47,758 bases of DNA, from the IMG/VR virus record IMGVR_UViG_3300027987_000038, positions 1 through 47,758 of that record; one strand, given 5' to 3'. The notes under the pieces are model-generated. The model ran no database searches. It was not told where the DNA came from and was given only the letters and a program-made list of their open reading frames with translations. The translations under genes were made by a program, and so were the position numbers. Below, piece after piece: positions 1 to 47,758 of the stretch. Numbering within the stretch: position 1 is the first letter of the stretch; each line of letters opens with the position of its first letter. This stretch comes from a virus.

Positions 1-1
1 G

Positions 2-235
2 AAGCAAGACATCTTCATGGAAATGTTCCAAGCTCTCGACTCCGAGTATGTGTACAACATGCGCACGGCGGATACACCCGAGAGACGTGAGTTCTGGTGG
101 CACCGCTTGCAAGCGCTCAACGACGTGCACACCGGATTTCGCATCCTCGCGGAGAAGAAAGAAGCGTGGGATGCACAGCAGGCGCGCCTAGCGGCGCAAA
201 ACGAGAAGTACAAGGGGCTGAAGCTGGCAGAGTAA
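2..235 (+). CDS. Small conserved protein after portal (5'-truncated copy)
   Basis: This is the C-terminal part of the small protein encoded in full at 47366-47668. The reading frame is open from base 2 (K-Q-D-I-F-M-E-M-F...), so the ATG at 17 is an internal Met where the other copy has Thr, and the true start lies before the window. The product is charged and helical, with an aromatic FWWHRLQAL segment and a lysine-rich C terminus. It sits between portal and scaffold genes, which suggests a role in head assembly, but I recognise no named family. Confidence 0.8.
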   Translation, partial: KQDIFMEMFQALDSEYVYNMRTADTPERREFWWHRLQALNDVHTGFRILAEKKEAWDAQQARLAAQNEKYKGLKLAE

Positions 236-282
236 AGCTACAGCTTAACAAATCACCGTCAAATGTTAAGCTATAGCTTGAC
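235..282. promoter_or_regulatory. Pair of palindromes, possible operator
   Basis: The 12-bp palindrome AAGCTATAGCTT occurs at 268-279 and, with one substitution, at 235-246. The right one extends to GTTAAGCTATAGCTTgAC (265-282). The two are 33 bp apart centre to centre, about three helical turns, and the right one abuts two overlapping TTGACA hexamers (278-283 and 285-290). In the terminal copy (47668-47679 and 47701-47712) both 12-mers are perfect. This fits a cooperative operator, but the palindrome could also form an RNA hairpin between the two genes. Confidence 0.5.
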
Positions 283-284
283 AG

Positions 285-313
285 TTGACAAACCACAGGA
301 AGGTAGGTATATT
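285..313 (+). promoter_or_regulatory. Promoter-like element before scaffold gene
   Basis: TTGACA (285-290) is separated by exactly 17 bp from TATATT (308-313), which lies within the recurring AGGTATATTTA motif. The oddity is that the scaffold ATG begins at 315, two bases after the -10 hexamer, so a transcript started here would lack that start codon. Either the scaffold gene is read from upstream and this promoter serves later genes, or the match is not used. Confidence 0.45.
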
Positions 314-314
314 T

Positions 315-1337
315 ATGGGACAGGACAAAGGCGGCGACAAGGGGCAACCCACCGATGCGCCCACGCCTGTGCAAAGATTCGCGGCTCTGTTGGAGACCGA
401 AGACAATCCACCACAGGAAGTGAAGAAGGAATCTTCGACAACTCAAAACGCCGATGAAGACGACGACCTCGAAGTGGTCGAGGAAGACGTCGAGGCCGAA
501 GAAGAGGACGAAGAGATCGAGGGAGATGACGCCGAGGGTGAGGAGGATGAGCCAGAGGGTGAAGGCGACGATGAACTCGTGTTCGAAGTCATCATCAACG
601 GTGAGAAGAAGGAGGTTCCCGCAACCGAAGTAGCAGCGGGATACCAGCGGCAGGAGGACTACAGCCGCAAAACGGCAGCGCTCGCAGAGGAACGGAAGGC
701 GTTCCACGCCGAGCGTGAGAGTGTCCAGCAGGAACGCGCTAGATACGCTCAGTTGTTGGAGAAGCTCGAAGCGAGACTGAAGGACGAGGGTCCGCAAGAG
801 CGGTCGCAGGAAGAGTGGCAAAAACTGCGGCAGGACGACCCGGCAGAGTATGCCGCGCAACGCGCAGATTGGCTCGCCCACAGGGAGAAGCTGGATCGCG
901 TTGCCTCCGAGAAGGTGGAAGCACAGCGGAAGCTGAACGAGGAGCAAGGCAAAAAGCTGCAGGAGTACGTCGAATCTGAGCGTCAGAAGCTGTTCGACGC
1001 CGTGCCGGAATGGAAGGACCAAGCCAAGTTCGCGGAAGACACGAGATCCCTCGCAACGTACGCGGTGCAGAGTGGATTCACTCCCGAGGAGCTTGACGCG
1101 GTGGTTGACCACCGAGCGGTTGTTCTGTTACGGAAGGCGATGCTCTACGACCAGCTTCAGGGTAAGAAGACTGTGGTTCGAAAGAAAGCAAAGAGTGCTC
1201 CGACCATCAAGCCGGGGACTACGAAGCGTTCGAAACCTTCCAAGTCGAAAAACACCCAGCGTGCAAGAGAGCAACTTCGGGAAACTGGTAGCGTAAGGGA
1301 CGCTGCCGACGCTTTCTTAACGATGCTGGAGGGGTAA
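315..1337 (+). CDS. Capsid scaffolding protein (putative)
   Basis: The 340-residue product sits directly before the major capsid gene, the usual place for a scaffold. Residues of roughly 40-85 form a very acidic Glu/Asp stretch, the middle (about 110-250) is a long charged coiled coil rich in Glu, Arg and Lys, and the C terminus is basic (KTVVRKKAKSAP then KRSKPSKSK). Internal scaffolds that chaperone shell assembly and then leave commonly have this acidic/coiled-coil/basic-tail build. The ATG at 315 follows AGGAAGGTAGG; a TTG at 285 in the same frame would overlap the promoter-like element and is not preferred. Function is inferred from position and composition. Confidence 0.75.
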   Translation: MGQDKGGDKGQPTDAPTPVQRFAALLETEDNPPQEVKKESSTTQNADEDDDLEVVEEDVEAEEEDEEIEGDDAEGEEDEPEGEGDDELVFEVIINGEKKEVPATEVAAGYQRQEDYSRKTAALAEERKAFHAERESVQQERARYAQLLEKLEARLKDEGPQERSQEEWQKLRQDDPAEYAAQRADWLAHREKLDRVASEKVEAQRKLNEEQGKKLQEYVESERQKLFDAVPEWKDQAKFAEDTRSLATYAVQSGFTPEELDAVVDHRAVVLLRKAMLYDQLQGKKTVVRKKAKSAPTIKPGTTKRSKPSKSKNTQRAREQLRETGSVRDAADAFLTMLEG

Positions 1338-1359
1338 CCTTCGGCAGGGAGGGGGAAAC

Positions 1360-2340
1360 ATGGCTATAGTAGCAAACACCTTCCAAACCTACGACGCGAT
1401 TGGACAGCGCGAGGAACTGGCTGACGTCATTTATGACATCACGCCGACCGACACGCCGTTCATGAACAACGGTGGGCGCGGGGGAATGAACGCAGTGTTG
1501 ACCGAGTGGCAGACTGATGCCCTCGAAGCAGTCGATACTGCCAACGCGCAGCTTGAGTCGGACGACATCACGTCCTTCCCGGCTGTGACTCCAACCGTAC
1601 GCGTGGGTAACTACGCGCAGATCAGCCGCAAGCTGGTCCTCATCTCGGGTACGCTCGAAGCCGTTGACAAGGCCGGTCGCAATCGCGAACTGTCCTATCA
1701 GTTGGCAAAGCGTTCCGCCGAGTTGAAGCGGGACATGGAGAGCATCGCGCTAGAGAACATCGGCGCGGTGGCAGGTGACTCGACGACCGCTCGCCAGATG
1801 GCGACGCTGGGCGCGTGGGTCAAGACCAACACCGACGCTGGCACGGGCGGGGGCGACCCTGCGTACACCAGCGGCGTACCGGGTGCTGCACGGACAGACG
1901 CCACGGCTGGCGACCTTCGGTCGTTCTCCGAGACGCTGTTCAAGACCGTTCTGTCGGCAATGTGGTCGGCTGGCGCGAGCGCAAAGTTCGCAATGGTCGG
2001 TCCTGTCAACAAGCAGAACGCGTCGCAGATGTCCGGCATCGCGACCGCCACGTACAACCAGAGCGCTGCTGTGCAGTCCAAGATCATCGGCGCGGCTGAC
2101 GTGTACGTGTCCGACTTCGGCGTCATCAGCATCGTGCCGAACCGGTTCCAGCGCGAGCGGGATTGTTGGTTTGTCGATCCCGAGTACTACTCCTTCAACT
2201 ACCTGCGGAACTTCCGTCAGGTGCCTTTGGCGAAGACCGGCGACGCTGAGAAGCGTATGCTGATCGTCGAATGGACGTTGAAGGTTCGCAACGAGGCCGC
2301 TCTCGGTCTCTTGGCAGACCTGAACTCGACCGTCCAATAA
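1360..2340 (+). CDS. Major capsid protein, SU10/DUF5309 type
   Basis: At 326 residues this has the typical size of an HK97-fold shell protein. The N terminus contains the conserved IYDITPTDTPFM stretch followed by W-Q-T-D and a later ISRKLVLISGT segment, which I recognise from the DUF5309 / SU10-like major capsid family of podoviruses. It would form the icosahedral shell together with the scaffold encoded just upstream. The start is set by GGAGGGGG about 7 bases before the ATG. A strong RNA hairpin follows the stop codon (2350-2389), which may raise the level of this mRNA relative to downstream genes. Confidence 0.9.
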   Translation: MAIVANTFQTYDAIGQREELADVIYDITPTDTPFMNNGGRGGMNAVLTEWQTDALEAVDTANAQLESDDITSFPAVTPTVRVGNYAQISRKLVLISGTLEAVDKAGRNRELSYQLAKRSAELKRDMESIALENIGAVAGDSTTARQMATLGAWVKTNTDAGTGGGDPAYTSGVPGAARTDATAGDLRSFSETLFKTVLSAMWSAGASAKFAMVGPVNKQNASQMSGIATATYNQSAAVQSKIIGAADVYVSDFGVISIVPNRFQRERDCWFVDPEYYSFNYLRNFRQVPLAKTGDAEKRMLIVEWTLKVRNEAALGLLADLNSTVQ

Positions 2341-2349
2341 GCGACGGTA

Positions 2350-2389
2350 GTGGTGAGGGTGCTGGTCTATAGACCAGCACCCGAACCAC
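2350..2389 (+). terminator. Stem-loop after the capsid gene
   Basis: Bases 2357-2382 are a perfect 26-bp palindrome: 11 pairs closing a TATA loop. It is flanked by GA on each side (2355-2356 and 2383-2384), then GTGGT/ACCAC pairs for five more. The GA/GA juxtaposition could form tandem sheared G-A pairs, giving one long rod. No T-tract follows on either strand, so simple intrinsic termination is unlikely; partial termination or protection of the capsid mRNA is the better guess. Confidence 0.6.
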
Positions 2390-2402
2390 CTGGGAGAACC
2401 CA

Positions 2403-2729
2403 ATGTCACACGGAACAATGCTATTCGACGAAGATCCCATCATGGGCACGCGCACGTTGTTCGTGCCGCTTGACGATGATGGGTCTTTTCAACTTGTCAC
2501 CCAGCAGGATCACGAGCCGTTCTACCAAGACGCTCTCGACGAGCGTAATGCGCACGACTCGAAAGCCGTTCAGAAGTGGAAGGGCGACATGCACAAGGTC
2601 GCATCCATTCCGTTGCCCGTACTGAACGACCTCATGCGCAAGGGTATAGCGACCGATCCAGAGGAGTTTAAGAAGTGGCTCAATCATCCCGACAACGCCG
2701 TCTTCAGGACGAAGCCCGGCAAAGTGTAG
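2403..2729 (+). CDS. Hypothetical head-region protein
   Basis: The product is 108 residues, with no signal peptide or membrane segment. It starts with an acidic, aromatic region and ends in a mixed helix around PLPVLNDLMRKGIATDPEEF. It lies between the capsid hairpin and the glycosyltransferase gene, whose start follows within 6 bases, so the two are probably co-translated. I recognise no family. A minor capsid or head-completion role is a guess from location. Confidence 0.7.
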   Translation: MSHGTMLFDEDPIMGTRTLFVPLDDDGSFQLVTQQDHEPFYQDALDERNAHDSKAVQKWKGDMHKVASIPLPVLNDLMRKGIATDPEEFKKWLNHPDNAVFRTKPGKV

Positions 2730-2734
2730 CAGAG

Positions 2735-3484
2735 ATGGAACGCATGGCTGTCCCAATCAATCAGCCACGCGCAAGCAACAGAGTAGTAATTGGTGTCCCT
2801 TGCGGAGACATGGTATCAGCCTACTTCGCGTACGATCTTGCACGGCTCGTCGGCTACACCGCGATGCACGTTCCCGACACGTCGCTGCAGATACTATTTC
2901 ATCACGGGACGCTGATTGCACCCCAACGACAAGACATTGCGAAGGCGTCAGTCGCCGCAGAAGCGACGCACATCCTGTGGCTGGACGCTGACATGAGATT
3001 TCCGAAGCAATCGCTAGAGGGATTGCTCAAACAAGACGTTGACATCGTCGGCGCGAACTACATTCGGCGTCGGCCACCTCACTACCCGACCGCGTGGGCC
3101 AAGGGCAACTATCTGTGGACCTACGAAGACTCGGAAGGTTTGGTTGAGGTTGACCACGTAGGCATGGGCTTGATGCTCACGAAGACGAGAGTGTTCGAGG
3201 AGACGCCGATGCCTTGGTTCCAGATTCCGTGGGTAGAGGAGCGCGGGACGTATCGAGGCGAGGACATCACGTTCATGGAAGCAGCGCGCAACGCGGGCTT
3301 CAAGGTCTATGTAGACCAGAGCCTCTCGTGGTTCGTGCAGCACACCGGAACGATGGAGTACTCTCACATTCACGGGCTCGACGCAGCGGAGTTCGAGCGG
3401 CGTATGAAGGAGGCGGAAGATGGCGCAGATAACAAGTTACTCGACTCTGCAGACGGAGATAGCGAACTGGCTGAACAGGGCTGA
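2735..3484 (+). CDS. GT2-like glycosyltransferase
   Basis: The roughly 249-residue product resembles GT-A-fold family 2 glycosyltransferases: a VVIGVPCGDM opening strand, an AQRQDIAKASVAA-like helix, the LWLDADM segment carrying the DxD metal/nucleotide-sugar motif, and a later GED (RGEDITF) typical of the acceptor-side acidic residue. Such genes are often found among phage head genes; the substrate (virion protein, DNA or cell surface) cannot be told. The start may be ATG 2735 or ATG 2744; neither has a strong ribosome site. The 3' end overlaps the adaptor gene by 65 bases. Confidence 0.75.
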   Translation: MERMAVPINQPRASNRVVIGVPCGDMVSAYFAYDLARLVGYTAMHVPDTSLQILFHHGTLIAPQRQDIAKASVAAEATHILWLDADMRFPKQSLEGLLKQDVDIVGANYIRRRPPHYPTAWAKGNYLWTYEDSEGLVEVDHVGMGLMLTKTRVFEETPMPWFQIPWVEERGTYRGEDITFMEAARNAGFKVYVDQSLSWFVQHTGTMEYSHIHGLDAAEFERRMKEAEDGADNKLLDSADGDSELAEQG

Positions 3485-4073
3485 CCTAACATCGGACATC
3501 CCGACGTTCATCCAGCTAGCGGAATCGCGCATAAAGCGCGTGCTACGGACTAAGCACAAGACGCTGCAGTCCGTTGCCGTCACAGCAGACACCGGGTCGT
3601 ACACAGTCACCGACGCAGTTGAGAACATGGCTGTGTTCCTCACGTCACCGGCTGGTGATGAGGGCGAACTCAACGTGGTCCCGATTCAAGACCTGTTCAA
3701 CAATCGGAGACTCAACTACGGGCTAACGGCGCGGCCAGAGATGGTCTCGTTCGTGGGCACGACTATGTACGTATCGCCCATCCCCGACACGTCGTACACG
3801 CTGCAGTTGAGCACGCAAGCGCTCACGCCGCTGTCCACGACGAACACAACGAACACGATTCTCACCGAGTACCCCGACGTGTATCTCTACGGGGCGCTCG
3901 TGGCTGCGGAGCCGTTTGTGCAGAACGACTCGCGCTTGCCCCTTTGGAAAACTCAGTACGACGAAGCGCTGGCAGAGTTGGAGATCGCTCGCGACCGGTG
4001 GGAATATCCCCACCCGGTGCAGAAAGCTCCATTGAACTTGGCACCGATCTCAACGATCAAGGGAGGTAGATAA
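3420..4073 (+). CDS. Head-to-tail adaptor protein
   Basis: The 217-residue protein opens with TLQTEIANWLNRADL and IPTFIQLAESRIKRVLR, the helical N terminus I associate with the SU10-type adaptor proteins that sit beneath the portal. Beta-rich central and C-terminal parts follow, including a YPDVYLYGALVAAEPFV helix common in the family. It would bind the portal ring and receive the nozzle. The start lies inside the glycosyltransferase gene, with GGAGGCGGAAG before the ATG, and the stop overlaps the next ATG (TAATG). Confidence 0.8.
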   Translation: MAQITSYSTLQTEIANWLNRADLTSDIPTFIQLAESRIKRVLRTKHKTLQSVAVTADTGSYTVTDAVENMAVFLTSPAGDEGELNVVPIQDLFNNRRLNYGLTARPEMVSFVGTTMYVSPIPDTSYTLQLSTQALTPLSTTNTTNTILTEYPDVYLYGALVAAEPFVQNDSRLPLWKTQYDEALAELEIARDRWEYPHPVQKAPLNLAPISTIKGGR

Positions 4074-4609
4074 TGGCTAACCCAACCACGAACTACGGGT
4101 GGACGCTCCCGGTCGTAGGTGGCTCACAGGACGCGTGGGGAACGATCCTCAACACAATGGCGCAGGACATTGACGATGATCTTGATGCCGTCGAGACCAC
4201 AGCAGACCAGGGAGTGACCGACGCTGCAGCCGCGCAAGCGACTGCGGACGCCGCGCTACCGGCTGACGGTGGGACGCTCGTGACGGGGCTCATCGGTGTG
4301 GACGACCAGACCACGTCCGGCGCAATCGACCTCGACCTAAGCGCAGCGAACTGGTTCACGATCACGCTCAACGGCAACCAGACCGCACTAACAGCTTCGA
4401 ACGTACCGGCGACTGCAAACGTAGCCGTCGTGGTCATCGTTGACATAACGCTCGGCGGTTACACTTGGGCCTCATGGGCTGGGTTGGGGACCATCGAGTG
4501 GGCGGGCGGTTCTGCACCGACGCTCAATGGCCACGACGTTATCATGCTCGTAACCTATGACGGCGGATCGAACTGGCAGGGTTCGGTCATCCAGAAGAAC
4601 CTGTCGTAA
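4073..4609 (+). CDS. Putative tail/fibre-associated virion protein
   Basis: The 178-residue protein begins with NYGWTLPVVGGSQDAWGTILNTM, an N-terminal pattern shared by many phage fibre and tail-attachment proteins. A short Ala/Asp-rich heptad stretch (about residues 45-62) suggests a trimeric coiled coil, and the C-terminal 90 residues look like a beta sandwich. Start and stop overlap both neighbours by one to three bases, so it is translationally coupled to the adaptor and the next small gene. The exact role is inferred. Confidence 0.65.
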   Translation: MANPTTNYGWTLPVVGGSQDAWGTILNTMAQDIDDDLDAVETTADQGVTDAAAAQATADAALPADGGTLVTGLIGVDDQTTSGAIDLDLSAANWFTITLNGNQTALTASNVPATANVAVVVIVDITLGGYTWASWAGLGTIEWAGGSAPTLNGHDVIMLVTYDGGSNWQGSVIQKNLS

Positions 4610-5010
4610 TGTTGCAGCTAATCGCGATGTTGGCGCAGCAGGACGATTGTCCGTCCTCTACGCCAACCATCTCGTCGGTTACCAACACCGACAACACGTA
4701 CGCGGCGTGTCCGACCGGCTGGACCGCAGAGTTCACCGCGACGTTGGCGGGATCTCTGCAGCCCGGCCAAGAGATGTATTGGGAATACGCAACGAACGCT
4801 GCGGGCGACAACTGGTCGTACGCGCAGCGCGGTGGCCTCACGCTCGACCTCAACGCGCCAATCGGCTCGGGAGGTACGGGCGGTTCGGCTACATACTACT
4901 TCAAGGTGCGTGCGTATGTCGTGCCAACCGGTGGCGACAGTTCCAACGCATGCGAAGGACCAACGACTTCATCGCAGGTTTCGCACACAGACGATAGCTG
5001 CGTAGAGTAA
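4609..5010 (+). CDS. Small beta-rich virion protein
   Basis: The 133-residue product has a short hydrophobic start (MLQLIAMLAQQ) and then a Thr/Ser/Gly-rich body with YWEYATNAAG and TYYFKVRAY strands, suggestive of an immunoglobulin or fibronectin-type fold. It contains four cysteines spaced through the chain. Its ATG overlaps the previous stop (TAATG). It may decorate the virion or fibre; I do not recognise a named family. Confidence 0.65.
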   Translation: MLQLIAMLAQQDDCPSSTPTISSVTNTDNTYAACPTGWTAEFTATLAGSLQPGQEMYWEYATNAAGDNWSYAQRGGLTLDLNAPIGSGGTGGSATYYFKVRAYVVPTGGDSSNACEGPTTSSQVSHTDDSCVE

Positions 5011-5019
5011 GGGGGTAAC

Positions 5020-7179
5020 ATGGCTCAGGTTGCACTCAGAATACCCCCCGGCTTCAAACGGGACGGGACGACCTACGCCGCAAAGGGTAGGTGGTTCACG
5101 GGCAACTTCGTTCGCTTCGTAGGCGACGAGGTTGTCAAGCCAGTGGGCGGATGGGCTTACCAATCCGACGCAGATGGTGTCATGCAGCTTACCGGCGTGC
5201 CGCGTGGTTCGCTGGGATGGGAAGTTGGTGGCGGGCGTAGCTGGCAGGCATTCGGTACCGCAGGGGCGACAAAACTGTATGCGTTCTCCCTCGGCACGTC
5301 GTATGACATCACACCGACGACTGAACTATTCTCCTCGGACTTCACCGCGAGTGATGGAACAGACATCAACACTCTCGGCTGGTACACGAATGGTGGTTCT
5401 GGATACGCGAAGGTGTACGGCAACACATGTCACCCGTTGACCTCAGTGTATGCGCGCTATGCGGATAGCCAACCGCTCGTGGATGCAGACGGAGAAGTCT
5501 ACGAAGTGTACGCCGACATCATCAAGGATGTTTCAGGTACCGAACTCGGTATCATGTTCCTTGTGAACGACTCCGGTGCAGTGGGCGAAGTCGGTCGCTT
5601 TTACATGAAGTACGTTAGCGCATCGCTTGAAGACTTGAAGTTCGACCGCTTTGACGGCAGTTATCACGATACCGTAACTATAGCGCAAAATCTTTCTATA
5701 GCCTACACCGAAGGTTTGCGCATGGGCGTAACTATCGACATGGATGCCGGAACCATTACGTGCTGGACTGAACCGGTCGGCGGCGGAACGCGCACCGACT
5801 ACGGTTCGCAAACGTGGACGGCTCCGACGTGGTTCACAGACGGTAATCATGAGTCTGTAGGCTTCTGGTTCCAAGCAGTCGGCTCATCTTCGACCGGACG
5901 GCGACTCGACAACTTCACCGTGATAGACGGTGCGGGGCTCAGTGCAAGCAATGCAGACTCATCGCTGGGCACCGGGTCCGGTGCAACGTACTACGGATCG
6001 GGTGACTACGGCGACGGTCCATACGGCTCTGGTCAGCCAATCGGCACAATCACAGAGGCCGACGTATGGCACATGGACAACTTCGGCAACATCCTCGTGA
6101 TGTGTCAGTCCGTTACGAACGACTCGCTGTACTATTGGGACCCAAGCACCCCGAGCACGCCAGCCGCACTAATCACAGCATCGAGCGGCACCGTGCCGAC
6201 CAACAACGTTGGCTTGGTAGTGACGCCCGAGCGCTTCCTTGTCGCGCTAGGCGCGAACGGGAACGTGCGGGACGTGACGTGGTGCGACCAAGAGGACTAC
6301 ACCGCGTGGTTGCAGGACTCGACCACGCAGGCAGGAACGTACACGCTCGAAGGGCGCGGGCGCATCATAGCCGGTGCGCGCGGGCGCTCAGAGACGCTGA
6401 TCTGGACGGACGCGGACCTGCATGTCATGCAGTACATCGGCCAGCCGTACATCTACAGCTTCTCGAAGAAGGGATCGCAATGCGGACTCATCGCAGCGAA
6501 AGCGCACGCCGAGGTCAATGGCATGCACGTATGGATGGGCATGCGCGGCTTCTTCATCTACGACGGCTACGTGCGGTCGCTCGACAGCGAAGTTGCGGAC
6601 TACGTGTTCAGCGACATGAACCGTGACCAACGTGCGAAGATCCACACTTGGGTGAACCATGAGTTCAAAGAAGTGTGGTGGTTCTACCCGTCGAGTACTG
6701 CGACCGAGATTGACCGGTACGTGATATGGAATTACGATCACAACTGGTGGGCGACCGGATTCATTGACCGCACCACCGCGATCTCCGCGACCACATCGAG
6801 CATCAAGCCGGTGCTCGCGGACTCCAGCGGCTACGTGTTCACGCATGAGACCGGCTGGGACCATACAATCGAGCAGGACTCGTCGCTCAACCAGCCTTAC
6901 ATCGAGAGTGGACCGGTGGAGATTGGCGACGGCGACCAGACCATGCACATCGTGCAAGTCATTCCTGACGAAGCAACGCAGGGCGACGTGCTCGCGAGCC
7001 TATACGTGTCGTTCTACCCCGAGGACACCGAGACAGAAGTTGGTCCGTTCACGGTGGGCGACAAGCAAGACGCTCGGGCGCACGGGCGCTGGGCGCGGCT
7101 GTATCTGCAAGAGAACGTCGCGGATGATTGGCGCGTTGGAGTGTTCCGAATCGACGTTCGACCGGGAGGGAGGCGCTAA
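5020..7179 (+). CDS. Tail nozzle / stabilisation protein with inserted domain
   Basis: At 719 residues this matches the nozzle (P22 gp10-like / SU10 nozzle) role: after the adaptor gene and before the fibre. The opening (RIPPGFKRDGTTYAAKGRW, VRFVGDEVVKPVGGW) and the C-terminal two thirds (WHMDNFGNILVMCQ, VTWCDQEDYTAW, GMRGFFIYDGYVRSLDSEV, VWWFYPSS) are typical beta-propeller nozzle sequence. Residues about 103-305 do not fit: they begin LFSSDFTASDGTDIN and end RRLDNFTVIDGAG, resembling a concanavalin/LamG-type lectin sandwich inserted in the propeller. It would build the tail tip. RBS GGGGG lies 6 bases before the ATG. Confidence 0.8.
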   Translation: MAQVALRIPPGFKRDGTTYAAKGRWFTGNFVRFVGDEVVKPVGGWAYQSDADGVMQLTGVPRGSLGWEVGGGRSWQAFGTAGATKLYAFSLGTSYDITPTTELFSSDFTASDGTDINTLGWYTNGGSGYAKVYGNTCHPLTSVYARYADSQPLVDADGEVYEVYADIIKDVSGTELGIMFLVNDSGAVGEVGRFYMKYVSASLEDLKFDRFDGSYHDTVTIAQNLSIAYTEGLRMGVTIDMDAGTITCWTEPVGGGTRTDYGSQTWTAPTWFTDGNHESVGFWFQAVGSSSTGRRLDNFTVIDGAGLSASNADSSLGTGSGATYYGSGDYGDGPYGSGQPIGTITEADVWHMDNFGNILVMCQSVTNDSLYYWDPSTPSTPAALITASSGTVPTNNVGLVVTPERFLVALGANGNVRDVTWCDQEDYTAWLQDSTTQAGTYTLEGRGRIIAGARGRSETLIWTDADLHVMQYIGQPYIYSFSKKGSQCGLIAAKAHAEVNGMHVWMGMRGFFIYDGYVRSLDSEVADYVFSDMNRDQRAKIHTWVNHEFKEVWWFYPSSTATEIDRYVIWNYDHNWWATGFIDRTTAISATTSSIKPVLADSSGYVFTHETGWDHTIEQDSSLNQPYIESGPVEIGDGDQTMHIVQVIPDEATQGDVLASLYVSFYPEDTETEVGPFTVGDKQDARAHGRWARLYLQENVADDWRVGVFRIDVRPGGRR

Positions 7180-10100
7180 TGGCCGGTGGGCCAGCACGCA
7201 ACATCGTAATACTGCCGCCCGCGCCGCGCGAGTACAGCGTCGCGGACCAGAACGCGTTTCGCTCTCTGGTAGAGCGTGCTCTGTCCACTAACTACTTGGT
7301 GGCGACGCACGCGGCTACGCACTACGAGGGCGCAGTGGACGAACTGAGCCACAGCTACCTCGCGGATCTGGACAGCGACGATCACACGCAGTACCACACG
7401 GACGCGCGAGCGCTGACGTGGCTTGGTACGCGCAGCACTACGGACCTGCCCGAGGGTACGAATCTCTATTACACCGACGCTCGTTGGCAGACCGCGTGGG
7501 GGTTGAAGACAACCACAGACCTGCCCGAAGGTACGAATCTCTATTACACCGACGCTCGTTGGCAGACCGCGTGGGGGTTGAAGACAACCACGGACCTGCC
7601 CGAAGGTACGAATCTCTATTACACCGACGAACGCGTGGACGACCGCGTGGACGCCTTGATTCAGGACGTCGCGGGTAAGTTGACGTGGACATACGACGAC
7701 GGGCTCGGCACACTCACGCCGGTCATCACCTACGACTCGCAGTACTTCAGCGGGACTAACTGGACTGACCTGACGGATGCGGGGGTTACCACTCTGCATA
7801 CGCACACGCTTGATACGATAGCCAATCCGGTGGCCGACACGACCATCAACATGGCTGCGTACACGGTGGAGTTTCAGTTCACTTCACCGCTAGCAAACGC
7901 TATCGAGCTTACGGCAAGCGGTGCCTTCACCGGCTCGCTTCTTCACATCCATCAGCACACCGGCAACCCCGGCGCGTGCCACTTGGTCGAGTTCGAGGCT
8001 GAGGACTCTGATGTGGATTTCATGGAAATCACAGGCGCATCGTCCGGCAACTATTGGACAGACGCGCAGGTATCCGGCGACGCTAACTACCGCTTCCGTG
8101 CTCGTGTGGACGGTGCGCTGTTTTGGGGCGACGGTACGAACTCGGTTGACACCAACCTGTACCGTTCGGCGGCAAATAGACTGATGACTGACGACAATTT
8201 AGTTGTGAGCCTGGTTCTGTACCTTGGTTCAGGTCTGGACACCAACTTGTATCGCGCTTCGGCAAATCTACTGAAAACAGACGATGACTTTTCCATCGGC
8301 GGAGGCACGCTATACGTAGGTGGTAATGCCCTAACAGCAGCTAACTTGTTGGATCTGACTGACGGCGGCGAAACGGCGCTGCATATCCACGATGCGCGGT
8401 ACTACACCGAGAGCGAAGTGGACACCATCGTTGGTGACTACCTGCCGCTGGCGGGTGGTACGATGAGTGGCACCATTAGTTCCAACGCTGTTAAAGTTTT
8501 GTATGGTGGAACCGCTGGTTCATACATAGGACTTGGTCCGGTAGACTCTGGTGTTGGAGCGGGCTTTGGTGGGACACAGCATACAGACGCAGCGGCACTG
8601 AACTACCGCGCCTACATGGCCTACGACTGTTATTGGGATGATAGCGCCGATCAGTGGACCGCAATGCGTACCTCGCTGGGGCGCAAGTGGATGCTCGACA
8701 TGGGCTACCACAACAACAGCTTCCGCGTGCGTACGTTCGACGGCACAGTGACGTCACCGTGGGCCGACAGCGCGTGGACTAATGTATTCACGGTTAGCTC
8801 GGCAGGTGTTGGCTACTTTGCGAGCACACTAACGGTGAACGGTGCGTCTATCAGCATAGCACCGTCTGGCTCGCGTCCAGTAACACTGTCAAACAGCAGC
8901 TTGTACGGACCGGTGAGCATCAAGGGTGTTGCTGGCGGGTGGGCCTATCGCTATGGAACTACTGGTTCTGCGGACACAGAGCACGGTGGGTTCGGAATCA
9001 AAGGCACCAACGACGCCATAGACTACTGGTTTATTGGTCCTGCATACGACGATAACCAGCTTCGTGTGTATCCTACATACACGATCATCTATGACTTCTT
9101 GTGGATTCCTGATTCGGATGCTAGTGTTAGTTCGTGGAGCGGTTCGCTTCGCATTGGCTCTAGCGGTAGTACACAAATGTTGCTCGACGCAAACGAGATC
9201 ATGTCGAAGACGGATGATACCACCGCTGGTACGCTGTATCTTCAGCATGAGGGCGGACAGCTTCAAGTATTTGGTTCGATAGCTGGCACCATGAATGTGA
9301 ATGGCTCCATCACGCCACTTACTGACACCACGAAGAATCTAGGAAGTACCACGTATCCGTATGGAATCGTGTACACCAAGCAGGTGTTGAGGGGAAAGGA
9401 CGCGGCTACCGACTACTTGGCTCTTGGGAGTGATGACGATAATTCCAGTGGTTCCAACATCATTCTTTATGGTGCTGGTCATCCTACGGTGGCGTATGAT
9501 ATTGCGATCAGAAATGCCGCCGTGAACATCCTGTATTGGGATTATTCTGCCGGTCAGTTACTGATTGGTAGAAGCGACGCGGTGAACGCGCAATACCTGC
9601 GTTCGTCGGCAAACACATCATTGTACTGGCAAGAGGCCACCACTTCTCGTGCTTCCATCGTATACGATACGGTGAATAACGACTTCGAGATAACTGCTTT
9701 AGAGGCTGGATCTGACGTCTTGCTGACTCCTGGTGCTGGCGGACAGGTGCAAGTAGTCGGCGCTCTGGATGTTACAGGTGCACTAACGGTAGGCTCGTTC
9801 AGCCCAACCACGCTAACGCTAAACAGCGGCGTGGTGCTGTCGAATTATGATAGTGGCGCTGGTGAGGACACGCTGAAAATATTGAGTGCAACCGGATACT
9901 TGTTGGCTGGTCCGCGAAACGCTTCATACTGTCACTTTGATACTGACATAGCTGGTGGTTTCTACTTCAACAAACAAATCACCGTTGACAGTGGCATCAT
10001 TACGACATACGATGAAGACCTCCTGCTCAAACGTGCAGGAACGCTTCGTGCCACGTTCGGTTCAGCTTTGATTACGTTTGCTGATGACGTGCTGATCCAA

Positions 10101-10412
10101 GGCTACGCCAACATCACTGGAAGTCTGATACACGACGGCACACACGTTGGATTCTATGGTGTGACTGAAGTGACGCGTCCGAGCGCGTACACGCAGACCT
10201 ACAGCACCGCAACGCGGACGCACAACAACCTGACGGCGAGTAACCCGACGGTGGTGGTGACTAACACGGTTTGTGCAGACTACGGCACGTACAACACCAA
10301 CTTCAACAACATCGACACCGCGATCAACCAACTGATTGCTGATGTCACGAACGTCAAGCAGGTTCTCAATCAGGTCATAGACGACCTGCAGAACAATGGA
10401 CTTCTCCAGTAG
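7179..10412 (+). CDS. Tail fibre protein
   Basis: This 1077-residue protein is the largest product of the window. It has a short N-terminal anchor, then three copies of a TTDLPEGTNLYYTDARW unit (encoded at 7441-7630), a repeat seen in many phage fibres. The rest is a long series of Gly/Ser/Thr/Asn-rich beta repeats (for example SGLDTNLYRASANLLKTDDD twice), and the C terminus has an NNLTASNPTVVVTNTVCADYGTYNTNFNNIDTA-like helical end. It would trimerise and recognise the host surface. The ATG at 7179 overlaps the nozzle stop (TAATG) behind GGGAGGGAGG. Confidence 0.88.
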   Translation: MAGGPARNIVILPPAPREYSVADQNAFRSLVERALSTNYLVATHAATHYEGAVDELSHSYLADLDSDDHTQYHTDARALTWLGTRSTTDLPEGTNLYYTDARWQTAWGLKTTTDLPEGTNLYYTDARWQTAWGLKTTTDLPEGTNLYYTDERVDDRVDALIQDVAGKLTWTYDDGLGTLTPVITYDSQYFSGTNWTDLTDAGVTTLHTHTLDTIANPVADTTINMAAYTVEFQFTSPLANAIELTASGAFTGSLLHIHQHTGNPGACHLVEFEAEDSDVDFMEITGASSGNYWTDAQVSGDANYRFRARVDGALFWGDGTNSVDTNLYRSAANRLMTDDNLVVSLVLYLGSGLDTNLYRASANLLKTDDDFSIGGGTLYVGGNALTAANLLDLTDGGETALHIHDARYYTESEVDTIVGDYLPLAGGTMSGTISSNAVKVLYGGTAGSYIGLGPVDSGVGAGFGGTQHTDAAALNYRAYMAYDCYWDDSADQWTAMRTSLGRKWMLDMGYHNNSFRVRTFDGTVTSPWADSAWTNVFTVSSAGVGYFASTLTVNGASISIAPSGSRPVTLSNSSLYGPVSIKGVAGGWAYRYGTTGSADTEHGGFGIKGTNDAIDYWFIGPAYDDNQLRVYPTYTIIYDFLWIPDSDASVSSWSGSLRIGSSGSTQMLLDANEIMSKTDDTTAGTLYLQHEGGQLQVFGSIAGTMNVNGSITPLTDTTKNLGSTTYPYGIVYTKQVLRGKDAATDYLALGSDDDNSSGSNIILYGAGHPTVAYDIAIRNAAVNILYWDYSAGQLLIGRSDAVNAQYLRSSANTSLYWQEATTSRASIVYDTVNNDFEITALEAGSDVLLTPGAGGQVQVVGALDVTGALTVGSFSPTTLTLNSGVVLSNYDSGAGEDTLKILSATGYLLAGPRNASYCHFDTDIAGGFYFNKQITVDSGIITTYDEDLLLKRAGTLRATFGSALITFADDVLIQGYANITGSLIHDGTHVGFYGVTEVTRPSAYTQTYSTATRTHNNLTASNPTVVVTNTVCADYGTYNTNFNNIDTAINQLIADVTNVKQVLNQVIDDLQNNGLLQ
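7441..7630 (+). repeat. 75-bp tandem repeat in the fibre gene
   Basis: Two full 75-bp units (7441-7515, 7516-7590) and most of a third (to about 7630) are nearly identical at the DNA level, encoding a 25-residue unit. The near identity at synonymous sites points to recent duplication, and such tracts allow change in fibre length by recombination. Confidence 0.85.
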
Positions 10413-10420
10413 GAGGGAAC

Positions 10421-10648
10421 ATGCCTCAATGGTTAACGTGGCTAGGCCACTTCGGTGCTGGACTAGTGCTGGCTGGTTTGCTCGGACAGTTCGGGTTCGG
10501 AGCGGCTGTGGGATTCTACGGCTGCAAGGAGTACAAGGAATCTGGGCAGTTGAAGCACATCTCAAACGACAACGTCATGGATTTCATCGCGCCAGTAGTG
10601 GGAGGTGCGGTCGGCATGCTACTACATGGGCTTCTGCAACTGCCATAA
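10421..10648 (+). CDS. Small two-helix membrane protein, possible holin
   Basis: The 75-residue product has two hydrophobic segments, about residues 5-30 (LGHFGAGLVLAGLLGQFGFGAAVGF) and 52-72 (FIAPVVGGAVGMLLHGLL), joined by a polar loop with several lysines. The HFGAGLVLAGL start resembles small phage membrane proteins near lysis genes. A holin role is possible but other candidates exist at 19011 and 20666. The start follows GGAGGG. Confidence 0.65.
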   Translation: MPQWLTWLGHFGAGLVLAGLLGQFGFGAAVGFYGCKEYKESGQLKHISNDNVMDFIAPVVGGAVGMLLHGLLQLP

Positions 10649-10826
10649 GCGCGCCGCCCGGCTCATACGCTGGCTGCTGCCGGATCACGGCGACCGCTTC
10701 GTGCTAGAGAACCGGCTGGTGCAGGTGGAGATTCCCAAGGGCACGGTGCTACGGCACCACGCCCGTGCGACCTTGCTGGCTCTGGTCGCCCGAGCCCTGT
10801 TCCCTTGCGAAAAGAGCCACAACTAG
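10626..10826 (+). CDS. Hypothetical basic protein
   Basis: The 66-residue product is basic with a Cys-x-Cys-His near the N terminus (CNCHK) and a hydrophobic C-terminal helix (ATLLALVARALF). The ATG lies inside the end of the preceding membrane-protein gene (23-base overlap), consistent with coupled translation. No family recognised. The ORF ends just before a promoter-like element. Confidence 0.5.
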   Translation: MGFCNCHKRAARLIRWLLPDHGDRFVLENRLVQVEIPKGTVLRHHARATLLALVARALFPCEKSHN

Positions 10827-10834
10827 GTATATTT
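10806..10834 (+). promoter_or_regulatory. Promoter, CTAGGTATATTTA type
   Basis: TTGCGA (10806-10811), 17-bp spacer and TATATT (10829-10834) within CTAGGTATATTTA, the motif shared with 29540 (minus), 42473 and 43434. A transcript would start near 10841 and read into the gene at 10888 and the hydrolase behind it. Confidence 0.6.
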
Positions 10835-10887
10835 AGGACATAGTGTTGGACCCCAATTCACCCCGACGCAGGACACAGGAGAGAGTA

Positions 10888-11160
10888 ATGGCTGCAAAGA
10901 AGAAGCCCGCAGGCCCGGCTGACAAGCGGGTCAAGTTGAACCCGGCACAGATCGAGAACATGAAAGCGCTATCTGCAGACGTGCAGGCCGCACGGCAGGT
11001 TGCGCAGGAAGCACAGGGACGTGCGAACGTCTACGTGCAGAGCATCAAGGACGCGAACGGCATCGGTGAAGAGTTACCGTACGCGCAGCAGGACGGTGAC
11101 GAGTTGGTCTTCTCAGCGAAGATTCCAGGGGGAGGACCGCAGCGTGTCGCGAATAGCTAA
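10888..11160 (+). CDS. Small Ala/Lys-rich protein
   Basis: The 90-residue protein has a lysine-rich N terminus (MAAKKKPAGPADKRVK), a central helix (ENMKALSADVQAARQVAQEAQGRAN) and an acidic/hydrophobic end. The ATG at 10888 has an AGGAGAGAG ribosome site; the upstream in-frame TTG would place the start within the transcript leader. Its 3' end overlaps the hydrolase start by 17 bases. Function unknown. Confidence 0.7.
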   Translation: MAAKKKPAGPADKRVKLNPAQIENMKALSADVQAARQVAQEAQGRANVYVQSIKDANGIGEELPYAQQDGDELVFSAKIPGGGPQRVANS

Positions 11161-11569
11161 GATCGCGGTCGAACACGGCATGCGCTTCATTGGCAAGCCG
11201 TACATCTGGGCGGGGCAGGGAGCGATGGGGCTAGATTGCAGCGGACTCGTCGTCGAGATGCTGCGAGCAGTCGGGTGGATCGGGCGGAAGGACGACTTCA
11301 AAGCGCAGGAGTTGTACAATCGGTATCGTTCACGCGAGCGCATGACCGCGATGTTCGGTGACCTCGTGTTCTTCGGTACCGACAAGCAGCACATCACGCA
11401 CGTAGCAGTGTGCGTGGACTTCCTACCAGACGGGCAACCAATCGTACTCGAAGCCGCTGGCGGGAGGCGCGGAGTAGACACACCAGAGGAGGCACAAGCC
11501 AATCAAGCAATGGTCACTATCAGGCCAATGCGAGAGGACGCGGTGGCATTCTGTAACCCTTGGGGGTAA
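11144..11569 (+). CDS. NlpC/P60-family peptidoglycan hydrolase
   Basis: From GTG 11144 (GGGGGAGG ribosome site) the product is 141 residues, the size of a single NlpC/P60 domain. The core is GKPYIWAGQGAMGLDCSGLVV, with catalytic Cys32, followed by a GDLVFFG strand and HITHVAV, where His86 is the likely catalytic histidine. The family cleaves stem peptides in peptidoglycan. It has no signal peptide or binding domain, so it could be a virion enzyme used in DNA entry or the endolysin; placement before the ejection proteins favours either. Confidence 0.85.
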   Translation: MSRIAKIAVEHGMRFIGKPYIWAGQGAMGLDCSGLVVEMLRAVGWIGRKDDFKAQELYNRYRSRERMTAMFGDLVFFGTDKQHITHVAVCVDFLPDGQPIVLEAAGGRRGVDTPEEAQANQAMVTIRPMREDAVAFCNPWG

Positions 11570-11570
11570 C

Positions 11571-11738
11571 ATGGCAAGGCGGGAAACGCCGCAGGTGCGT
11601 TACATTCGGCGTGAGATCGAAGCAACAAAGTTCGACCTCTCCCAAGCTCGTCGCTTCAACGACTACGACGCAGTACGTGAACTAGAAGACCTACTGCGAG
11701 TACTCGAACGAGACTTACGTGACGCCGCAGGAGCATGA
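11571..11738 (+). CDS. 55-residue helical protein
   Basis: A short ORF starting one base after the hydrolase stop, behind TGGGGGTAAC. The product is very charged (MARRETPQVRYIRREIEATK, then ELEDLLRVLERDLRD) and should be one or two helices. It overlaps the next gene's GTG by 20 bases. Tight packing in the operon supports it as a real gene; no function recognised. Confidence 0.6.
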   Translation: MARRETPQVRYIRREIEATKFDLSQARRFNDYDAVRELEDLLRVLERDLRDAAGA

Positions 11739-12102
11739 AGAGTTTGAACGTCTGAGTCCCCAGATCGAGCGAGCCCTCGCTTGGTCTGGTGGCACTCATA
11801 CGCTTGAGGATGTGCGAGACGCTATCATTGCCAAGAAGGCGCAACTCTGGTGGGGCAAAAGTTCGGTCGTGGTGACCGAAATCGAAGTAACACCCAGAAA
11901 GAAGATACTACGGTTCTGGCTTGCCGGTGGGGTCATCGAAGAGATAGAACTGATGTACAAGCTCATATCAGAGTGGGGCAGGGATCTGGGATGTGACAGC
12001 GCATTGATCGTTGGGCGCAAGGGCTGGGAACGCACGTTCCTCAAGCAAGATGGCTGGCGCGCAACTCACACCGTTTTCGAGAAGGAGTTGACCGATGGGT
12101 AA
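11719..12102 (+). CDS. GNAT-like conserved phage protein (T7 gp13-like)
   Basis: The 127-residue protein carries HTLEDVRDAIIAKKAQLWWG, a VVVTEIEVTPRKKILRFWLAGG strand pair and CDSALIVGRKGWERTFLKQDGW, a pattern I associate with acetyltransferase-fold proteins found in the ejection-protein region of many podoviruses, including T7 internal protein A. The acetyl-CoA loop is not clear, so enzymatic activity is uncertain. It starts at GTG 11719, inside the previous small gene, and its stop overlaps the next gene's start. Confidence 0.65.
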   Translation: MTPQEHEEFERLSPQIERALAWSGGTHTLEDVRDAIIAKKAQLWWGKSSVVVTEIEVTPRKKILRFWLAGGVIEEIELMYKLISEWGRDLGCDSALIVGRKGWERTFLKQDGWRATHTVFEKELTDG

Positions 12103-12916
12103 AAGTTCTACCGAAACCCAAACCCAATCCATAGACCCGAGAGTAGCCGCGCAGCGTGACGCAATCTACAACGCGACGAAGGCACTACCGGGCTATCAGG
12201 CGTACGGTGGAGAACGCGTAGCTGGGTTAGACCCGAACACGTTGGCCGGATACCAGAGGCTCATGCAGGGCGATCCGCAGTTGCAGAAGGCGCTCTCTGG
12301 TCTCGTATCCAACCTTGGTCTGTTCGGGAGCAACGTGGACGTCAGTCAGTTCTACAATCCGTATCAGAACGACGTCATCAACGCAGTGAAGGGCGACTTC
12401 GCTCACGAGCGCTCCGCTGCACTCGACCAAGTTGGCGCGGGTGCTGTAGCGGCAGGCGCATTCGGGGGAACGCGCCACGGCATTGCGGAGGGGCAAGCGC
12501 TGGGGGACATCGCCCGCGCAGAGGCTTCGACTATCGCTGGCATTCGTCAGGGCGGATACAACACCGCACTACAAGCAGCGCTGCAGAACAGAGCGACGAT
12601 GGGCAACCTCGGGCTCTCGGCAGCGGGGCTGCTCAACCTATACAATCAGCAAGGTGCCACAGCGCAGATCGCGCTGGGCGACGTGCAGCGCGGCATTCAG
12701 CAGCAGGGCTACGACACGGGCTTCGAGGAGTTCATGCGGCAGCAGCAGGCTCCGTACCAAAGAGTCGGACTCCTGCAGGGCTATCTCGCGAGCGCACCGT
12801 ACGGCACCACGAGCACCACGAAATCGAGTGGTAACTTCTGGAGCGGAGTAGGTGGCGCGCTGGGACTTGGTGCAAGCTATCTCCCGTCCTCGTGGTTCAA
12901 GTCTGGAGGTGAGTAA
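12095..12916 (+). CDS. Putative internal/ejection protein
   Basis: The 273-residue product has the FYNPYQNDVINAV ... AAGAFGGTRHGIAEGQAL pattern seen in phage internal virion proteins that are ejected with the DNA. It is Gly/Ala/Gln rich, with amphipathic helical repeats in the middle and a Gly-rich C terminus (FWSGVGGALGLGASYL). It begins a row of four ejection-type genes that overlap or abut. The role is inferred from composition, position and this pattern. Confidence 0.7.
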   Translation: MGKSSTETQTQSIDPRVAAQRDAIYNATKALPGYQAYGGERVAGLDPNTLAGYQRLMQGDPQLQKALSGLVSNLGLFGSNVDVSQFYNPYQNDVINAVKGDFAHERSAALDQVGAGAVAAGAFGGTRHGIAEGQALGDIARAEASTIAGIRQGGYNTALQAALQNRATMGNLGLSAAGLLNLYNQQGATAQIALGDVQRGIQQQGYDTGFEEFMRQQQAPYQRVGLLQGYLASAPYGTTSTTKSSGNFWSGVGGALGLGASYLPSSWFKSGGE

Positions 12917-14058
12917 TGGGCGTACTTAGCGGACTCGAAGGGGTATTCAGCGGACCCGGTCGCGGGCTGCTGACTCCAGAGCAGCGCGCACAGGCTACGA
13001 AGGAGTCGTTGCGCACATTCGGGTTGTCATTGCTCGCGCAGAGCGGACCACCGGGCGGCGGGCGTAACGCTCCGTCGTTCTTGCAAGCTCTCGCGGCTGG
13101 CACGATGGCAGGCCGAGAATCGTACAAGCAGTCCGGCGCGGAACAGCGGAAGGCTGCGGCGACGAAAGACATCGAGGATATTCTGGCAGGTGGGTTCTCT
13201 GGTACGAACCTAGCTAACGCCTACACGCGGGCAGTGCAAGCCGGGGATCAGGACACGGCGCGCACGCTTGCCGGTCCTCTGCAGACTATCTTGGCTTCCG
13301 AAGATGGAACGGAGCCGAACCTGAAGTCTATTGAACGGGACAATGGAGACGTTGTGTTCTTCAACCCAAAGACGGGCGAGGAGGTGTCTACGTGGCATCC
13401 ACCCGAGGGAACAGATGTCCGCATGTCTGCGGAGGACAAGCGGCTTGCTACTTCGGTGGTTGGCCAGTTCATGAGCAATACAAACCTTCTGCGTGAGATT
13501 CCGCAGCAGGTTCGACGTGTGTACGCGCCGACGAATCGGATTATCAGAACGTATGAAGATCCGAAGGCTACAGAGCAAGAGATAGACGAAGTTACGTACG
13601 CTACACTTACGGCAATCTCCGCGTACGCACGAACTATTGACCCAGGTTCAACAGTACGTTCGCAGGAACTGGAGGGCCTTATCCGTCAAGGAGACCTGAA
13701 AGAACAACTCGAAACGTACCTGTCTCAGAAGCTTACCGGTCGTATGACATACGAGTTGGCAAGAGCGCTCCAAGCTGAAGCGCGGGCGCAGTTGATTGCT
13801 CAAGCTCCGGTCTTCAACGAGATACGCAAAAACTACGATAATATGCTTACGGCATTCGGTTTCGACGAGGGAGTAATTCAGCAGATTCTACCAGACCCAT
13901 ACAACGAGTTGTATAGGGAAATCTTCGATGAGCAGGGGCGCGTTAGCCAGAATTACATTGGCTTCACGCCGCAGGAGAGACAAAAGCTGGGAGGACCTCC
14001 CGCAAACATGTCGGGACGGGATAATCCACTCACGCAGTTCATACCAGAAGGGGGTTAA
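12916..14058 (+). CDS. Putative ejection protein
   Basis: The 380-residue product starts MGVLSGLEGVFSGPGRGLLTPEQR, a Gly-rich N terminus like those of small ejection proteins, followed by GLSLLAQSG and a long mostly helical body. There is no signal peptide. It overlaps the previous stop by one base and is followed by the 671-residue gene with a 3-base gap. It probably enters the cell with phage DNA; no enzymatic motif seen. Confidence 0.65.
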   Translation: MGVLSGLEGVFSGPGRGLLTPEQRAQATKESLRTFGLSLLAQSGPPGGGRNAPSFLQALAAGTMAGRESYKQSGAEQRKAAATKDIEDILAGGFSGTNLANAYTRAVQAGDQDTARTLAGPLQTILASEDGTEPNLKSIERDNGDVVFFNPKTGEEVSTWHPPEGTDVRMSAEDKRLATSVVGQFMSNTNLLREIPQQVRRVYAPTNRIIRTYEDPKATEQEIDEVTYATLTAISAYARTIDPGSTVRSQELEGLIRQGDLKEQLETYLSQKLTGRMTYELARALQAEARAQLIAQAPVFNEIRKNYDNMLTAFGFDEGVIQQILPDPYNELYREIFDEQGRVSQNYIGFTPQERQKLGGPPANMSGRDNPLTQFIPEGG

Positions 14059-14061
14059 GCC

Positions 14062-16077
14062 GTGGGTGACGAAAAGACGATTCTAAATCAGATCATCCTG
14101 AAGATAAGCGGTGCCATCCGTCAGGCTAACCGTCACGGTATGGAATTTACCCAAACGGACGTGACTGAGGTGCTGCACAATCTGCTAGATCAAGCGGGCA
14201 TCGGGCCGATCTACAATACTCCTGCGCAGGTCATCGAGCGCGTTCGACAGATTGAGGAAGCTCCAGATCCTGCGTCTGCCGTCGCGGTGAACTTTGCGCA
14301 GGGGGCTACCTTCCGCTTGCTCGACGACGTCGTTGGTCTGTTCAGCGAAGGCACTAAGGAAGAGATGCGGCGCATACAAGAGGCTTCATATCGGGAGGGA
14401 CCGTGGTACACGAACATCCTTCCTGAGATCGCTGGGGGGTTCGCTACACCGGGGCTCGCAGCGTCAGGAACGGTTCGGGCGGGCGGATCGTTGCTGCGTG
14501 CTGCCGGTGCAGCGGCTGCTACAGGTGCAGTCGAGGGCGGCATTGCTGGCTTCGGTACTGCGGAGGGGAGTCCGCAAGAGCGACTTCCTTCGACGCTCAA
14601 GGGCGCTCTGTACGGTGGTGCGGCTGGTGCATTGCTGGGTGGCGCGGGCTACGGCTTGAAGAAGGGCTACCGCTACATGACCGGTCGCACCGGTCTGAGC
14701 GTCGAGGATGAGGCGCGCCGGTTCGCGCAGAACGCAGCGAACGAATCGCCGCGTGGCGTAGAAGGAGTGCTTGAAGACCTTGGTCGAATGCAGGAAGCAA
14801 CTCCAACCGCAACGCTAGCCGACGTGCCCGAGATGCGTCCGCTTGCGCGCGGTGCTGGTGCAGCTTCTCGTAATGCACGAGAGAGGTTCCGTGCCGTAAT
14901 GACTCCTCGTGCACGCGAGGCGTATGACAGAATCGACGGCTACTTGGCGCGGGCTCTGCAAGACACTGACGTACCCGAGACAGTGTTGGGGCGCAGGAAG
15001 CTCCTAGCACAGCGATTCGCAGAAGGCCAGCAGGCATACCGGCAACTCGAAGAGACCGTGCAGAATGTGATGACGCCGGAACTCGGTGAGGCTCTGACGA
15101 ACGAGCGCGTGTGGCGCGCATGGTCGCGAGCGAACCGGGAACTAACTGATTCCGGCCAAGAAGGACTGCGGCAGATCATACGCAAGGAGGGTAACCGTGT
15201 TGTGTTGACCGGCGAGCAAGCTGACTTCCGTACTCTGCAGGCAATCAAGTTCGGACTCGACGACGCTGTTGGCGCGGCATCCGGCTCCCGGCAAAAGGGA
15301 GCGGCTGCTGTTCGCGCTAAGTTGCGCGACCAGTACTCGACGGCAATGGACAACGCAATCACTGGCTTCGGTGACGCGCAGGATCAGTGGTACCGCATGA
15401 GCCAGGAGGTTCGTGCTATCACGGACGGAAGCACCTTCCTACGGAAGACTGCCGACCAAGTGCGCGAAGACTTGTCACACATAACCGATCCTCAAGTCAT
15501 GGATGCGTACCGTCTGTCTGCAGCCGAGCAGTTGAGCGAAGAGGTTCGACGCAAGGCGCGGCGAGCCGATCCGACGAGTGCGCGCAATGCGCAGGTGCTC
15601 AACCCGTCACAAGACATGGAAGACAAGTTGGAGCTTCTGTTCGGTGACGAGGATGGCTTCGTTCGCTTCCTTAACGAGATTGACACAGAACGTGAGATGA
15701 TGATTTCAGCGCGGGGGCTGCGGGGTGGAGAGGAAGGTCAAGCTGTTGACATTGTCGGCACGCTGCAACGTGCCGGGCCGGGTGCAGAAGAGATGCAGCG
15801 TATGTCGATCATCCCCGTTGCGCCGGGTATTGGTGCAGCGCGGCTCGCGGCGGATGCAGCGCGCTCTGGAATCACGAGACGTGCAGTGCGGCGCGGTGAG
15901 GAAGTTGGTGGGCTGCTTGCAGGCCGCATGACGGGTTCGGCGGCAGACGCTAGCAACCTATTGCGCGGTGCGATCACGCCGGGACGCCCCGGCCTTGGAT
16001 CATTCGGTCTGTTCCGTTCACCCGCTGCGTTGTACATGGCACTAACAGCCGGAAGCGGATCTGGAGGCAGTCACTAA
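14062..16077 (+). CDS. Putative ejection protein with Gly/Ala-rich segment
   Basis: The 671-residue protein starts at GTG 14062. Residues about 125-205 are a run of Gly/Ala-rich hydrophobic helices (IAGGFATPGLAASGTVRAGG, then AAGAAAATGAVEGGIAGFG and GGAAGALLGGAGYGL), able to insert in or cross membranes; the rest is long charged helices. This build matches podovirus ejection proteins that form a conduit through the envelope. No protease or transglycosylase motif was found. Confidence 0.7.
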   Translation: MGDEKTILNQIILKISGAIRQANRHGMEFTQTDVTEVLHNLLDQAGIGPIYNTPAQVIERVRQIEEAPDPASAVAVNFAQGATFRLLDDVVGLFSEGTKEEMRRIQEASYREGPWYTNILPEIAGGFATPGLAASGTVRAGGSLLRAAGAAAATGAVEGGIAGFGTAEGSPQERLPSTLKGALYGGAAGALLGGAGYGLKKGYRYMTGRTGLSVEDEARRFAQNAANESPRGVEGVLEDLGRMQEATPTATLADVPEMRPLARGAGAASRNARERFRAVMTPRAREAYDRIDGYLARALQDTDVPETVLGRRKLLAQRFAEGQQAYRQLEETVQNVMTPELGEALTNERVWRAWSRANRELTDSGQEGLRQIIRKEGNRVVLTGEQADFRTLQAIKFGLDDAVGAASGSRQKGAAAVRAKLRDQYSTAMDNAITGFGDAQDQWYRMSQEVRAITDGSTFLRKTADQVREDLSHITDPQVMDAYRLSAAEQLSEEVRRKARRADPTSARNAQVLNPSQDMEDKLELLFGDEDGFVRFLNEIDTEREMMISARGLRGGEEGQAVDIVGTLQRAGPGAEEMQRMSIIPVAPGIGAARLAADAARSGITRRAVRRGEEVGGLLAGRMTGSAADASNLLRGAITPGRPGLGSFGLFRSPAALYMALTAGSGSGGSH

Positions 16078-18888
16078 ATGGGTGCAGGCATCAGGCCAGA
16101 ACTACCTCGTACGCAGCGTATCAACGAGCGCTGGCGACTGCGACCACGCACGGAGCGTCTTAACGACAGCGCCGTGCGTCTGGGCAACGTGTACGCAGTA
16201 CCACGCACCGACATTCTGCGACAGCAGGAGGAGGATCTGTGGGCTGCTATGCGCTCGGGTGAAGCATACCAAGGGCGACCGAAGGAAGAGACCGCTCGCG
16301 AGTTTAGCAACCGTATGGTTGGTGACCTCGGACGCGGTCTGTTGACCGGGCGTTACGCTACGCCAGAGTCGATGATAGTTGGGCAGGGCATCGAGAACAT
16401 TCCTGTCGTTGGCGACATCGGCACAGGCGTACGCGACACAGGGATCGGAATTGCTCATACACTAAGGGGACTGTTCAATCCATCCGAAGACCAACAACTT
16501 CGTGGTGGGCTCGCAGAGATGGGTATGGGAATTGCGGCTGCGCTCCCGGCTGTGCCGAGCATGCGCAGTCTACTCAGCCGGTCGAAGGCACTCGGCATTA
16601 CGCCGGATATGGTTCCGAACATGTCGGCTAACACCCGCGCACTCGAACGCTTGCGACCAGTGGAGGCGAACGCTCCCTCTGGCGCATTGACGTCGATTCG
16701 CGGCATGAGCTACGACGAGGCTGTTGACTTCGCTCGCGGCGGTGGTCACCTGAAGGTGAACAACGCAGGAGAGATTGTTGGCGCGCCGAAGGGCATGACG
16801 CTGCAGAACATCAACCAGATGCGCGGTTCGCTCGACTTCCACGCCATACGAGGTTACCTCGGCATGGATTGGTACGAACGTGCACGGCGCGGCGTTGCGG
16901 AGGTTGCGGGAACGTCTGCGGAGGCGCAGAATCGTCTGTCCGCGAACCTTGCTATTCACAGTGCAGGGCGCGATCCGTACTCGAACCTTGGACTCACTAC
17001 GCGCTCGTACTCAGGCACCGCAGCAACGGGTGAAGCGCCACGCGTTAACTACGGCCACCAGCAGCGCGCCGTGTCTGAAGTGAATGCAGGAGTGGACCCG
17101 CAGGACGTTACCGGGCCGAAGCAATATCCGTTCTACACGCGCATCAATCCGCAGATTGGTGACGCGGGTGTAGCCAGCGTCAATGACATATGGCACGGAC
17201 GCGCCTTCGGCTTCGAGATCGGAGGCAAGGGACAACCGTCAGGCTTCTCTGCTGCGCAACATCATTTCATGGACAGTGAGACGTTGTTGGCTGCGGAGAG
17301 AGCGAACGCAATACAACTGGCCGGGCGCACCGATTGGACGCCCGAGAGGATTCAAGCTGCAATCTGGGTATCGAAGAAGGGCGAGAGCTTGGCTCCGTCT
17401 GCCGCAGCGCACCGGCTCGGAATCAAGGTGGGCGACGTCAAGCCCGGCATGATTACACCGGCTGACATGGAGGCGGGTATTCGCGAAGCAGCGAAAGAGT
17501 TCTCCGACAACTTCCCCGAGTACACCGCGTACATGACGAATGAAGCGGTGCCCGGCGCAGCGGTCGGCAGCGACAAGCTCCTGCAGCGTGCAGGAGTGCC
17601 CGAGCGTAGGTTCAACGTCGAGCAACATGAGGGTGTGTTCTCCTTGAGCCAAGAGACGCCCAACGGTCGCGCAATCATGTCTATCAAAGACAATGGCGAG
17701 ATCAGTTGGTCAAACCTTCCTCTGGAACAACAGGGCAAGGGACTCGGCTCGCAGATGTACATTGAGGCTGCGCAGGAAGCGGAGCGACGCGGCACGCGAC
17801 TGAAGAGTGACGTGTCCCGTTCGCCGCAGGCAGAAGACTTGTGGAAGCGCTTCGAGGCCGAGGGCTTCGCAGAGAAGGTTGGCGACCGCTACCAGATGAA
17901 GCCGCAGAGCGAGTGGCCGGACTACGAAATGATTTCTGACGAGTACTCTCTGGACCCGAACGCTTCGGGACTCGACCCGGCGACCGGACACAACTTGCTT
18001 CTGCAAGATGTCGGGTTGCTGCAGCGCGAAGGGCTGCGCTCGCAGGGTGTATGGTCCGAAGGTGGTCGCACGTTCTTCAATCAAGCGGAGACAACGCGAG
18101 CACTCGTTGGCAAACAGAACTGGACACTCGATGATCCTAGCATGTCGATCATGGACAAAGTGTCAACGCTGCAGTCGGCAATCACGCAGCAGGGCGGCGC
18201 AGCGTTCCACACGTTCACGAGTGTCAAAGGCGGCATGAAGGCAGCGGACATCAACTCGGTGCGCATCCTAACCGACGCTCCACCGACGCGAGCGGTAGCG
18301 CAACAACTCAACGAGGCCGTGAAGCCGTACGGCTTCGAGGCAATGCACACAGGCGACGGCTGGACGCTACGCCCAACCGGCGACAATACACTCGGTGCTC
18401 CTCTGCAGGGTACGGCTCTGCAGCGGCAGCTAGAGCCGAGCCAGCAGCGTGGTCTGCTCGGGCCGAGGCTCGGTGAAGCGATTCACGAGGTGCTGGGAGA
18501 TGTGGAACTGCAGGCAGGTAAGTACACAGACAAGTATCGAGACCTGTCAGAGGCGTGGGCAAAGGGTGAGGGCTCCGGTGAGATCGTGAGGACGATTCAG
18601 GAAGTGCTCGAAGCGCCGGGCTCCGACGCAGCGACGCAAGCGCTCAAGGAAGGCACGGGCGTGCAGACACTCGCGCAGCGGCAACTCGCTCGCGCAGAGC
18701 GATGGGGACAGCGGCTGGGCGGCACGCGACAGGACGTCATCAACATGTGGGAGACGCTGGCGCAACCGGGTGGTCTGCAGAAGCTGATAGACAAACTCAA
18801 GGATGGCTCGATTGCTCTGCCGGTGTTGGCGGGGCTGTTCGTCGGTCGCCAAGCAATAAGGAGTAACGATGGTACGCAAGAGAGGTAA
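16078..18888 (+). CDS. Large ejection protein with embedded GNAT-like domain
   Basis: The 936-residue product is the last and largest of the internal-protein row. The N terminus is basic; a Gly-rich stretch (LAEMGMGIAAALPAVPSM) lies near residue 145. Residues about 300-470 resemble the polyvalent-protein regions of phage injected proteins (RVNYGHQQRAVSEVN, KQYPFYTRINPQIG, FSAAQHHFMDSETLL). Residues about 535-620 contain LPLEQQGKGLGSQMYIEAA and SPQAEDLWKRFEAEGF, the acetyl-CoA loop and C-terminal strand region of GNAT acetyltransferases. It may deliver an acetyltransferase at infection; that is inference. It abuts the previous stop directly. Confidence 0.7.
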   Translation: MGAGIRPELPRTQRINERWRLRPRTERLNDSAVRLGNVYAVPRTDILRQQEEDLWAAMRSGEAYQGRPKEETAREFSNRMVGDLGRGLLTGRYATPESMIVGQGIENIPVVGDIGTGVRDTGIGIAHTLRGLFNPSEDQQLRGGLAEMGMGIAAALPAVPSMRSLLSRSKALGITPDMVPNMSANTRALERLRPVEANAPSGALTSIRGMSYDEAVDFARGGGHLKVNNAGEIVGAPKGMTLQNINQMRGSLDFHAIRGYLGMDWYERARRGVAEVAGTSAEAQNRLSANLAIHSAGRDPYSNLGLTTRSYSGTAATGEAPRVNYGHQQRAVSEVNAGVDPQDVTGPKQYPFYTRINPQIGDAGVASVNDIWHGRAFGFEIGGKGQPSGFSAAQHHFMDSETLLAAERANAIQLAGRTDWTPERIQAAIWVSKKGESLAPSAAAHRLGIKVGDVKPGMITPADMEAGIREAAKEFSDNFPEYTAYMTNEAVPGAAVGSDKLLQRAGVPERRFNVEQHEGVFSLSQETPNGRAIMSIKDNGEISWSNLPLEQQGKGLGSQMYIEAAQEAERRGTRLKSDVSRSPQAEDLWKRFEAEGFAEKVGDRYQMKPQSEWPDYEMISDEYSLDPNASGLDPATGHNLLLQDVGLLQREGLRSQGVWSEGGRTFFNQAETTRALVGKQNWTLDDPSMSIMDKVSTLQSAITQQGGAAFHTFTSVKGGMKAADINSVRILTDAPPTRAVAQQLNEAVKPYGFEAMHTGDGWTLRPTGDNTLGAPLQGTALQRQLEPSQQRGLLGPRLGEAIHEVLGDVELQAGKYTDKYRDLSEAWAKGEGSGEIVRTIQEVLEAPGSDAATQALKEGTGVQTLAQRQLARAERWGQRLGGTRQDVINMWETLAQPGGLQKLIDKLKDGSIALPVLAGLFVGRQAIRSNDGTQER

Positions 18889-19009
18889 GAAGTTCGTAAT
18901 CGTCTCGCACAAGACCGGTAAGACGATAGAGAGTGGGTTCACCTCGCGCAAGGCTGCGGAGGAACGGTTAGGACAGATCCGCAGAGCCAAGTACGCGAAG
19001 AGAGGATAA
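18869..19009 (+). CDS. 46-residue basic protein
   Basis: A short ORF with a good ribosome site (AAGGAG, 6 bases from the ATG) that overlaps the end of the ejection-protein gene by 20 bases. The product is strongly basic (MVRKRGKKFVIVSHKTGKT ... RRAKYAKRG) with a compact beta/alpha look. It could bind nucleic acid; no family assigned. Confidence 0.65.
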   Translation: MVRKRGKKFVIVSHKTGKTIESGFTSRKAAEERLGQIRRAKYAKRG

Positions 19010-19010
19010 C

Positions 19011-19220
19011 ATGAAGGACTTCTTCACAGTAGGTCAGCGTAAGTTCATTCTGTCGATGGTCGTGGTGCTCATGGCTGGGGTGCTGTGCTTCATTGGCAAG
19101 GTGGACGGTGGGCAGTTCACCAACATAATCATCACCACGGTGTTAGCATTCTGTGGTGCCAACGCAGGTGTACACTTAGCTGAAGCATGGGGGAAACGTG
19201 CGCAACAAGGCGGCGGTTGA
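19011..19220 (+). CDS. Two-TM membrane protein, holin candidate
   Basis: The 69-residue product has two clear transmembrane segments, about residues 11-29 (FILSMVVVLMAGVLCFIG) and 36-56 (FTNIIITTVLAFCGANAGVHL), with a short charged C terminus. Size, topology and the following metallopeptidase- and spanin-like genes make it a reasonable holin candidate. It begins one base after the previous stop, behind GAGAGGATAAC. Confidence 0.65.
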   Translation: MKDFFTVGQRKFILSMVVVLMAGVLCFIGKVDGGQFTNIIITTVLAFCGANAGVHLAEAWGKRAQQGGG

Positions 19221-19593
19221 ACGGTTCGTCAAGCATGCGATTCTGCACTTCCAGTTCAAACTCGGGCTAGCTCATTGGAACCTGAAACTTAGTTTCAAGA
19301 ATCTGCAGGAAGACGACTCGGACAAGGTAGTGATGGCCAAGGTCACTCACTCCTGGGAGTACAAAGAGATCACGGTAACAGTTGACTCAGAGACACTAGC
19401 CAAGCACGACACCGGGAAGAAAGAGATCGCGAGCATAATAGGGCATGAACTGCTACATGTGAAAAACGGGGTGGGGTTCGATGTGGCTAAGTGGGTGTTT
19501 GACAAGATGTGCACCATGATCGACGAGCGCAACAACACCGACATGGAGTACTCACCACTCATTCAGGAAGAGATCGAAAGGCTGGTAGGATAA
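19198..19593 (+). CDS. Putative zinc metallopeptidase (HExxH)
   Basis: The 131-residue product contains ASIIGHELLHVKNG, a metallopeptidase motif with His83, Glu84 and His87. The third ligand is probably an acidic residue or His further on. It is small, without signal peptide, and lies between two membrane-protein genes in the lysis region. It could trim virion or envelope proteins. The start is GTG 19198, overlapping the holin candidate by 23 bases. Confidence 0.65.
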   Translation: MRNKAAVERFVKHAILHFQFKLGLAHWNLKLSFKNLQEDDSDKVVMAKVTHSWEYKEITVTVDSETLAKHDTGKKEIASIIGHELLHVKNGVGFDVAKWVFDKMCTMIDERNNTDMEYSPLIQEEIERLVG

Positions 19594-20129
19594 TGCAGAA
19601 ACTGCTACTGAAGGCACTCCCGTACTTGCTACTCGGTGGCGCAGCGTTCGGCTGGTTCAAGGCACAGCAGGCCGAAGCTCGGGAGGCCGGACGCAACGAG
19701 GTACTGATCGAACAACGCGACTCGGTGCTAGCGGTGCACGATTCGGTGCAAGCCGTCCTGCAGGACTCGGTTGCATCGCTCCAAAATCACCGCGACACGC
19801 TCACAGTCTATGTGGACTCAGCGCTCGCAGACGTCTTGGAGAGTGCACCCGACACGGTGTGGGCCGAGCGTGTCCGAGTCGTCGTTGACTCTATCAAGCT
19901 GGACTGCGCGCTGTGCCAGCGGCAGGTGAACATCCTGACGCGGTCGCTCGCAGCGGAGACAACCGAACACACAGCAACACGGAACTTGTTGGCCGTTGCA
20001 CAGAGGCAGCGGCGAACGAAGCGGGTCTCGTTGAGCCTGCAGATAGCACCAATAGTCTTCGACGTGACTCGGCAGGAGTGGAACGCAGGCGTCTTCGTAA
20101 GCGCTGGCGTGAGCATCAACATCTTCTAA
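19593..20129 (+). CDS. Spanin-like envelope protein
   Basis: The 178-residue product has an N-terminal hydrophobic helix (residues 3-21, KLLLKALPYLLLGGAAFGW) followed by a long helical, probably periplasmic coiled coil of DSV repeats (residues 25-140), as in Rz-type inner-membrane spanins. The C-terminal 35 residues are beta-like and end in Phe (VFVSAGVSINIF), reminiscent of an outer-membrane beta signal. A CALC pair could form a disulfide. Such proteins link the two membranes in Gram-negative lysis. ATG overlaps the preceding stop (TAATG). Confidence 0.6.
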   Translation: MQKLLLKALPYLLLGGAAFGWFKAQQAEAREAGRNEVLIEQRDSVLAVHDSVQAVLQDSVASLQNHRDTLTVYVDSALADVLESAPDTVWAERVRVVVDSIKLDCALCQRQVNILTRSLAAETTEHTATRNLLAVAQRQRRTKRVSLSLQIAPIVFDVTRQEWNAGVFVSAGVSINIF

Positions 20130-20141
20130 CAAGGAGGCAAC

Positions 20142-20663
20142 ATGGCATTCTCAATCACGACGGTAACGAAGGCGTCCCAAGTGTTCACAGCTTCGTCAGT
20201 AGCGAACACCGAGACGATAACTGTTGCCGGAAAGGTCTACACGTTCCAAGACACGCTGACAGACGTGGACGGCAACGTGCACATCGGCGCGTCGGATGAC
20301 GCAACGATGGACAATCTAGTCGCGGCAATCAACCTGAGTGGTGGAGTAGCCGGGACCGACTACGCCACGAGCATGACTGTGAACCCGCAATGCACCGCAG
20401 CGAAGACCGACACCGACGAGGTGACGGTGACCGCGAAGGTCGGCGGGACCGTGGGCAACTTCATCACCGTAGCTGAGTCCTGCGGTGGATCGTGGGCCGG
20501 TGCGGCAACCACACTCGCGGGTGGGGCAGGCAGCATGGCGACAGCCATGACTGAGATCCAGACCGAGCTTGCCGCTCTGCGCGACTACGGTTGCGGTAAC
20601 GCAAACTCGCACGTCATTCGAATCCTCACGGAGATCGAGACCGTGCTGGCGGCGACCGACTAA
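20142..20663 (+). CDS. Putative virion beta-domain protein
   Basis: The 173-residue product has ETITVAGKVYTFQDTLTDVDGNVHIG followed by DATMDNLVAAINLSGG, a module that I recognise from many phage structural proteins. A helical tail follows (TEIQTELAALRDY, RILTEIETVLAA). It lies at the end of the late operon behind AAGGAGG. It may decorate the capsid or tail; the exact role is unknown. Confidence 0.65.
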   Translation: MAFSITTVTKASQVFTASSVANTETITVAGKVYTFQDTLTDVDGNVHIGASDDATMDNLVAAINLSGGVAGTDYATSMTVNPQCTAAKTDTDEVTVTAKVGGTVGNFITVAESCGGSWAGAATTLAGGAGSMATAMTEIQTELAALRDYGCGNANSHVIRILTEIETVLAATD

Positions 20664-20665
20664 TC

Positions 20666-20872
20666 ATGGCTGACACTACGGTGAAGGAAATGGTTGCGCG
20701 CATCGACGAGCGCACGGAGTGGCTGGTCTGCGAGTTCAAGAAGCTGAACGAACGAGCTAACCTGCACTCGCGGCGTTTGGGCAAGCTGGAGACGTTCAGG
20801 GCGTGGATGGTGGGGGTCGGAGCGGCTATCATGGCCCTCGCCGGACTGCTGGTCAAGATGGGGAAAATTTAG
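20666..20872 (+). CDS. XhlA-like membrane protein, holin-associated
   Basis: The 68-residue product has a coiled-coil N-terminal half (MADTTVKEMVARIDERTEW ... LNERANLHSRRLGKLETF) and one C-terminal transmembrane helix (WMVGVGAAIMALAGLLVKM). This order resembles the XhlA/haemolysin-type family that helps phage lysis. It follows the previous stop by 2 bases with no strong ribosome site, so it is probably translated by coupling. It is the last gene of the plus-strand block. Confidence 0.65.
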   Translation: MADTTVKEMVARIDERTEWLVCEFKKLNERANLHSRRLGKLETFRAWMVGVGAAIMALAGLLVKMGKI

Positions 20873-20883
20873 GCTAGCCTAAA
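20868..20883. other. 16-bp palindrome over the last late stop codon
   Basis: TTTAGGCTAGCCTAAA is a perfect palindrome that includes the stop codon of the XhlA-like gene. As RNA it would form only a 6-pair stem on a CTAG loop. Read on the minus strand it is followed by a short T-run, so it could assist the terminator next to it. Confidence 0.45.
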
Positions 20884-20909
20884 AACGCCTCAGAATCGTC
20901 TGTAAGCGC

Positions 20910-20949
20910 AAAAAGGCCCTCGGTAGGGTTAGCACCCTACCGAGGGCCT
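20910..20949. terminator. Strong terminator between converging operons
   Basis: A stem of 16 pairs (20914-20929 with 20934-20949) closes a TAGC loop; the arms include GGCCCTCGGTAGGGT and its complement. The five A residues at 20910-20914 are a T-tract on the minus strand, so it is an intrinsic terminator for the minus-strand block ending at 20983. It also lies after the plus-strand stop at 20872, so it may insulate both directions. Confidence 0.85.
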
Positions 20950-20982
20950 GATCGTTCAACCTACCCCTAAAAGCGCTCCAAA

Positions 20983-21429
20983 TTACAGGTCTGCGCCGCC
21001 TCCGTGGTCACGGTATCCGCGATCCAGCCACACAAGGTCCACATTGAAGTGCCACCGTGGCGACAGTGGGGTCAGTGTGAACCCCATCCCAAGCTCGTAG
21101 ATGGGCATGCCGCTCAACTGCGCGACGACAAGCTCGCCCAGCACTCCCTTGGACTTCTCCCAGCCCCTGAGCAACACGACAGCGTCGCAGCCCAACAGGT
21201 CGCGGAAGTCACGCTTGCGAATCGAGCCGGGCGTTTCCATCTCGCTCTCGCCTCCCCACGCAATGGGTATCTTGCCAGGGTCTGGTACGTTCGAGCCGTA
21301 CGCCGTCTCCTTCACTGCGGGGTTGAACACCTCGTACCCACGCTCGCGCAAGCGGCGCGCCGCCTCAAAGAAGGCGGGGAAGTTGAAGTGCTCGATGTGT
21401 GACATCGGTCCAGCTATGTAGTACCTCAT
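20983..21429 (-). CDS. DUF4406 / nucleoside 2-deoxyribosyltransferase-like protein
   Basis: From ATG 21429 (GGGAGGAA ribosome site) the product is 148 residues. It begins MRYYIAGPMSHIEHFNFPAFFEAARRL and continues with GYEVFNPA and CDAVVLLRGWEKSKG, all typical of DUF4406, which is related to nucleoside 2-deoxyribosyltransferases. The latter exchange bases on deoxyribose in salvage of nucleotides. Whether this one is an enzyme for the phage nucleotide pool is unproven. It is the last gene before the terminator. Confidence 0.8.
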   Translation of the reverse strand: MRYYIAGPMSHIEHFNFPAFFEAARRLRERGYEVFNPAVKETAYGSNVPDPGKIPIAWGGESEMETPGSIRKRDFRDLLGCDAVVLLRGWEKSKGVLGELVVAQLSGMPIYELGMGFTLTPLSPRWHFNVDLVWLDRGYRDHGGGADL

Positions 21430-21653
21430 TCGGTTCCTCCCATGAACTGCGTGCAGTACCCGCACATCACAACGCAATCGGCTGGTGCGCGTACGGGCCG
21501 CGTGCAGACTCGGCATTGTTGATCGACTAGTTCGTGGTCAGCGCGACTCTCGCCCTTGCGGACCTTCTGACGTGGCGTCGGAGCCATCCCGAACGACGTG
21601 TCCTTCCGCTTGTGCTGCCTCTTCACCGTCGCCTTCCCTGTGTACTTGTTCAC
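21426..21653 (-). CDS. Small zinc-ribbon protein
   Basis: The 75-residue product starts at GTG 21653 behind AAAGGAG. Its N-terminal third is very basic (KATVKRQHKRKD); the C-terminal part has CRVC and CGYC, two Cys pairs about 12 residues apart, a likely zinc knuckle. It overlaps the DUF4406 start by 4 bases and the gene at 21538-21750 by 116 bases in another frame. It may bind nucleic acid. Confidence 0.6.
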   Translation of the reverse strand: MNKYTGKATVKRQHKRKDTSFGMAPTPRQKVRKGESRADHELVDQQCRVCTRPVRAPADCVVMCGYCTQFMGGTE

Positions 21654-21750
21654 TCTGTTCTCCTTTCGGCTTGGGTGGATAGATGCGGTCGTATTCAGAG
21701 TCCCAACGATCTCGGTTCTGAATGTCTCGCTGTCTGTGCCCTTTTCCCAT
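21538..21750 (-). CDS. Hydrophilic small protein, overlapping frame
   Basis: The 70-residue ORF starts at an ATG overlapping the stop of the primase gene (TAATG). The first 30 residues (MGKGHRQRDIQNRDRWDSEY DRIYPPKPKG) look like a normal phage protein; the second half, which overlaps the zinc-ribbon gene in another frame, is low complexity. Possibly only the first part is conserved, or a frameshift joins it to the following gene. Confidence 0.4.
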   Translation of the reverse strand: MGKGHRQRDIQNRDRWDSEYDRIYPPKPKGEQSEQVHREGDGEEAAQAEGHVVRDGSDATSEGPQGRESR

Positions 21751-24107
21751 TACAACAACTCCTGCAACTCGGTGACGGTTGTCTCTTCGCGCAGCGCGAG
21801 GCCGATGAGGCCCCTCTGCTGCTTGCCGTCGATGAACCGTCTCCCGGTGATGATGCGCTTGTCGTTTCTCAGCACCTTACTCAGCGACTTGTATGTAGGA
21901 ATGCCAAGCTCCTTTCGTTGTCCCGGCGTAGTGTGCATGAGCCACATATCCTGCAAGACGTGGTAGGGTACGAAGTGCTCGCTGTTGCCAGTGGTCAGGA
22001 AGTACTGATCCCTGAACTGCCCTACCTCGTCCTCATCACTGAAGTACGCGTCAGTGAGTTGTCGAACCGCTTCGCAGTACGGATAGCCCTCCTCGATCCA
22101 CTGCTTCGCGTGCACCATCAGCAACGCGAGGATCGCGGGGTATTCTGCGCGCAACTTCTCATCGAGATCCATGTCCGGTTCCTCTGGCGCATGGAACTGA
22201 ATCACCCGCAGCCTCTGCTTGACTGCAGAGTCTACGTTCGGCAGGCTCGGTGTCTCGTTGCCCGCTATGATGATCTTGCCGACCAGCGTGAACTCCTCGT
22301 ACTCTTTGTACAAGCGCCGGGCGGTGATGACTTCGTTGCCGGTGATTGACTTCAGCAGCGCGACATTCCATCGGTTGCCTCTGTCAATCTCACTCCCGTG
22401 CAGGAAGCGTCTGTCTCGGAATCCCGCTACAGCAGATTGGTGAGCCTGCTGCTCCCCGTGCACGAGAGCGCCGGGTGGAACCACCGCAGCGTACGATCCG
22501 AGGATCGCGTGCACATGCTTGAGGAGTGTGCTCTTACCTGCGCCGCTCTCTCCGGTGAGGAACCAGATGAGGCGGGTGCGCACGTCGGTGGTGAGAGCGG
22601 AACCCAAGATTGCTAGAACGTACTCGAACAACTGCTCGTCGCCTCCACAGGAGGAGAGCAGGAACTTCTTGAACTCGGGACAGTCCTTCCCGAACTCAGG
22701 CGTCACGCTCGTGACTTGCGTGACATACTGCTTCTTGCTCAACGGGTAGTACGTGCATGAACTCAGTTCATAGAGTCCTCCCGGTGTGTTGAGGTAACGC
22801 TCGTATGTGTCGGTGCTGTTGACCCGGTCGCGGTCGATGTACAACCAGCCGGACGCGTGCAGCTTCTTGAAGATGCTGTTGGCGTACGTGTACGAGCACA
22901 GCTTGTTGACGATGGGCTTGACCTTCTTACCGTCGCCGTACTTCTCCTCAATCTCGCACGCGATCTCGAACAACAGATCGGCTATGACGCCCTTGGCGTG
23001 CTCACCGTTGGTTGGGTCCGGCTTCCAGTAGGTACCATCCCAGATGTACCAATCGTTCGCCAGCGTGCAGAACAGTCCAAGCTCCTGTTGGCGCAGGTAG
23101 CTCGCGACACGCACTTCGTTCTCCACGTCCGAGAGCGTCAAGGGGAAGTCGCTGACTTGCGCTGCTGCCTCTGGCACCGGCCCGAAGTCCTGCTGTGCCT
23201 CTGCCAGTGCAGCGGGTTTCGCGTTCCAGCCGTTCTTCTCTGCACGCTCACGTATGTTGTCCCAACCGATGCTGACGTTGTCACGCTCTATGGTTTCCCA
23301 AAACGTCTGCGTGAGTTCAGCATCGTACGGACCACGACGCGCCCACTCGTCGAAGATTCGGAAGCCGTCATCGTCCTCGTGTCGCTTCACTGCAGCCTTG
23401 ATGGCGTGACCCACCGAGACGAATGTCTCACGAGGTACGACGCTGCGGTCGGGGCTGTTGGGGATGTTCTTCACAGCCTCGCTCAACAACTCCAGCGACG
23501 GCGCGAGCAACTGCTCTGCGTTAACCAGGGTACGTGCACCGGTTGTCACTGTGTCGTCGATCCTCCAGCCAATGCCGCCGAGCGCTGCTTCAAGCACCGC
23601 AACGAACTCGCTGAACTTCTCCTCTGTAAGGATCGGAAGCTCTGCGGCTGGCACGAGAGGGCGTACCCAATTATATGCCTGACCGGTGTCGGGGTGTATG
23701 CCGTCGATAACGAACTGCTGCCCCTTGCCGAGTATTTCGATCTGGTGCACTGAACCGTCAGGCGCGACCAGTGTCAACTTGGTCTTGCGGTTCGGCGCAT
23801 CGGTGTCCGCGAGTCGGAACAGCGCGAGGAACTTCGGCTTCTTTCCTACTCGCAGTGGCACGCCCATACCAAAGACTTCGCACAGCACTTGCATGATTAG
23901 CACGGCTGCTTGCTTGTCGGTCACATCGACGTCTATGGCAGGGAACCGTTCAGTTAACAGACCGAGGTTCGGTTGACCTTGTTCCTCCCACATCAACGCG
24001 TCCTCGATCTCCGCTCTGAACTGCGGCCAACCCTTGAAGCGCGGTGCCTTCCCCTCAAGGGCGATGAGGTGTTCGTACCCCATCAAGAATAGCTCAGTTG
24101 CTTTCAT
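21750..24107 (-). CDS. Primase-polymerase/SF3 helicase (D5-like)
   Basis: The 785-residue protein combines an N-terminal prim-pol type domain (APRFKGWPQF, and PAIDVDVTD with the catalytic acidic pair near residues 58-62) with a C-terminal D5-type superfamily 3 helicase. The helicase half has a D5_N-like region (about 340-480), Walker A GESGAGKST near residues 517-525, and the downstream FLHGSEIDRG and GKIIIAGNETPSLP motifs. It should prime and unwind DNA at phage forks. The DNA polymerase gene ends one base upstream. Confidence 0.88.
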   Translation of the reverse strand: MKATELFLMGYEHLIALEGKAPRFKGWPQFRAEIEDALMWEEQGQPNLGLLTERFPAIDVDVTDKQAAVLIMQVLCEVFGMGVPLRVGKKPKFLALFRLADTDAPNRKTKLTLVAPDGSVHQIEILGKGQQFVIDGIHPDTGQAYNWVRPLVPAAELPILTEEKFSEFVAVLEAALGGIGWRIDDTVTTGARTLVNAEQLLAPSLELLSEAVKNIPNSPDRSVVPRETFVSVGHAIKAAVKRHEDDDGFRIFDEWARRGPYDAELTQTFWETIERDNVSIGWDNIRERAEKNGWNAKPAALAEAQQDFGPVPEAAAQVSDFPLTLSDVENEVRVASYLRQQELGLFCTLANDWYIWDGTYWKPDPTNGEHAKGVIADLLFEIACEIEEKYGDGKKVKPIVNKLCSYTYANSIFKKLHASGWLYIDRDRVNSTDTYERYLNTPGGLYELSSCTYYPLSKKQYVTQVTSVTPEFGKDCPEFKKFLLSSCGGDEQLFEYVLAILGSALTTDVRTRLIWFLTGESGAGKSTLLKHVHAILGSYAAVVPPGALVHGEQQAHQSAVAGFRDRRFLHGSEIDRGNRWNVALLKSITGNEVITARRLYKEYEEFTLVGKIIIAGNETPSLPNVDSAVKQRLRVIQFHAPEEPDMDLDEKLRAEYPAILALLMVHAKQWIEEGYPYCEAVRQLTDAYFSDEDEVGQFRDQYFLTTGNSEHFVPYHVLQDMWLMHTTPGQRKELGIPTYKSLSKVLRNDKRIITGRRFIDGKQQRGLIGLALREETTVTELQELL

Positions 24108-24108
24108 G

Positions 24109-26031
24109 TTACCCCTTTCGGTAGCGCTTCCCTTCCCACGACTCGGCTTTGATCGGACAGCCGAGCGCCCAATCGGGCGGGAAGGTCAACAGGGTGTTGA
24201 ATTGTGCGAGGCTACCGAACTCCTGCGGCACCTCCGTTATCACTTCATCGTGCACGGTGAAGATAACCTTGTACCCCTCTGCCTCTAGCTGACGCATGCC
24301 GTTGAGCATAATGTCACGAGACGCGGCTTGCACTGCGTTCTCGGTCAGCAGCCCACCGTACAGGTCGCGGCGCTCCCACTGATGCGTGTAAGAGTTGGTT
24401 GCCATTGCTGTGACGGCTAACTGCATAGCGCCCCACGGTGTTTCCTTCTCCACCAACCGTGCGTGCGGGTAACACAACGCTCTCCCGCTCGGCAGTACCA
24501 TCCAGAGGTGACCAGCCTTGAAGACAAACATGCAGCGGTTAGTTTTGAACACCTCGCCGGGATACTGCACGGCATTCACTGCAGCGTTCTCCAGTGCCTT
24601 CCACAATGTGGGTATACGACTGTATCGTTTTCGGTACCATTCGATGAACGCTTTGGCCTCCTCATCGGTCAGGTCAATACCGTACACATCGTGCGCCATC
24701 TTCTGGAACTTCCGCCAACCCATGCCGAACCCGGCACCGAGTATCACCGCTTTGCCGTGCTGACGCGTGGTGTTGAACTCGTCGGCTGTCGCTTGGTACA
24801 CGTCGATGCCTTGGTCGAACATCATCACAAGGTCATACTGCCCCGCGAGCCACGCTGTGACACGCGCCTCGATTGCGGAGTAGTCGCCAGCCATCAACTT
24901 GTGCCCCGGCTCTGCAATAATCATGTGACGCAGCAGAGACGAGACCATGTCGATTGGGTTCGCGTAGATGTCCAGCACGTCGTAAGGTACGCCGGTCAAG
25001 ATTGGGTGAATGAACATCTCGGGGTTCTTGACATTGCCCCGAGGGAAGTTGTGCGGCTGCACGAGTCGTCCAGCCCACCGTCCGGTCGCGGCCCCGTGGT
25101 ACTGCAGGAGCCCATGTAAGCGACCGTCAGCATTTACCACTGCCAACATCTTGTCCAGCTTCGCTATCGACGCCTTGCCGCCCTCCGACCGAGCTATCAA
25201 TACCTGCTCGACCTCATGCGGCAGATCCTTCTTCAAGTACTCCTGCAGAGTTGTGGCGCGCAGATCGGGGATGTCGCATCCTTGCTCGCGTAGCCAGTTC
25301 TGCATCTTGCCAACTTGCGTAACTGCGGTGACGTCACCGTCTGTGTGTAGCGCAATGGCTTTGTTCGCCCGCCCTATGCCTTCGTACGCAACGTCGCGTG
25401 CGCGTCGCACTAGGTTTGCATCGAGCTTAATGCCTCTGTCGTTGATCTTCTGATCTAACAGGTAGGCTTCCCGCTCCGAGATGTCTAGGCGACGAGTGTG
25501 GAGCGCAACCGTGCGCTCCACGACGACGTCTTGCATGCAGTACGAGAACAATTGTTCCTTCTTCTCGTCCTCGTCCCACCAGACAGGCTCGCCCTTATCG
25601 AACCGGCGCGGCTTAGTCATTTGTAGCGCGAGCTTGCGCCCGGCCATGTCCTTCTCCACGTCGAGCCCGAGAGCGAGTGCAGCCCTCTCCAGTGAGCCGG
25701 GCAGTCCCATCGCTAGCGCGTCGGCCATAGAACAGAAGAACCGTTCGCGTGGTAGCGTGGGGAACCCGTAGCGCTCAACACCGACTGTGTTCCAGATGAT
25801 GCGCTCGAACTGTGCATTCCATGCGCGAATGTCCAATCCCTCTACTTCGAGCCAGTAAAGCAGGTCCGAGGGGAAAGGATCGCCGGGCACCCAGATGTTT
25901 GGTTCTAGGTCACCCTTGCTGTACGCCATGCACCACAAGTCCGTCGAAGGATCTTCGGCGTACCTGTATACGCCAGCCGATTTCAGGTTGACGACCGAGC
26001 GCGTTTCGAAGTCGATGCTGACCGAGTTCAT
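24109..26031 (-). CDS. Family A DNA polymerase with 3'-5' exonuclease
   Basis: The 640-residue protein lacks a 5' nuclease domain. Exonuclease motifs are IDFETRS (residues 6-12) and WNAQFE (about 75). Polymerase motif A is GDYSAIEARV (about 380), motif B RQHGKAVILGAGFGMG (about 420-437) and motif C FTVHDEV (about 590). In the O-helix, the residue matching E. coli Pol I Phe762 is Leu431 and that matching Tyr766 is Phe. Together with the primase/helicase and ssDNA-binding protein it forms the phage replisome. ATG at 26031 overlaps the stop of the upstream gene. Confidence 0.92.
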   Translation of the reverse strand: MNSVSIDFETRSVVNLKSAGVYRYAEDPSTDLWCMAYSKGDLEPNIWVPGDPFPSDLLYWLEVEGLDIRAWNAQFERIIWNTVGVERYGFPTLPRERFFCSMADALAMGLPGSLERAALALGLDVEKDMAGRKLALQMTKPRRFDKGEPVWWDEDEKKEQLFSYCMQDVVVERTVALHTRRLDISEREAYLLDQKINDRGIKLDANLVRRARDVAYEGIGRANKAIALHTDGDVTAVTQVGKMQNWLREQGCDIPDLRATTLQEYLKKDLPHEVEQVLIARSEGGKASIAKLDKMLAVVNADGRLHGLLQYHGAATGRWAGRLVQPHNFPRGNVKNPEMFIHPILTGVPYDVLDIYANPIDMVSSLLRHMIIAEPGHKLMAGDYSAIEARVTAWLAGQYDLVMMFDQGIDVYQATADEFNTTRQHGKAVILGAGFGMGWRKFQKMAHDVYGIDLTDEEAKAFIEWYRKRYSRIPTLWKALENAAVNAVQYPGEVFKTNRCMFVFKAGHLWMVLPSGRALCYPHARLVEKETPWGAMQLAVTAMATNSYTHQWERRDLYGGLLTENAVQAASRDIMLNGMRQLEAEGYKVIFTVHDEVITEVPQEFGSLAQFNTLLTFPPDWALGCPIKAESWEGKRYRKG

Positions 26032-26624
26032 TATAGCATGCTTGCTATGTCAGCCAGCGGGTCTCCGCTCATCGGCACCGGAGCCTCGTCCACTGTGTCG
26101 AACTCATCCTTCGCGGCGACGCGATTGTCCAACCGCTCGCCGGTACGCAAGTACTGGATGTTGTTCAGCGCGAAGCTGACGCCCTTGTTGCCGTTGCGGT
26201 CGTACGCAAACGCTGTGATGCTGGCGCGAACGATGCAGCCCGCGAACAACTGGTCGCGGTCGGTCAACTCCATCGGCTTGCCGTCTGCGCCAGCGGTCGG
26301 CAGCACGATGCCCGGCTTGTTCTTGCTGCGGGCGTTGACGAACGTCGAGCCCTCGGGGTAACCCTTCGCGGCCCAATCGGTGCGGAACGGCATGCGGATC
26401 TGCCCTAGCTGCAGCATCTCCTTGAACTTGTCGCCCCACTTGGCGAGACCAGCGGTCAACGCGGCGCGCTGCAACGCTGTGAGATCGGTACCCTGCGCGA
26501 AGACGAACGACGCGGAGTACTTCGGCTCGTCTGTCCCGTTCTTACCTGCGTACGGCTCCCAGATGTACGGGTACGAAATCATCGCTTCGGGAGTTACGAC
26601 GCGGGTGGTTTCCTGTGTTGACAT
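26031..26624 (-). CDS. DUF2815-type ssDNA-binding protein
   Basis: The 197-residue product begins with VVTPEAMISYPYIWEPYAG and continues with YSASFVFAQGTDL, MPFRTDWAAKGYPEGSTFVN and GCIVRASITAFAYDRNGNKGVSF, all typical of DUF2815, an OB-fold phage ssDNA-binding family. The C terminus is acidic with hydrophobic residues, as in T7 gp2.5, which may contact the polymerase. It lies between the polymerase and nuclease genes, with GGAGAAG before the ATG. Confidence 0.85.
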   Translation of the reverse strand: MSTQETTRVVTPEAMISYPYIWEPYAGKNGTDEPKYSASFVFAQGTDLTALQRAALTAGLAKWGDKFKEMLQLGQIRMPFRTDWAAKGYPEGSTFVNARSKNKPGIVLPTAGADGKPMELTDRDQLFAGCIVRASITAFAYDRNGNKGVSFALNNIQYLRTGERLDNRVAAKDEFDTVDEAPVPMSGDPLADIASML

Positions 26625-26625
26625 T

Positions 26626-27819
26626 TCACTTCTCCTCTGGTGTATCGGGGTGAGGCAGCAACGGGAACTCAGTTCCTTTCGTCACTGCGGGACGTGGATC
26701 ACTCTCCTCTGCGAGAGTGACGCCCGACGAGCGCTTTTCGATGATGTCGTCGGGGATTCGATTCTTGCCCAGCTTCTTCTCTAGCTGTGCCGGTGACATG
26801 AACTCATGATTCTGGATGTCGGATGGCTTGAGACCAATCTCACCCGCCCACTCGCACAGTTCATCTTCGCTCGTCCAGTGACGGTACGCGCGCTTGTTCA
26901 CCAGCTTGAAGCCGGGTACTGCTCCTCCTGATTCCAGCACCTCTGTTGCATGGGCTCGCACTTGTCGCGCCCACTCTTCGAGGTCAGGTATGCGTTCGAG
27001 CACCCACTGCAACTCTTCAGGGGAGAGAGTTTCTGGAGCGGGAGGCCCGCTCTGCTCAGTGACGCCGAACTCTTGTTGTGCAACTGCGAGGCTTTCGTTC
27101 GCCTTGGCTACGCAGATCGGAGCGGCGCGGCACCACCGGCACCAACTGCCGGTACTAAGCGGCGCGTTCGGATCTGTCGTTCGCTCTGCTGCATCGAGCA
27201 GATCGAGGGCGAACTCTTGTAACTCCTCCAGCGTGTACTCGATTGTACGCACCTTGCCGTCAACGTGGTCGATGCGCGGCTGCACGATGGTCAGTTGTAC
27301 CTTGGAGACCTCGGAGCCGGGCATCATCTTCTCCAACAGCAACAGCGCGCCCAACGCGTAGTACATCAGTTGCGGGTTGTCAACTACATCTACGAACACT
27401 CCCTTGCCGTACTTCAGATCGACTACTCGCAGTAGCTTCTCGTTCAGCTTGTACGCAATGAAGTCCGCAGTGCCAAACATCGGCGCGGGTGGGTCCAGTG
27501 CGTCGAGCGAGAACTGCTGCTCAACCCAAATGGCTGCGCTCACCGCAGCCTCGTAGCACACATCTAGGTACATCGTGACGGCTTCGATCATATCGGAGTC
27601 AACCACGACGTCGCCGTAGATCGCAGTGCCAAGGTACGTGCTGGGCAACTTCTCCATCTTCAAGCAGCGCTCTGCTAGCGCGTGCGCAGCGGAGCCCTCG
27701 ATGGCGTGCTCAGACGGTTGACCTTCAACCTGCTCCAGCTTCTCGTACAGTCGCACGGAGCCGGGGCAGTTGATCCAGCGGTGGGACGATGACGCCCCGA
27801 GTGCTGCGTGCTTACTCAT
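26626..27819 (-). CDS. DUF2800 PD-(D/E)XK nuclease with likely Fe-S cluster
   Basis: The 397-residue product has the nuclease core FGTADF (Asp119) and VVDLKYGKG (Asp134, Lys136), typical of DUF2800, a RecB/Cas4-like group in phage replication modules. Four cysteines, Cys18 (INCPGS) and Cys227, Cys230, Cys236 (WCRWCRAAPIC), have the C-xn-C-x2-C-x5-C spacing of AddB/Cas4 iron-sulfur nucleases. It may process DNA ends in recombination-dependent replication. It ends two bases before the ssDNA-binding gene. Confidence 0.82.
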   Translation of the reverse strand: MSKHAALGASSSHRWINCPGSVRLYEKLEQVEGQPSEHAIEGSAAHALAERCLKMEKLPSTYLGTAIYGDVVVDSDMIEAVTMYLDVCYEAAVSAAIWVEQQFSLDALDPPAPMFGTADFIAYKLNEKLLRVVDLKYGKGVFVDVVDNPQLMYYALGALLLLEKMMPGSEVSKVQLTIVQPRIDHVDGKVRTIEYTLEELQEFALDLLDAAERTTDPNAPLSTGSWCRWCRAAPICVAKANESLAVAQQEFGVTEQSGPPAPETLSPEELQWVLERIPDLEEWARQVRAHATEVLESGGAVPGFKLVNKRAYRHWTSEDELCEWAGEIGLKPSDIQNHEFMSPAQLEKKLGKNRIPDDIIEKRSSGVTLAEESDPRPAVTKGTEFPLLPHPDTPEEK

Positions 27820-28249
27820 TCATCGCCTTGATGAAGTCGGCGTACTGCTCCTTCGCGAGTCCTGAGACACGCTTGACGCCAAACTTCTTCAACAGCTTCA
27901 GCGCTTCCCCTGTGTTCGTGCGCTGAACGAAAGCGGTGAATGCGGTGCGCACCTGCTCGACCGTTACTTCTCCGACTGCTGGGGCGGGCTCTGGGGCAGG
28001 CTCTGCCACTCCTTGTTCCACCTCCGGTGTCGGATCGGAAACAGTTCCTGCAGCCTGCGCTGCATCTTCGATGTCGGACTGAGCAGGATCGACTGCAGCT
28101 TTCTTTCGCGTCCGGCGACGCTTCGGAGCAGGGCTCTCTGCCACGGCAGCAGCGGCGGCAGTCCCATCAACGCCAACAGCCGTTCCATTGAGCATTGCCA
28201 ACACATGAACTACCTCCTTCTGGTTCATGGGATCAAACGTCAGTTGCAT
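27812..28249 (-). CDS. Hypothetical protein with Ala/Pro linker
   Basis: The 145-residue product has a short N-terminal domain (TFDPMNQKEVVHVLAML), a long low-complexity Ala/Pro/Glu linker with a basic patch (KRRRTRKKAA), and a C-terminal helical domain (VRTAFTAFVQRTNTGEALKL, KFGVKRVSGLAKEQYADFI). The C-terminal domain recurs next to phage replication nucleases in my experience of such operons. It overlaps both neighbours, so it belongs to the replication operon. Confidence 0.65.
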   Translation of the reverse strand: MQLTFDPMNQKEVVHVLAMLNGTAVGVDGTAAAAAVAESPAPKRRRTRKKAAVDPAQSDIEDAAQAAGTVSDPTPEVEQGVAEPAPEPAPAVGEVTVEQVRTAFTAFVQRTNTGEALKLLKKFGVKRVSGLAKEQYADFIKAMNE

Positions 28250-29513
28250 TCTGTTCTCCTGTGCCGTCTAGGGTTGCGGTTGTCATCAACGTCTTACGTA
28301 TGTTGATGCCAGTGATTGGATCATCGAGTGTACCGGCGAGGTAAGCCACGCGGGCAGTGACGGTGTCTGCCTTCTGGCCGATGCGTCGGATGCGCGCAAT
28401 CGCTTGCGAGTTCTCCTCGGGCGTCCACGACGGTTCCACGATGATGACATCCTGCGCAGCAGTGAGCGTGATACCAACCCCGCCCGCTGTTATCTGAGAC
28501 AGGAACACTTGATGAGTTTCCTCTTTCTGGAAAGTGGAAACTCGGCGCGTGCGCTCTGCTGCAGGCACTGAGCCGTCTATGCGCAGCACGCCGTACTGCT
28601 GCCAAGCGTCCTCCAGATAGTCAAGCACCTCCCGGTGGTAAGCGAACACAACGATCTTGACGTGCGGGTTGTCCCGCAGTTGGTCGGTCACGATTGGCGC
28701 AACCAGCTTGGCCTTGTGTGCTCCGAGCAACCGTCTCGTCGTCGCGGTATGTTCACTCTGCGGGGGAAGCTCGCCGTACTCCAACGCAGCGCTGTCCTCC
28801 ATGACGTCGAGCATCATGGCAAGCTCGTCGGATATGACGCCCTTGAGGGGCATCCTCTGCAGGTTCAGCTTGGGTAACTCTAGCTCCACCATGTCGAACG
28901 TGCGCCGCAGCATGAAGCCACTCTCGAAGAGTAGCTTGCGCAGCAGCGGGACGTTCTTCGCTCCGAACACCTGCGGCCCGTAGTCACCCTGTCGCCAGTA
29001 AGCGAAGGTGTTGAGCCAATCTCGATAGCTGGTGATGCCGTGCTCCCGAAGAAGATCGGGACGGAGATACTTGACCGGCGTCCACAACTCGTGCACGCCG
29101 TTCGGCATGGGAGTGCCTGACAAGAGCCACACAGCCTGAGTGGATTGGGCGAGACCGGCGAGCACGGCTTTCGTGCGTTTTGTAGTCAAGCCCTTCAGGT
29201 AGTGTCCCTCATCGCAGATGAGAAGTGTAGGGTGGAAGTCAGCGACCTCTTCGCGCACCGCAATGTTGCGAGCGTACTTGTCGTAACTGTACACCTTGAA
29301 TGTGCGACGCCAATCGCTCCAGAACTTAATCTCTTCCTCCCACGAGCCAATGACAGAGGCAGGGCAAAGCACAACGATCCGCGAGTGGTCTGCTGCGGTC
29401 GCGGCAACGATGGCTTGGATTGTCTTCCCTAGCCCCATGACGTCGGCTAGGTATGCGCGCCTGCGGCTAGCTAGCCACTTCGCGCCGGTCACCTGAAACG
29501 GGTACAACCCCAC
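28233..29513 (-). CDS. SNF2-type helicase
   Basis: The 426-residue product starts at GTG 29513 (GAGGAGG ribosome site) and opens with LYPFQVTGAKWLASRRRAYLADVMGLGKT. Motifs are Walker A MGLGKT (residues 26-31), motif II DEGH, motif III SGTPMPN and motif VI QAIARIRRIGQ, as in SNF2/SMARCAL1-like DNA translocases common in phage replication modules. It probably remodels forks or recombination intermediates. A promoter lies about 27 bases upstream, so it likely heads a transcript that covers the replication genes. Confidence 0.88.
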   Translation of the reverse strand: MGLYPFQVTGAKWLASRRRAYLADVMGLGKTIQAIVAATAADHSRIVVLCPASVIGSWEEEIKFWSDWRRTFKVYSYDKYARNIAVREEVADFHPTLLICDEGHYLKGLTTKRTKAVLAGLAQSTQAVWLLSGTPMPNGVHELWTPVKYLRPDLLREHGITSYRDWLNTFAYWRQGDYGPQVFGAKNVPLLRKLLFESGFMLRRTFDMVELELPKLNLQRMPLKGVISDELAMMLDVMEDSAALEYGELPPQSEHTATTRRLLGAHKAKLVAPIVTDQLRDNPHVKIVVFAYHREVLDYLEDAWQQYGVLRIDGSVPAAERTRRVSTFQKEETHQVFLSQITAGGVGITLTAAQDVIIVEPSWTPEENSQAIARIRRIGQKADTVTARVAYLAGTLDDPITGINIRKTLMTTATLDGTGEQNATDV

Positions 29514-29539
29514 TGTGCCTCCTCTCGGCGTAGACCATA

Positions 29540-29568
29540 AATTTACCTAGTTTCCATCGCTAACGCAA
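29540..29568 (-). promoter_or_regulatory. Promoter for the replication genes
   Basis: On the minus strand TTGCGT (29568-29563), 17-bp spacer and TAAATT (29545-29540) in CTAGGTAAATTTATGG. It shares the motif with 10829, 42473 and 43434. A transcript starting near 29533 would have a short leader before the helicase GTG at 29513. It lies partly over the 3' end of the preceding gene. Confidence 0.65.
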
Positions 29569-29776
29569 GGCCCCGCCTTTTCTTAGCCTTCATGAACCGG
29601 TAGGCTCGTTTGATGTCAACGCGCCGGGGAATTGCGCGTATGAGGTTGCCAGCTTTCGTGCGCTTGTACACTCCCTCTGCTGGCAGGTAACCGATGTGTC
29701 CCGGTGGTGCCATGCCACGCGGGCGACCGATCCAGATAGGACCGTAAGGTGCTCCTCGTGATTCAATCTTCGGCAC
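29543..29776 (-). CDS. Basic small protein
   Basis: From GTG 29776 (GAGGGGG ribosome site, overlapping the previous stop) the product is 77 residues and basic, with YGPIWIGRPRGMAPPGHIGYLPAEGVYKRT and a C-terminal KRAYRFMKAKKRRG helix. A longer in-frame ATG at 29809 is possible but overlaps the membrane-protein gene more. It might bind DNA or RNA; no family recognised. Confidence 0.55.
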   Translation of the reverse strand: MPKIESRGAPYGPIWIGRPRGMAPPGHIGYLPAEGVYKRTKAGNLIRAIPRRVDIKRAYRFMKAKKRRGLALAMETR

Positions 29777-30026
29777 GGAACACCCCCTCGGGGAGCATGC
29801 GGATACCATGCCCCAACATGTGACGGTTGTAGCGCACTTCTAGTGCAGACTGTCGCGCTGCGATTGCGCGTATCTCAACGCGCATACTGTCCACTGACTC
29901 GATGCACTGCGCTAGCGCAGTGTCGATCTGCTGAATCATCTGCGCGTTGCCTATGGCTATCATCAGCGTGATGAAGACTGCTGCTATCAAGCCATAGATG
30001 CACAGACGTGCGTATGAATCTTTCAT
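29763..30026 (-). CDS. Single-TM small protein
   Basis: The 87-residue product has one transmembrane helix near the N terminus (LCIYGLIAAVFITLMIAIGNA, residues about 7-27) and a helical, probably coiled-coil, soluble part (MIQQIDTALAQCIESVDSMRVEIRAIAAR). ATG 30026 is preceded by GAAAGGTG and overlaps the upstream small ORF (ATGA). Early membrane proteins of this kind may alter host envelope functions; no specific role seen. Confidence 0.6.
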   Translation of the reverse strand: MKDSYARLCIYGLIAAVFITLMIAIGNAQMIQQIDTALAQCIESVDSMRVEIRAIAARQSALEVRYNRHMLGHGIRMLPEGVFRAED

Positions 30027-30187
30027 TGCACCTTTCTCGCTTTCTTGATGCCGTGGGGTAGCTTCGGGTGACGCCACTTGCCACGGCTCGGGTCTTCGTG
30101 CATGTCTCCGTGCATCGCTTTGAGTTTGCACGACAGGGTGCCCCGAGTTTCGGGGCACCTTGCTTGTCGGTCGTAATCACTACGCAT
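30023..30187 (-). CDS. Possible small basic protein
   Basis: A 54-residue frame from ATG 30187, overlapping the stop of the SH3-like gene and ending ATGA on the next gene. Its C-terminal 30 residues (from ATG 30115: MHGDMHEDPSRGKWRHPKLP...) look more protein-like than its start, which runs through a strong inverted repeat. Either the shorter or the longer form could be real; weak evidence. Confidence 0.35.
   Translation of the reverse strand: MRSDYDRQARCPETRGTLSCKLKAMHGDMHEDPSRGKWRHPKLPHGIKKARKVQ
30137..30159. other. Strong inverted repeat
   Basis: GGTGCCCCGA (30137-30146) and TCGGGGCACC (30150-30159) form a perfect 10-pair stem on a 3-base loop. There is no T-tract on either strand, so it is not a standard intrinsic terminator. 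It lies in a poorly supported ORF between two better-supported small genes and may act as an attenuator or processing site. Confidence 0.6.
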
Positions 30188-30398
30188 GCTGCAGAACCTC
30201 GACGTAGTTGGTATCCCACAGGAAACCACCAGCGTTGGTTTTGTTGCCCACGACTGTGATTTCCCCATACTTCACTCCGGTGGCAATTCCTACTTGTCCG
30301 GTATGTTTTTCGCATACCCAACAGTTGGGATCATAGTCTGCGCACATTGGGAGGATCATCACGACGTCTCCCTCTTGTGGTTCTCTCTTTGCTGGCAT
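30180..30398 (-). CDS. Small SH3-like protein
   Basis: The 72-residue product (EGDVVMILPMCADYDPNCWVCEKHTGQVGIATGVKYGEITVVGNK) has the alternating strands and glycine turns of a small SH3/KOW-like barrel and three cysteines. Such proteins are common in early regions. Its ATG overlaps the previous stop by one base. Binding partner unknown. Confidence 0.6.
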   Translation of the reverse strand: MPAKREPQEGDVVMILPMCADYDPNCWVCEKHTGQVGIATGVKYGEITVVGNKTNAGGFLWDTNYVEVLQHA

Positions 30399-30790
30399 TA
30401 GTTATGGCCTCCTAGACCTAGCTCGTTGGTGAGGACGTGAACCTTGTGCTCCAGCGCTTCGAGTCGCGCCTTGTTCGCGTCGTAATGTCCGACTTGCCGC
30501 TTGCCTCGCTCGACGAAGTGGCGCAGGAACTTGCCCATGAACACCGAGCCGGTCACCGTGCACACTACGTACAACAGCGACGCGCCGACTACCGTCCAAC
30601 TGAAGCCGTTGTTCGCCGCTGCGAAGAACACCTTGTCGAACGTGAAGAATGTGGCAATTAGCCAGATGCCGTTCGAGAAGATGGCCGCGAAGCCGTGGTA
30701 CCAATCGCTCCCACTGTTGCGGGCGCGACTGACCCATGTGAACGCTGCGTTCTGCGCGAGCAGTAGCAACGCCCAGAGTAGATATGTCAT
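30398..30790 (-). CDS. Multi-pass membrane protein
   Basis: The 130-residue product has about three transmembrane helices: residues 2-20, 38-58 (IWLIATFFTFDKVFF) and 66-88 (TVVGASLLYVVCTVTGSVFMG). A charged coiled-coil C terminus follows (ANKARLEALEHKVHVL). The SRARNSGS segment recurs in phage early membrane proteins. A role in modifying the host membrane or excluding other phages is a guess. Overlaps both neighbours by 1-4 bases. Confidence 0.6.
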   Translation of the reverse strand: MTYLLWALLLLAQNAAFTWVSRARNSGSDWYHGFAAIFSNGIWLIATFFTFDKVFFAAANNGFSWTVVGASLLYVVCTVTGSVFMGKFLRHFVERGKRQVGHYDANKARLEALEHKVHVLTNELGLGGHN

Positions 30791-31038
30791 GCCTCACCTC
30801 CGAAGAGGTTGGCAATGAACATCATGAAGTTGGCAACGTCTGCCGCCTCGCCGCGCACTTCTGCGTGGTATCCCATCTTCAGGGCGTGGATTAGTTCATC
30901 CAATTCCTGATACGCCCGCTCTGCAAAGTACACCAGATTGCGCGGGTCGTCCCAGCCGGTCTTGTGTGAATTGAGATCCAGCTTCTCCTGCATTGCTGTG
31001 ACGAACGCAGCTAACGCCTTCGCTTGTGAATCCGTCAT
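30787..31038 (-). CDS. MazG-like protein
   Basis: The 83-residue helical product carries ERAYQELDELIHALKMG and EVRGEAADVANFMMFIANL, which resemble the metal-binding E..E...E..D helices of MazG/NTP pyrophosphohydrolase-like proteins in phages. It is short for a full enzyme and may act as a dimer. It could hydrolyse non-canonical or alarmone nucleotides. It overlaps its upstream neighbour by 4 bases. Confidence 0.55.
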   Translation of the reverse strand: MTDSQAKALAAFVTAMQEKLDLNSHKTGWDDPRNLVYFAERAYQELDELIHALKMGYHAEVRGEAADVANFMMFIANLFGGEA

Positions 31039-31250
31039 CGTGCCTCCCTGAAGTTACGGACGCGGGCCATCATGTTGAGGAACTCTCCCACATCTTGATC
31101 GTGCAGTTCGATCACGTTGGCGTTGCGGAAAACGATAATCAATTCTTCGTTTGAGTCCGCATCCTTCTCGTTGCTCTTGGAGTCTGTGTCGTAGTCAATC
31201 CTGACCGGACCATCCTCCACGCGGATGTGCTTGCGCTTCGAGATTATCAC
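31035..31250 (-). CDS. Hypothetical acidic small protein
   Basis: The 71-residue product has a basic start (MIISKRKHIRVEDG), an acidic middle (DYDTDSKSNEKDADSNEE) and a final strand-helix (LIIVFRNANVIELHDQDVGEFLNMMARVRNF). No membrane segment or known motif. It overlaps the MazG-like gene start by 4 bases, so it is probably coupled to it. Confidence 0.55.
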   Translation of the reverse strand: MIISKRKHIRVEDGPVRIDYDTDSKSNEKDADSNEELIIVFRNANVIELHDQDVGEFLNMMARVRNFREAR

Positions 31251-31266
31251 TGAGTTGTCTCCTCTG

Positions 31267-32463
31267 CTACTCGGGGTTGAACTCGTGGATGCCGAGCACG
31301 CCGCCGCTCTTGCGGTACACGAGAGCAGTCGCGGTGCGTCGGTGCTTGTATCCTTCGGTGTAGTGCCAAGAGTCCTCTGGCGTCAGACCGGGGAGCGAAC
31401 GCACGCGTACGGCTCGCCCTTCCCACAACTCCTCTGACGGATCGCCCAGCCAAACCTTGGCCATGCCGATGTGGTTGTGCCCAACGTGCCACTCGCGGTG
31501 GGTGGTGCTCGCCCACATCTCGGGCGGCGACTCGGTCGCCATGATGGACACGAGGTTGTCACGCTTGCGCTTGAACTCCTCGCCGTGCGTGAACGCTAGC
31601 AGGTTCTTGCCGTACTGCCAGTACTTGCGCTTGTTCGGCCCGTAGATGATCTCCACGCGCTTGTCGTTGCGATACCATGCGTTCAGCACCTCGCCTAACT
31701 TGTAGACGGTCTGCTCGTCATGGTTGCCCGGCACCATGATGACTGTGACCGGCGCAATCTCTCGCGCGGCGTCGATCAACTCCACAACGGCACGACGACC
31801 GTGCGTGAACATACGCGCCAGCCGCGTGTCGATGTCCTGCTGCGTGCCCCGCGTGGTTGTCGCACCCTTGCCGCCTACGGCGAGAGTGTCTACATGGAAC
31901 AGGTCGTTCCCCAGCGGGATTAGAATGTGCTCGATGTTGTACTTCTCATACACAGCAAGCAACTCCCGCCCCGCATTCGAGAAGTCGCGCACCGCGATCT
32001 CGCTGTCATACGGGACGCCGCACTCTTTGCCCCACGCAAGCATTCCGATGTGCGGATCGAAGATCGCGATTTCCAACAGCGCGGGCTCCTTGCCGCCGAA
32101 CACCTTGGGCGTGCGCGGTCGCTTGTACGCCTTGGGCGCGTGCTTCTGCATGTCCTTCACGGCCCACTGCCATACACGCTTCATCACGTTGACCTTGTCG
32201 AGTGGCTCGCGTGGCTTGAGTGTGGCGCGCACTTGGTACAACGTGACGACGCCCTTCTCCACTGAGTGTTGCTCCCACGAGTTGACGCGGAACGCGACGA
32301 TTTCGTACTGGTCGGAGTAGACTTGCTTCTCTCCCTTGATCTCGATGTAGTGCCAGGGGATGCCGAAGAACGTGTACAACTGTTCCTGCGACGTGATTCG
32401 CTTGCGCGAAGTTCCACTGACCTCCACCGTGCCGTCGTCCTTCTGTGTTGCTAGTTTGTCCAA
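31267..32463 (-). CDS. Calcineurin-like metallophosphoesterase
   Basis: The 398-residue product shows all metal-ligand motifs of the calcineurin/Mre11 family: D136-P-H138, GND at 185-187, GNHD at 246-249, His293 (FTHGEE) and GHNH at 328-331. An N-terminal region of about 100 residues, with ITSQEQLYTFFGIPWHYIEI, is extra. Likely a DNA exonuclease/phosphodiesterase acting in replication or host DNA breakdown, as in other phages. The neighbour just downstream is a resolvase-like nuclease, which supports a DNA-processing role. Confidence 0.82.
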   Translation of the reverse strand: MDKLATQKDDGTVEVSGTSRKRITSQEQLYTFFGIPWHYIEIKGEKQVYSDQYEIVAFRVNSWEQHSVEKGVVTLYQVRATLKPREPLDKVNVMKRVWQWAVKDMQKHAPKAYKRPRTPKVFGGKEPALLEIAIFDPHIGMLAWGKECGVPYDSEIAVRDFSNAGRELLAVYEKYNIEHILIPLGNDLFHVDTLAVGGKGATTTRGTQQDIDTRLARMFTHGRRAVVELIDAAREIAPVTVIMVPGNHDEQTVYKLGEVLNAWYRNDKRVEIIYGPNKRKYWQYGKNLLAFTHGEEFKRKRDNLVSIMATESPPEMWASTTHREWHVGHNHIGMAKVWLGDPSEELWEGRAVRVRSLPGLTPEDSWHYTEGYKHRRTATALVYRKSGGVLGIHEFNPE

Positions 32464-32464
32464 G

Positions 32465-32812
32465 TTAGCCTCCTTCGAGTAAGTCCCACCAGATTGCCTT
32501 CTGGAGGATTAGGAGAAGATCGTCGAGGTACATCACCGCAACGTCTTCGGAGTTGTCGCCACGAGTGATAACGATGGGGACATGTTCTGGCTCGGTGCAC
32601 GCGGCTGCAGCCTGCTCTAACCACTGAAGGGCGGCAATGGGCTTTGCGCGGCGTTTGCACTCAGGCACTAAATATAGCGGGTTCTCAAGGTCATGTCCAC
32701 CCTCCCTCTCCTGTCCGAGGCGGCGCTTGAACTCGGCCCCAAGCGCCGCCGTGAGTTTCTTGCTGATCTCTCGCTCGTACCGAGCGCCCTTATCCCTCTG
32801 CGCCTTCCCCAT
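32465..32812 (-). CDS. Holliday-junction resolvase-like nuclease
   Basis: The 115-residue product starts GKAQRDKGARYEREISKKL and continues GQEREGGHD ... VPECKRR, the layout of PD-(D/E)XK archaeal-type resolvases, with Asp41 and Glu51-x-Lys53 as probable metal and catalytic residues and Glu13 or Glu15 as the first acidic ligand. It would cut branched DNA before packaging. It starts inside the preceding gene and ends a base before the phosphoesterase start. Confidence 0.75.
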   Translation of the reverse strand: MGKAQRDKGARYEREISKKLTAALGAEFKRRLGQEREGGHDLENPLYLVPECKRRAKPIAALQWLEQAAAACTEPEHVPIVITRGDNSEDVAVMYLDDLLLILQKAIWWDLLEGG

Positions 32813-33206
32813 CCTCTTGCCATTCCTCCCGGTCCTCTGGAGTGAGTGGGATGCCGAGTGACTCGAACGCTTCGTACTTCTCTGCTGCGTCCTCCAGCAT
32901 GCCTAGCTGTTCGAGCGCTTGACCGACTCCCTCTGTTATTTCATAAGGGAGGTTGTTGACGTTTGCTTCCTTCAGGATCTCACCGCACTGGCGCATGAGA
33001 CTGAACGTAGCGCTGGGTGGCAGTGCGAAGCTCGCCTGCAGATACGCCTTTGTCATGAGTCCGGTCAGGCGATCTACAAAGTCGTCCGATATGGGAAGAC
33101 CTTGAGACTTCCTCTGCGCAACTTCCACTTGCACGCGTGCACTGATTGACGCGAGCAACGCAATGAAACCCGCTTGCTTCTCGTTTATGGTGATTGTTTT
33201 GGACAT
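32790..33206 (-). CDS. Hypothetical helical protein
   Basis: The 138-residue product is mostly helical, with AGFIALLASISARVQVEVAQ and SDDFVDRLTGLMTKAYLQASF, and an acidic C terminus (PEDREEWQEDGEGAEG). No catalytic motif or membrane segment seen. It overlaps genes on both sides by about 22 bases, so it belongs to the operon. Function unknown. Confidence 0.6.
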   Translation of the reverse strand: MSKTITINEKQAGFIALLASISARVQVEVAQRKSQGLPISDDFVDRLTGLMTKAYLQASFALPPSATFSLMRQCGEILKEANVNNLPYEITEGVGQALEQLGMLEDAAEKYEAFESLGIPLTPEDREEWQEDGEGAEG

Positions 33207-33556
33207 GGGTCTCTTCCCTCTGCGAATGCCCGGTCGTCAAGAGCCTCGTACCACTCGGGGTGACTCTGGTACCGGGCAAGGAACATGGTTTCGCACGCTA
33301 AGTGGTATGCGTGCAGTTGACCGCTCTCGGGGTCAATGTCCTCGCCACGCTCGATTGCCGATGTGTGACGTTTGATTGCCCCGATTACGCGGGAGTACTC
33401 GATCCCCTTCATCCAGTTGTGCGCCTCATACTTGCGCGCACCAAAGGTCAGGATGCGACCGAGACCTTCAACGAACTCGGGATCTACAAGTTCGAGCCTG
33501 TTCTTCTCACCGTCTGCCTTTACGCCTTTGCTGGGCGGTGGCCACTTGTTAGCCAT
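33185..33556 (-). CDS. dATP/dGTP diphosphohydrolase-like (DUF5664)
   Basis: The 123-residue product carries LVDPEFVEGLGRILTFGARKY, HNWMKG, YSRVIGAIKRHTSAIERGED and DPESGQLHAYHLACETMFL, which I recognise as the DUF5664 phage family, named for dATP/dGTP diphosphohydrolase activity of relatives. It may tune dNTP pools. In 2-aminoadenine phages related enzymes work with PurZ, but I found no PurZ here. Start ATG 33556 overlaps the preceding stop. Confidence 0.75.
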   Translation of the reverse strand: MANKWPPPSKGVKADGEKNRLELVDPEFVEGLGRILTFGARKYEAHNWMKGIEYSRVIGAIKRHTSAIERGEDIDPESGQLHAYHLACETMFLARYQSHPEWYEALDDRAFAEGRDPCPKQSP

Positions 33557-33807
33557 TACTCCAGCACCTTGGCGATGCGACCGGCGACGCGCCCGGCGCG
33601 GAACGCTTCGTCTGCAAGACGACCGGCTTCCACTGACAGGTCAACGATGCGCTCGTTCAGCAGATCGACTTCCTGCGCGCGACGCCGCTGCAACTCTCGC
33701 AAGCGGAATGCAGTGCGGTCGAACTGGCGCACGATGTTCTCCACCGAGCGATTGGTGAGACGGTCAACGAAAGCGTTGATGCCGTTCAGAAAGTTGTTCC
33801 ACCACAT
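33556..33807 (-). CDS. Helical small protein
   Basis: From ATG 33807 (AGGAGGAC ribosome site) the product is 83 residues and nearly all helix: MWWNNFLNGINAFVDRLTN, then IVRQFDRTAFRLRELQRRRAQEV and an Ala/Arg-rich end. Likely an oligomeric coiled coil. Function unknown; the aromatic start might touch membranes. Confidence 0.6.
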   Translation of the reverse strand: MWWNNFLNGINAFVDRLTNRSVENIVRQFDRTAFRLRELQRRRAQEVDLLNERIVDLSVEAGRLADEAFRAGRVAGRIAKVLE

Positions 33808-33820
33808 GGTTCTTGTCCTC

Positions 33821-34177
33821 CTAGTTGTGTCTGGGGCGAGGGAAGCGCCACCCGTTCGGGCACGCTGCACGCTCCGGTTGCATTGCGAACACCGCGCCGG
33901 GCACGATGCACCCCATGTTCATGTTGTTGACCAACACTAGCACGGGGAGGCTCAACATCTCGTCTCCGATGCGGTAGAATGGGCTCATCTCCCACTGGTT
34001 GCGCGTTGAATAGTGCGCACTGCCGATGATGTACCGCAGGTCTGTGTTCTTCGCGGCGAACTCCTCTGCGACCATTGGGTACGGGAGGTATCCCTTCGGG
34101 AATGTGTAGCCGGGGCCGGTGCAGGCTGCGCATACCAAAGCAAGTATGCACAGCCCGGCCAGTACGACGCCCCTCAT
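33821..34177 (-). CDS. Putative exported or lipid-anchored protein
   Basis: The 118-residue product has a signal-type N terminus, MRGVVLAGLCILALVCAAC, ending in a lipobox-like C-A-A-Cys, followed by an exported domain rich in aromatic residues (YTFPKGYLPYPMVAEEFAAKN). A phage early lipoprotein can block superinfection or DNA entry; that is only a possibility here. The lipobox is not canonical (Cys at -3). ATG is one base after the upstream stop, behind GGGGAAG. Confidence 0.6.
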   Translation of the reverse strand: MRGVVLAGLCILALVCAACTGPGYTFPKGYLPYPMVAEEFAAKNTDLRYIIGSAHYSTRNQWEMSPFYRIGDEMLSLPVLVLVNNMNMGCIVPGAVFAMQPERAACPNGWRFPRPRHN

Positions 34178-34178
34178 C

Positions 34179-34583
34179 TTAGTACTTCCCCGTGCGCGCT
34201 TTACGAGCCGTGCAGTCGGGGCAGTTACAGTCACCCTCCTCCATGAGAGGCTTGACGCCCTCCTCTGCATCGAGGTCGATGAACGCCACCGCCTTGCCGT
34301 CGCGGTACGCGATCACTTCCAGCCACCCATCGGGCAGCATGAGCACGCGCACGCGAGTCGCCGCGCTGCCTGCCATGAAGTTGATTGAGTGCACAACGGA
34401 GATGCCGGTATCCATTGACTCGACGTCCTTCGCTGTGACGCCCTGCGCTTCCGCCTCGGGCGGGATGACGGGCTTCACACTGATTCCCCACGCGACGCCC
34501 TTGTGCTCTCGGATGATCTTTTCACCCTCTTCCAACTGCTCTTCGCGCAAGCGTGGTTGCCAAGTGCCTTCGTTCTCTGCCAT
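34179..34583 (-). CDS. Hypothetical protein with C-terminal Cys cluster
   Basis: The 134-residue product has a charged N terminus (RLREEQLEEGEKIIREHKG), a beta-rich middle (VRVLMLPDGWLEVIAYRDGKAVAFIDLD) and a CNCPDC cluster near the C terminus that could bind zinc. No family recognised. It is in line with the early operon, separated by 26 bases from the small acidic zinc protein upstream. Confidence 0.6.
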   Translation of the reverse strand: MAENEGTWQPRLREEQLEEGEKIIREHKGVAWGISVKPVIPPEAEAQGVTAKDVESMDTGISVVHSINFMAGSAATRVRVLMLPDGWLEVIAYRDGKAVAFIDLDAEEGVKPLMEEGDCNCPDCTARKARTGKY

Positions 34584-34609
34584 GATTCGTCTCCTCTGCT
34601 ACATTGGGG

Positions 34610-34783
34610 TTAATTGTGGAGCTTTCCACAAAGCGGGCAATGGTACGAGTCGTCAACCTGACAACCGCACTCATCACATAGAGGTTGGAACCTCATCGGA
34701 TCATCGACTGCTGCGTCCTCATCTTCGTACTCATCGAACTCGTCGAACTCGAAGTCCTCGTCCTCCAAGAATGGGTCACACAT
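34610..34783 (-). CDS. 57-residue acidic zinc-ribbon protein
   Basis: A short ORF with a strong GGGAGGG ribosome site, overlapping the end of the VWA-like gene by 8 bases. The N-terminal half is extremely acidic (EDEDFEFDEFDEYEDEDAA), and the C-terminal half has CDECGC and CPLCG pairs, a compact zinc ribbon. The acidic part could mimic DNA, and the ribbon could bind RNA polymerase or another DNA-binding protein. This is inference from composition. Confidence 0.65.
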   Translation of the reverse strand: MCDPFLEDEDFEFDEFDEYEDEDAAVDDPMRFQPLCDECGCQVDDSYHCPLCGKLHN

Positions 34784-35666
34784 ACTCAAACACCCTCCCT
34801 CCTAATGTCTCAACGCACTCCTTCGCGTCGGCAACTGCGCCTGCCATACCAGAGACCCAATCGCTCGCGAAGTCAATACGACGTCCACCACTCTGCATCC
34901 ACTTGGTTGCGAAGTGTCGGCCAGTGTCGTTGCACTCCAGTTCACCGGCTCGCCACTTATCACCGCTGTGTACATGGGTGACCATGCGCTTGGCATATCG
35001 AAACGCTACCGCTGGGTGCAACGCTGCGGCAACGTAGTCGAGTTGCAGTGCTTGATGCGCTGTTTTAAAGTTAGCTATCGCAGTGTGTGTACGTGTCGAG
35101 CCCCAGGCTTGGTCGCCACCTTTGCAGATAGTGAGCAGGCCAAGGATTTCCACTCTGTACCCAAACTGCTCCAGCAGGTACGCGAGCGCAACCGAGATGC
35201 CGCCGCTGAGAATCGTCTGACTTGGATGAAAGCTCACAGTGCAATAGTGTGACGCAATCGTTATGTTCGTCTCAGTCGGAGCGTACTTGCGCTTACGCGT
35301 ACGCCACATTGAATCCATCTTGCCTGCATACATGCGCTCGACATCCAACTCGTCGCCGCTGTCACGGTACGCAATCATGCGTCGCAGGTCTTTGGGCCGG
35401 GGAAGGTGCGGTCGAATCGCGTCAGCAATATTGAGAATCATCTTGCTGCCTTCCGGCCAGCCCTCGCGAAACAACTTCTCTGTGAACGCCGGGGTGAACC
35501 GGGGAGACCCACCACAGGAAGGATCGGTGAGTCTCTCCAAGTCTGAGGAATCCGGCTCGTCCCAAAGCTCGTACTTTGTCTCGCGCAGCAGGTCAGGCAT
35601 TGCGTATGCGTCGAACTCGCACACTCTGCCGTATCCCTGCACGTTGTACTCTCTGAAATAGGTCAC
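34776..35666 (-). CDS. VWA-like partner of MoxR ATPase (DUF7192-like)
   Basis: From GTG 35666, which overlaps the ATPase stop (GTGA), the product is 296 residues. The central part, TNITIASHYCTVSFHPSQTI, then GGISVALAYLLEQFGYRVEILGL, follows the first strand and helix of a von Willebrand A fold, but the DxSxS metal site is absent (SHYCT in its place). Such degenerate VWA proteins occur next to MoxR/CobS-type ATPases in phages. It probably acts as substrate adaptor for the ATPase. What it remodels is unknown. Confidence 0.65.
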   Translation of the reverse strand: MTYFREYNVQGYGRVCEFDAYAMPDLLRETKYELWDEPDSSDLERLTDPSCGGSPRFTPAFTEKLFREGWPEGSKMILNIADAIRPHLPRPKDLRRMIAYRDSGDELDVERMYAGKMDSMWRTRKRKYAPTETNITIASHYCTVSFHPSQTILSGGISVALAYLLEQFGYRVEILGLLTICKGGDQAWGSTRTHTAIANFKTAHQALQLDYVAAALHPAVAFRYAKRMVTHVHSGDKWRAGELECNDTGRHFATKWMQSGGRRIDFASDWVSGMAGAVADAKECVETLGGRVFEYV

Positions 35667-37609
35667 GCTGCTACCCCTACTTTCTGTCGTTCGTTCGGCT
35701 CCCACGTTACCGTGAGCGCTTCCACTGCCTCGGCTGTGGTGTAACCCAGACGGTGGGCATCGAGGATCGAACGCGTGCTGACTACGCGCTCCAGACGCAA
35801 CTGCGCGACCTTGGCGCGGATCTGCCAAAACGTTCGGAGGATCTCTGTGTCACCGACCAGGGACTTCTCCAGCGCTTGGTCGTAGTCCATCCGCAGCGTG
35901 CCCATGCGGAACCGGTCGAGGAACGCTTCGTCGAGGCGCGTAGCGCTCGTGTAGAGCCTGTCTGCGCCTGTGCCAGCGGTGTTGCCCGCTGCCATGATGA
36001 CAAAGTCCTTGTGCTGCTTTGCAACCGGGTTCTCGAACCGCGCCGGAATCGGGAGGCGACGGTTGGCGAGCGCTTGGTTCAACACACTCAGTACGTTCGG
36101 GTCACTGCGGTCTGCCTCGTCGAGCAGGAAGACTCCACCCTCTTCGTACAGCTTGACGAACATCGCCGGGATGTAGACGAACTTGCCCTCTCCCAGCGGG
36201 AGCCGCCAGCCCTGCACTTGCGACTCACTGGTGCCCATCGTTGTGCTCAGTGCGAAGAACTCTAGGCCAAGTGCCTCTGCAATCTGCTCTGCAAGGTGAG
36301 TCTTCCCACTGCCACTCGGGCCGAACAGGTACACCGGCTGGCGAGCCTTCGCTAACCGCAGCACCTTGTCGAACAGCGGATGAGTGTGTCCTTTGATCTC
36401 ACGCACCACGTTGTCCTTCTCATCCACGATCTGGATTTTCTGTGGGCGCAACTTGGCGAACTCCTCTGCAATGATCTGGCGCACTGCGCTCTCGTTCACT
36501 GCGGGAGCCTGCTTCGGTGCTCCGCTGTTCTCTGCTATCTCTGCTACCATCGACGCGAGCGCTTCAATGTCGCCACCCAGCTTCTCGTGCACTAGCTTGA
36601 GACTCTGTGCCAACATGTCGGCTACGCTCTGCTGGATCTTCTTCTCTGCTTCCTCACCAACAAGCGGCGGCGCTTTGACTCGCAACAGTTGGATGTCGTC
36701 GTCCTGTATCGGACGCGGCTCGGGCTTGGTCTCCTCGTCAAGCAACTGTTGGAAGCGCTCTTGTATCGACTGCTGCTGGTCCTTCTGCTTCTTCTTGGCC
36801 TGCTCGATGGTCTGCTTGATAGCGTCCATCAGGTCGTCAGCGGCTTCGTTCTGCTGCTGCGCAAACATCTCGCTGACTGTCCACTTGGAAGGCGCGAGGA
36901 ACCGTTTCGTCTGTTCCATTGCGTTGACATCACTCGCGGCCTTCACGTTCGTAGCAACGCGCACGTACCTGTTGGCGTTCTCTCCATTCTTCGCTTTGCA
37001 GTACACGTTGAACGCACTGTTGCCCTTGCCGTCGCTCGATGCTTGCTTCCCCCGAGTGTCTGCTGTGTCACTAATGATTTCACCAACATCATTGAAGTCC
37101 TTTTCTATGTTCGTTGCCTTGGCAAACTCCTGCAACAGGTTCTTCTCTGGTGCTGGTGTAGCGTCGCCTGCACCCGCGTCTGCGGTGTCGCTGCTCTGCT
37201 GCTCTTTCTTCATGGTGCTGTTGAGCCACGCCTTGTGAGCGTCCATCTGCTTCATCCACGCGGCGCTGCCAATCACCTCTGGCCCATACTTGGGAGGAGG
37301 CGCGTAAGGAACGTCTGTCATCTGTGGATCTTCCTTCCAGTAGTAGGGTTTCAGTAACGGCGTTACGTACACGTCACTCGGCAACTTCGCGAGTGACACG
37401 CCACCGGTCTTCGATTCACGCACCAGTTTGAAGGGCTTGCCACTGCCCAAGCACAACAGCGTCACGCGCTGCACGTACTCGTTGCCCTTCGCACTGACGC
37501 GGAACCACGCGCCAGCCTGCAGCACCGTCGTCGCGTTGGTCTGCGGCTTGCTGCTGAAGTAATTGCGCACGCGCTCTAGGTCGCGCACTCGGTTGTCGTA
37601 AATCCTCAC
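35663..37609 (-). CDS. MoxR/CobS-type AAA+ ATPase
   Basis: The 648-residue product has an N-terminal beta domain (about 1-100), a long charged coiled region (about 110-400), and a C-terminal AAA_5-type ATPase. Walker A is FGPSGSGKT (about 427-434), Walker B VFLLDEADRSDPN (about 490), sensor 1 MAAGNT, and arginine finger region LDEAFLDRFR. MoxR proteins work with VWA partners as chaperones for metal insertion or complex remodelling; the VWA-like gene directly downstream fits. There is no GAFTGA loop, so it is not a sigma-54 activator. Confidence 0.85.
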   Translation of the reverse strand: MRIYDNRVRDLERVRNYFSSKPQTNATTVLQAGAWFRVSAKGNEYVQRVTLLCLGSGKPFKLVRESKTGGVSLAKLPSDVYVTPLLKPYYWKEDPQMTDVPYAPPPKYGPEVIGSAAWMKQMDAHKAWLNSTMKKEQQSSDTADAGAGDATPAPEKNLLQEFAKATNIEKDFNDVGEIISDTADTRGKQASSDGKGNSAFNVYCKAKNGENANRYVRVATNVKAASDVNAMEQTKRFLAPSKWTVSEMFAQQQNEAADDLMDAIKQTIEQAKKKQKDQQQSIQERFQQLLDEETKPEPRPIQDDDIQLLRVKAPPLVGEEAEKKIQQSVADMLAQSLKLVHEKLGGDIEALASMVAEIAENSGAPKQAPAVNESAVRQIIAEEFAKLRPQKIQIVDEKDNVVREIKGHTHPLFDKVLRLAKARQPVYLFGPSGSGKTHLAEQIAEALGLEFFALSTTMGTSESQVQGWRLPLGEGKFVYIPAMFVKLYEEGGVFLLDEADRSDPNVLSVLNQALANRRLPIPARFENPVAKQHKDFVIMAAGNTAGTGADRLYTSATRLDEAFLDRFRMGTLRMDYDQALEKSLVGDTEILRTFWQIRAKVAQLRLERVVSTRSILDAHRLGYTTAEAVEALTVTWEPNERQKVGVAA

Positions 37610-37617
37610 GTTCTCTC

Positions 37618-38184
37618 CTAGCTGTTGTTCTGAAGGTCGAGGCTCAACTGATCCCCGCCGAAGTCTGAGTACACAACCAGCCCTGCGTTCTTCAACTGCT
37701 TTGTTACTAAGTCCAACTGATACGAAAACTCAGCCATGTCCCGGCCCCGCCTGTCCTTGCCATACAACTCGTCCATCAGGTCCACATCTTTGCCGAGCTT
37801 GCGCACTTCCCACCAATCAACACACTCGCACTCGTCGAACTCTGAGCGCTGGCGTGCGAATATCACTTGGCACTTACCACGGTGCACCTTGAAGTTGTGC
37901 CGGTAGTTGTGCCCACCTGCGTCGGTTGGCTCATACTTGTGTATCAGGTAGCCGAGGTCTTGCAACCGCTGCAGGTCGCCTCTGAACCAATCGTACAACT
38001 GACGCAGAGACTCGAAGCCGAACACATACTCTAAGTCTGCGTCGTACGCGTCGCACGCGTCACGCCACCATTCTCCTATGCCGTCCTGAAACGGCACTGG
38101 CCGGTTGCGAGTTGATGCGCATGACACGTCACCACAGTATGGCCCCTTCGCTGTGCTTGGATGCTCCACTCTGTAGAATGACAT
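37618..38184 (-). CDS. Hypothetical protein upstream of MoxR gene
   Basis: From ATG 38184 (AGGAG ribosome site) the product is 188 residues: MSFYRVEHPSTAKGPYCGD, an aromatic middle (GIGEWWRDACDAYDADL, LRQLYDWFRGDLQRLQDLGY) and an acidic end. It looks like a soluble alpha/beta protein. It ends 8 bases before the ATPase gene and may act with it. No family name assigned. Confidence 0.65.
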   Translation of the reverse strand: MSFYRVEHPSTAKGPYCGDVSCASTRNRPVPFQDGIGEWWRDACDAYDADLEYVFGFESLRQLYDWFRGDLQRLQDLGYLIHKYEPTDAGGHNYRHNFKVHRGKCQVIFARQRSEFDECECVDWWEVRKLGKDVDLMDELYGKDRRGRDMAEFSYQLDLVTKQLKNAGLVVYSDFGGDQLSLDLQNNS

Positions 38185-38439
38185 TCTGCTCTCCTGTTTG
38201 CTGTTCGACTGTTTGGTAGATAGAGCGGCCCGAGGCGGGGAGGGAGCCCGCATCTTACGCCACCTAATAGCAACCCGTGCAACGAGGTCTTAGCGCGCCT
38301 CAGCCTCACCGGGAGCGTTCGCGTGGACGCCTGCTCTGCCCATCTTAAGCTACTCGGGCATGACCCTGCCGCTGCTCTCCCTTGCGGGTTGTAGGCGTGG
38401 TAGACGACGCCTCGTTCACCCAGCGGCTGGCGTACACTA
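38185..38439 (-). other. Noncoding region downstream of the tmRNA-like RNA
   Basis: No convincing gene. On the minus strand there is a 25-codon frame from GTG 38418 to TAA 38344 that ends GCC-CGA-GTA-GCT-TAA inside the loop of a TGCCC/GGGCA stem (38338-38360), and a CCC-GCAA-GGG tetraloop hairpin. These features recall the tag-reading frame and P5 hairpin of tmRNA but lie on the wrong side of the tRNA-like domain. The rest may be an mRNA leader for the gene at 38184. Confidence 0.35.
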
Positions 38440-38517
38440 TGGAGGTGCGGGGAATCGAACCCCGGTCCAGCGCTTTGCCCTTCGGCCTTTCACGCTGTCG
38501 AAACCATTGCCACCCCC
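38440..38517 (-). ncRNA. tmRNA-like RNA reduced to its tRNA-like domain
   Basis: On the minus strand the 78-nt RNA has a 7-bp acceptor stem GGGGGUG/CACCUCC with a G3-U70 wobble and A73, the alanine identity elements of tmRNA. The 5' part reads AAUGGUUUCGAC, the tmRNA D-loop signature, and the 3' part has a T-arm CGGGG-UUCGAUU-CCCCG. Between them, where a tmRNA has its roughly 280-nt mRNA and pseudoknot part, there is only a CAGCG/CGCUG stem capped by GCC-GAAG-GGC. No anticodon arm is present, and CCA is not encoded. It could be alanylated and bind SmpB; function unknown. Confidence 0.75.
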
Positions 38518-38520
38518 GTC

Positions 38521-38560
38521 GTGCACACAGTAACGCACTACTAGTGCGCTATGCACGTTT
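38521..38560 (-). other. Hairpin between tRNA-Tyr and tmRNA-like RNA
   Basis: On the minus strand CGTGCA and TGCACG bracket an inner CGCAC-TAGTA-GTGCG hairpin directly 5' of the tmRNA-like RNA. It may be a processing signal between the two RNAs. A second hairpin, GAGCGC-TTCC-GCGCTC, lies nearer tRNA-Tyr at about 38612-38627. Confidence 0.4.
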
Positions 38561-38661
38561 GCCTGCTCCTAATCACTAGCGCTGTGTGCTCCACTAGCCG
38601 GTGTCGTGAATGAGCGCGGAAGCGCTCGGCGGGCACTGCCCTGCGGTTGTGTGGTGGGAAG

Positions 38662-38745
38662 TGGCGAGGGAAGGAGTCGAACCTCCACAGCCCGAAGGCG
38701 GCTGATTTACAGTCAGTTGTGCTCACCTATGCACGGTGCCTCGCC
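38662..38745 (-). tRNA. tRNA-Tyr (GTA)
   Basis: Acceptor stem GGCGAGG/CCTCGCC with A73, anticodon loop CTGTAAA in a CTGA/TCAG stem, a long class II variable arm (about 17 nt, CCGCCTTCGGGC), and T-arm GGAGG-TTCGACT-CCTTC. CCA is not encoded. The class II variable arm fits bacterial tRNA-Tyr. It heads the RNA gene cluster within the early operon. Confidence 0.92.
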
Positions 38746-38896
38746 AATGTTGCGCTACCGGGTCGCCCATGTTTTCCACTTAGGATCATTCACTGCTGGG
38801 GTGCAGTGCGTGCAGTACTCACTACGATGGGGCACGCGTCGTTGTGCCGTCTTCTCCCGTTATCCCGGTCGAGCTTTCGCTGTCGATTGTGCGTCT
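38746..38896. other. Short noncoding gap
   Basis: I see no gene or strong structure in this 150-bp stretch between tRNA-Tyr and the small gene at 38897-39088. It is probably mRNA trailer and tRNA leader. Confidence 0.4.
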
Positions 38897-39088
38897 CTAC
38901 AACTTCAACTTCACCGAGTCAACAATCAACTCAGCCTGCTGCGTGCGGTTCGCAGCAATGTCGAACGTGCGAACATGCGCCTCTACTTCAACGCCGCGCG
39001 CCTGCAGTTCCTTCGCGGCCTTGTTGAACGCACGCGCTGCTGCACGCAAGTCGGAGGCATAGCCTCTGGTGCTCTCCATTACGCTCAT
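38897..39088 (-). CDS. Small helical protein
   Basis: From ATG 39088 (AGGAGG ribosome site; overlaps upstream stop as ATGA) the product is 63 residues: MSVMESTRGYASDLRAAARAFNKAAKEL, then VEVEAHVRTFDIAANRTQQAELIVDSVKLKL. Probably a helix followed by a small beta part. Function unknown. Confidence 0.6.
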   Translation of the reverse strand: MSVMESTRGYASDLRAAARAFNKAAKELQARGVEVEAHVRTFDIAANRTQQAELIVDSVKLKL

Positions 39089-39324
39089 TGTGTTTCCTCC
39101 TCTATCGACTGCAACGCTACCCGCGTCGCCTCTTTGGGGGTGGCCACCAACAGCACGGCCGTTTCGTTGCACAGCGCTATGCACGAGTCTACAAGCGCTG
39201 CGACCTTTTCTTCATCCTTCGGTACTACACCGCTGCGCGTCCTGAACGTGCACGCTAGCGTATTCAACTGCTCGATGACCGCTATCAGCAACTCAACGCG
39301 GCGCTTGTTATAGCTCAAGCTCAT
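39085..39324 (-). CDS. Small helical protein
   Basis: From ATG 39324 (AGGAGG ribosome site) the 79-residue product is mostly helical: YNKRRVELLIAVIEQLNTLACTF, then EEKVAALVDSCIALCNETAVLLVATPKEATRVAL. Three cysteines. Overlaps neighbours at both ends. No function recognised. Confidence 0.6.
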   Translation of the reverse strand: MSLSYNKRRVELLIAVIEQLNTLACTFRTRSGVVPKDEEKVAALVDSCIALCNETAVLLVATPKEATRVALQSIEEETQ

Positions 39325-39502
39325 CTTGCACCTCCTCGCGAGGACCATCTTTCGACGGTCCTCTGTAGATACCACTGTCTACCTGCTCTTGCTGGAACGC
39401 GTGGTATGCTTCGGTTGATACCTGCAGGGGCCAGCCGTCCCCTCTGTCGTCACGCGACTGCGCAACCAGTGCGAAGCCTGCGCGTAGTCGGATATAGCTC
39501 AC
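39308..39502 (-). CDS. Small hypothetical protein
   Basis: From GTG 39502, behind AGGAGG and overlapping the upstream stop (GTGA), the product is 64 residues: MSYIRLRAGFALVAQSRDDRG, then TEAYHAFQQEQVDSGIYRGPSKDGP. Soluble, no motif recognised. Part of the tight run of small early genes. Confidence 0.55.
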   Translation of the reverse strand: MSYIRLRAGFALVAQSRDDRGDGWPLQVSTEAYHAFQQEQVDSGIYRGPSKDGPREEVQDELEL

Positions 39503-39729
39503 GCGCACCTCCTGCATATGGTGTTGTGGTACGCCTCCTCTGGATCTATCGGCGCGCCACAGAACACACACTCGTCGCTCTCGGTGTTGCGGTCGATCCA
39601 ACGGCGCAGTCGGTCACTCCAGTACAAATCCTTCCCCTCGCGGTTGGTGGGCAACTTCTCCAAGCGCTCGATGTCGTCGCTCGCGTCGCCGCCCGCCTCA
39701 CTGTACCATGTTGCCTGTGGGAATCCCAT
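39499..39729 (-). CDS. Zinc-ribbon small protein
   Basis: The 76-residue product has an acidic/aromatic N terminus and a clear C-terminal zinc ribbon, CVFCGAPIDPEEAYHNTICRRC (two CxxC pairs). The ATG has an AGGAGG site 4 bases upstream. Such small ribbons may bind host RNA polymerase or nucleic acids; no specific assignment. Confidence 0.65.
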   Translation of the reverse strand: MGFPQATWYSEAGGDASDDIERLEKLPTNREGKDLYWSDRLRRWIDRNTESDECVFCGAPIDPEEAYHNTICRRCA

Positions 39730-39755
39730 GCTGTCCTCCTGTGAGAGTGTTACTA

Positions 39756-39787
39756 ACCCTCGGCACTAGTTGAGAAGTGCCGAGGGT
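39756..39787. other. Strong 12-bp stem-loop
   Basis: ACCCTCGGCACT (39756-39767) and AGTGCCGAGGGT (39776-39787) form a perfect 12-pair stem with an 8-base loop between tRNA-Asn and the zinc-ribbon gene. On the minus strand it lacks a T-tract; on the plus strand a weak TTTATTT follows. It may be an RNA processing site or partial terminator after tRNA-Asn. Confidence 0.55.
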
Positions 39788-39829
39788 GCCGCTTTATTTG
39801 ATCGCAAGCTCGGCGGCCATGAGCTTGAA

Positions 39830-39901
39830 CTGCACCGCGAGGACTCGAACCTCGAACCGTCACCTTAACAGGGTGCCGCTCTTCCATTGAGCTACGGTGC
39901 A
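39830..39901 (-). tRNA. tRNA-Asn (GTT)
   Basis: A 72-nt cloverleaf with acceptor TGCACCG/CGGTGCA, discriminator G73 as usual for tRNA-Asn, D-arm AGCTCAATGGAAGAGC, anticodon loop CTGTTAA in CACC/GGTG, and T-arm CGAGG-TTCGAGT-CCTCG. CCA is not encoded. Confidence 0.93.
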
Positions 39902-39908
39902 GAGAACT

Positions 39909-40340
39909 CTACTTGCGGCCAGTGATACGTGACCACTCGCCGCGCTGTGCAAACTCCCACGCCTCGTTGCCATTGAAGCACACATAGGCGCAGGTCTGTC
40001 CGAAGTGTGCGAGCACGTAGCGCAACCACTCGCTGAAGTTCGCAGGCGTTGCGCTGTCGATGTGCACGCAGCGCTCGACGCCCCACTCACCCACTCCGAA
40101 CCCAAAGCTGATTCCAAGGTCCAACGGAGCGCCGTAGATTGCGCCCAGAGACACTTGCAGCCAACGGGCTACATCTTCCTCGGTGCACTCGCGAATAGCC
40201 AAGGAGATGCGAACTGTGCGCACCGTACCGCTATGCGGTGCGTCGGTCACTACACGCTGTTGCGCTGCGGTCTTGCGCAGCGGGTCACCGTGCGGTGGCG
40301 TGGTCGTACGCTTGTCAGGCGTGCATAGTGTGATGTGCAT
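39909..40340 (-). CDS. Hypothetical protein
   Basis: From ATG 40340 (AGAGGT ribosome site) the product is 143 residues. It begins MHITLCTPDKRTTTPPHGDP, with EEDVARWLQVSLGAIYGAPLDLGISFGFGVGEWGVERCVHID in the middle, and looks like an alpha/beta domain. Its ATG overlaps the region of the upstream stop. No family recognised. Confidence 0.6.
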   Translation of the reverse strand: MHITLCTPDKRTTTPPHGDPLRKTAAQQRVVTDAPHSGTVRTVRISLAIRECTEEDVARWLQVSLGAIYGAPLDLGISFGFGVGEWGVERCVHIDSATPANFSEWLRYVLAHFGQTCAYVCFNGNEAWEFAQRGEWSRITGRK

Positions 40341-40341
40341 T

Positions 40342-40497
40342 CTATACCTCTTCAATCCAAGTAGTGAAGCCCCACACTTGTGAGTACGCTTTGCTGATTA
40401 GCTTCGCACCCTTATGTGTGGTGACTGGTGAGTACAGGCACACAGGAACGTCCTCGTACCTGCACGATGCGTCTACGTACACGCAGCGGTATTTCAT
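40342..40497 (-). CDS. 51-residue hypothetical protein
   Basis: From ATG 40497 (GAGGAGGGAG ribosome site; ATGA overlap with the upstream gene) the product is MKYRCVYVDASCRYEDVPVC, then a Lys-rich helix and WGFTTWIEEV. Three cysteines in the first 20 residues. Function unknown. Confidence 0.55.
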   Translation of the reverse strand: MKYRCVYVDASCRYEDVPVCLYSPVTTHKGAKLISKAYSQVWGFTTWIEEV

Positions 40498-40736
40498 TCT
40501 CCCTCCTCGTAATGGACGATCTTGACACACTCCGCGTCCCATTCCGGCTCCGACACTTCGGAGATGTCGAACGCCGGACCACAACACTCGCACGGTATGA
40601 TGTACGGGTCCACATCGAACTTGAACCTGAACACCTGCAACGCGTCCTCTCGACACTCAGCCTCGATGTACACACGGTTCCACTGCAGAACCGTCTGCCC
40701 ACCAGAGTTGTTGTCGTAAAACTCAAACCATTTCAT
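40494..40736 (-). CDS. Small Cys-containing protein
   Basis: From ATG 40736 (AGGAGG ribosome site) the 80-residue product opens MKWFEFYDNNSGGQTVLQWN and contains CECCGPAF, a probable single zinc-binding cluster. Similar small MKWFxFYDxNSGG proteins occur in phage early regions. Function unknown. Confidence 0.65.
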   Translation of the reverse strand: MKWFEFYDNNSGGQTVLQWNRVYIEAECREDALQVFRFKFDVDPYIIPCECCGPAFDISEVSEPEWDAECVKIVHYEEGE

Positions 40737-40754
40737 TGTGCCTCCTGGGGTGAA

Positions 40755-40827
40755 TAGGCCCGGCGAGAATTGAACTCGCGACCTCACGGTTATCAGCCGT
40801 GCGCTCTAACCACTGAGCTACGGGCCA
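40755..40827 (-). tRNA. tRNA-Ile (GAT)
   Basis: A 73-nt cloverleaf: D-arm GCTC-AGTGGTTAGA-GCGC, anticodon loop CTGATAA in ACGG/CCGT, T-arm GCGAG-TTCAATT-CTCGC, acceptor 66-72 CGGGCCT with A73. Nucleotide 1 is U facing U72, where host tRNA-Ile normally has A1-U72, so the first pair is a mismatch. CCA is not encoded. Confidence 0.92.
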
Positions 40828-40834
40828 GTGACCA

Positions 40835-41236
40835 TTAAAGTTTGATGGTCAGGTCAAACAACTCCTCGATCTCTTCTGCCTGCTGGCGCAACAACTCGGC
40901 GCGCTGATTTGTCAGTGCGCGTATCTGTGCTTTGATCTCTGACAACGCGGGCTCATACCTGTCCTGCAACGACGCCAGCGCCTCGGCCTCTCCTATAGAG
41001 AGTCTCTTCACTGCTGTGCCGCGCAACTGAGCGCGACCGGTGGCGTTGAACGAATCACGAACCCACAATGACTTGCCAGCACTGACGATGTTCTCAACGC
41101 CATAGTCGGTGTTGTCCTGCGTGCGTCGGTCGTAGCGCACTACGAGCACGCGCACTGGATCACCCTTGGATGGGTTGTGTTCGCGAACCTGTTCCTTTGT
41201 GAGTGCTGCGAGCAACTGCTTGATCTTGTTTCTCAT
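40835..41236 (-). CDS. Hypothetical protein with coiled coil
   Basis: The 133-residue product has a basic start (MRNKIKQLLAALTKEQV), a beta-like middle (VRVLVVRYDRRTQDNTDYGV) and a long helix (ALSEIKAQIRALTNQRAELLRQQAEEIEELF). No named family. It is the second gene of the minus-strand block, 22 bases after the first. Confidence 0.6.
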   Translation of the reverse strand: MRNKIKQLLAALTKEQVREHNPSKGDPVRVLVVRYDRRTQDNTDYGVENIVSAGKSLWVRDSFNATGRAQLRGTAVKRLSIGEAEALASLQDRYEPALSEIKAQIRALTNQRAELLRQQAEEIEELFDLTIKL

Positions 41237-41258
41237 GATGCTGCTCCTGTTGTGGTGG

Positions 41259-41525
41259 TTACGGAATCAACGGCTCGATGCTGCAGCCTTCCGGTTGTGG
41301 GTACACGCCGCGCACTACCGGATGGCGTGCAGCGCGCTCTGTCTGACGCCTGATGTACTCCTGTTTCTCCCGCTCTGTGCACTCGACAACCTTGAGGCCG
41401 AACGCGTCGAGGTAGCAGTGGATGCGTACTGCGATGTCGAACGGATCGTAGTTATCGGGCGAGTCCTCGATTGCACTCGCGATGATCGACCATAGATCGA
41501 AACCTTCAATCTTCCTGCGTGCCAT
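41259..41525 (-). CDS. First gene of the minus-strand block, hypothetical
   Basis: The 88-residue product, MARRKIEGFDLWSIIASAIED, then DPFDIAVRIHCYLDAFGLKVV and a Lys/Arg/Glu helix, looks like a small helical domain. It is the promoter-proximal gene of the early block. Function unknown. Confidence 0.6.
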   Translation of the reverse strand: MARRKIEGFDLWSIIASAIEDSPDNYDPFDIAVRIHCYLDAFGLKVVECTEREKQEYIRRQTERAARHPVVRGVYPQPEGCSIEPLIP

Positions 41526-41547
41526 GATGCTCTCCTGTTGGAGTGAA

Positions 41548-41592
41548 AGCCGGTGGCGGACTCGAACCGCCCGAAGCGTCCCTTGACCGGCT
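41548..41592 (-). ncRNA. tRNA-like minihelix or tRNA remnant
   Basis: On the minus strand AGCCGGU and ACCGGCU form a 7-bp acceptor-like stem around a canonical T-arm GGCGG-UUCGAGU-CCGCC, but only 14 nt replace the D and anticodon arms, giving 45 nt in all. Outside it AGTG and CACT can add four pairs across a UU bulge. It may be the remnant of a deleted tRNA or a small tRNA-like structure. No full cloverleaf could be fitted. Confidence 0.45.
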
Positions 41593-42079
41593 CACTGCGT
41601 TACTACGGAACCAATCGAGCGGTGCGCACTGCAGGGTCATGGTCACTGCGGCTCGGATGGCCGGTGACTGCGTGCTGCTGGTGCTCCTGTTCGGTGGTTC
41701 ATTCTCCTCCCATACTGACAGCGCCCTCGGGCTCCCTGCCCTTCTATCCTATGTGCAAAGTCGGTTACGGCCCGCTATCCTGTCCCCGGCGAGTGGCGTG
41801 CGGCCTGGACGGGGAAGTAGCTCGGGCTGTGGATCTAGCGCTGTGACCTGGGTGAGTGTCCTGTCTCGCGGTGTGGGCGTCGGCTGCTAACCGGTTGCCT
41901 CGTTCTGTGCTGAATCCCGCTTCCTGTAGGGGCGTCGCTCATTCCCCTCTGGCCTGTCACTTCCTTCTGGGAGTGGCCACCTCCCGCCAATCAATCTAAG
42001 GTGCGTCCGGCTGTCGTCAAGCCCCCAATCTGCCCCGGTCGTCGCCGCCGCCCTATGATGAACTGCACCTGTCTTACGT
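41593..42079. other. Noncoding stretch, nothing firm
   Basis: About 490 bp upstream of the minus-strand block with no supported gene. Open frames at 41543-41890 (plus) and 41887-42096 (minus) have shadow-like composition and no ribosome sites, so I do not call them. A promoter for the minus block must lie here or above; I see no good sigma-70 match. Confidence 0.4.
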
Positions 42080-42095
42080 AGCAGGAAGCGTGCCA
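42080..42095 (-). promoter_or_regulatory. Isolated sigma-54-type element facing the early block
   Basis: On the minus strand the sequence is TGGCACGCTTCCTGCT: full -24 box TGGCACG, four bases, then CTGCT for TTGCW (one mismatch, with GG and GC kept at the correct 10-bp spacing). Transcription would start near 42068 and run toward the gene at 41525. It is the only such element outside the 43026-43251 array that I found. Confidence 0.5.
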
Positions 42096-42176
42096 ACGAG
42101 GGATCGCCCGGCCTGTCTGGGGTTTGGTATCTGTTCGGTATGGCAACGTGCCACAGTTCGGGCGTTCTGCAATGGA

Positions 42177-42434
42177 CTAGACGATTCTGGGGCCTGATTG
42201 GGGCGAATCGTCTAATCGTCTAGTAAATCGTCTATACCTAAAGCCATATAACACAAGGAGTTATGACGATTAGACGATTCTATGTACCTACCATCACATG
42301 GGGAGTATAGAATGCGTATATGACATACGTAAATTACGCTATAGGAAGGTCTTGGAAACGGCCCTAAAACCGGCTAGTTCGAGCGCGAACATGGGCTAAG
42401 TCGATACCCTGCAAGGCTTTGCAGCTAGACGATT
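42177..42434. repeat. Seven-copy 9-bp repeat cluster (TAGACGATT)
   Basis: TAGACGATT or its complement AATCGTCTA occurs at 42178-42186 (+), 42206-42214 (-), 42214-42222 (-), 42226-42234 (-), 42263-42271 (+, one mismatch, TGACGATT core), 42271-42279 (+) and 42426-42434 (+). Some copies are 8 bp apart and share a base. An AT-rich segment with TACGTA lies at about 42310-42345. This could be a replication origin with iterons, or operators for an early regulator. Confidence 0.65.
42263..42310 (+). CDS. Possible 15-residue leader peptide
   Basis: ATG 42263 has a strong AAGGAG ribosome site 2 bases upstream and encodes MTIRRFYVPTITWGV before TAG. It is embedded in the 9-bp repeat cluster, so it may be fortuitous; a leader peptide before the terminase transcript is the alternative. 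Low certainty. Confidence 0.25.
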   Translation: MTIRRFYVPTITWGV

Positions 42435-42459
42435 TGCTCTAGCACGATCTATGCCACCC

Positions 42460-42478
42460 TTGACACACTAGGTATATT
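42460..42478 (+). promoter_or_regulatory. Promoter-like CTAGGTATATTTA before terS
   Basis: TATATT (42473-42478) sits in CTAGGTATATTTA. A TTGACA is present at 42460-42465 but only 7 bp away; at the usual 17-bp distance the hexamer is TATGCC. The site is thus a weaker member of the motif family and may need an activator. Transcript start would be near 42485, before the terS start at 42506. Confidence 0.5.
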
Positions 42479-42505
42479 TAGGCGTACCTAACACTGGAGG
42501 ACCGA

Positions 42506-42979
42506 ATGGCTGGTAGACCTATCTACCGTGAGGCCGTGGTGCGCATTGAGGACAAGGGCGGGGAGGCATACGTTCTGGAGTGCATCATGGATGGCCACCC
42601 TACGGCCGCAGTTGCCGCTGTGTGCGACATCTCGCGAGGCATGCTATACGAGTGGCTGCACAAGGACAACGAGCGCTGGGAGCGATACCAGGAGGCGAGG
42701 CGCATAGGTGCGCACGTCCTGGCAGAGCAGGCGTTGGAGATTGTAGACGACGCCACGAGTGAGACCATTGCAGTCGATAGGGAACGTGCACGCATACGCC
42801 AGTGGTTGGCAGAGCGTGCGAACCCTCGCGACTTCGGGAAGGAGGCAGGCGTGCAGGTGAACCTGTCGATAGGTGACTTGCATCTACAAGCAGTGAAGCA
42901 AGCGGCTCTGCCTAGCCCGCGAGACAACATCGAGGACGCAGAGTATGAGGTGCTGCCCGAGCTAGATGACTTGCTGTAG
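42506..42979 (+). CDS. terS: Terminase small subunit
   Basis: The 157-residue product has an HTH-like N terminus (HPTAAVAAVCDISRGMLYEWLHKDNERWERYQEARR) and the ALEIVDDATSETIAVDRERARIRQWLAERANPRDFG segment I recognise from phage terminase small subunits of this type. It would bind the packaging site and load the large subunit. GGAGG lies 7 bases before the ATG. It is separated from the large subunit by a 488-bp control region and one small gene; the array there may be its binding site. Confidence 0.85.
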   Translation: MAGRPIYREAVVRIEDKGGEAYVLECIMDGHPTAAVAAVCDISRGMLYEWLHKDNERWERYQEARRIGAHVLAEQALEIVDDATSETIAVDRERARIRQWLAERANPRDFGKEAGVQVNLSIGDLHLQAVKQAALPSPRDNIEDAEYEVLPELDDLL

Positions 42980-43025
42980 TACGCCGTGCGAGCGGCGCAA
43001 ACGACACTGCGCACACGAGACACGG

Positions 43026-43251
43026 TGGCACGATACTTGCTAGGCCCACGCTGGCACGATTATTAATCGTGCCAGCGTGCCACGCTGGCAGCGTGGCATG
43101 GTTATTGCTGTGCCTGCAAGCTGCGTGCCACGGCCAGCGTGGCACGCAGCTTGCTGGCACCGCAACAATCGTGCCACCGGCTCGGTGGCACGATACTTGC
43201 TGACGCTGTGATGGCACGCATCTTGCTCCGGTACCTGCAGGTTTCGTGCCA
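43026..43251. promoter_or_regulatory. Array of eight sigma-54 -24/-12 elements
   Basis: Plus-strand elements: 43026-43041, 43094-43109, 43140-43155, 43186-43201 and 43212-43227. Minus-strand: 43115-43130, 43161-43176 and 43236-43251. Four plus and one minus match TGGCACG-N4-TTGCW exactly (for example TGGCACGATACTTGCT, found twice); the others have one mismatch, and all keep GG and GC 10 bp apart. From 43094 on, centres alternate about 21 and 25 bp. A 25-bp inverted repeat at 43051-43075 holds two more TGGCACG halves without TTGC. The array could be promoters, a sigma-54 sink or a terminase binding site. Confidence 0.8.
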
Positions 43252-43410
43252 CCGTGGCGTCGAAGCCACCCCCGGCGCGCAAAAGGCCGGGCGGGTGCTG
43301 GTGCAGGTTGACTAGGCGCGCTTTCTGAAATTTTGTAAAACTAAACAGCGTGCTTTGTAAACCTTGGGACTCCGGTGCTCGAAAAAATTTTTGCGCACGA
43401 GACACAGGGG
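43252..43410. other. Leader region between array and promoter
   Basis: Noncoding. It has a GC-rich inverted repeat CACCCcCGGC/GCCGGgcGGGTG (about 43267-43298), then AT-rich DNA with the A-tract GAAAAAATTTTTGC (43381-43394) about 20 bp upstream of the next -35 box, which may act as an UP element. Confidence 0.5.
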
Positions 43411-43439
43411 TTGACAGATCGTTGGCAGCTAGGTAAATT
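43411..43439 (+). promoter_or_regulatory. Promoter for late packaging genes
   Basis: TTGACA (43411-43416), 17-bp spacer and TAAATT (43434-43439) in CTAGGTAAATTTC. It is the best sigma-70 match of the motif family. Start near 43446 would give a short leader to ATG 43468. The leader carries the same TGGAGGACCGA box as the terS leader. Confidence 0.7.
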
Positions 43440-43467
43440 TCAGGGACACTTAATCGGTGGAGGACCG

Positions 43468-43767
43468 ATGTCAGAACAACTCGACGTGTCACCGGAGGAG
43501 TTTGTCAGTTCGCTCGAAGAGTTGCTGGGCGACGACGAACCGGACACGCAACCGGTTGCCGAAGCGGACGAGCCCTCGTTCGCAGACGCAATCGCGAACC
43601 CGGTGCCGAAGGAGGCACCGAACCCACCGCAAGACGAGCCCGATTGGAACCGCTTGTACGAAGACCTGAAGTGGGTCTGGAGTCGCGAGCGCAACCGGCT
43701 GTCGCGCCAAGCGCAGCAAAGGCTCGGACGCATCCGCGAATTTCTGTTGGAGCGGCGTGGCGTCTAA
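43468..43767 (+). CDS. Small acidic protein before terL
   Basis: The 99-residue product has an acidic N-terminal half (EEFVSSLEELLGDDEPDTQPVAEADEPSF) and a basic aromatic C-terminal half (WNRLYEDLKWVWSRERNRLSRQAQQRLGRIREFLLERR). The start is ATG 43468, with GGAGG 7 bases before, downstream of a clear promoter. It overlaps terL by 11 bases and may take part in packaging. No family recognised. Confidence 0.65.
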   Translation: MSEQLDVSPEEFVSSLEELLGDDEPDTQPVAEADEPSFADAIANPVPKEAPNPPQDEPDWNRLYEDLKWVWSRERNRLSRQAQQRLGRIREFLLERRGV

Positions 43768-45175
43768 TCAGTTCCTCGCGTACGTCCAGAAGTACGCTTT
43801 CGATCCTGTCCAGTGGGTCTGTGACTCTTTCAACGTAGAGCCGGACGGCTGGCAGTGCGACGTTCTCAATGCCTACGCCGCAGGTGAGCGGCGCATCTCG
43901 GTGCGATCCGCTCACGGCGTAGGCAAAACCGCAGTCGTCGCATGGATGTCAATTCACCACATGATATTCAGATTCCCGCAGAAGACCGCAATCACCGCGC
44001 CGTCGCGACCGCAAGCGTTCGACGCGTTGTACGCGGAGATCCGGCATTGGATAAAAATGCTTCCCGAAGCATTGCAGAAGCTGTTCGACGTCAAGGCCGA
44101 CCGTATCGAGTTGAAGGCTGCGCCGCAGAGTAGCTTTCTCTCGGTACGGACGAGCCGTGCCGACCAGCCCGAAGCGCTGCAAGGTGTTCACTCCGACAAC
44201 GTGCTGCTGATTGGCGACGAGGCGTCCGGTATTCCTGAGACGGTGTTCGAAGCTGCGGCAGGTTCGATGTCGTCAGAGAATGCGCTCACAGTGCTGATCG
44301 GAAACCCGGTGCGTACGAGCGGGCTGTTCTTCGACACGCACCACAAGCTCAAGGACATGTGGTACACCGTGCACGTCAGCGCGTTCGACACGGAGCGCGT
44401 CGTGGACGACTTCATCAACGACATCGCGCGCAGGTACGGCGAGGACTCGAACGCGTACCGCATCCGCGTGCTCGGAGAGTTCCCACGTACAGACGACGAC
44501 TCAATCATTCCGTACTACTTGATTGAGGAGGCGGTGAACCGCGAAGTGATTCCGCACCCGAACACGACAGAAGTGTGGGGCCTCGACGTCGCGCGCTTCG
44601 GCTCCGACCGCAGCGCGTTGTGCAAGCGCAAGGGCAGTGTGGTCACCGAGCCGATCAAAGTGTGGCACGGTCTCGACCTCATGCAGCTAACGGGCGCGGT
44701 CAAGCACGAGTGGGACGAGACGCCGATCCACTTGCGACCGAAGCAAATCTACGTAGACGCAATCGGAGTCGGTGCGGGTGTTGCCGACCGCTTGCGCGAG
44801 CTTGGACTGCCAATCGTCGCGGTGAACGTCAGCGAAGCGCCCGCGATGGGCATGCAGTTCCGCAACCAGCGCACAGAGCTTTGGTTCGAGGCGAAGAAGT
44901 GGCTCGAATCGAAAGTTGCATCACTCCCCGCGAACGACAGTGTGTTCACAACCGAGTTGTCGATACTCAAGTACTCGTACACGAGCACCGGCAAACTGCA
45001 GGCTGAGAGCAAGGCCGACGTGAAGAAGCGACTCGGTAAGGAAGGACGCAGCACCGACCTCGCAGACGCGTTCGTCTTGACTTTCGCCGGGGGCGGTGGT
45101 ATATTAATGTACGGCTCTCTTGCCAATTCTAGCTGGAATGAGCCGCTCAAGCGCAACATCAAGGGGGTAGTCTAA
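43757..45175 (+). CDS. terL: Terminase large subunit
   Basis: The 472-residue protein starts at GTG 43757. ATPase: Walker A SAHGVGKT (51-58), Walker B NVLLIGDE (Asp154, Glu155). Nuclease: GLDVARFG with Asp277, YVDAIGVG with Asp334, and STDLADAF with Asp437, the three acidic metal ligands of the RNase H-like domain. It translocates DNA into the prohead through the portal and cuts the concatemer. The length is typical. Its stop overlaps the portal ATG (TAATG). Confidence 0.93.
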   Translation: MASNQFLAYVQKYAFDPVQWVCDSFNVEPDGWQCDVLNAYAAGERRISVRSAHGVGKTAVVAWMSIHHMIFRFPQKTAITAPSRPQAFDALYAEIRHWIKMLPEALQKLFDVKADRIELKAAPQSSFLSVRTSRADQPEALQGVHSDNVLLIGDEASGIPETVFEAAAGSMSSENALTVLIGNPVRTSGLFFDTHHKLKDMWYTVHVSAFDTERVVDDFINDIARRYGEDSNAYRIRVLGEFPRTDDDSIIPYYLIEEAVNREVIPHPNTTEVWGLDVARFGSDRSALCKRKGSVVTEPIKVWHGLDLMQLTGAVKHEWDETPIHLRPKQIYVDAIGVGAGVADRLRELGLPIVAVNVSEAPAMGMQFRNQRTELWFEAKKWLESKVASLPANDSVFTTELSILKYSYTSTGKLQAESKADVKKRLGKEGRSTDLADAFVLTFAGGGGILMYGSLANSSWNEPLKRNIKGVV

Positions 45176-47382
45176 TGGGTGACCAAGTCAAGTACGAAGA
45201 CGTCGTCACTCCAGCGGAAGATGTAATGGGCGAACCAGAGCCGGTTGAGGACATGCCGGACGAGCCCATGTCCGTAGAGGAGAGACAGACGGAAGCTGCG
45301 CGGCAGATTCAAGCGGCGATCAGCTATCAGGAGTCGGACATGGCTCCGCACCGGGAGCAAGCGACGAATTACTACTACGGTCGCCCACTCGGAGACGAAG
45401 AGGAAGGGCGAGCGCAAGTCGTCTCGACCGAACTCAAGGACACAGTTGACGCGTTGATGCCGTCATTCATGCGTCTGTTCTTCGGGCCGGATCGCGTGGT
45501 GGAGTTCAACCCGCGCACGGCGGACAAAGCACCGTCTGCACGGCTGGCGACAGAGTATGTCAACTTCGTCATCGAGCACGACAACCGTGGCGTCATCGAG
45601 GTGCACAACGCAATCAAGGATGCGATGCTGCGGCGCGGTGGCGTAATCAAGTATTGGTGGGATGACACGGTGCACGTTGAGAATTACGAGTTCTCGAACG
45701 TGACCGAGGAGCAGTTGTATCTGCTCGAAGCCGACGAGGACGTGGAGTACGAAATCACCGAGCAGAAGGAGTACACCGATCCGCGTGCAGTGGTCGCGTA
45801 CATGCAGCAGCAGAAGCAGTACGACCAGATCATCGCGAGCGGTCAGAGCCCCGCGCAGTTGGGCTTGCAGCCTCCGCAACCACCGCAGCCGACAATCTGC
45901 TACGACATCGAAGTGAAGCGCTTCAACCGCGACGGCAAGATCAAGTTCGCGGTAGTTCCGCCCGAGGAGTTCATCTACTCGCCGGATGCGCGCAGCATGG
46001 AAGATGCAATCATGGTTGGGCAGCGGCAGGACAAGACGCTCTCCGACCTGCGTGCGATGGGCGTGCCCGAGGACATCTTGACCGAGTTGGACAGCGGGCA
46101 CAAGATGCGCGGCACCGGCCCGAGCGTCACAGAGCTTGGCAGCACGCCGGAAGCGCTCGCGCGTAACCCCGGTGGCAACTTGCCGGTGAACGAAGCAAGT
46201 GGTCCGAATCGCAAGATTCCGTACTACGAAATCTACATCTACATGGACGTGGACAACGACGGTATAACGGAGCACCGCAAGATGGTGCTCGTCGGCACGA
46301 GCCCCAAACTCGTTTGGGACGAGCCCGCGCCGGACAGACCGTTCGCCATGTTCGAGGTGGACCCCGAGCCGCACCAGATGCAGGGCATGGACGTCGCAGA
46401 CCGCACGCTCGACCTGCAGCTTTCGAAGACGAAGGTGCTGCGCGGTTCACTCGACTCGCTCGCGTTCTCGCTCCACCCGCGCACCGTCGCGGTCGAGGGG
46501 CAGGCGAGCATCGCAGACATCATGAACACAGAGATCGGCGCGGTCATCCGCGAGCGCAACCCCAACATGGTGCGCACGCTCGACCACGAGTTCGTGGGGC
46601 AGTACTCGTTGCCGTTCTTGACGTACTTCGACGACATGAAGGCCGCACGCGTGGGCGTCGCGAAGGGCGCAGTGGGACTCGACCCCGACTCATTGCAGTC
46701 CAGCACTCAAACCGCCGTTGCAGCTTCGGTTAGTGGCGCGCAACAGCGGCTAGAGTTGTACGCCAGAATGCTAGCCGAGACAGGCATGAAGCAACTCATG
46801 CGCGGCCTTCTGCGCTTACTTGTGCGACACCAGAGCAAGTCGCGCATGGTGCGCCTCAACAACCAGTTCGTTGAGGTAGATCCGCGTGCATGGGACGCGG
46901 ACATGGACGTGACGATCAACGTCGCAGTTGGTCACACGCTCGCGGAGGAGAGGATGGGAGCGCTTGCCGCCATCGCGGGCAAGCAGGAGCAGATCATTCA
47001 GCAAATGGGACCGGGGAACCCGTTCGTGAAGTACGGACAGTACGCGCAGACGCTGCACAAGTTCGCGGCGACGGCGGGCTTCCGTGACTCGACGCTGTTC
47101 TTCAACCCAATGGACCCTGAGTTCGACGTTCAACCGCCCGAACCGAAGCCGACGCCCGAAGAGATCCTTGCGAACGCGCAGGCTCAGAAGGTGCAGATCG
47201 ACGCCCAACTGGAGCAGCAGAAGGCACAGTGGACGCACGAGGAGAACATGGCGAAAGAGGAGCGCGAGCGCGAGCGGATTCAGGCAGACATTTACCTGCG
47301 CGCCAAAGAGATCGAACTGAAGTACAAGGTCGAACTCGACAAGGCGAAAATGAAAGGAAAGTCCGATGGCGGAAGTAAGTAA
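45175..47382 (+). CDS. Portal protein, P22-like
   Basis: The 735-residue product has the P22-type portal N terminus: REQATNYYYGRPLGDEEEGRAQVVSTELKDTVDALMPSFMRLFFG, with RLATEYVNFVIEHDNRGVIEVHNAIKDAMLRRGGVIKYWW following. The long C-terminal part is a helical barrel-like region rich in Gln, Glu and Lys (EEILANAQAQKVQIDAQLEQQ...). It would form the dodecameric DNA channel at one vertex and bind terminase, then the adaptor. It overlaps the terL stop and the next small gene. Confidence 0.92.
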   Translation: MGDQVKYEDVVTPAEDVMGEPEPVEDMPDEPMSVEERQTEAARQIQAAISYQESDMAPHREQATNYYYGRPLGDEEEGRAQVVSTELKDTVDALMPSFMRLFFGPDRVVEFNPRTADKAPSARLATEYVNFVIEHDNRGVIEVHNAIKDAMLRRGGVIKYWWDDTVHVENYEFSNVTEEQLYLLEADEDVEYEITEQKEYTDPRAVVAYMQQQKQYDQIIASGQSPAQLGLQPPQPPQPTICYDIEVKRFNRDGKIKFAVVPPEEFIYSPDARSMEDAIMVGQRQDKTLSDLRAMGVPEDILTELDSGHKMRGTGPSVTELGSTPEALARNPGGNLPVNEASGPNRKIPYYEIYIYMDVDNDGITEHRKMVLVGTSPKLVWDEPAPDRPFAMFEVDPEPHQMQGMDVADRTLDLQLSKTKVLRGSLDSLAFSLHPRTVAVEGQASIADIMNTEIGAVIRERNPNMVRTLDHEFVGQYSLPFLTYFDDMKAARVGVAKGAVGLDPDSLQSSTQTAVAASVSGAQQRLELYARMLAETGMKQLMRGLLRLLVRHQSKSRMVRLNNQFVEVDPRAWDADMDVTINVAVGHTLAEERMGALAAIAGKQEQIIQQMGPGNPFVKYGQYAQTLHKFAATAGFRDSTLFFNPMDPEFDVQPPEPKPTPEEILANAQAQKVQIDAQLEQQKAQWTHEENMAKEERERERIQADIYLRAKEIELKYKVELDKAKMKGKSDGGSK

Positions 47383-47668
47383 CGAGATGACCGAGGAGCT
47401 ATACCAGAAGTGTCAGCAGGCCGCTTCGTACCTGAAGCAAGACATCTTCACGGAGATGTTCCAAGCACTCGACTCCGAGTACGTGTACAACCTGCGCACG
47501 GCTGAAACGCCAGAGAAACGTGAGTTCTGGTGGCAGAGGCTGCAGGCACTCAACGACGTGCACACCGGGTTCCGCATCCTCGCGGAGAAGAAAGAGGCGT
47601 GGGATGCGCAGCAGGCGCGCCTAGCGGCGCAAAACGAGAAGTACAGGGGGCTGAAGCTGGCAGAGTAA
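47366..47668 (+). CDS. Small conserved protein after portal (complete copy)
   Basis: Complete 100-residue version of the gene truncated at the left end. It starts inside the portal gene (17-base overlap) with MAEVSNEMTEELYQKCQQAASYLKQDIFTEMFQAL and shares about 90% identity with the left copy over their common part. It is helical and soluble. Probably a head-assembly protein; no named family. Confidence 0.75.
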   Translation: MAEVSNEMTEELYQKCQQAASYLKQDIFTEMFQALDSEYVYNLRTAETPEKREFWWQRLQALNDVHTGFRILAEKKEAWDAQQARLAAQNEKYRGLKLAE

Positions 47669-47758
47669 AGCTATAGCTTAACAAATCACCGTCAAATGTT
47701 AAGCTATAGCTTAACAGTTGACAAACCACAGGAAGGTAGGTATATTTATGGGACAGGA
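47434..47758. repeat. Imperfect terminal direct repeat, right copy
   Basis: Matches 1-325 as described for the left copy. It ends eleven bases into the scaffold gene (ATG at 47748). Here the palindrome pair upstream of the scaffold gene is perfect (47668-47679 and 47701-47712), and the TTGACA/TATATT promoter-like element lies at 47718-47746. Confidence 0.85.
47748..47758 (+). CDS. Scaffold gene, 3'-truncated start
   Basis: The first eleven bases of the scaffold gene, cut off by the window end; the complete gene is at 315-1337. Confidence 0.8.

Follow-up and report, generated by a model that had tools for sequence, protein, structure and literature searches.

Why does a phage carry a dense cluster of sites of the sigma-54 promoter type between the genes for its two terminase subunits, and what could such a cluster do? 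The array occupies positions 43026–43251 of the stretch of viral DNA analysed here (the window; 47,758 nucleotides, positions 1 to 47,758 of IMG/VR record IMGVR_UViG_3300027987_000038). A sequence-only reading had counted eight sites there fitting TGGCACG-N4-TTGCW and had offered three roles for them: a sink for the host sigma-54 factor RpoN, a bidirectional sigma-54 promoter cluster or a packaging site for the small terminase. In a search of the window, all eight sites were found where they had been placed, five exact and three with one mismatch (consensus used for mismatch counts, TGGCACGNNNNTTGCW). The features of the locus are listed below, with the sigma-54 elements assigned by the pattern together with a matrix of Escherichia coli sites.

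42080–42095, minus strand: lone sigma-54 element of the divergent intergenic region, directed into the leftward operon (86th percentile of E. coli sites)
42506–42979, plus strand: terminase small subunit (terS), left neighbour of the array (phrog_1482, E = 5e-15)
43026–43041, plus strand: sigma-54 element 1, exact, TGGCACGATACTTGCT (98th percentile of E. coli sites)
43052–43082, no strand assigned: degenerate stretch with TGGCACG at 43052 (plus), 43059 (minus) and 43067 (minus), each without a proper −12 part
43094–43109, plus strand: sigma-54 element 2, one mismatch, TGGCATGGTTATTGCT
43115–43130, minus strand: sigma-54 element 3, exact, TGGCACGCAGCTTGCA
43140–43155, plus strand: sigma-54 element 4, exact, TGGCACGCAGCTTGCT
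43161–43176, minus strand: sigma-54 element 5, one mismatch, TGGCACGATTGTTGCG
43186–43201, plus strand: sigma-54 element 6, exact, TGGCACGATACTTGCT
43212–43227, plus strand: sigma-54 element 7, exact, TGGCACGCATCTTGCT
43236–43251, minus strand: sigma-54 element 8, one mismatch, TGGCACGAAACCTGCA
43411–43439, plus strand: sigma-70 promoter TTGACA-N17-TAAATT, 160 bp past the array and just before the 99-aa open reading frame
43468–43767, plus strand: 99-aa open reading frame, right neighbour of the array, overlapping terL (no PHROG match)
43757–45175, plus strand: terminase large subunit (terL), with the portal gene next

As had been claimed, GG and GC lie 10 bp apart in the elements (element test, TGGCAC(G)-N4-TTGC(W)). 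The reported alternation of centres by about 21 and 25 bp holds for part of the array: start-to-start distances from 43094 run 21, 25, 21, 25 and then 26, 24, and strict alternation ends at 43186/43212, because both members of that pair lie on the plus strand. Three copies of the −24 part alone occupy the 68-bp gap after the first element and are perhaps decayed elements. The 7-mer TGGCACG occurs 12 times outside 43026–43251 when both strands are read, rather than the six times first listed, but none of the 12 has TTGC at the right distance, as had been stated for the six; the lone element at 42080 has CTGCT. To the left, the minus-strand operon starts near 41.5–41.9 kb, and the divergent region upstream of terS contains TAGACGATT six times without mismatch, in both orientations (42178–42434); these repeats are likely replication iterons, and no further exact copy was found in the window. 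Relatives of the window also have iteron-like arrays, 1.5–2.4 kb upstream of terL (L015, about 2680–2900, TTTCTACA; L022, about 3190–3550, TTGCCGATT). A pattern scan found no relatives of the window's small terminase.

To assess whether the array could have arisen by chance, site counts were compared with expectation. Within the 226 bp, eight sites with at most one mismatch were observed against 0.002 expected from base composition, and nine against 0.47 in the whole window. When two mismatches were allowed, the window held 24 sites, compared with 10.2 ± 3.5 in dinucleotide shuffles, and none of 100 shuffles reached 24. The eight copies share 91% pairwise identity in the core, 38% in the N4 spacer and 40% in the flanks, which argues that the cores are under selection and not the product of fresh duplication. 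Chance, composition and recent duplication are thus ruled out by the shuffles, the expected counts and the diverged spacers and flanks.

The type of site was judged with a matrix built from 42 ChIP-mapped intergenic sense sigma-54 sites of E. coli (PMC4591121), a source independent of this phage. Across both strands of 47.8 kb, nine positions score at or above the E. coli median, namely the eight array sites and the lone element at 42080. Three sites in the window reach the 98th percentile of E. coli sites, and five of its eight elements match the consensus exactly, compared with 1 of the 42 intergenic E. coli sites. The same holds beyond the window: of 993 array elements, 88% outscore the median E. 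coli site. Variation across 821 elements falls on C/T at position 6, G/A at position 7, a T before TGGC and a W after TTGC; as read from the sequences, these varying letters are the ones that sigma-54 tolerates.

Spacing gave a second, internal control. When viral contigs were scanned for tandem pairs of elements within 30 bp of each other, an N4 spacer gave at least 120 stretches, an N5 spacer one and an N3 spacer none, indicating that the −24 and −12 parts are coupled at exactly the sigma-54 spacing. Together, the spacing controls, the tolerated substitutions and the E. coli scoring strongly support the initial proposal of selected sigma-54-type elements, and RpoN very probably recognizes the array. 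These data also bear on a further reading, in which the array would be unrelated to sigma-54 and represent either replication origin iterons or a repeat that arose by chance or duplication. Iteron-like repeats do lie upstream of terL in some relatives, and the DnaA boxes described below suggest an origin function at the same place in some of them. However, the cores are fixed while the spacers and N4 letters vary between copies, the N3 and N5 controls and the E. coli matrix agree specifically with sigma-54, and the separate TAGACGATT set means that the array is not the sole repeat cluster of the region. We regard this explanation as extremely unlikely.

Arrays of this kind recur in viruses. 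Among 84,980 prokaryote genomes, none contained a strict alternating triple (plus, minus, plus), which was found in 7 viral stretches; a relaxed triple was found in more than 100 viral stretches and gave 12 matches in the same genomes. On inspection, three of the 12 are real sigma-54 arrays (L154, L155 and L161), all in metagenome-assembled genomes (MAGs). The other nine, six of which were inspected directly, were rejected as sigma-54 arrays, being palindromes or repeats of another kind, such as TGGCAA..TTGCCA. Arrays that alternate at the window's type of spacing (17–21 and 24–26 bp) are recurrent in viral contigs and almost absent from the 84,980 prokaryote genomes. Dense palindromic repeats of the TGGCAATNCNATTGCCA type, unrelated to sigma-54, were seen in Bacteroidales MAGs (L151, L157 and L159), on several contigs of the same genomes; they are perhaps a mobile or regulatory repeat.

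From the fetched loci, 184 distinct arrays of at least three elements were obtained, and they follow common spacing rules. Of 284 convergent neighbour pairs, 255 are spaced by 17–21 bp; of 261 divergent pairs, 239 by 21–26 or 32–37 bp; and of 258 same-direction pairs, 149 by 25–30 bp. The window comes close to these rules, with convergent spacings of 21, 21 and 24 bp, divergent spacings of 25 and 25 bp and a same-direction spacing of 26 bp. The surplus of alternating arrays in this collection is partly a product of the search pattern. The 127 loci with at least four elements form 55 groups at 50% identity, or 25 groups between which the proteins near the array show no homology, with one group dominating; both numbers are inflated by truncated contigs. 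A 49-kb record (L083, record G020) differs from the usual single cluster, having 24 sigma-54-type sites, several of them in repeated clusters with 46-bp spacing. Twenty cultured phage records of an annotated collection contained no array, and one Vibrio phage among them had one isolated site, so the array set appears concentrated in uncultured lineages. Comparison of 14 concatenated arrays with cultured phages by BLASTN, which is insensitive to short degenerate repeats, gave no match. No published description of phage sigma-54 arrays was found in the open-access literature; most papers in subscription journals fall outside that scope. The window array is one member of a recurrent, virus-associated set.

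The position of the arrays is equally regular. The large terminase (TerL) is linked within about 4 kb in 66 loci, many of them related, and in every one the array is upstream and terL is transcribed away from it, usually at a distance of 0.8–2.2 kb; 205 of 208 genes from the array through terL are codirectional with terL. The usual site is non-coding DNA between a leftward operon and the sigma-70 promoter of the packaging operon, and the window array is displaced inward by one gene, lying between terS and terL. Of 67 loci, 58 have a near-consensus sigma-70 promoter directed at the packaging operon beyond the array (29.5 in shuffles), and 30 have one for the left operon (15 expected); because the loci are related, neither the promoter counts nor the TerL-linked counts are independent. 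One locus (L110) has a perfect TTGACA-N17-TATAAT for the packaging operon. In the window, the promoter at 43411–43439 can, by its sequence, serve both ORF 43468 and terL, and its 160-bp spacing from the array recurs in L058, L165, L170 and L195.

This arrangement raises the proposal of a bidirectional promoter cluster, in which host sigma-54 holoenzyme and a host activator would transcribe one or both flanking operons and let the phage read the nutritional state of its host. The nearest recognizable gene on the non-terL side is transcribed away in 44 of 46 TerL-linked loci, so most of these arrays lie in divergent regions, in favour of such a hub; moreover, TerL-linked arrays with all elements in one direction all point away from terL and toward the leftward operon, as does the lone element at 42080 in the window. 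By contrast, two long same-direction arrays point at no gene: ten elements between convergent genes in L269, and six elements running against the neighbouring genes in L272. A gene does lie in the pointed direction for some arrays; L269 and L272 clearly have no gene to regulate, a judgement that does not extend to divergent arrays or to the window. A bidirectional promoter role is therefore possible for the divergent cases and not for these two. Also against it, the packaging operon, and often the left operon too, already has a sigma-70 promoter, the elements are closer together than polymerase footprints, and the plus-strand elements of the window are followed by 160 bp and then by a sigma-70 promoter.

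The hub would also depend on an activator from the host, since none is encoded. The absence of GAFTGA noted earlier was confirmed, the only near match being GAFTGS in the frame of a structural protein, and a candidate activator in the window (a weak PF00158 match at 36275–36379 in the frame of an AAA+ ATPase, phrog_249) was rejected, at 14.8 bits against a cut-off of 20.2. Neither a sigma-54 activator nor a sigma-54 gene was found in 50 array-bearing records, some of which are fragments. Several of the long records have nearly all their strong sites in a single cluster, and hence no regulon. On balance, we consider the promoter hub rather unlikely.

A second local role would be occlusion, insulation or a barrier, in which holoenzyme parked between outward-facing sigma-70 promoters would insulate the two operons from each other, repress them or shield DNA close to a genome end. 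The central position of the array between such promoters is consistent with this, as is the direct terminal repeat that the nearest cultured relative, Sinorhizobium phage phiM5, has at the corresponding junction just upstream of terL; the array can also be swapped for DnaA boxes, which are sites of another host protein. Yet the sigma-70 promoters are usually not overlapped, the gap of 160–260 bp is too long for occlusion on the right side, and one array (L269) lies in a convergent region. In addition, intragenic sigma-54 sites had no roadblock effect in the E. coli ChIP study (PMC4591121). We judge this role unlikely.

The third proposed role was a packaging site, made of iterated small-terminase binding sites that resemble sigma-54 sites by chance. 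Repeated terminase-binding boxes are often present in cos and pac sites, and the array adjoins terS and terL in the window and is upstream of terL in the 66 other loci. A search of related phages, suggested by the sequence-only reading as a check, returned these recurrent arrays upstream of TerL, but no array in relatives of the window with about 50% TerL identity, phiM5 among them. Of 50 loci with a TerL at least 85% identical to that of an array-bearing phage and at least 2 kb of upstream sequence, only 8 have an array of at least three elements. Five relatives (L294, L298, L300, L301 and L309) carry 9–11 DnaA boxes (TTATCCACA/TTATGCACA) in the array slot, about 200–500 bp upstream of a 131-aa gene, with a TerL 89–92% identical and an adjacent gene 85–88% identical to those of array phages; these boxes may be a DnaA decoy or an origin. 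Other relatives have GTGTCAAC-type repeats in the slot. The content of the slot changes while the terminase stays, and the array does not track the terminase, unlike pac and cosB sites, which are expected to be conserved with their cognate terminase. As the same sigma-54 consensus also stands beside unrelated genes, the packaging role is weakened by these observations and is, in our view, very unlikely.

Further repeats were seen in the same region. In L321, L336, L339 and L315 the slot holds repeats of the GTGTTGACAC/TGTCAACAC type, partly mixed with sigma-54 elements. In L294, L298, L301, L309, L317, L321, L339 and others, a G-run, CCGGGGGAGGGGG, immediately follows the array, about 207 bp upstream of the 131-aa gene. 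A pattern search located G-runs in 28 of 49 relatives, about half of which have theirs near −207; the conserved G-run is possibly a genome-end or packaging signal.

We favour, with a probability of about 0.5, the reading that the array consists of high-affinity sites for host sigma-54 that would be used as a DNA decoy. Host RpoN would be bound at the array either free or in holoenzyme, each genome copy supplying eight or nine near-consensus sites. At its sites, the sigma-54 holoenzyme is bound in a form inactive for transcription (PMC4591121), and holoenzyme bound here would stay parked, because it cannot open the sites without an activator. Decoy capacity would rise with phage replication, and RpoN-dependent host transcription (nitrogen assimilation, motility, and envelope and RNA-repair responses) would be lowered while the phage operons ran from sigma-70 promoters; the net effect would be that of a nucleic-acid anti-sigma-54. 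RpoN is a low-copy protein, with about a hundred molecules per E. coli cell; the sites on tens of phage genomes, at eight per genome, would outnumber these molecules, which favours the decoy. Some phages can themselves be impeded when rpoN is lost, in part through glutamine limitation (PMC8744999), so the timing of a decoy would matter. For E. coli, no anti-sigma-54 factor is known (PMC3861889).

Several lines of evidence support the decoy. They are the spacing controls, tolerated substitutions, matrix scores and high share of exact sites relative to E. coli; the concentration of arrays in viruses, the 50 records lacking an activator or sigma-54 gene and the lack of a regulon; and the arrays of L269 and L272 and the packaging operon's own sigma-70 promoter. 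DnaA is a host protein known to be titrated by DnaA boxes, and the slot of near relatives thus carries sites for another titratable host protein. Other observations count against the decoy. A sponge needs no place upstream of the terminase, yet the TerL-linked arrays lie there, which suggests a local role; the ones in a single orientation all face the leftward operon, an arrangement that promoters might show; and the 20 array-free cultured phages show that the array is not general. The elements are also, as first remarked, too close for eight polymerases: at 21–26 bp apart they are not all fillable by holoenzyme at once, and occupancy by free sigma-54, or by holoenzyme at every second site, would fit better than holoenzyme at all of them. 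Of the three roles initially proposed, the RpoN sink fits best, and titration may be the selected effect. A broader version, which we advance tentatively on comparative sequence grounds, is a swappable decoy slot, often upstream of packaging genes, that would carry dense site arrays for one host DNA-binding protein or another (sigma-54, DnaA in close relatives or possibly others); the window array would then be a DNA-only anti-sigma-54, drawing off RpoN as genome copies increase.

Phage takeover of host transcription is known as the work of proteins. If the decoy reading is true, plain DNA also serves phages to tie up scarce regulators of the host, and a class of phage non-coding repeats would be explained; we know of no earlier anti-sigma-54 device, and the array would be the first. 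Sites of the datA type, which titrate DnaA, are similarly clustered, non-coding and of high affinity. Synthetic decoy-site arrays (PMC7826281) resemble the phage array in being non-coding high-affinity clusters that could sequester a low-copy protein in proportion to copy number. The phage array differs from both in being phage-carried and in its putative target, a sigma factor. The sigma-54 (−24/−12) promoters of E. coli have the same two elements, spacing and tolerated substitutions as the array, but they are single, mostly imperfect sites (1 of 42 exact), many of which serve a gene (PMC4591121), whereas the phage arrays have 3–11 near-perfect sites 17–37 bp apart, often in both orientations, with no encoded activator and, at some loci, no gene to serve. 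Like cosB and pac repeats, the array consists of repeated boxes near terminase genes; unlike them, it fits a host consensus and is not retained alongside the terminase. T4 AsiA and T7 Gp2 are phage proteins that act on sigma-70 or its holoenzyme. The array would share with them the redirection of host RNA polymerase, with the difference that it is DNA and that its putative target is sigma-54.
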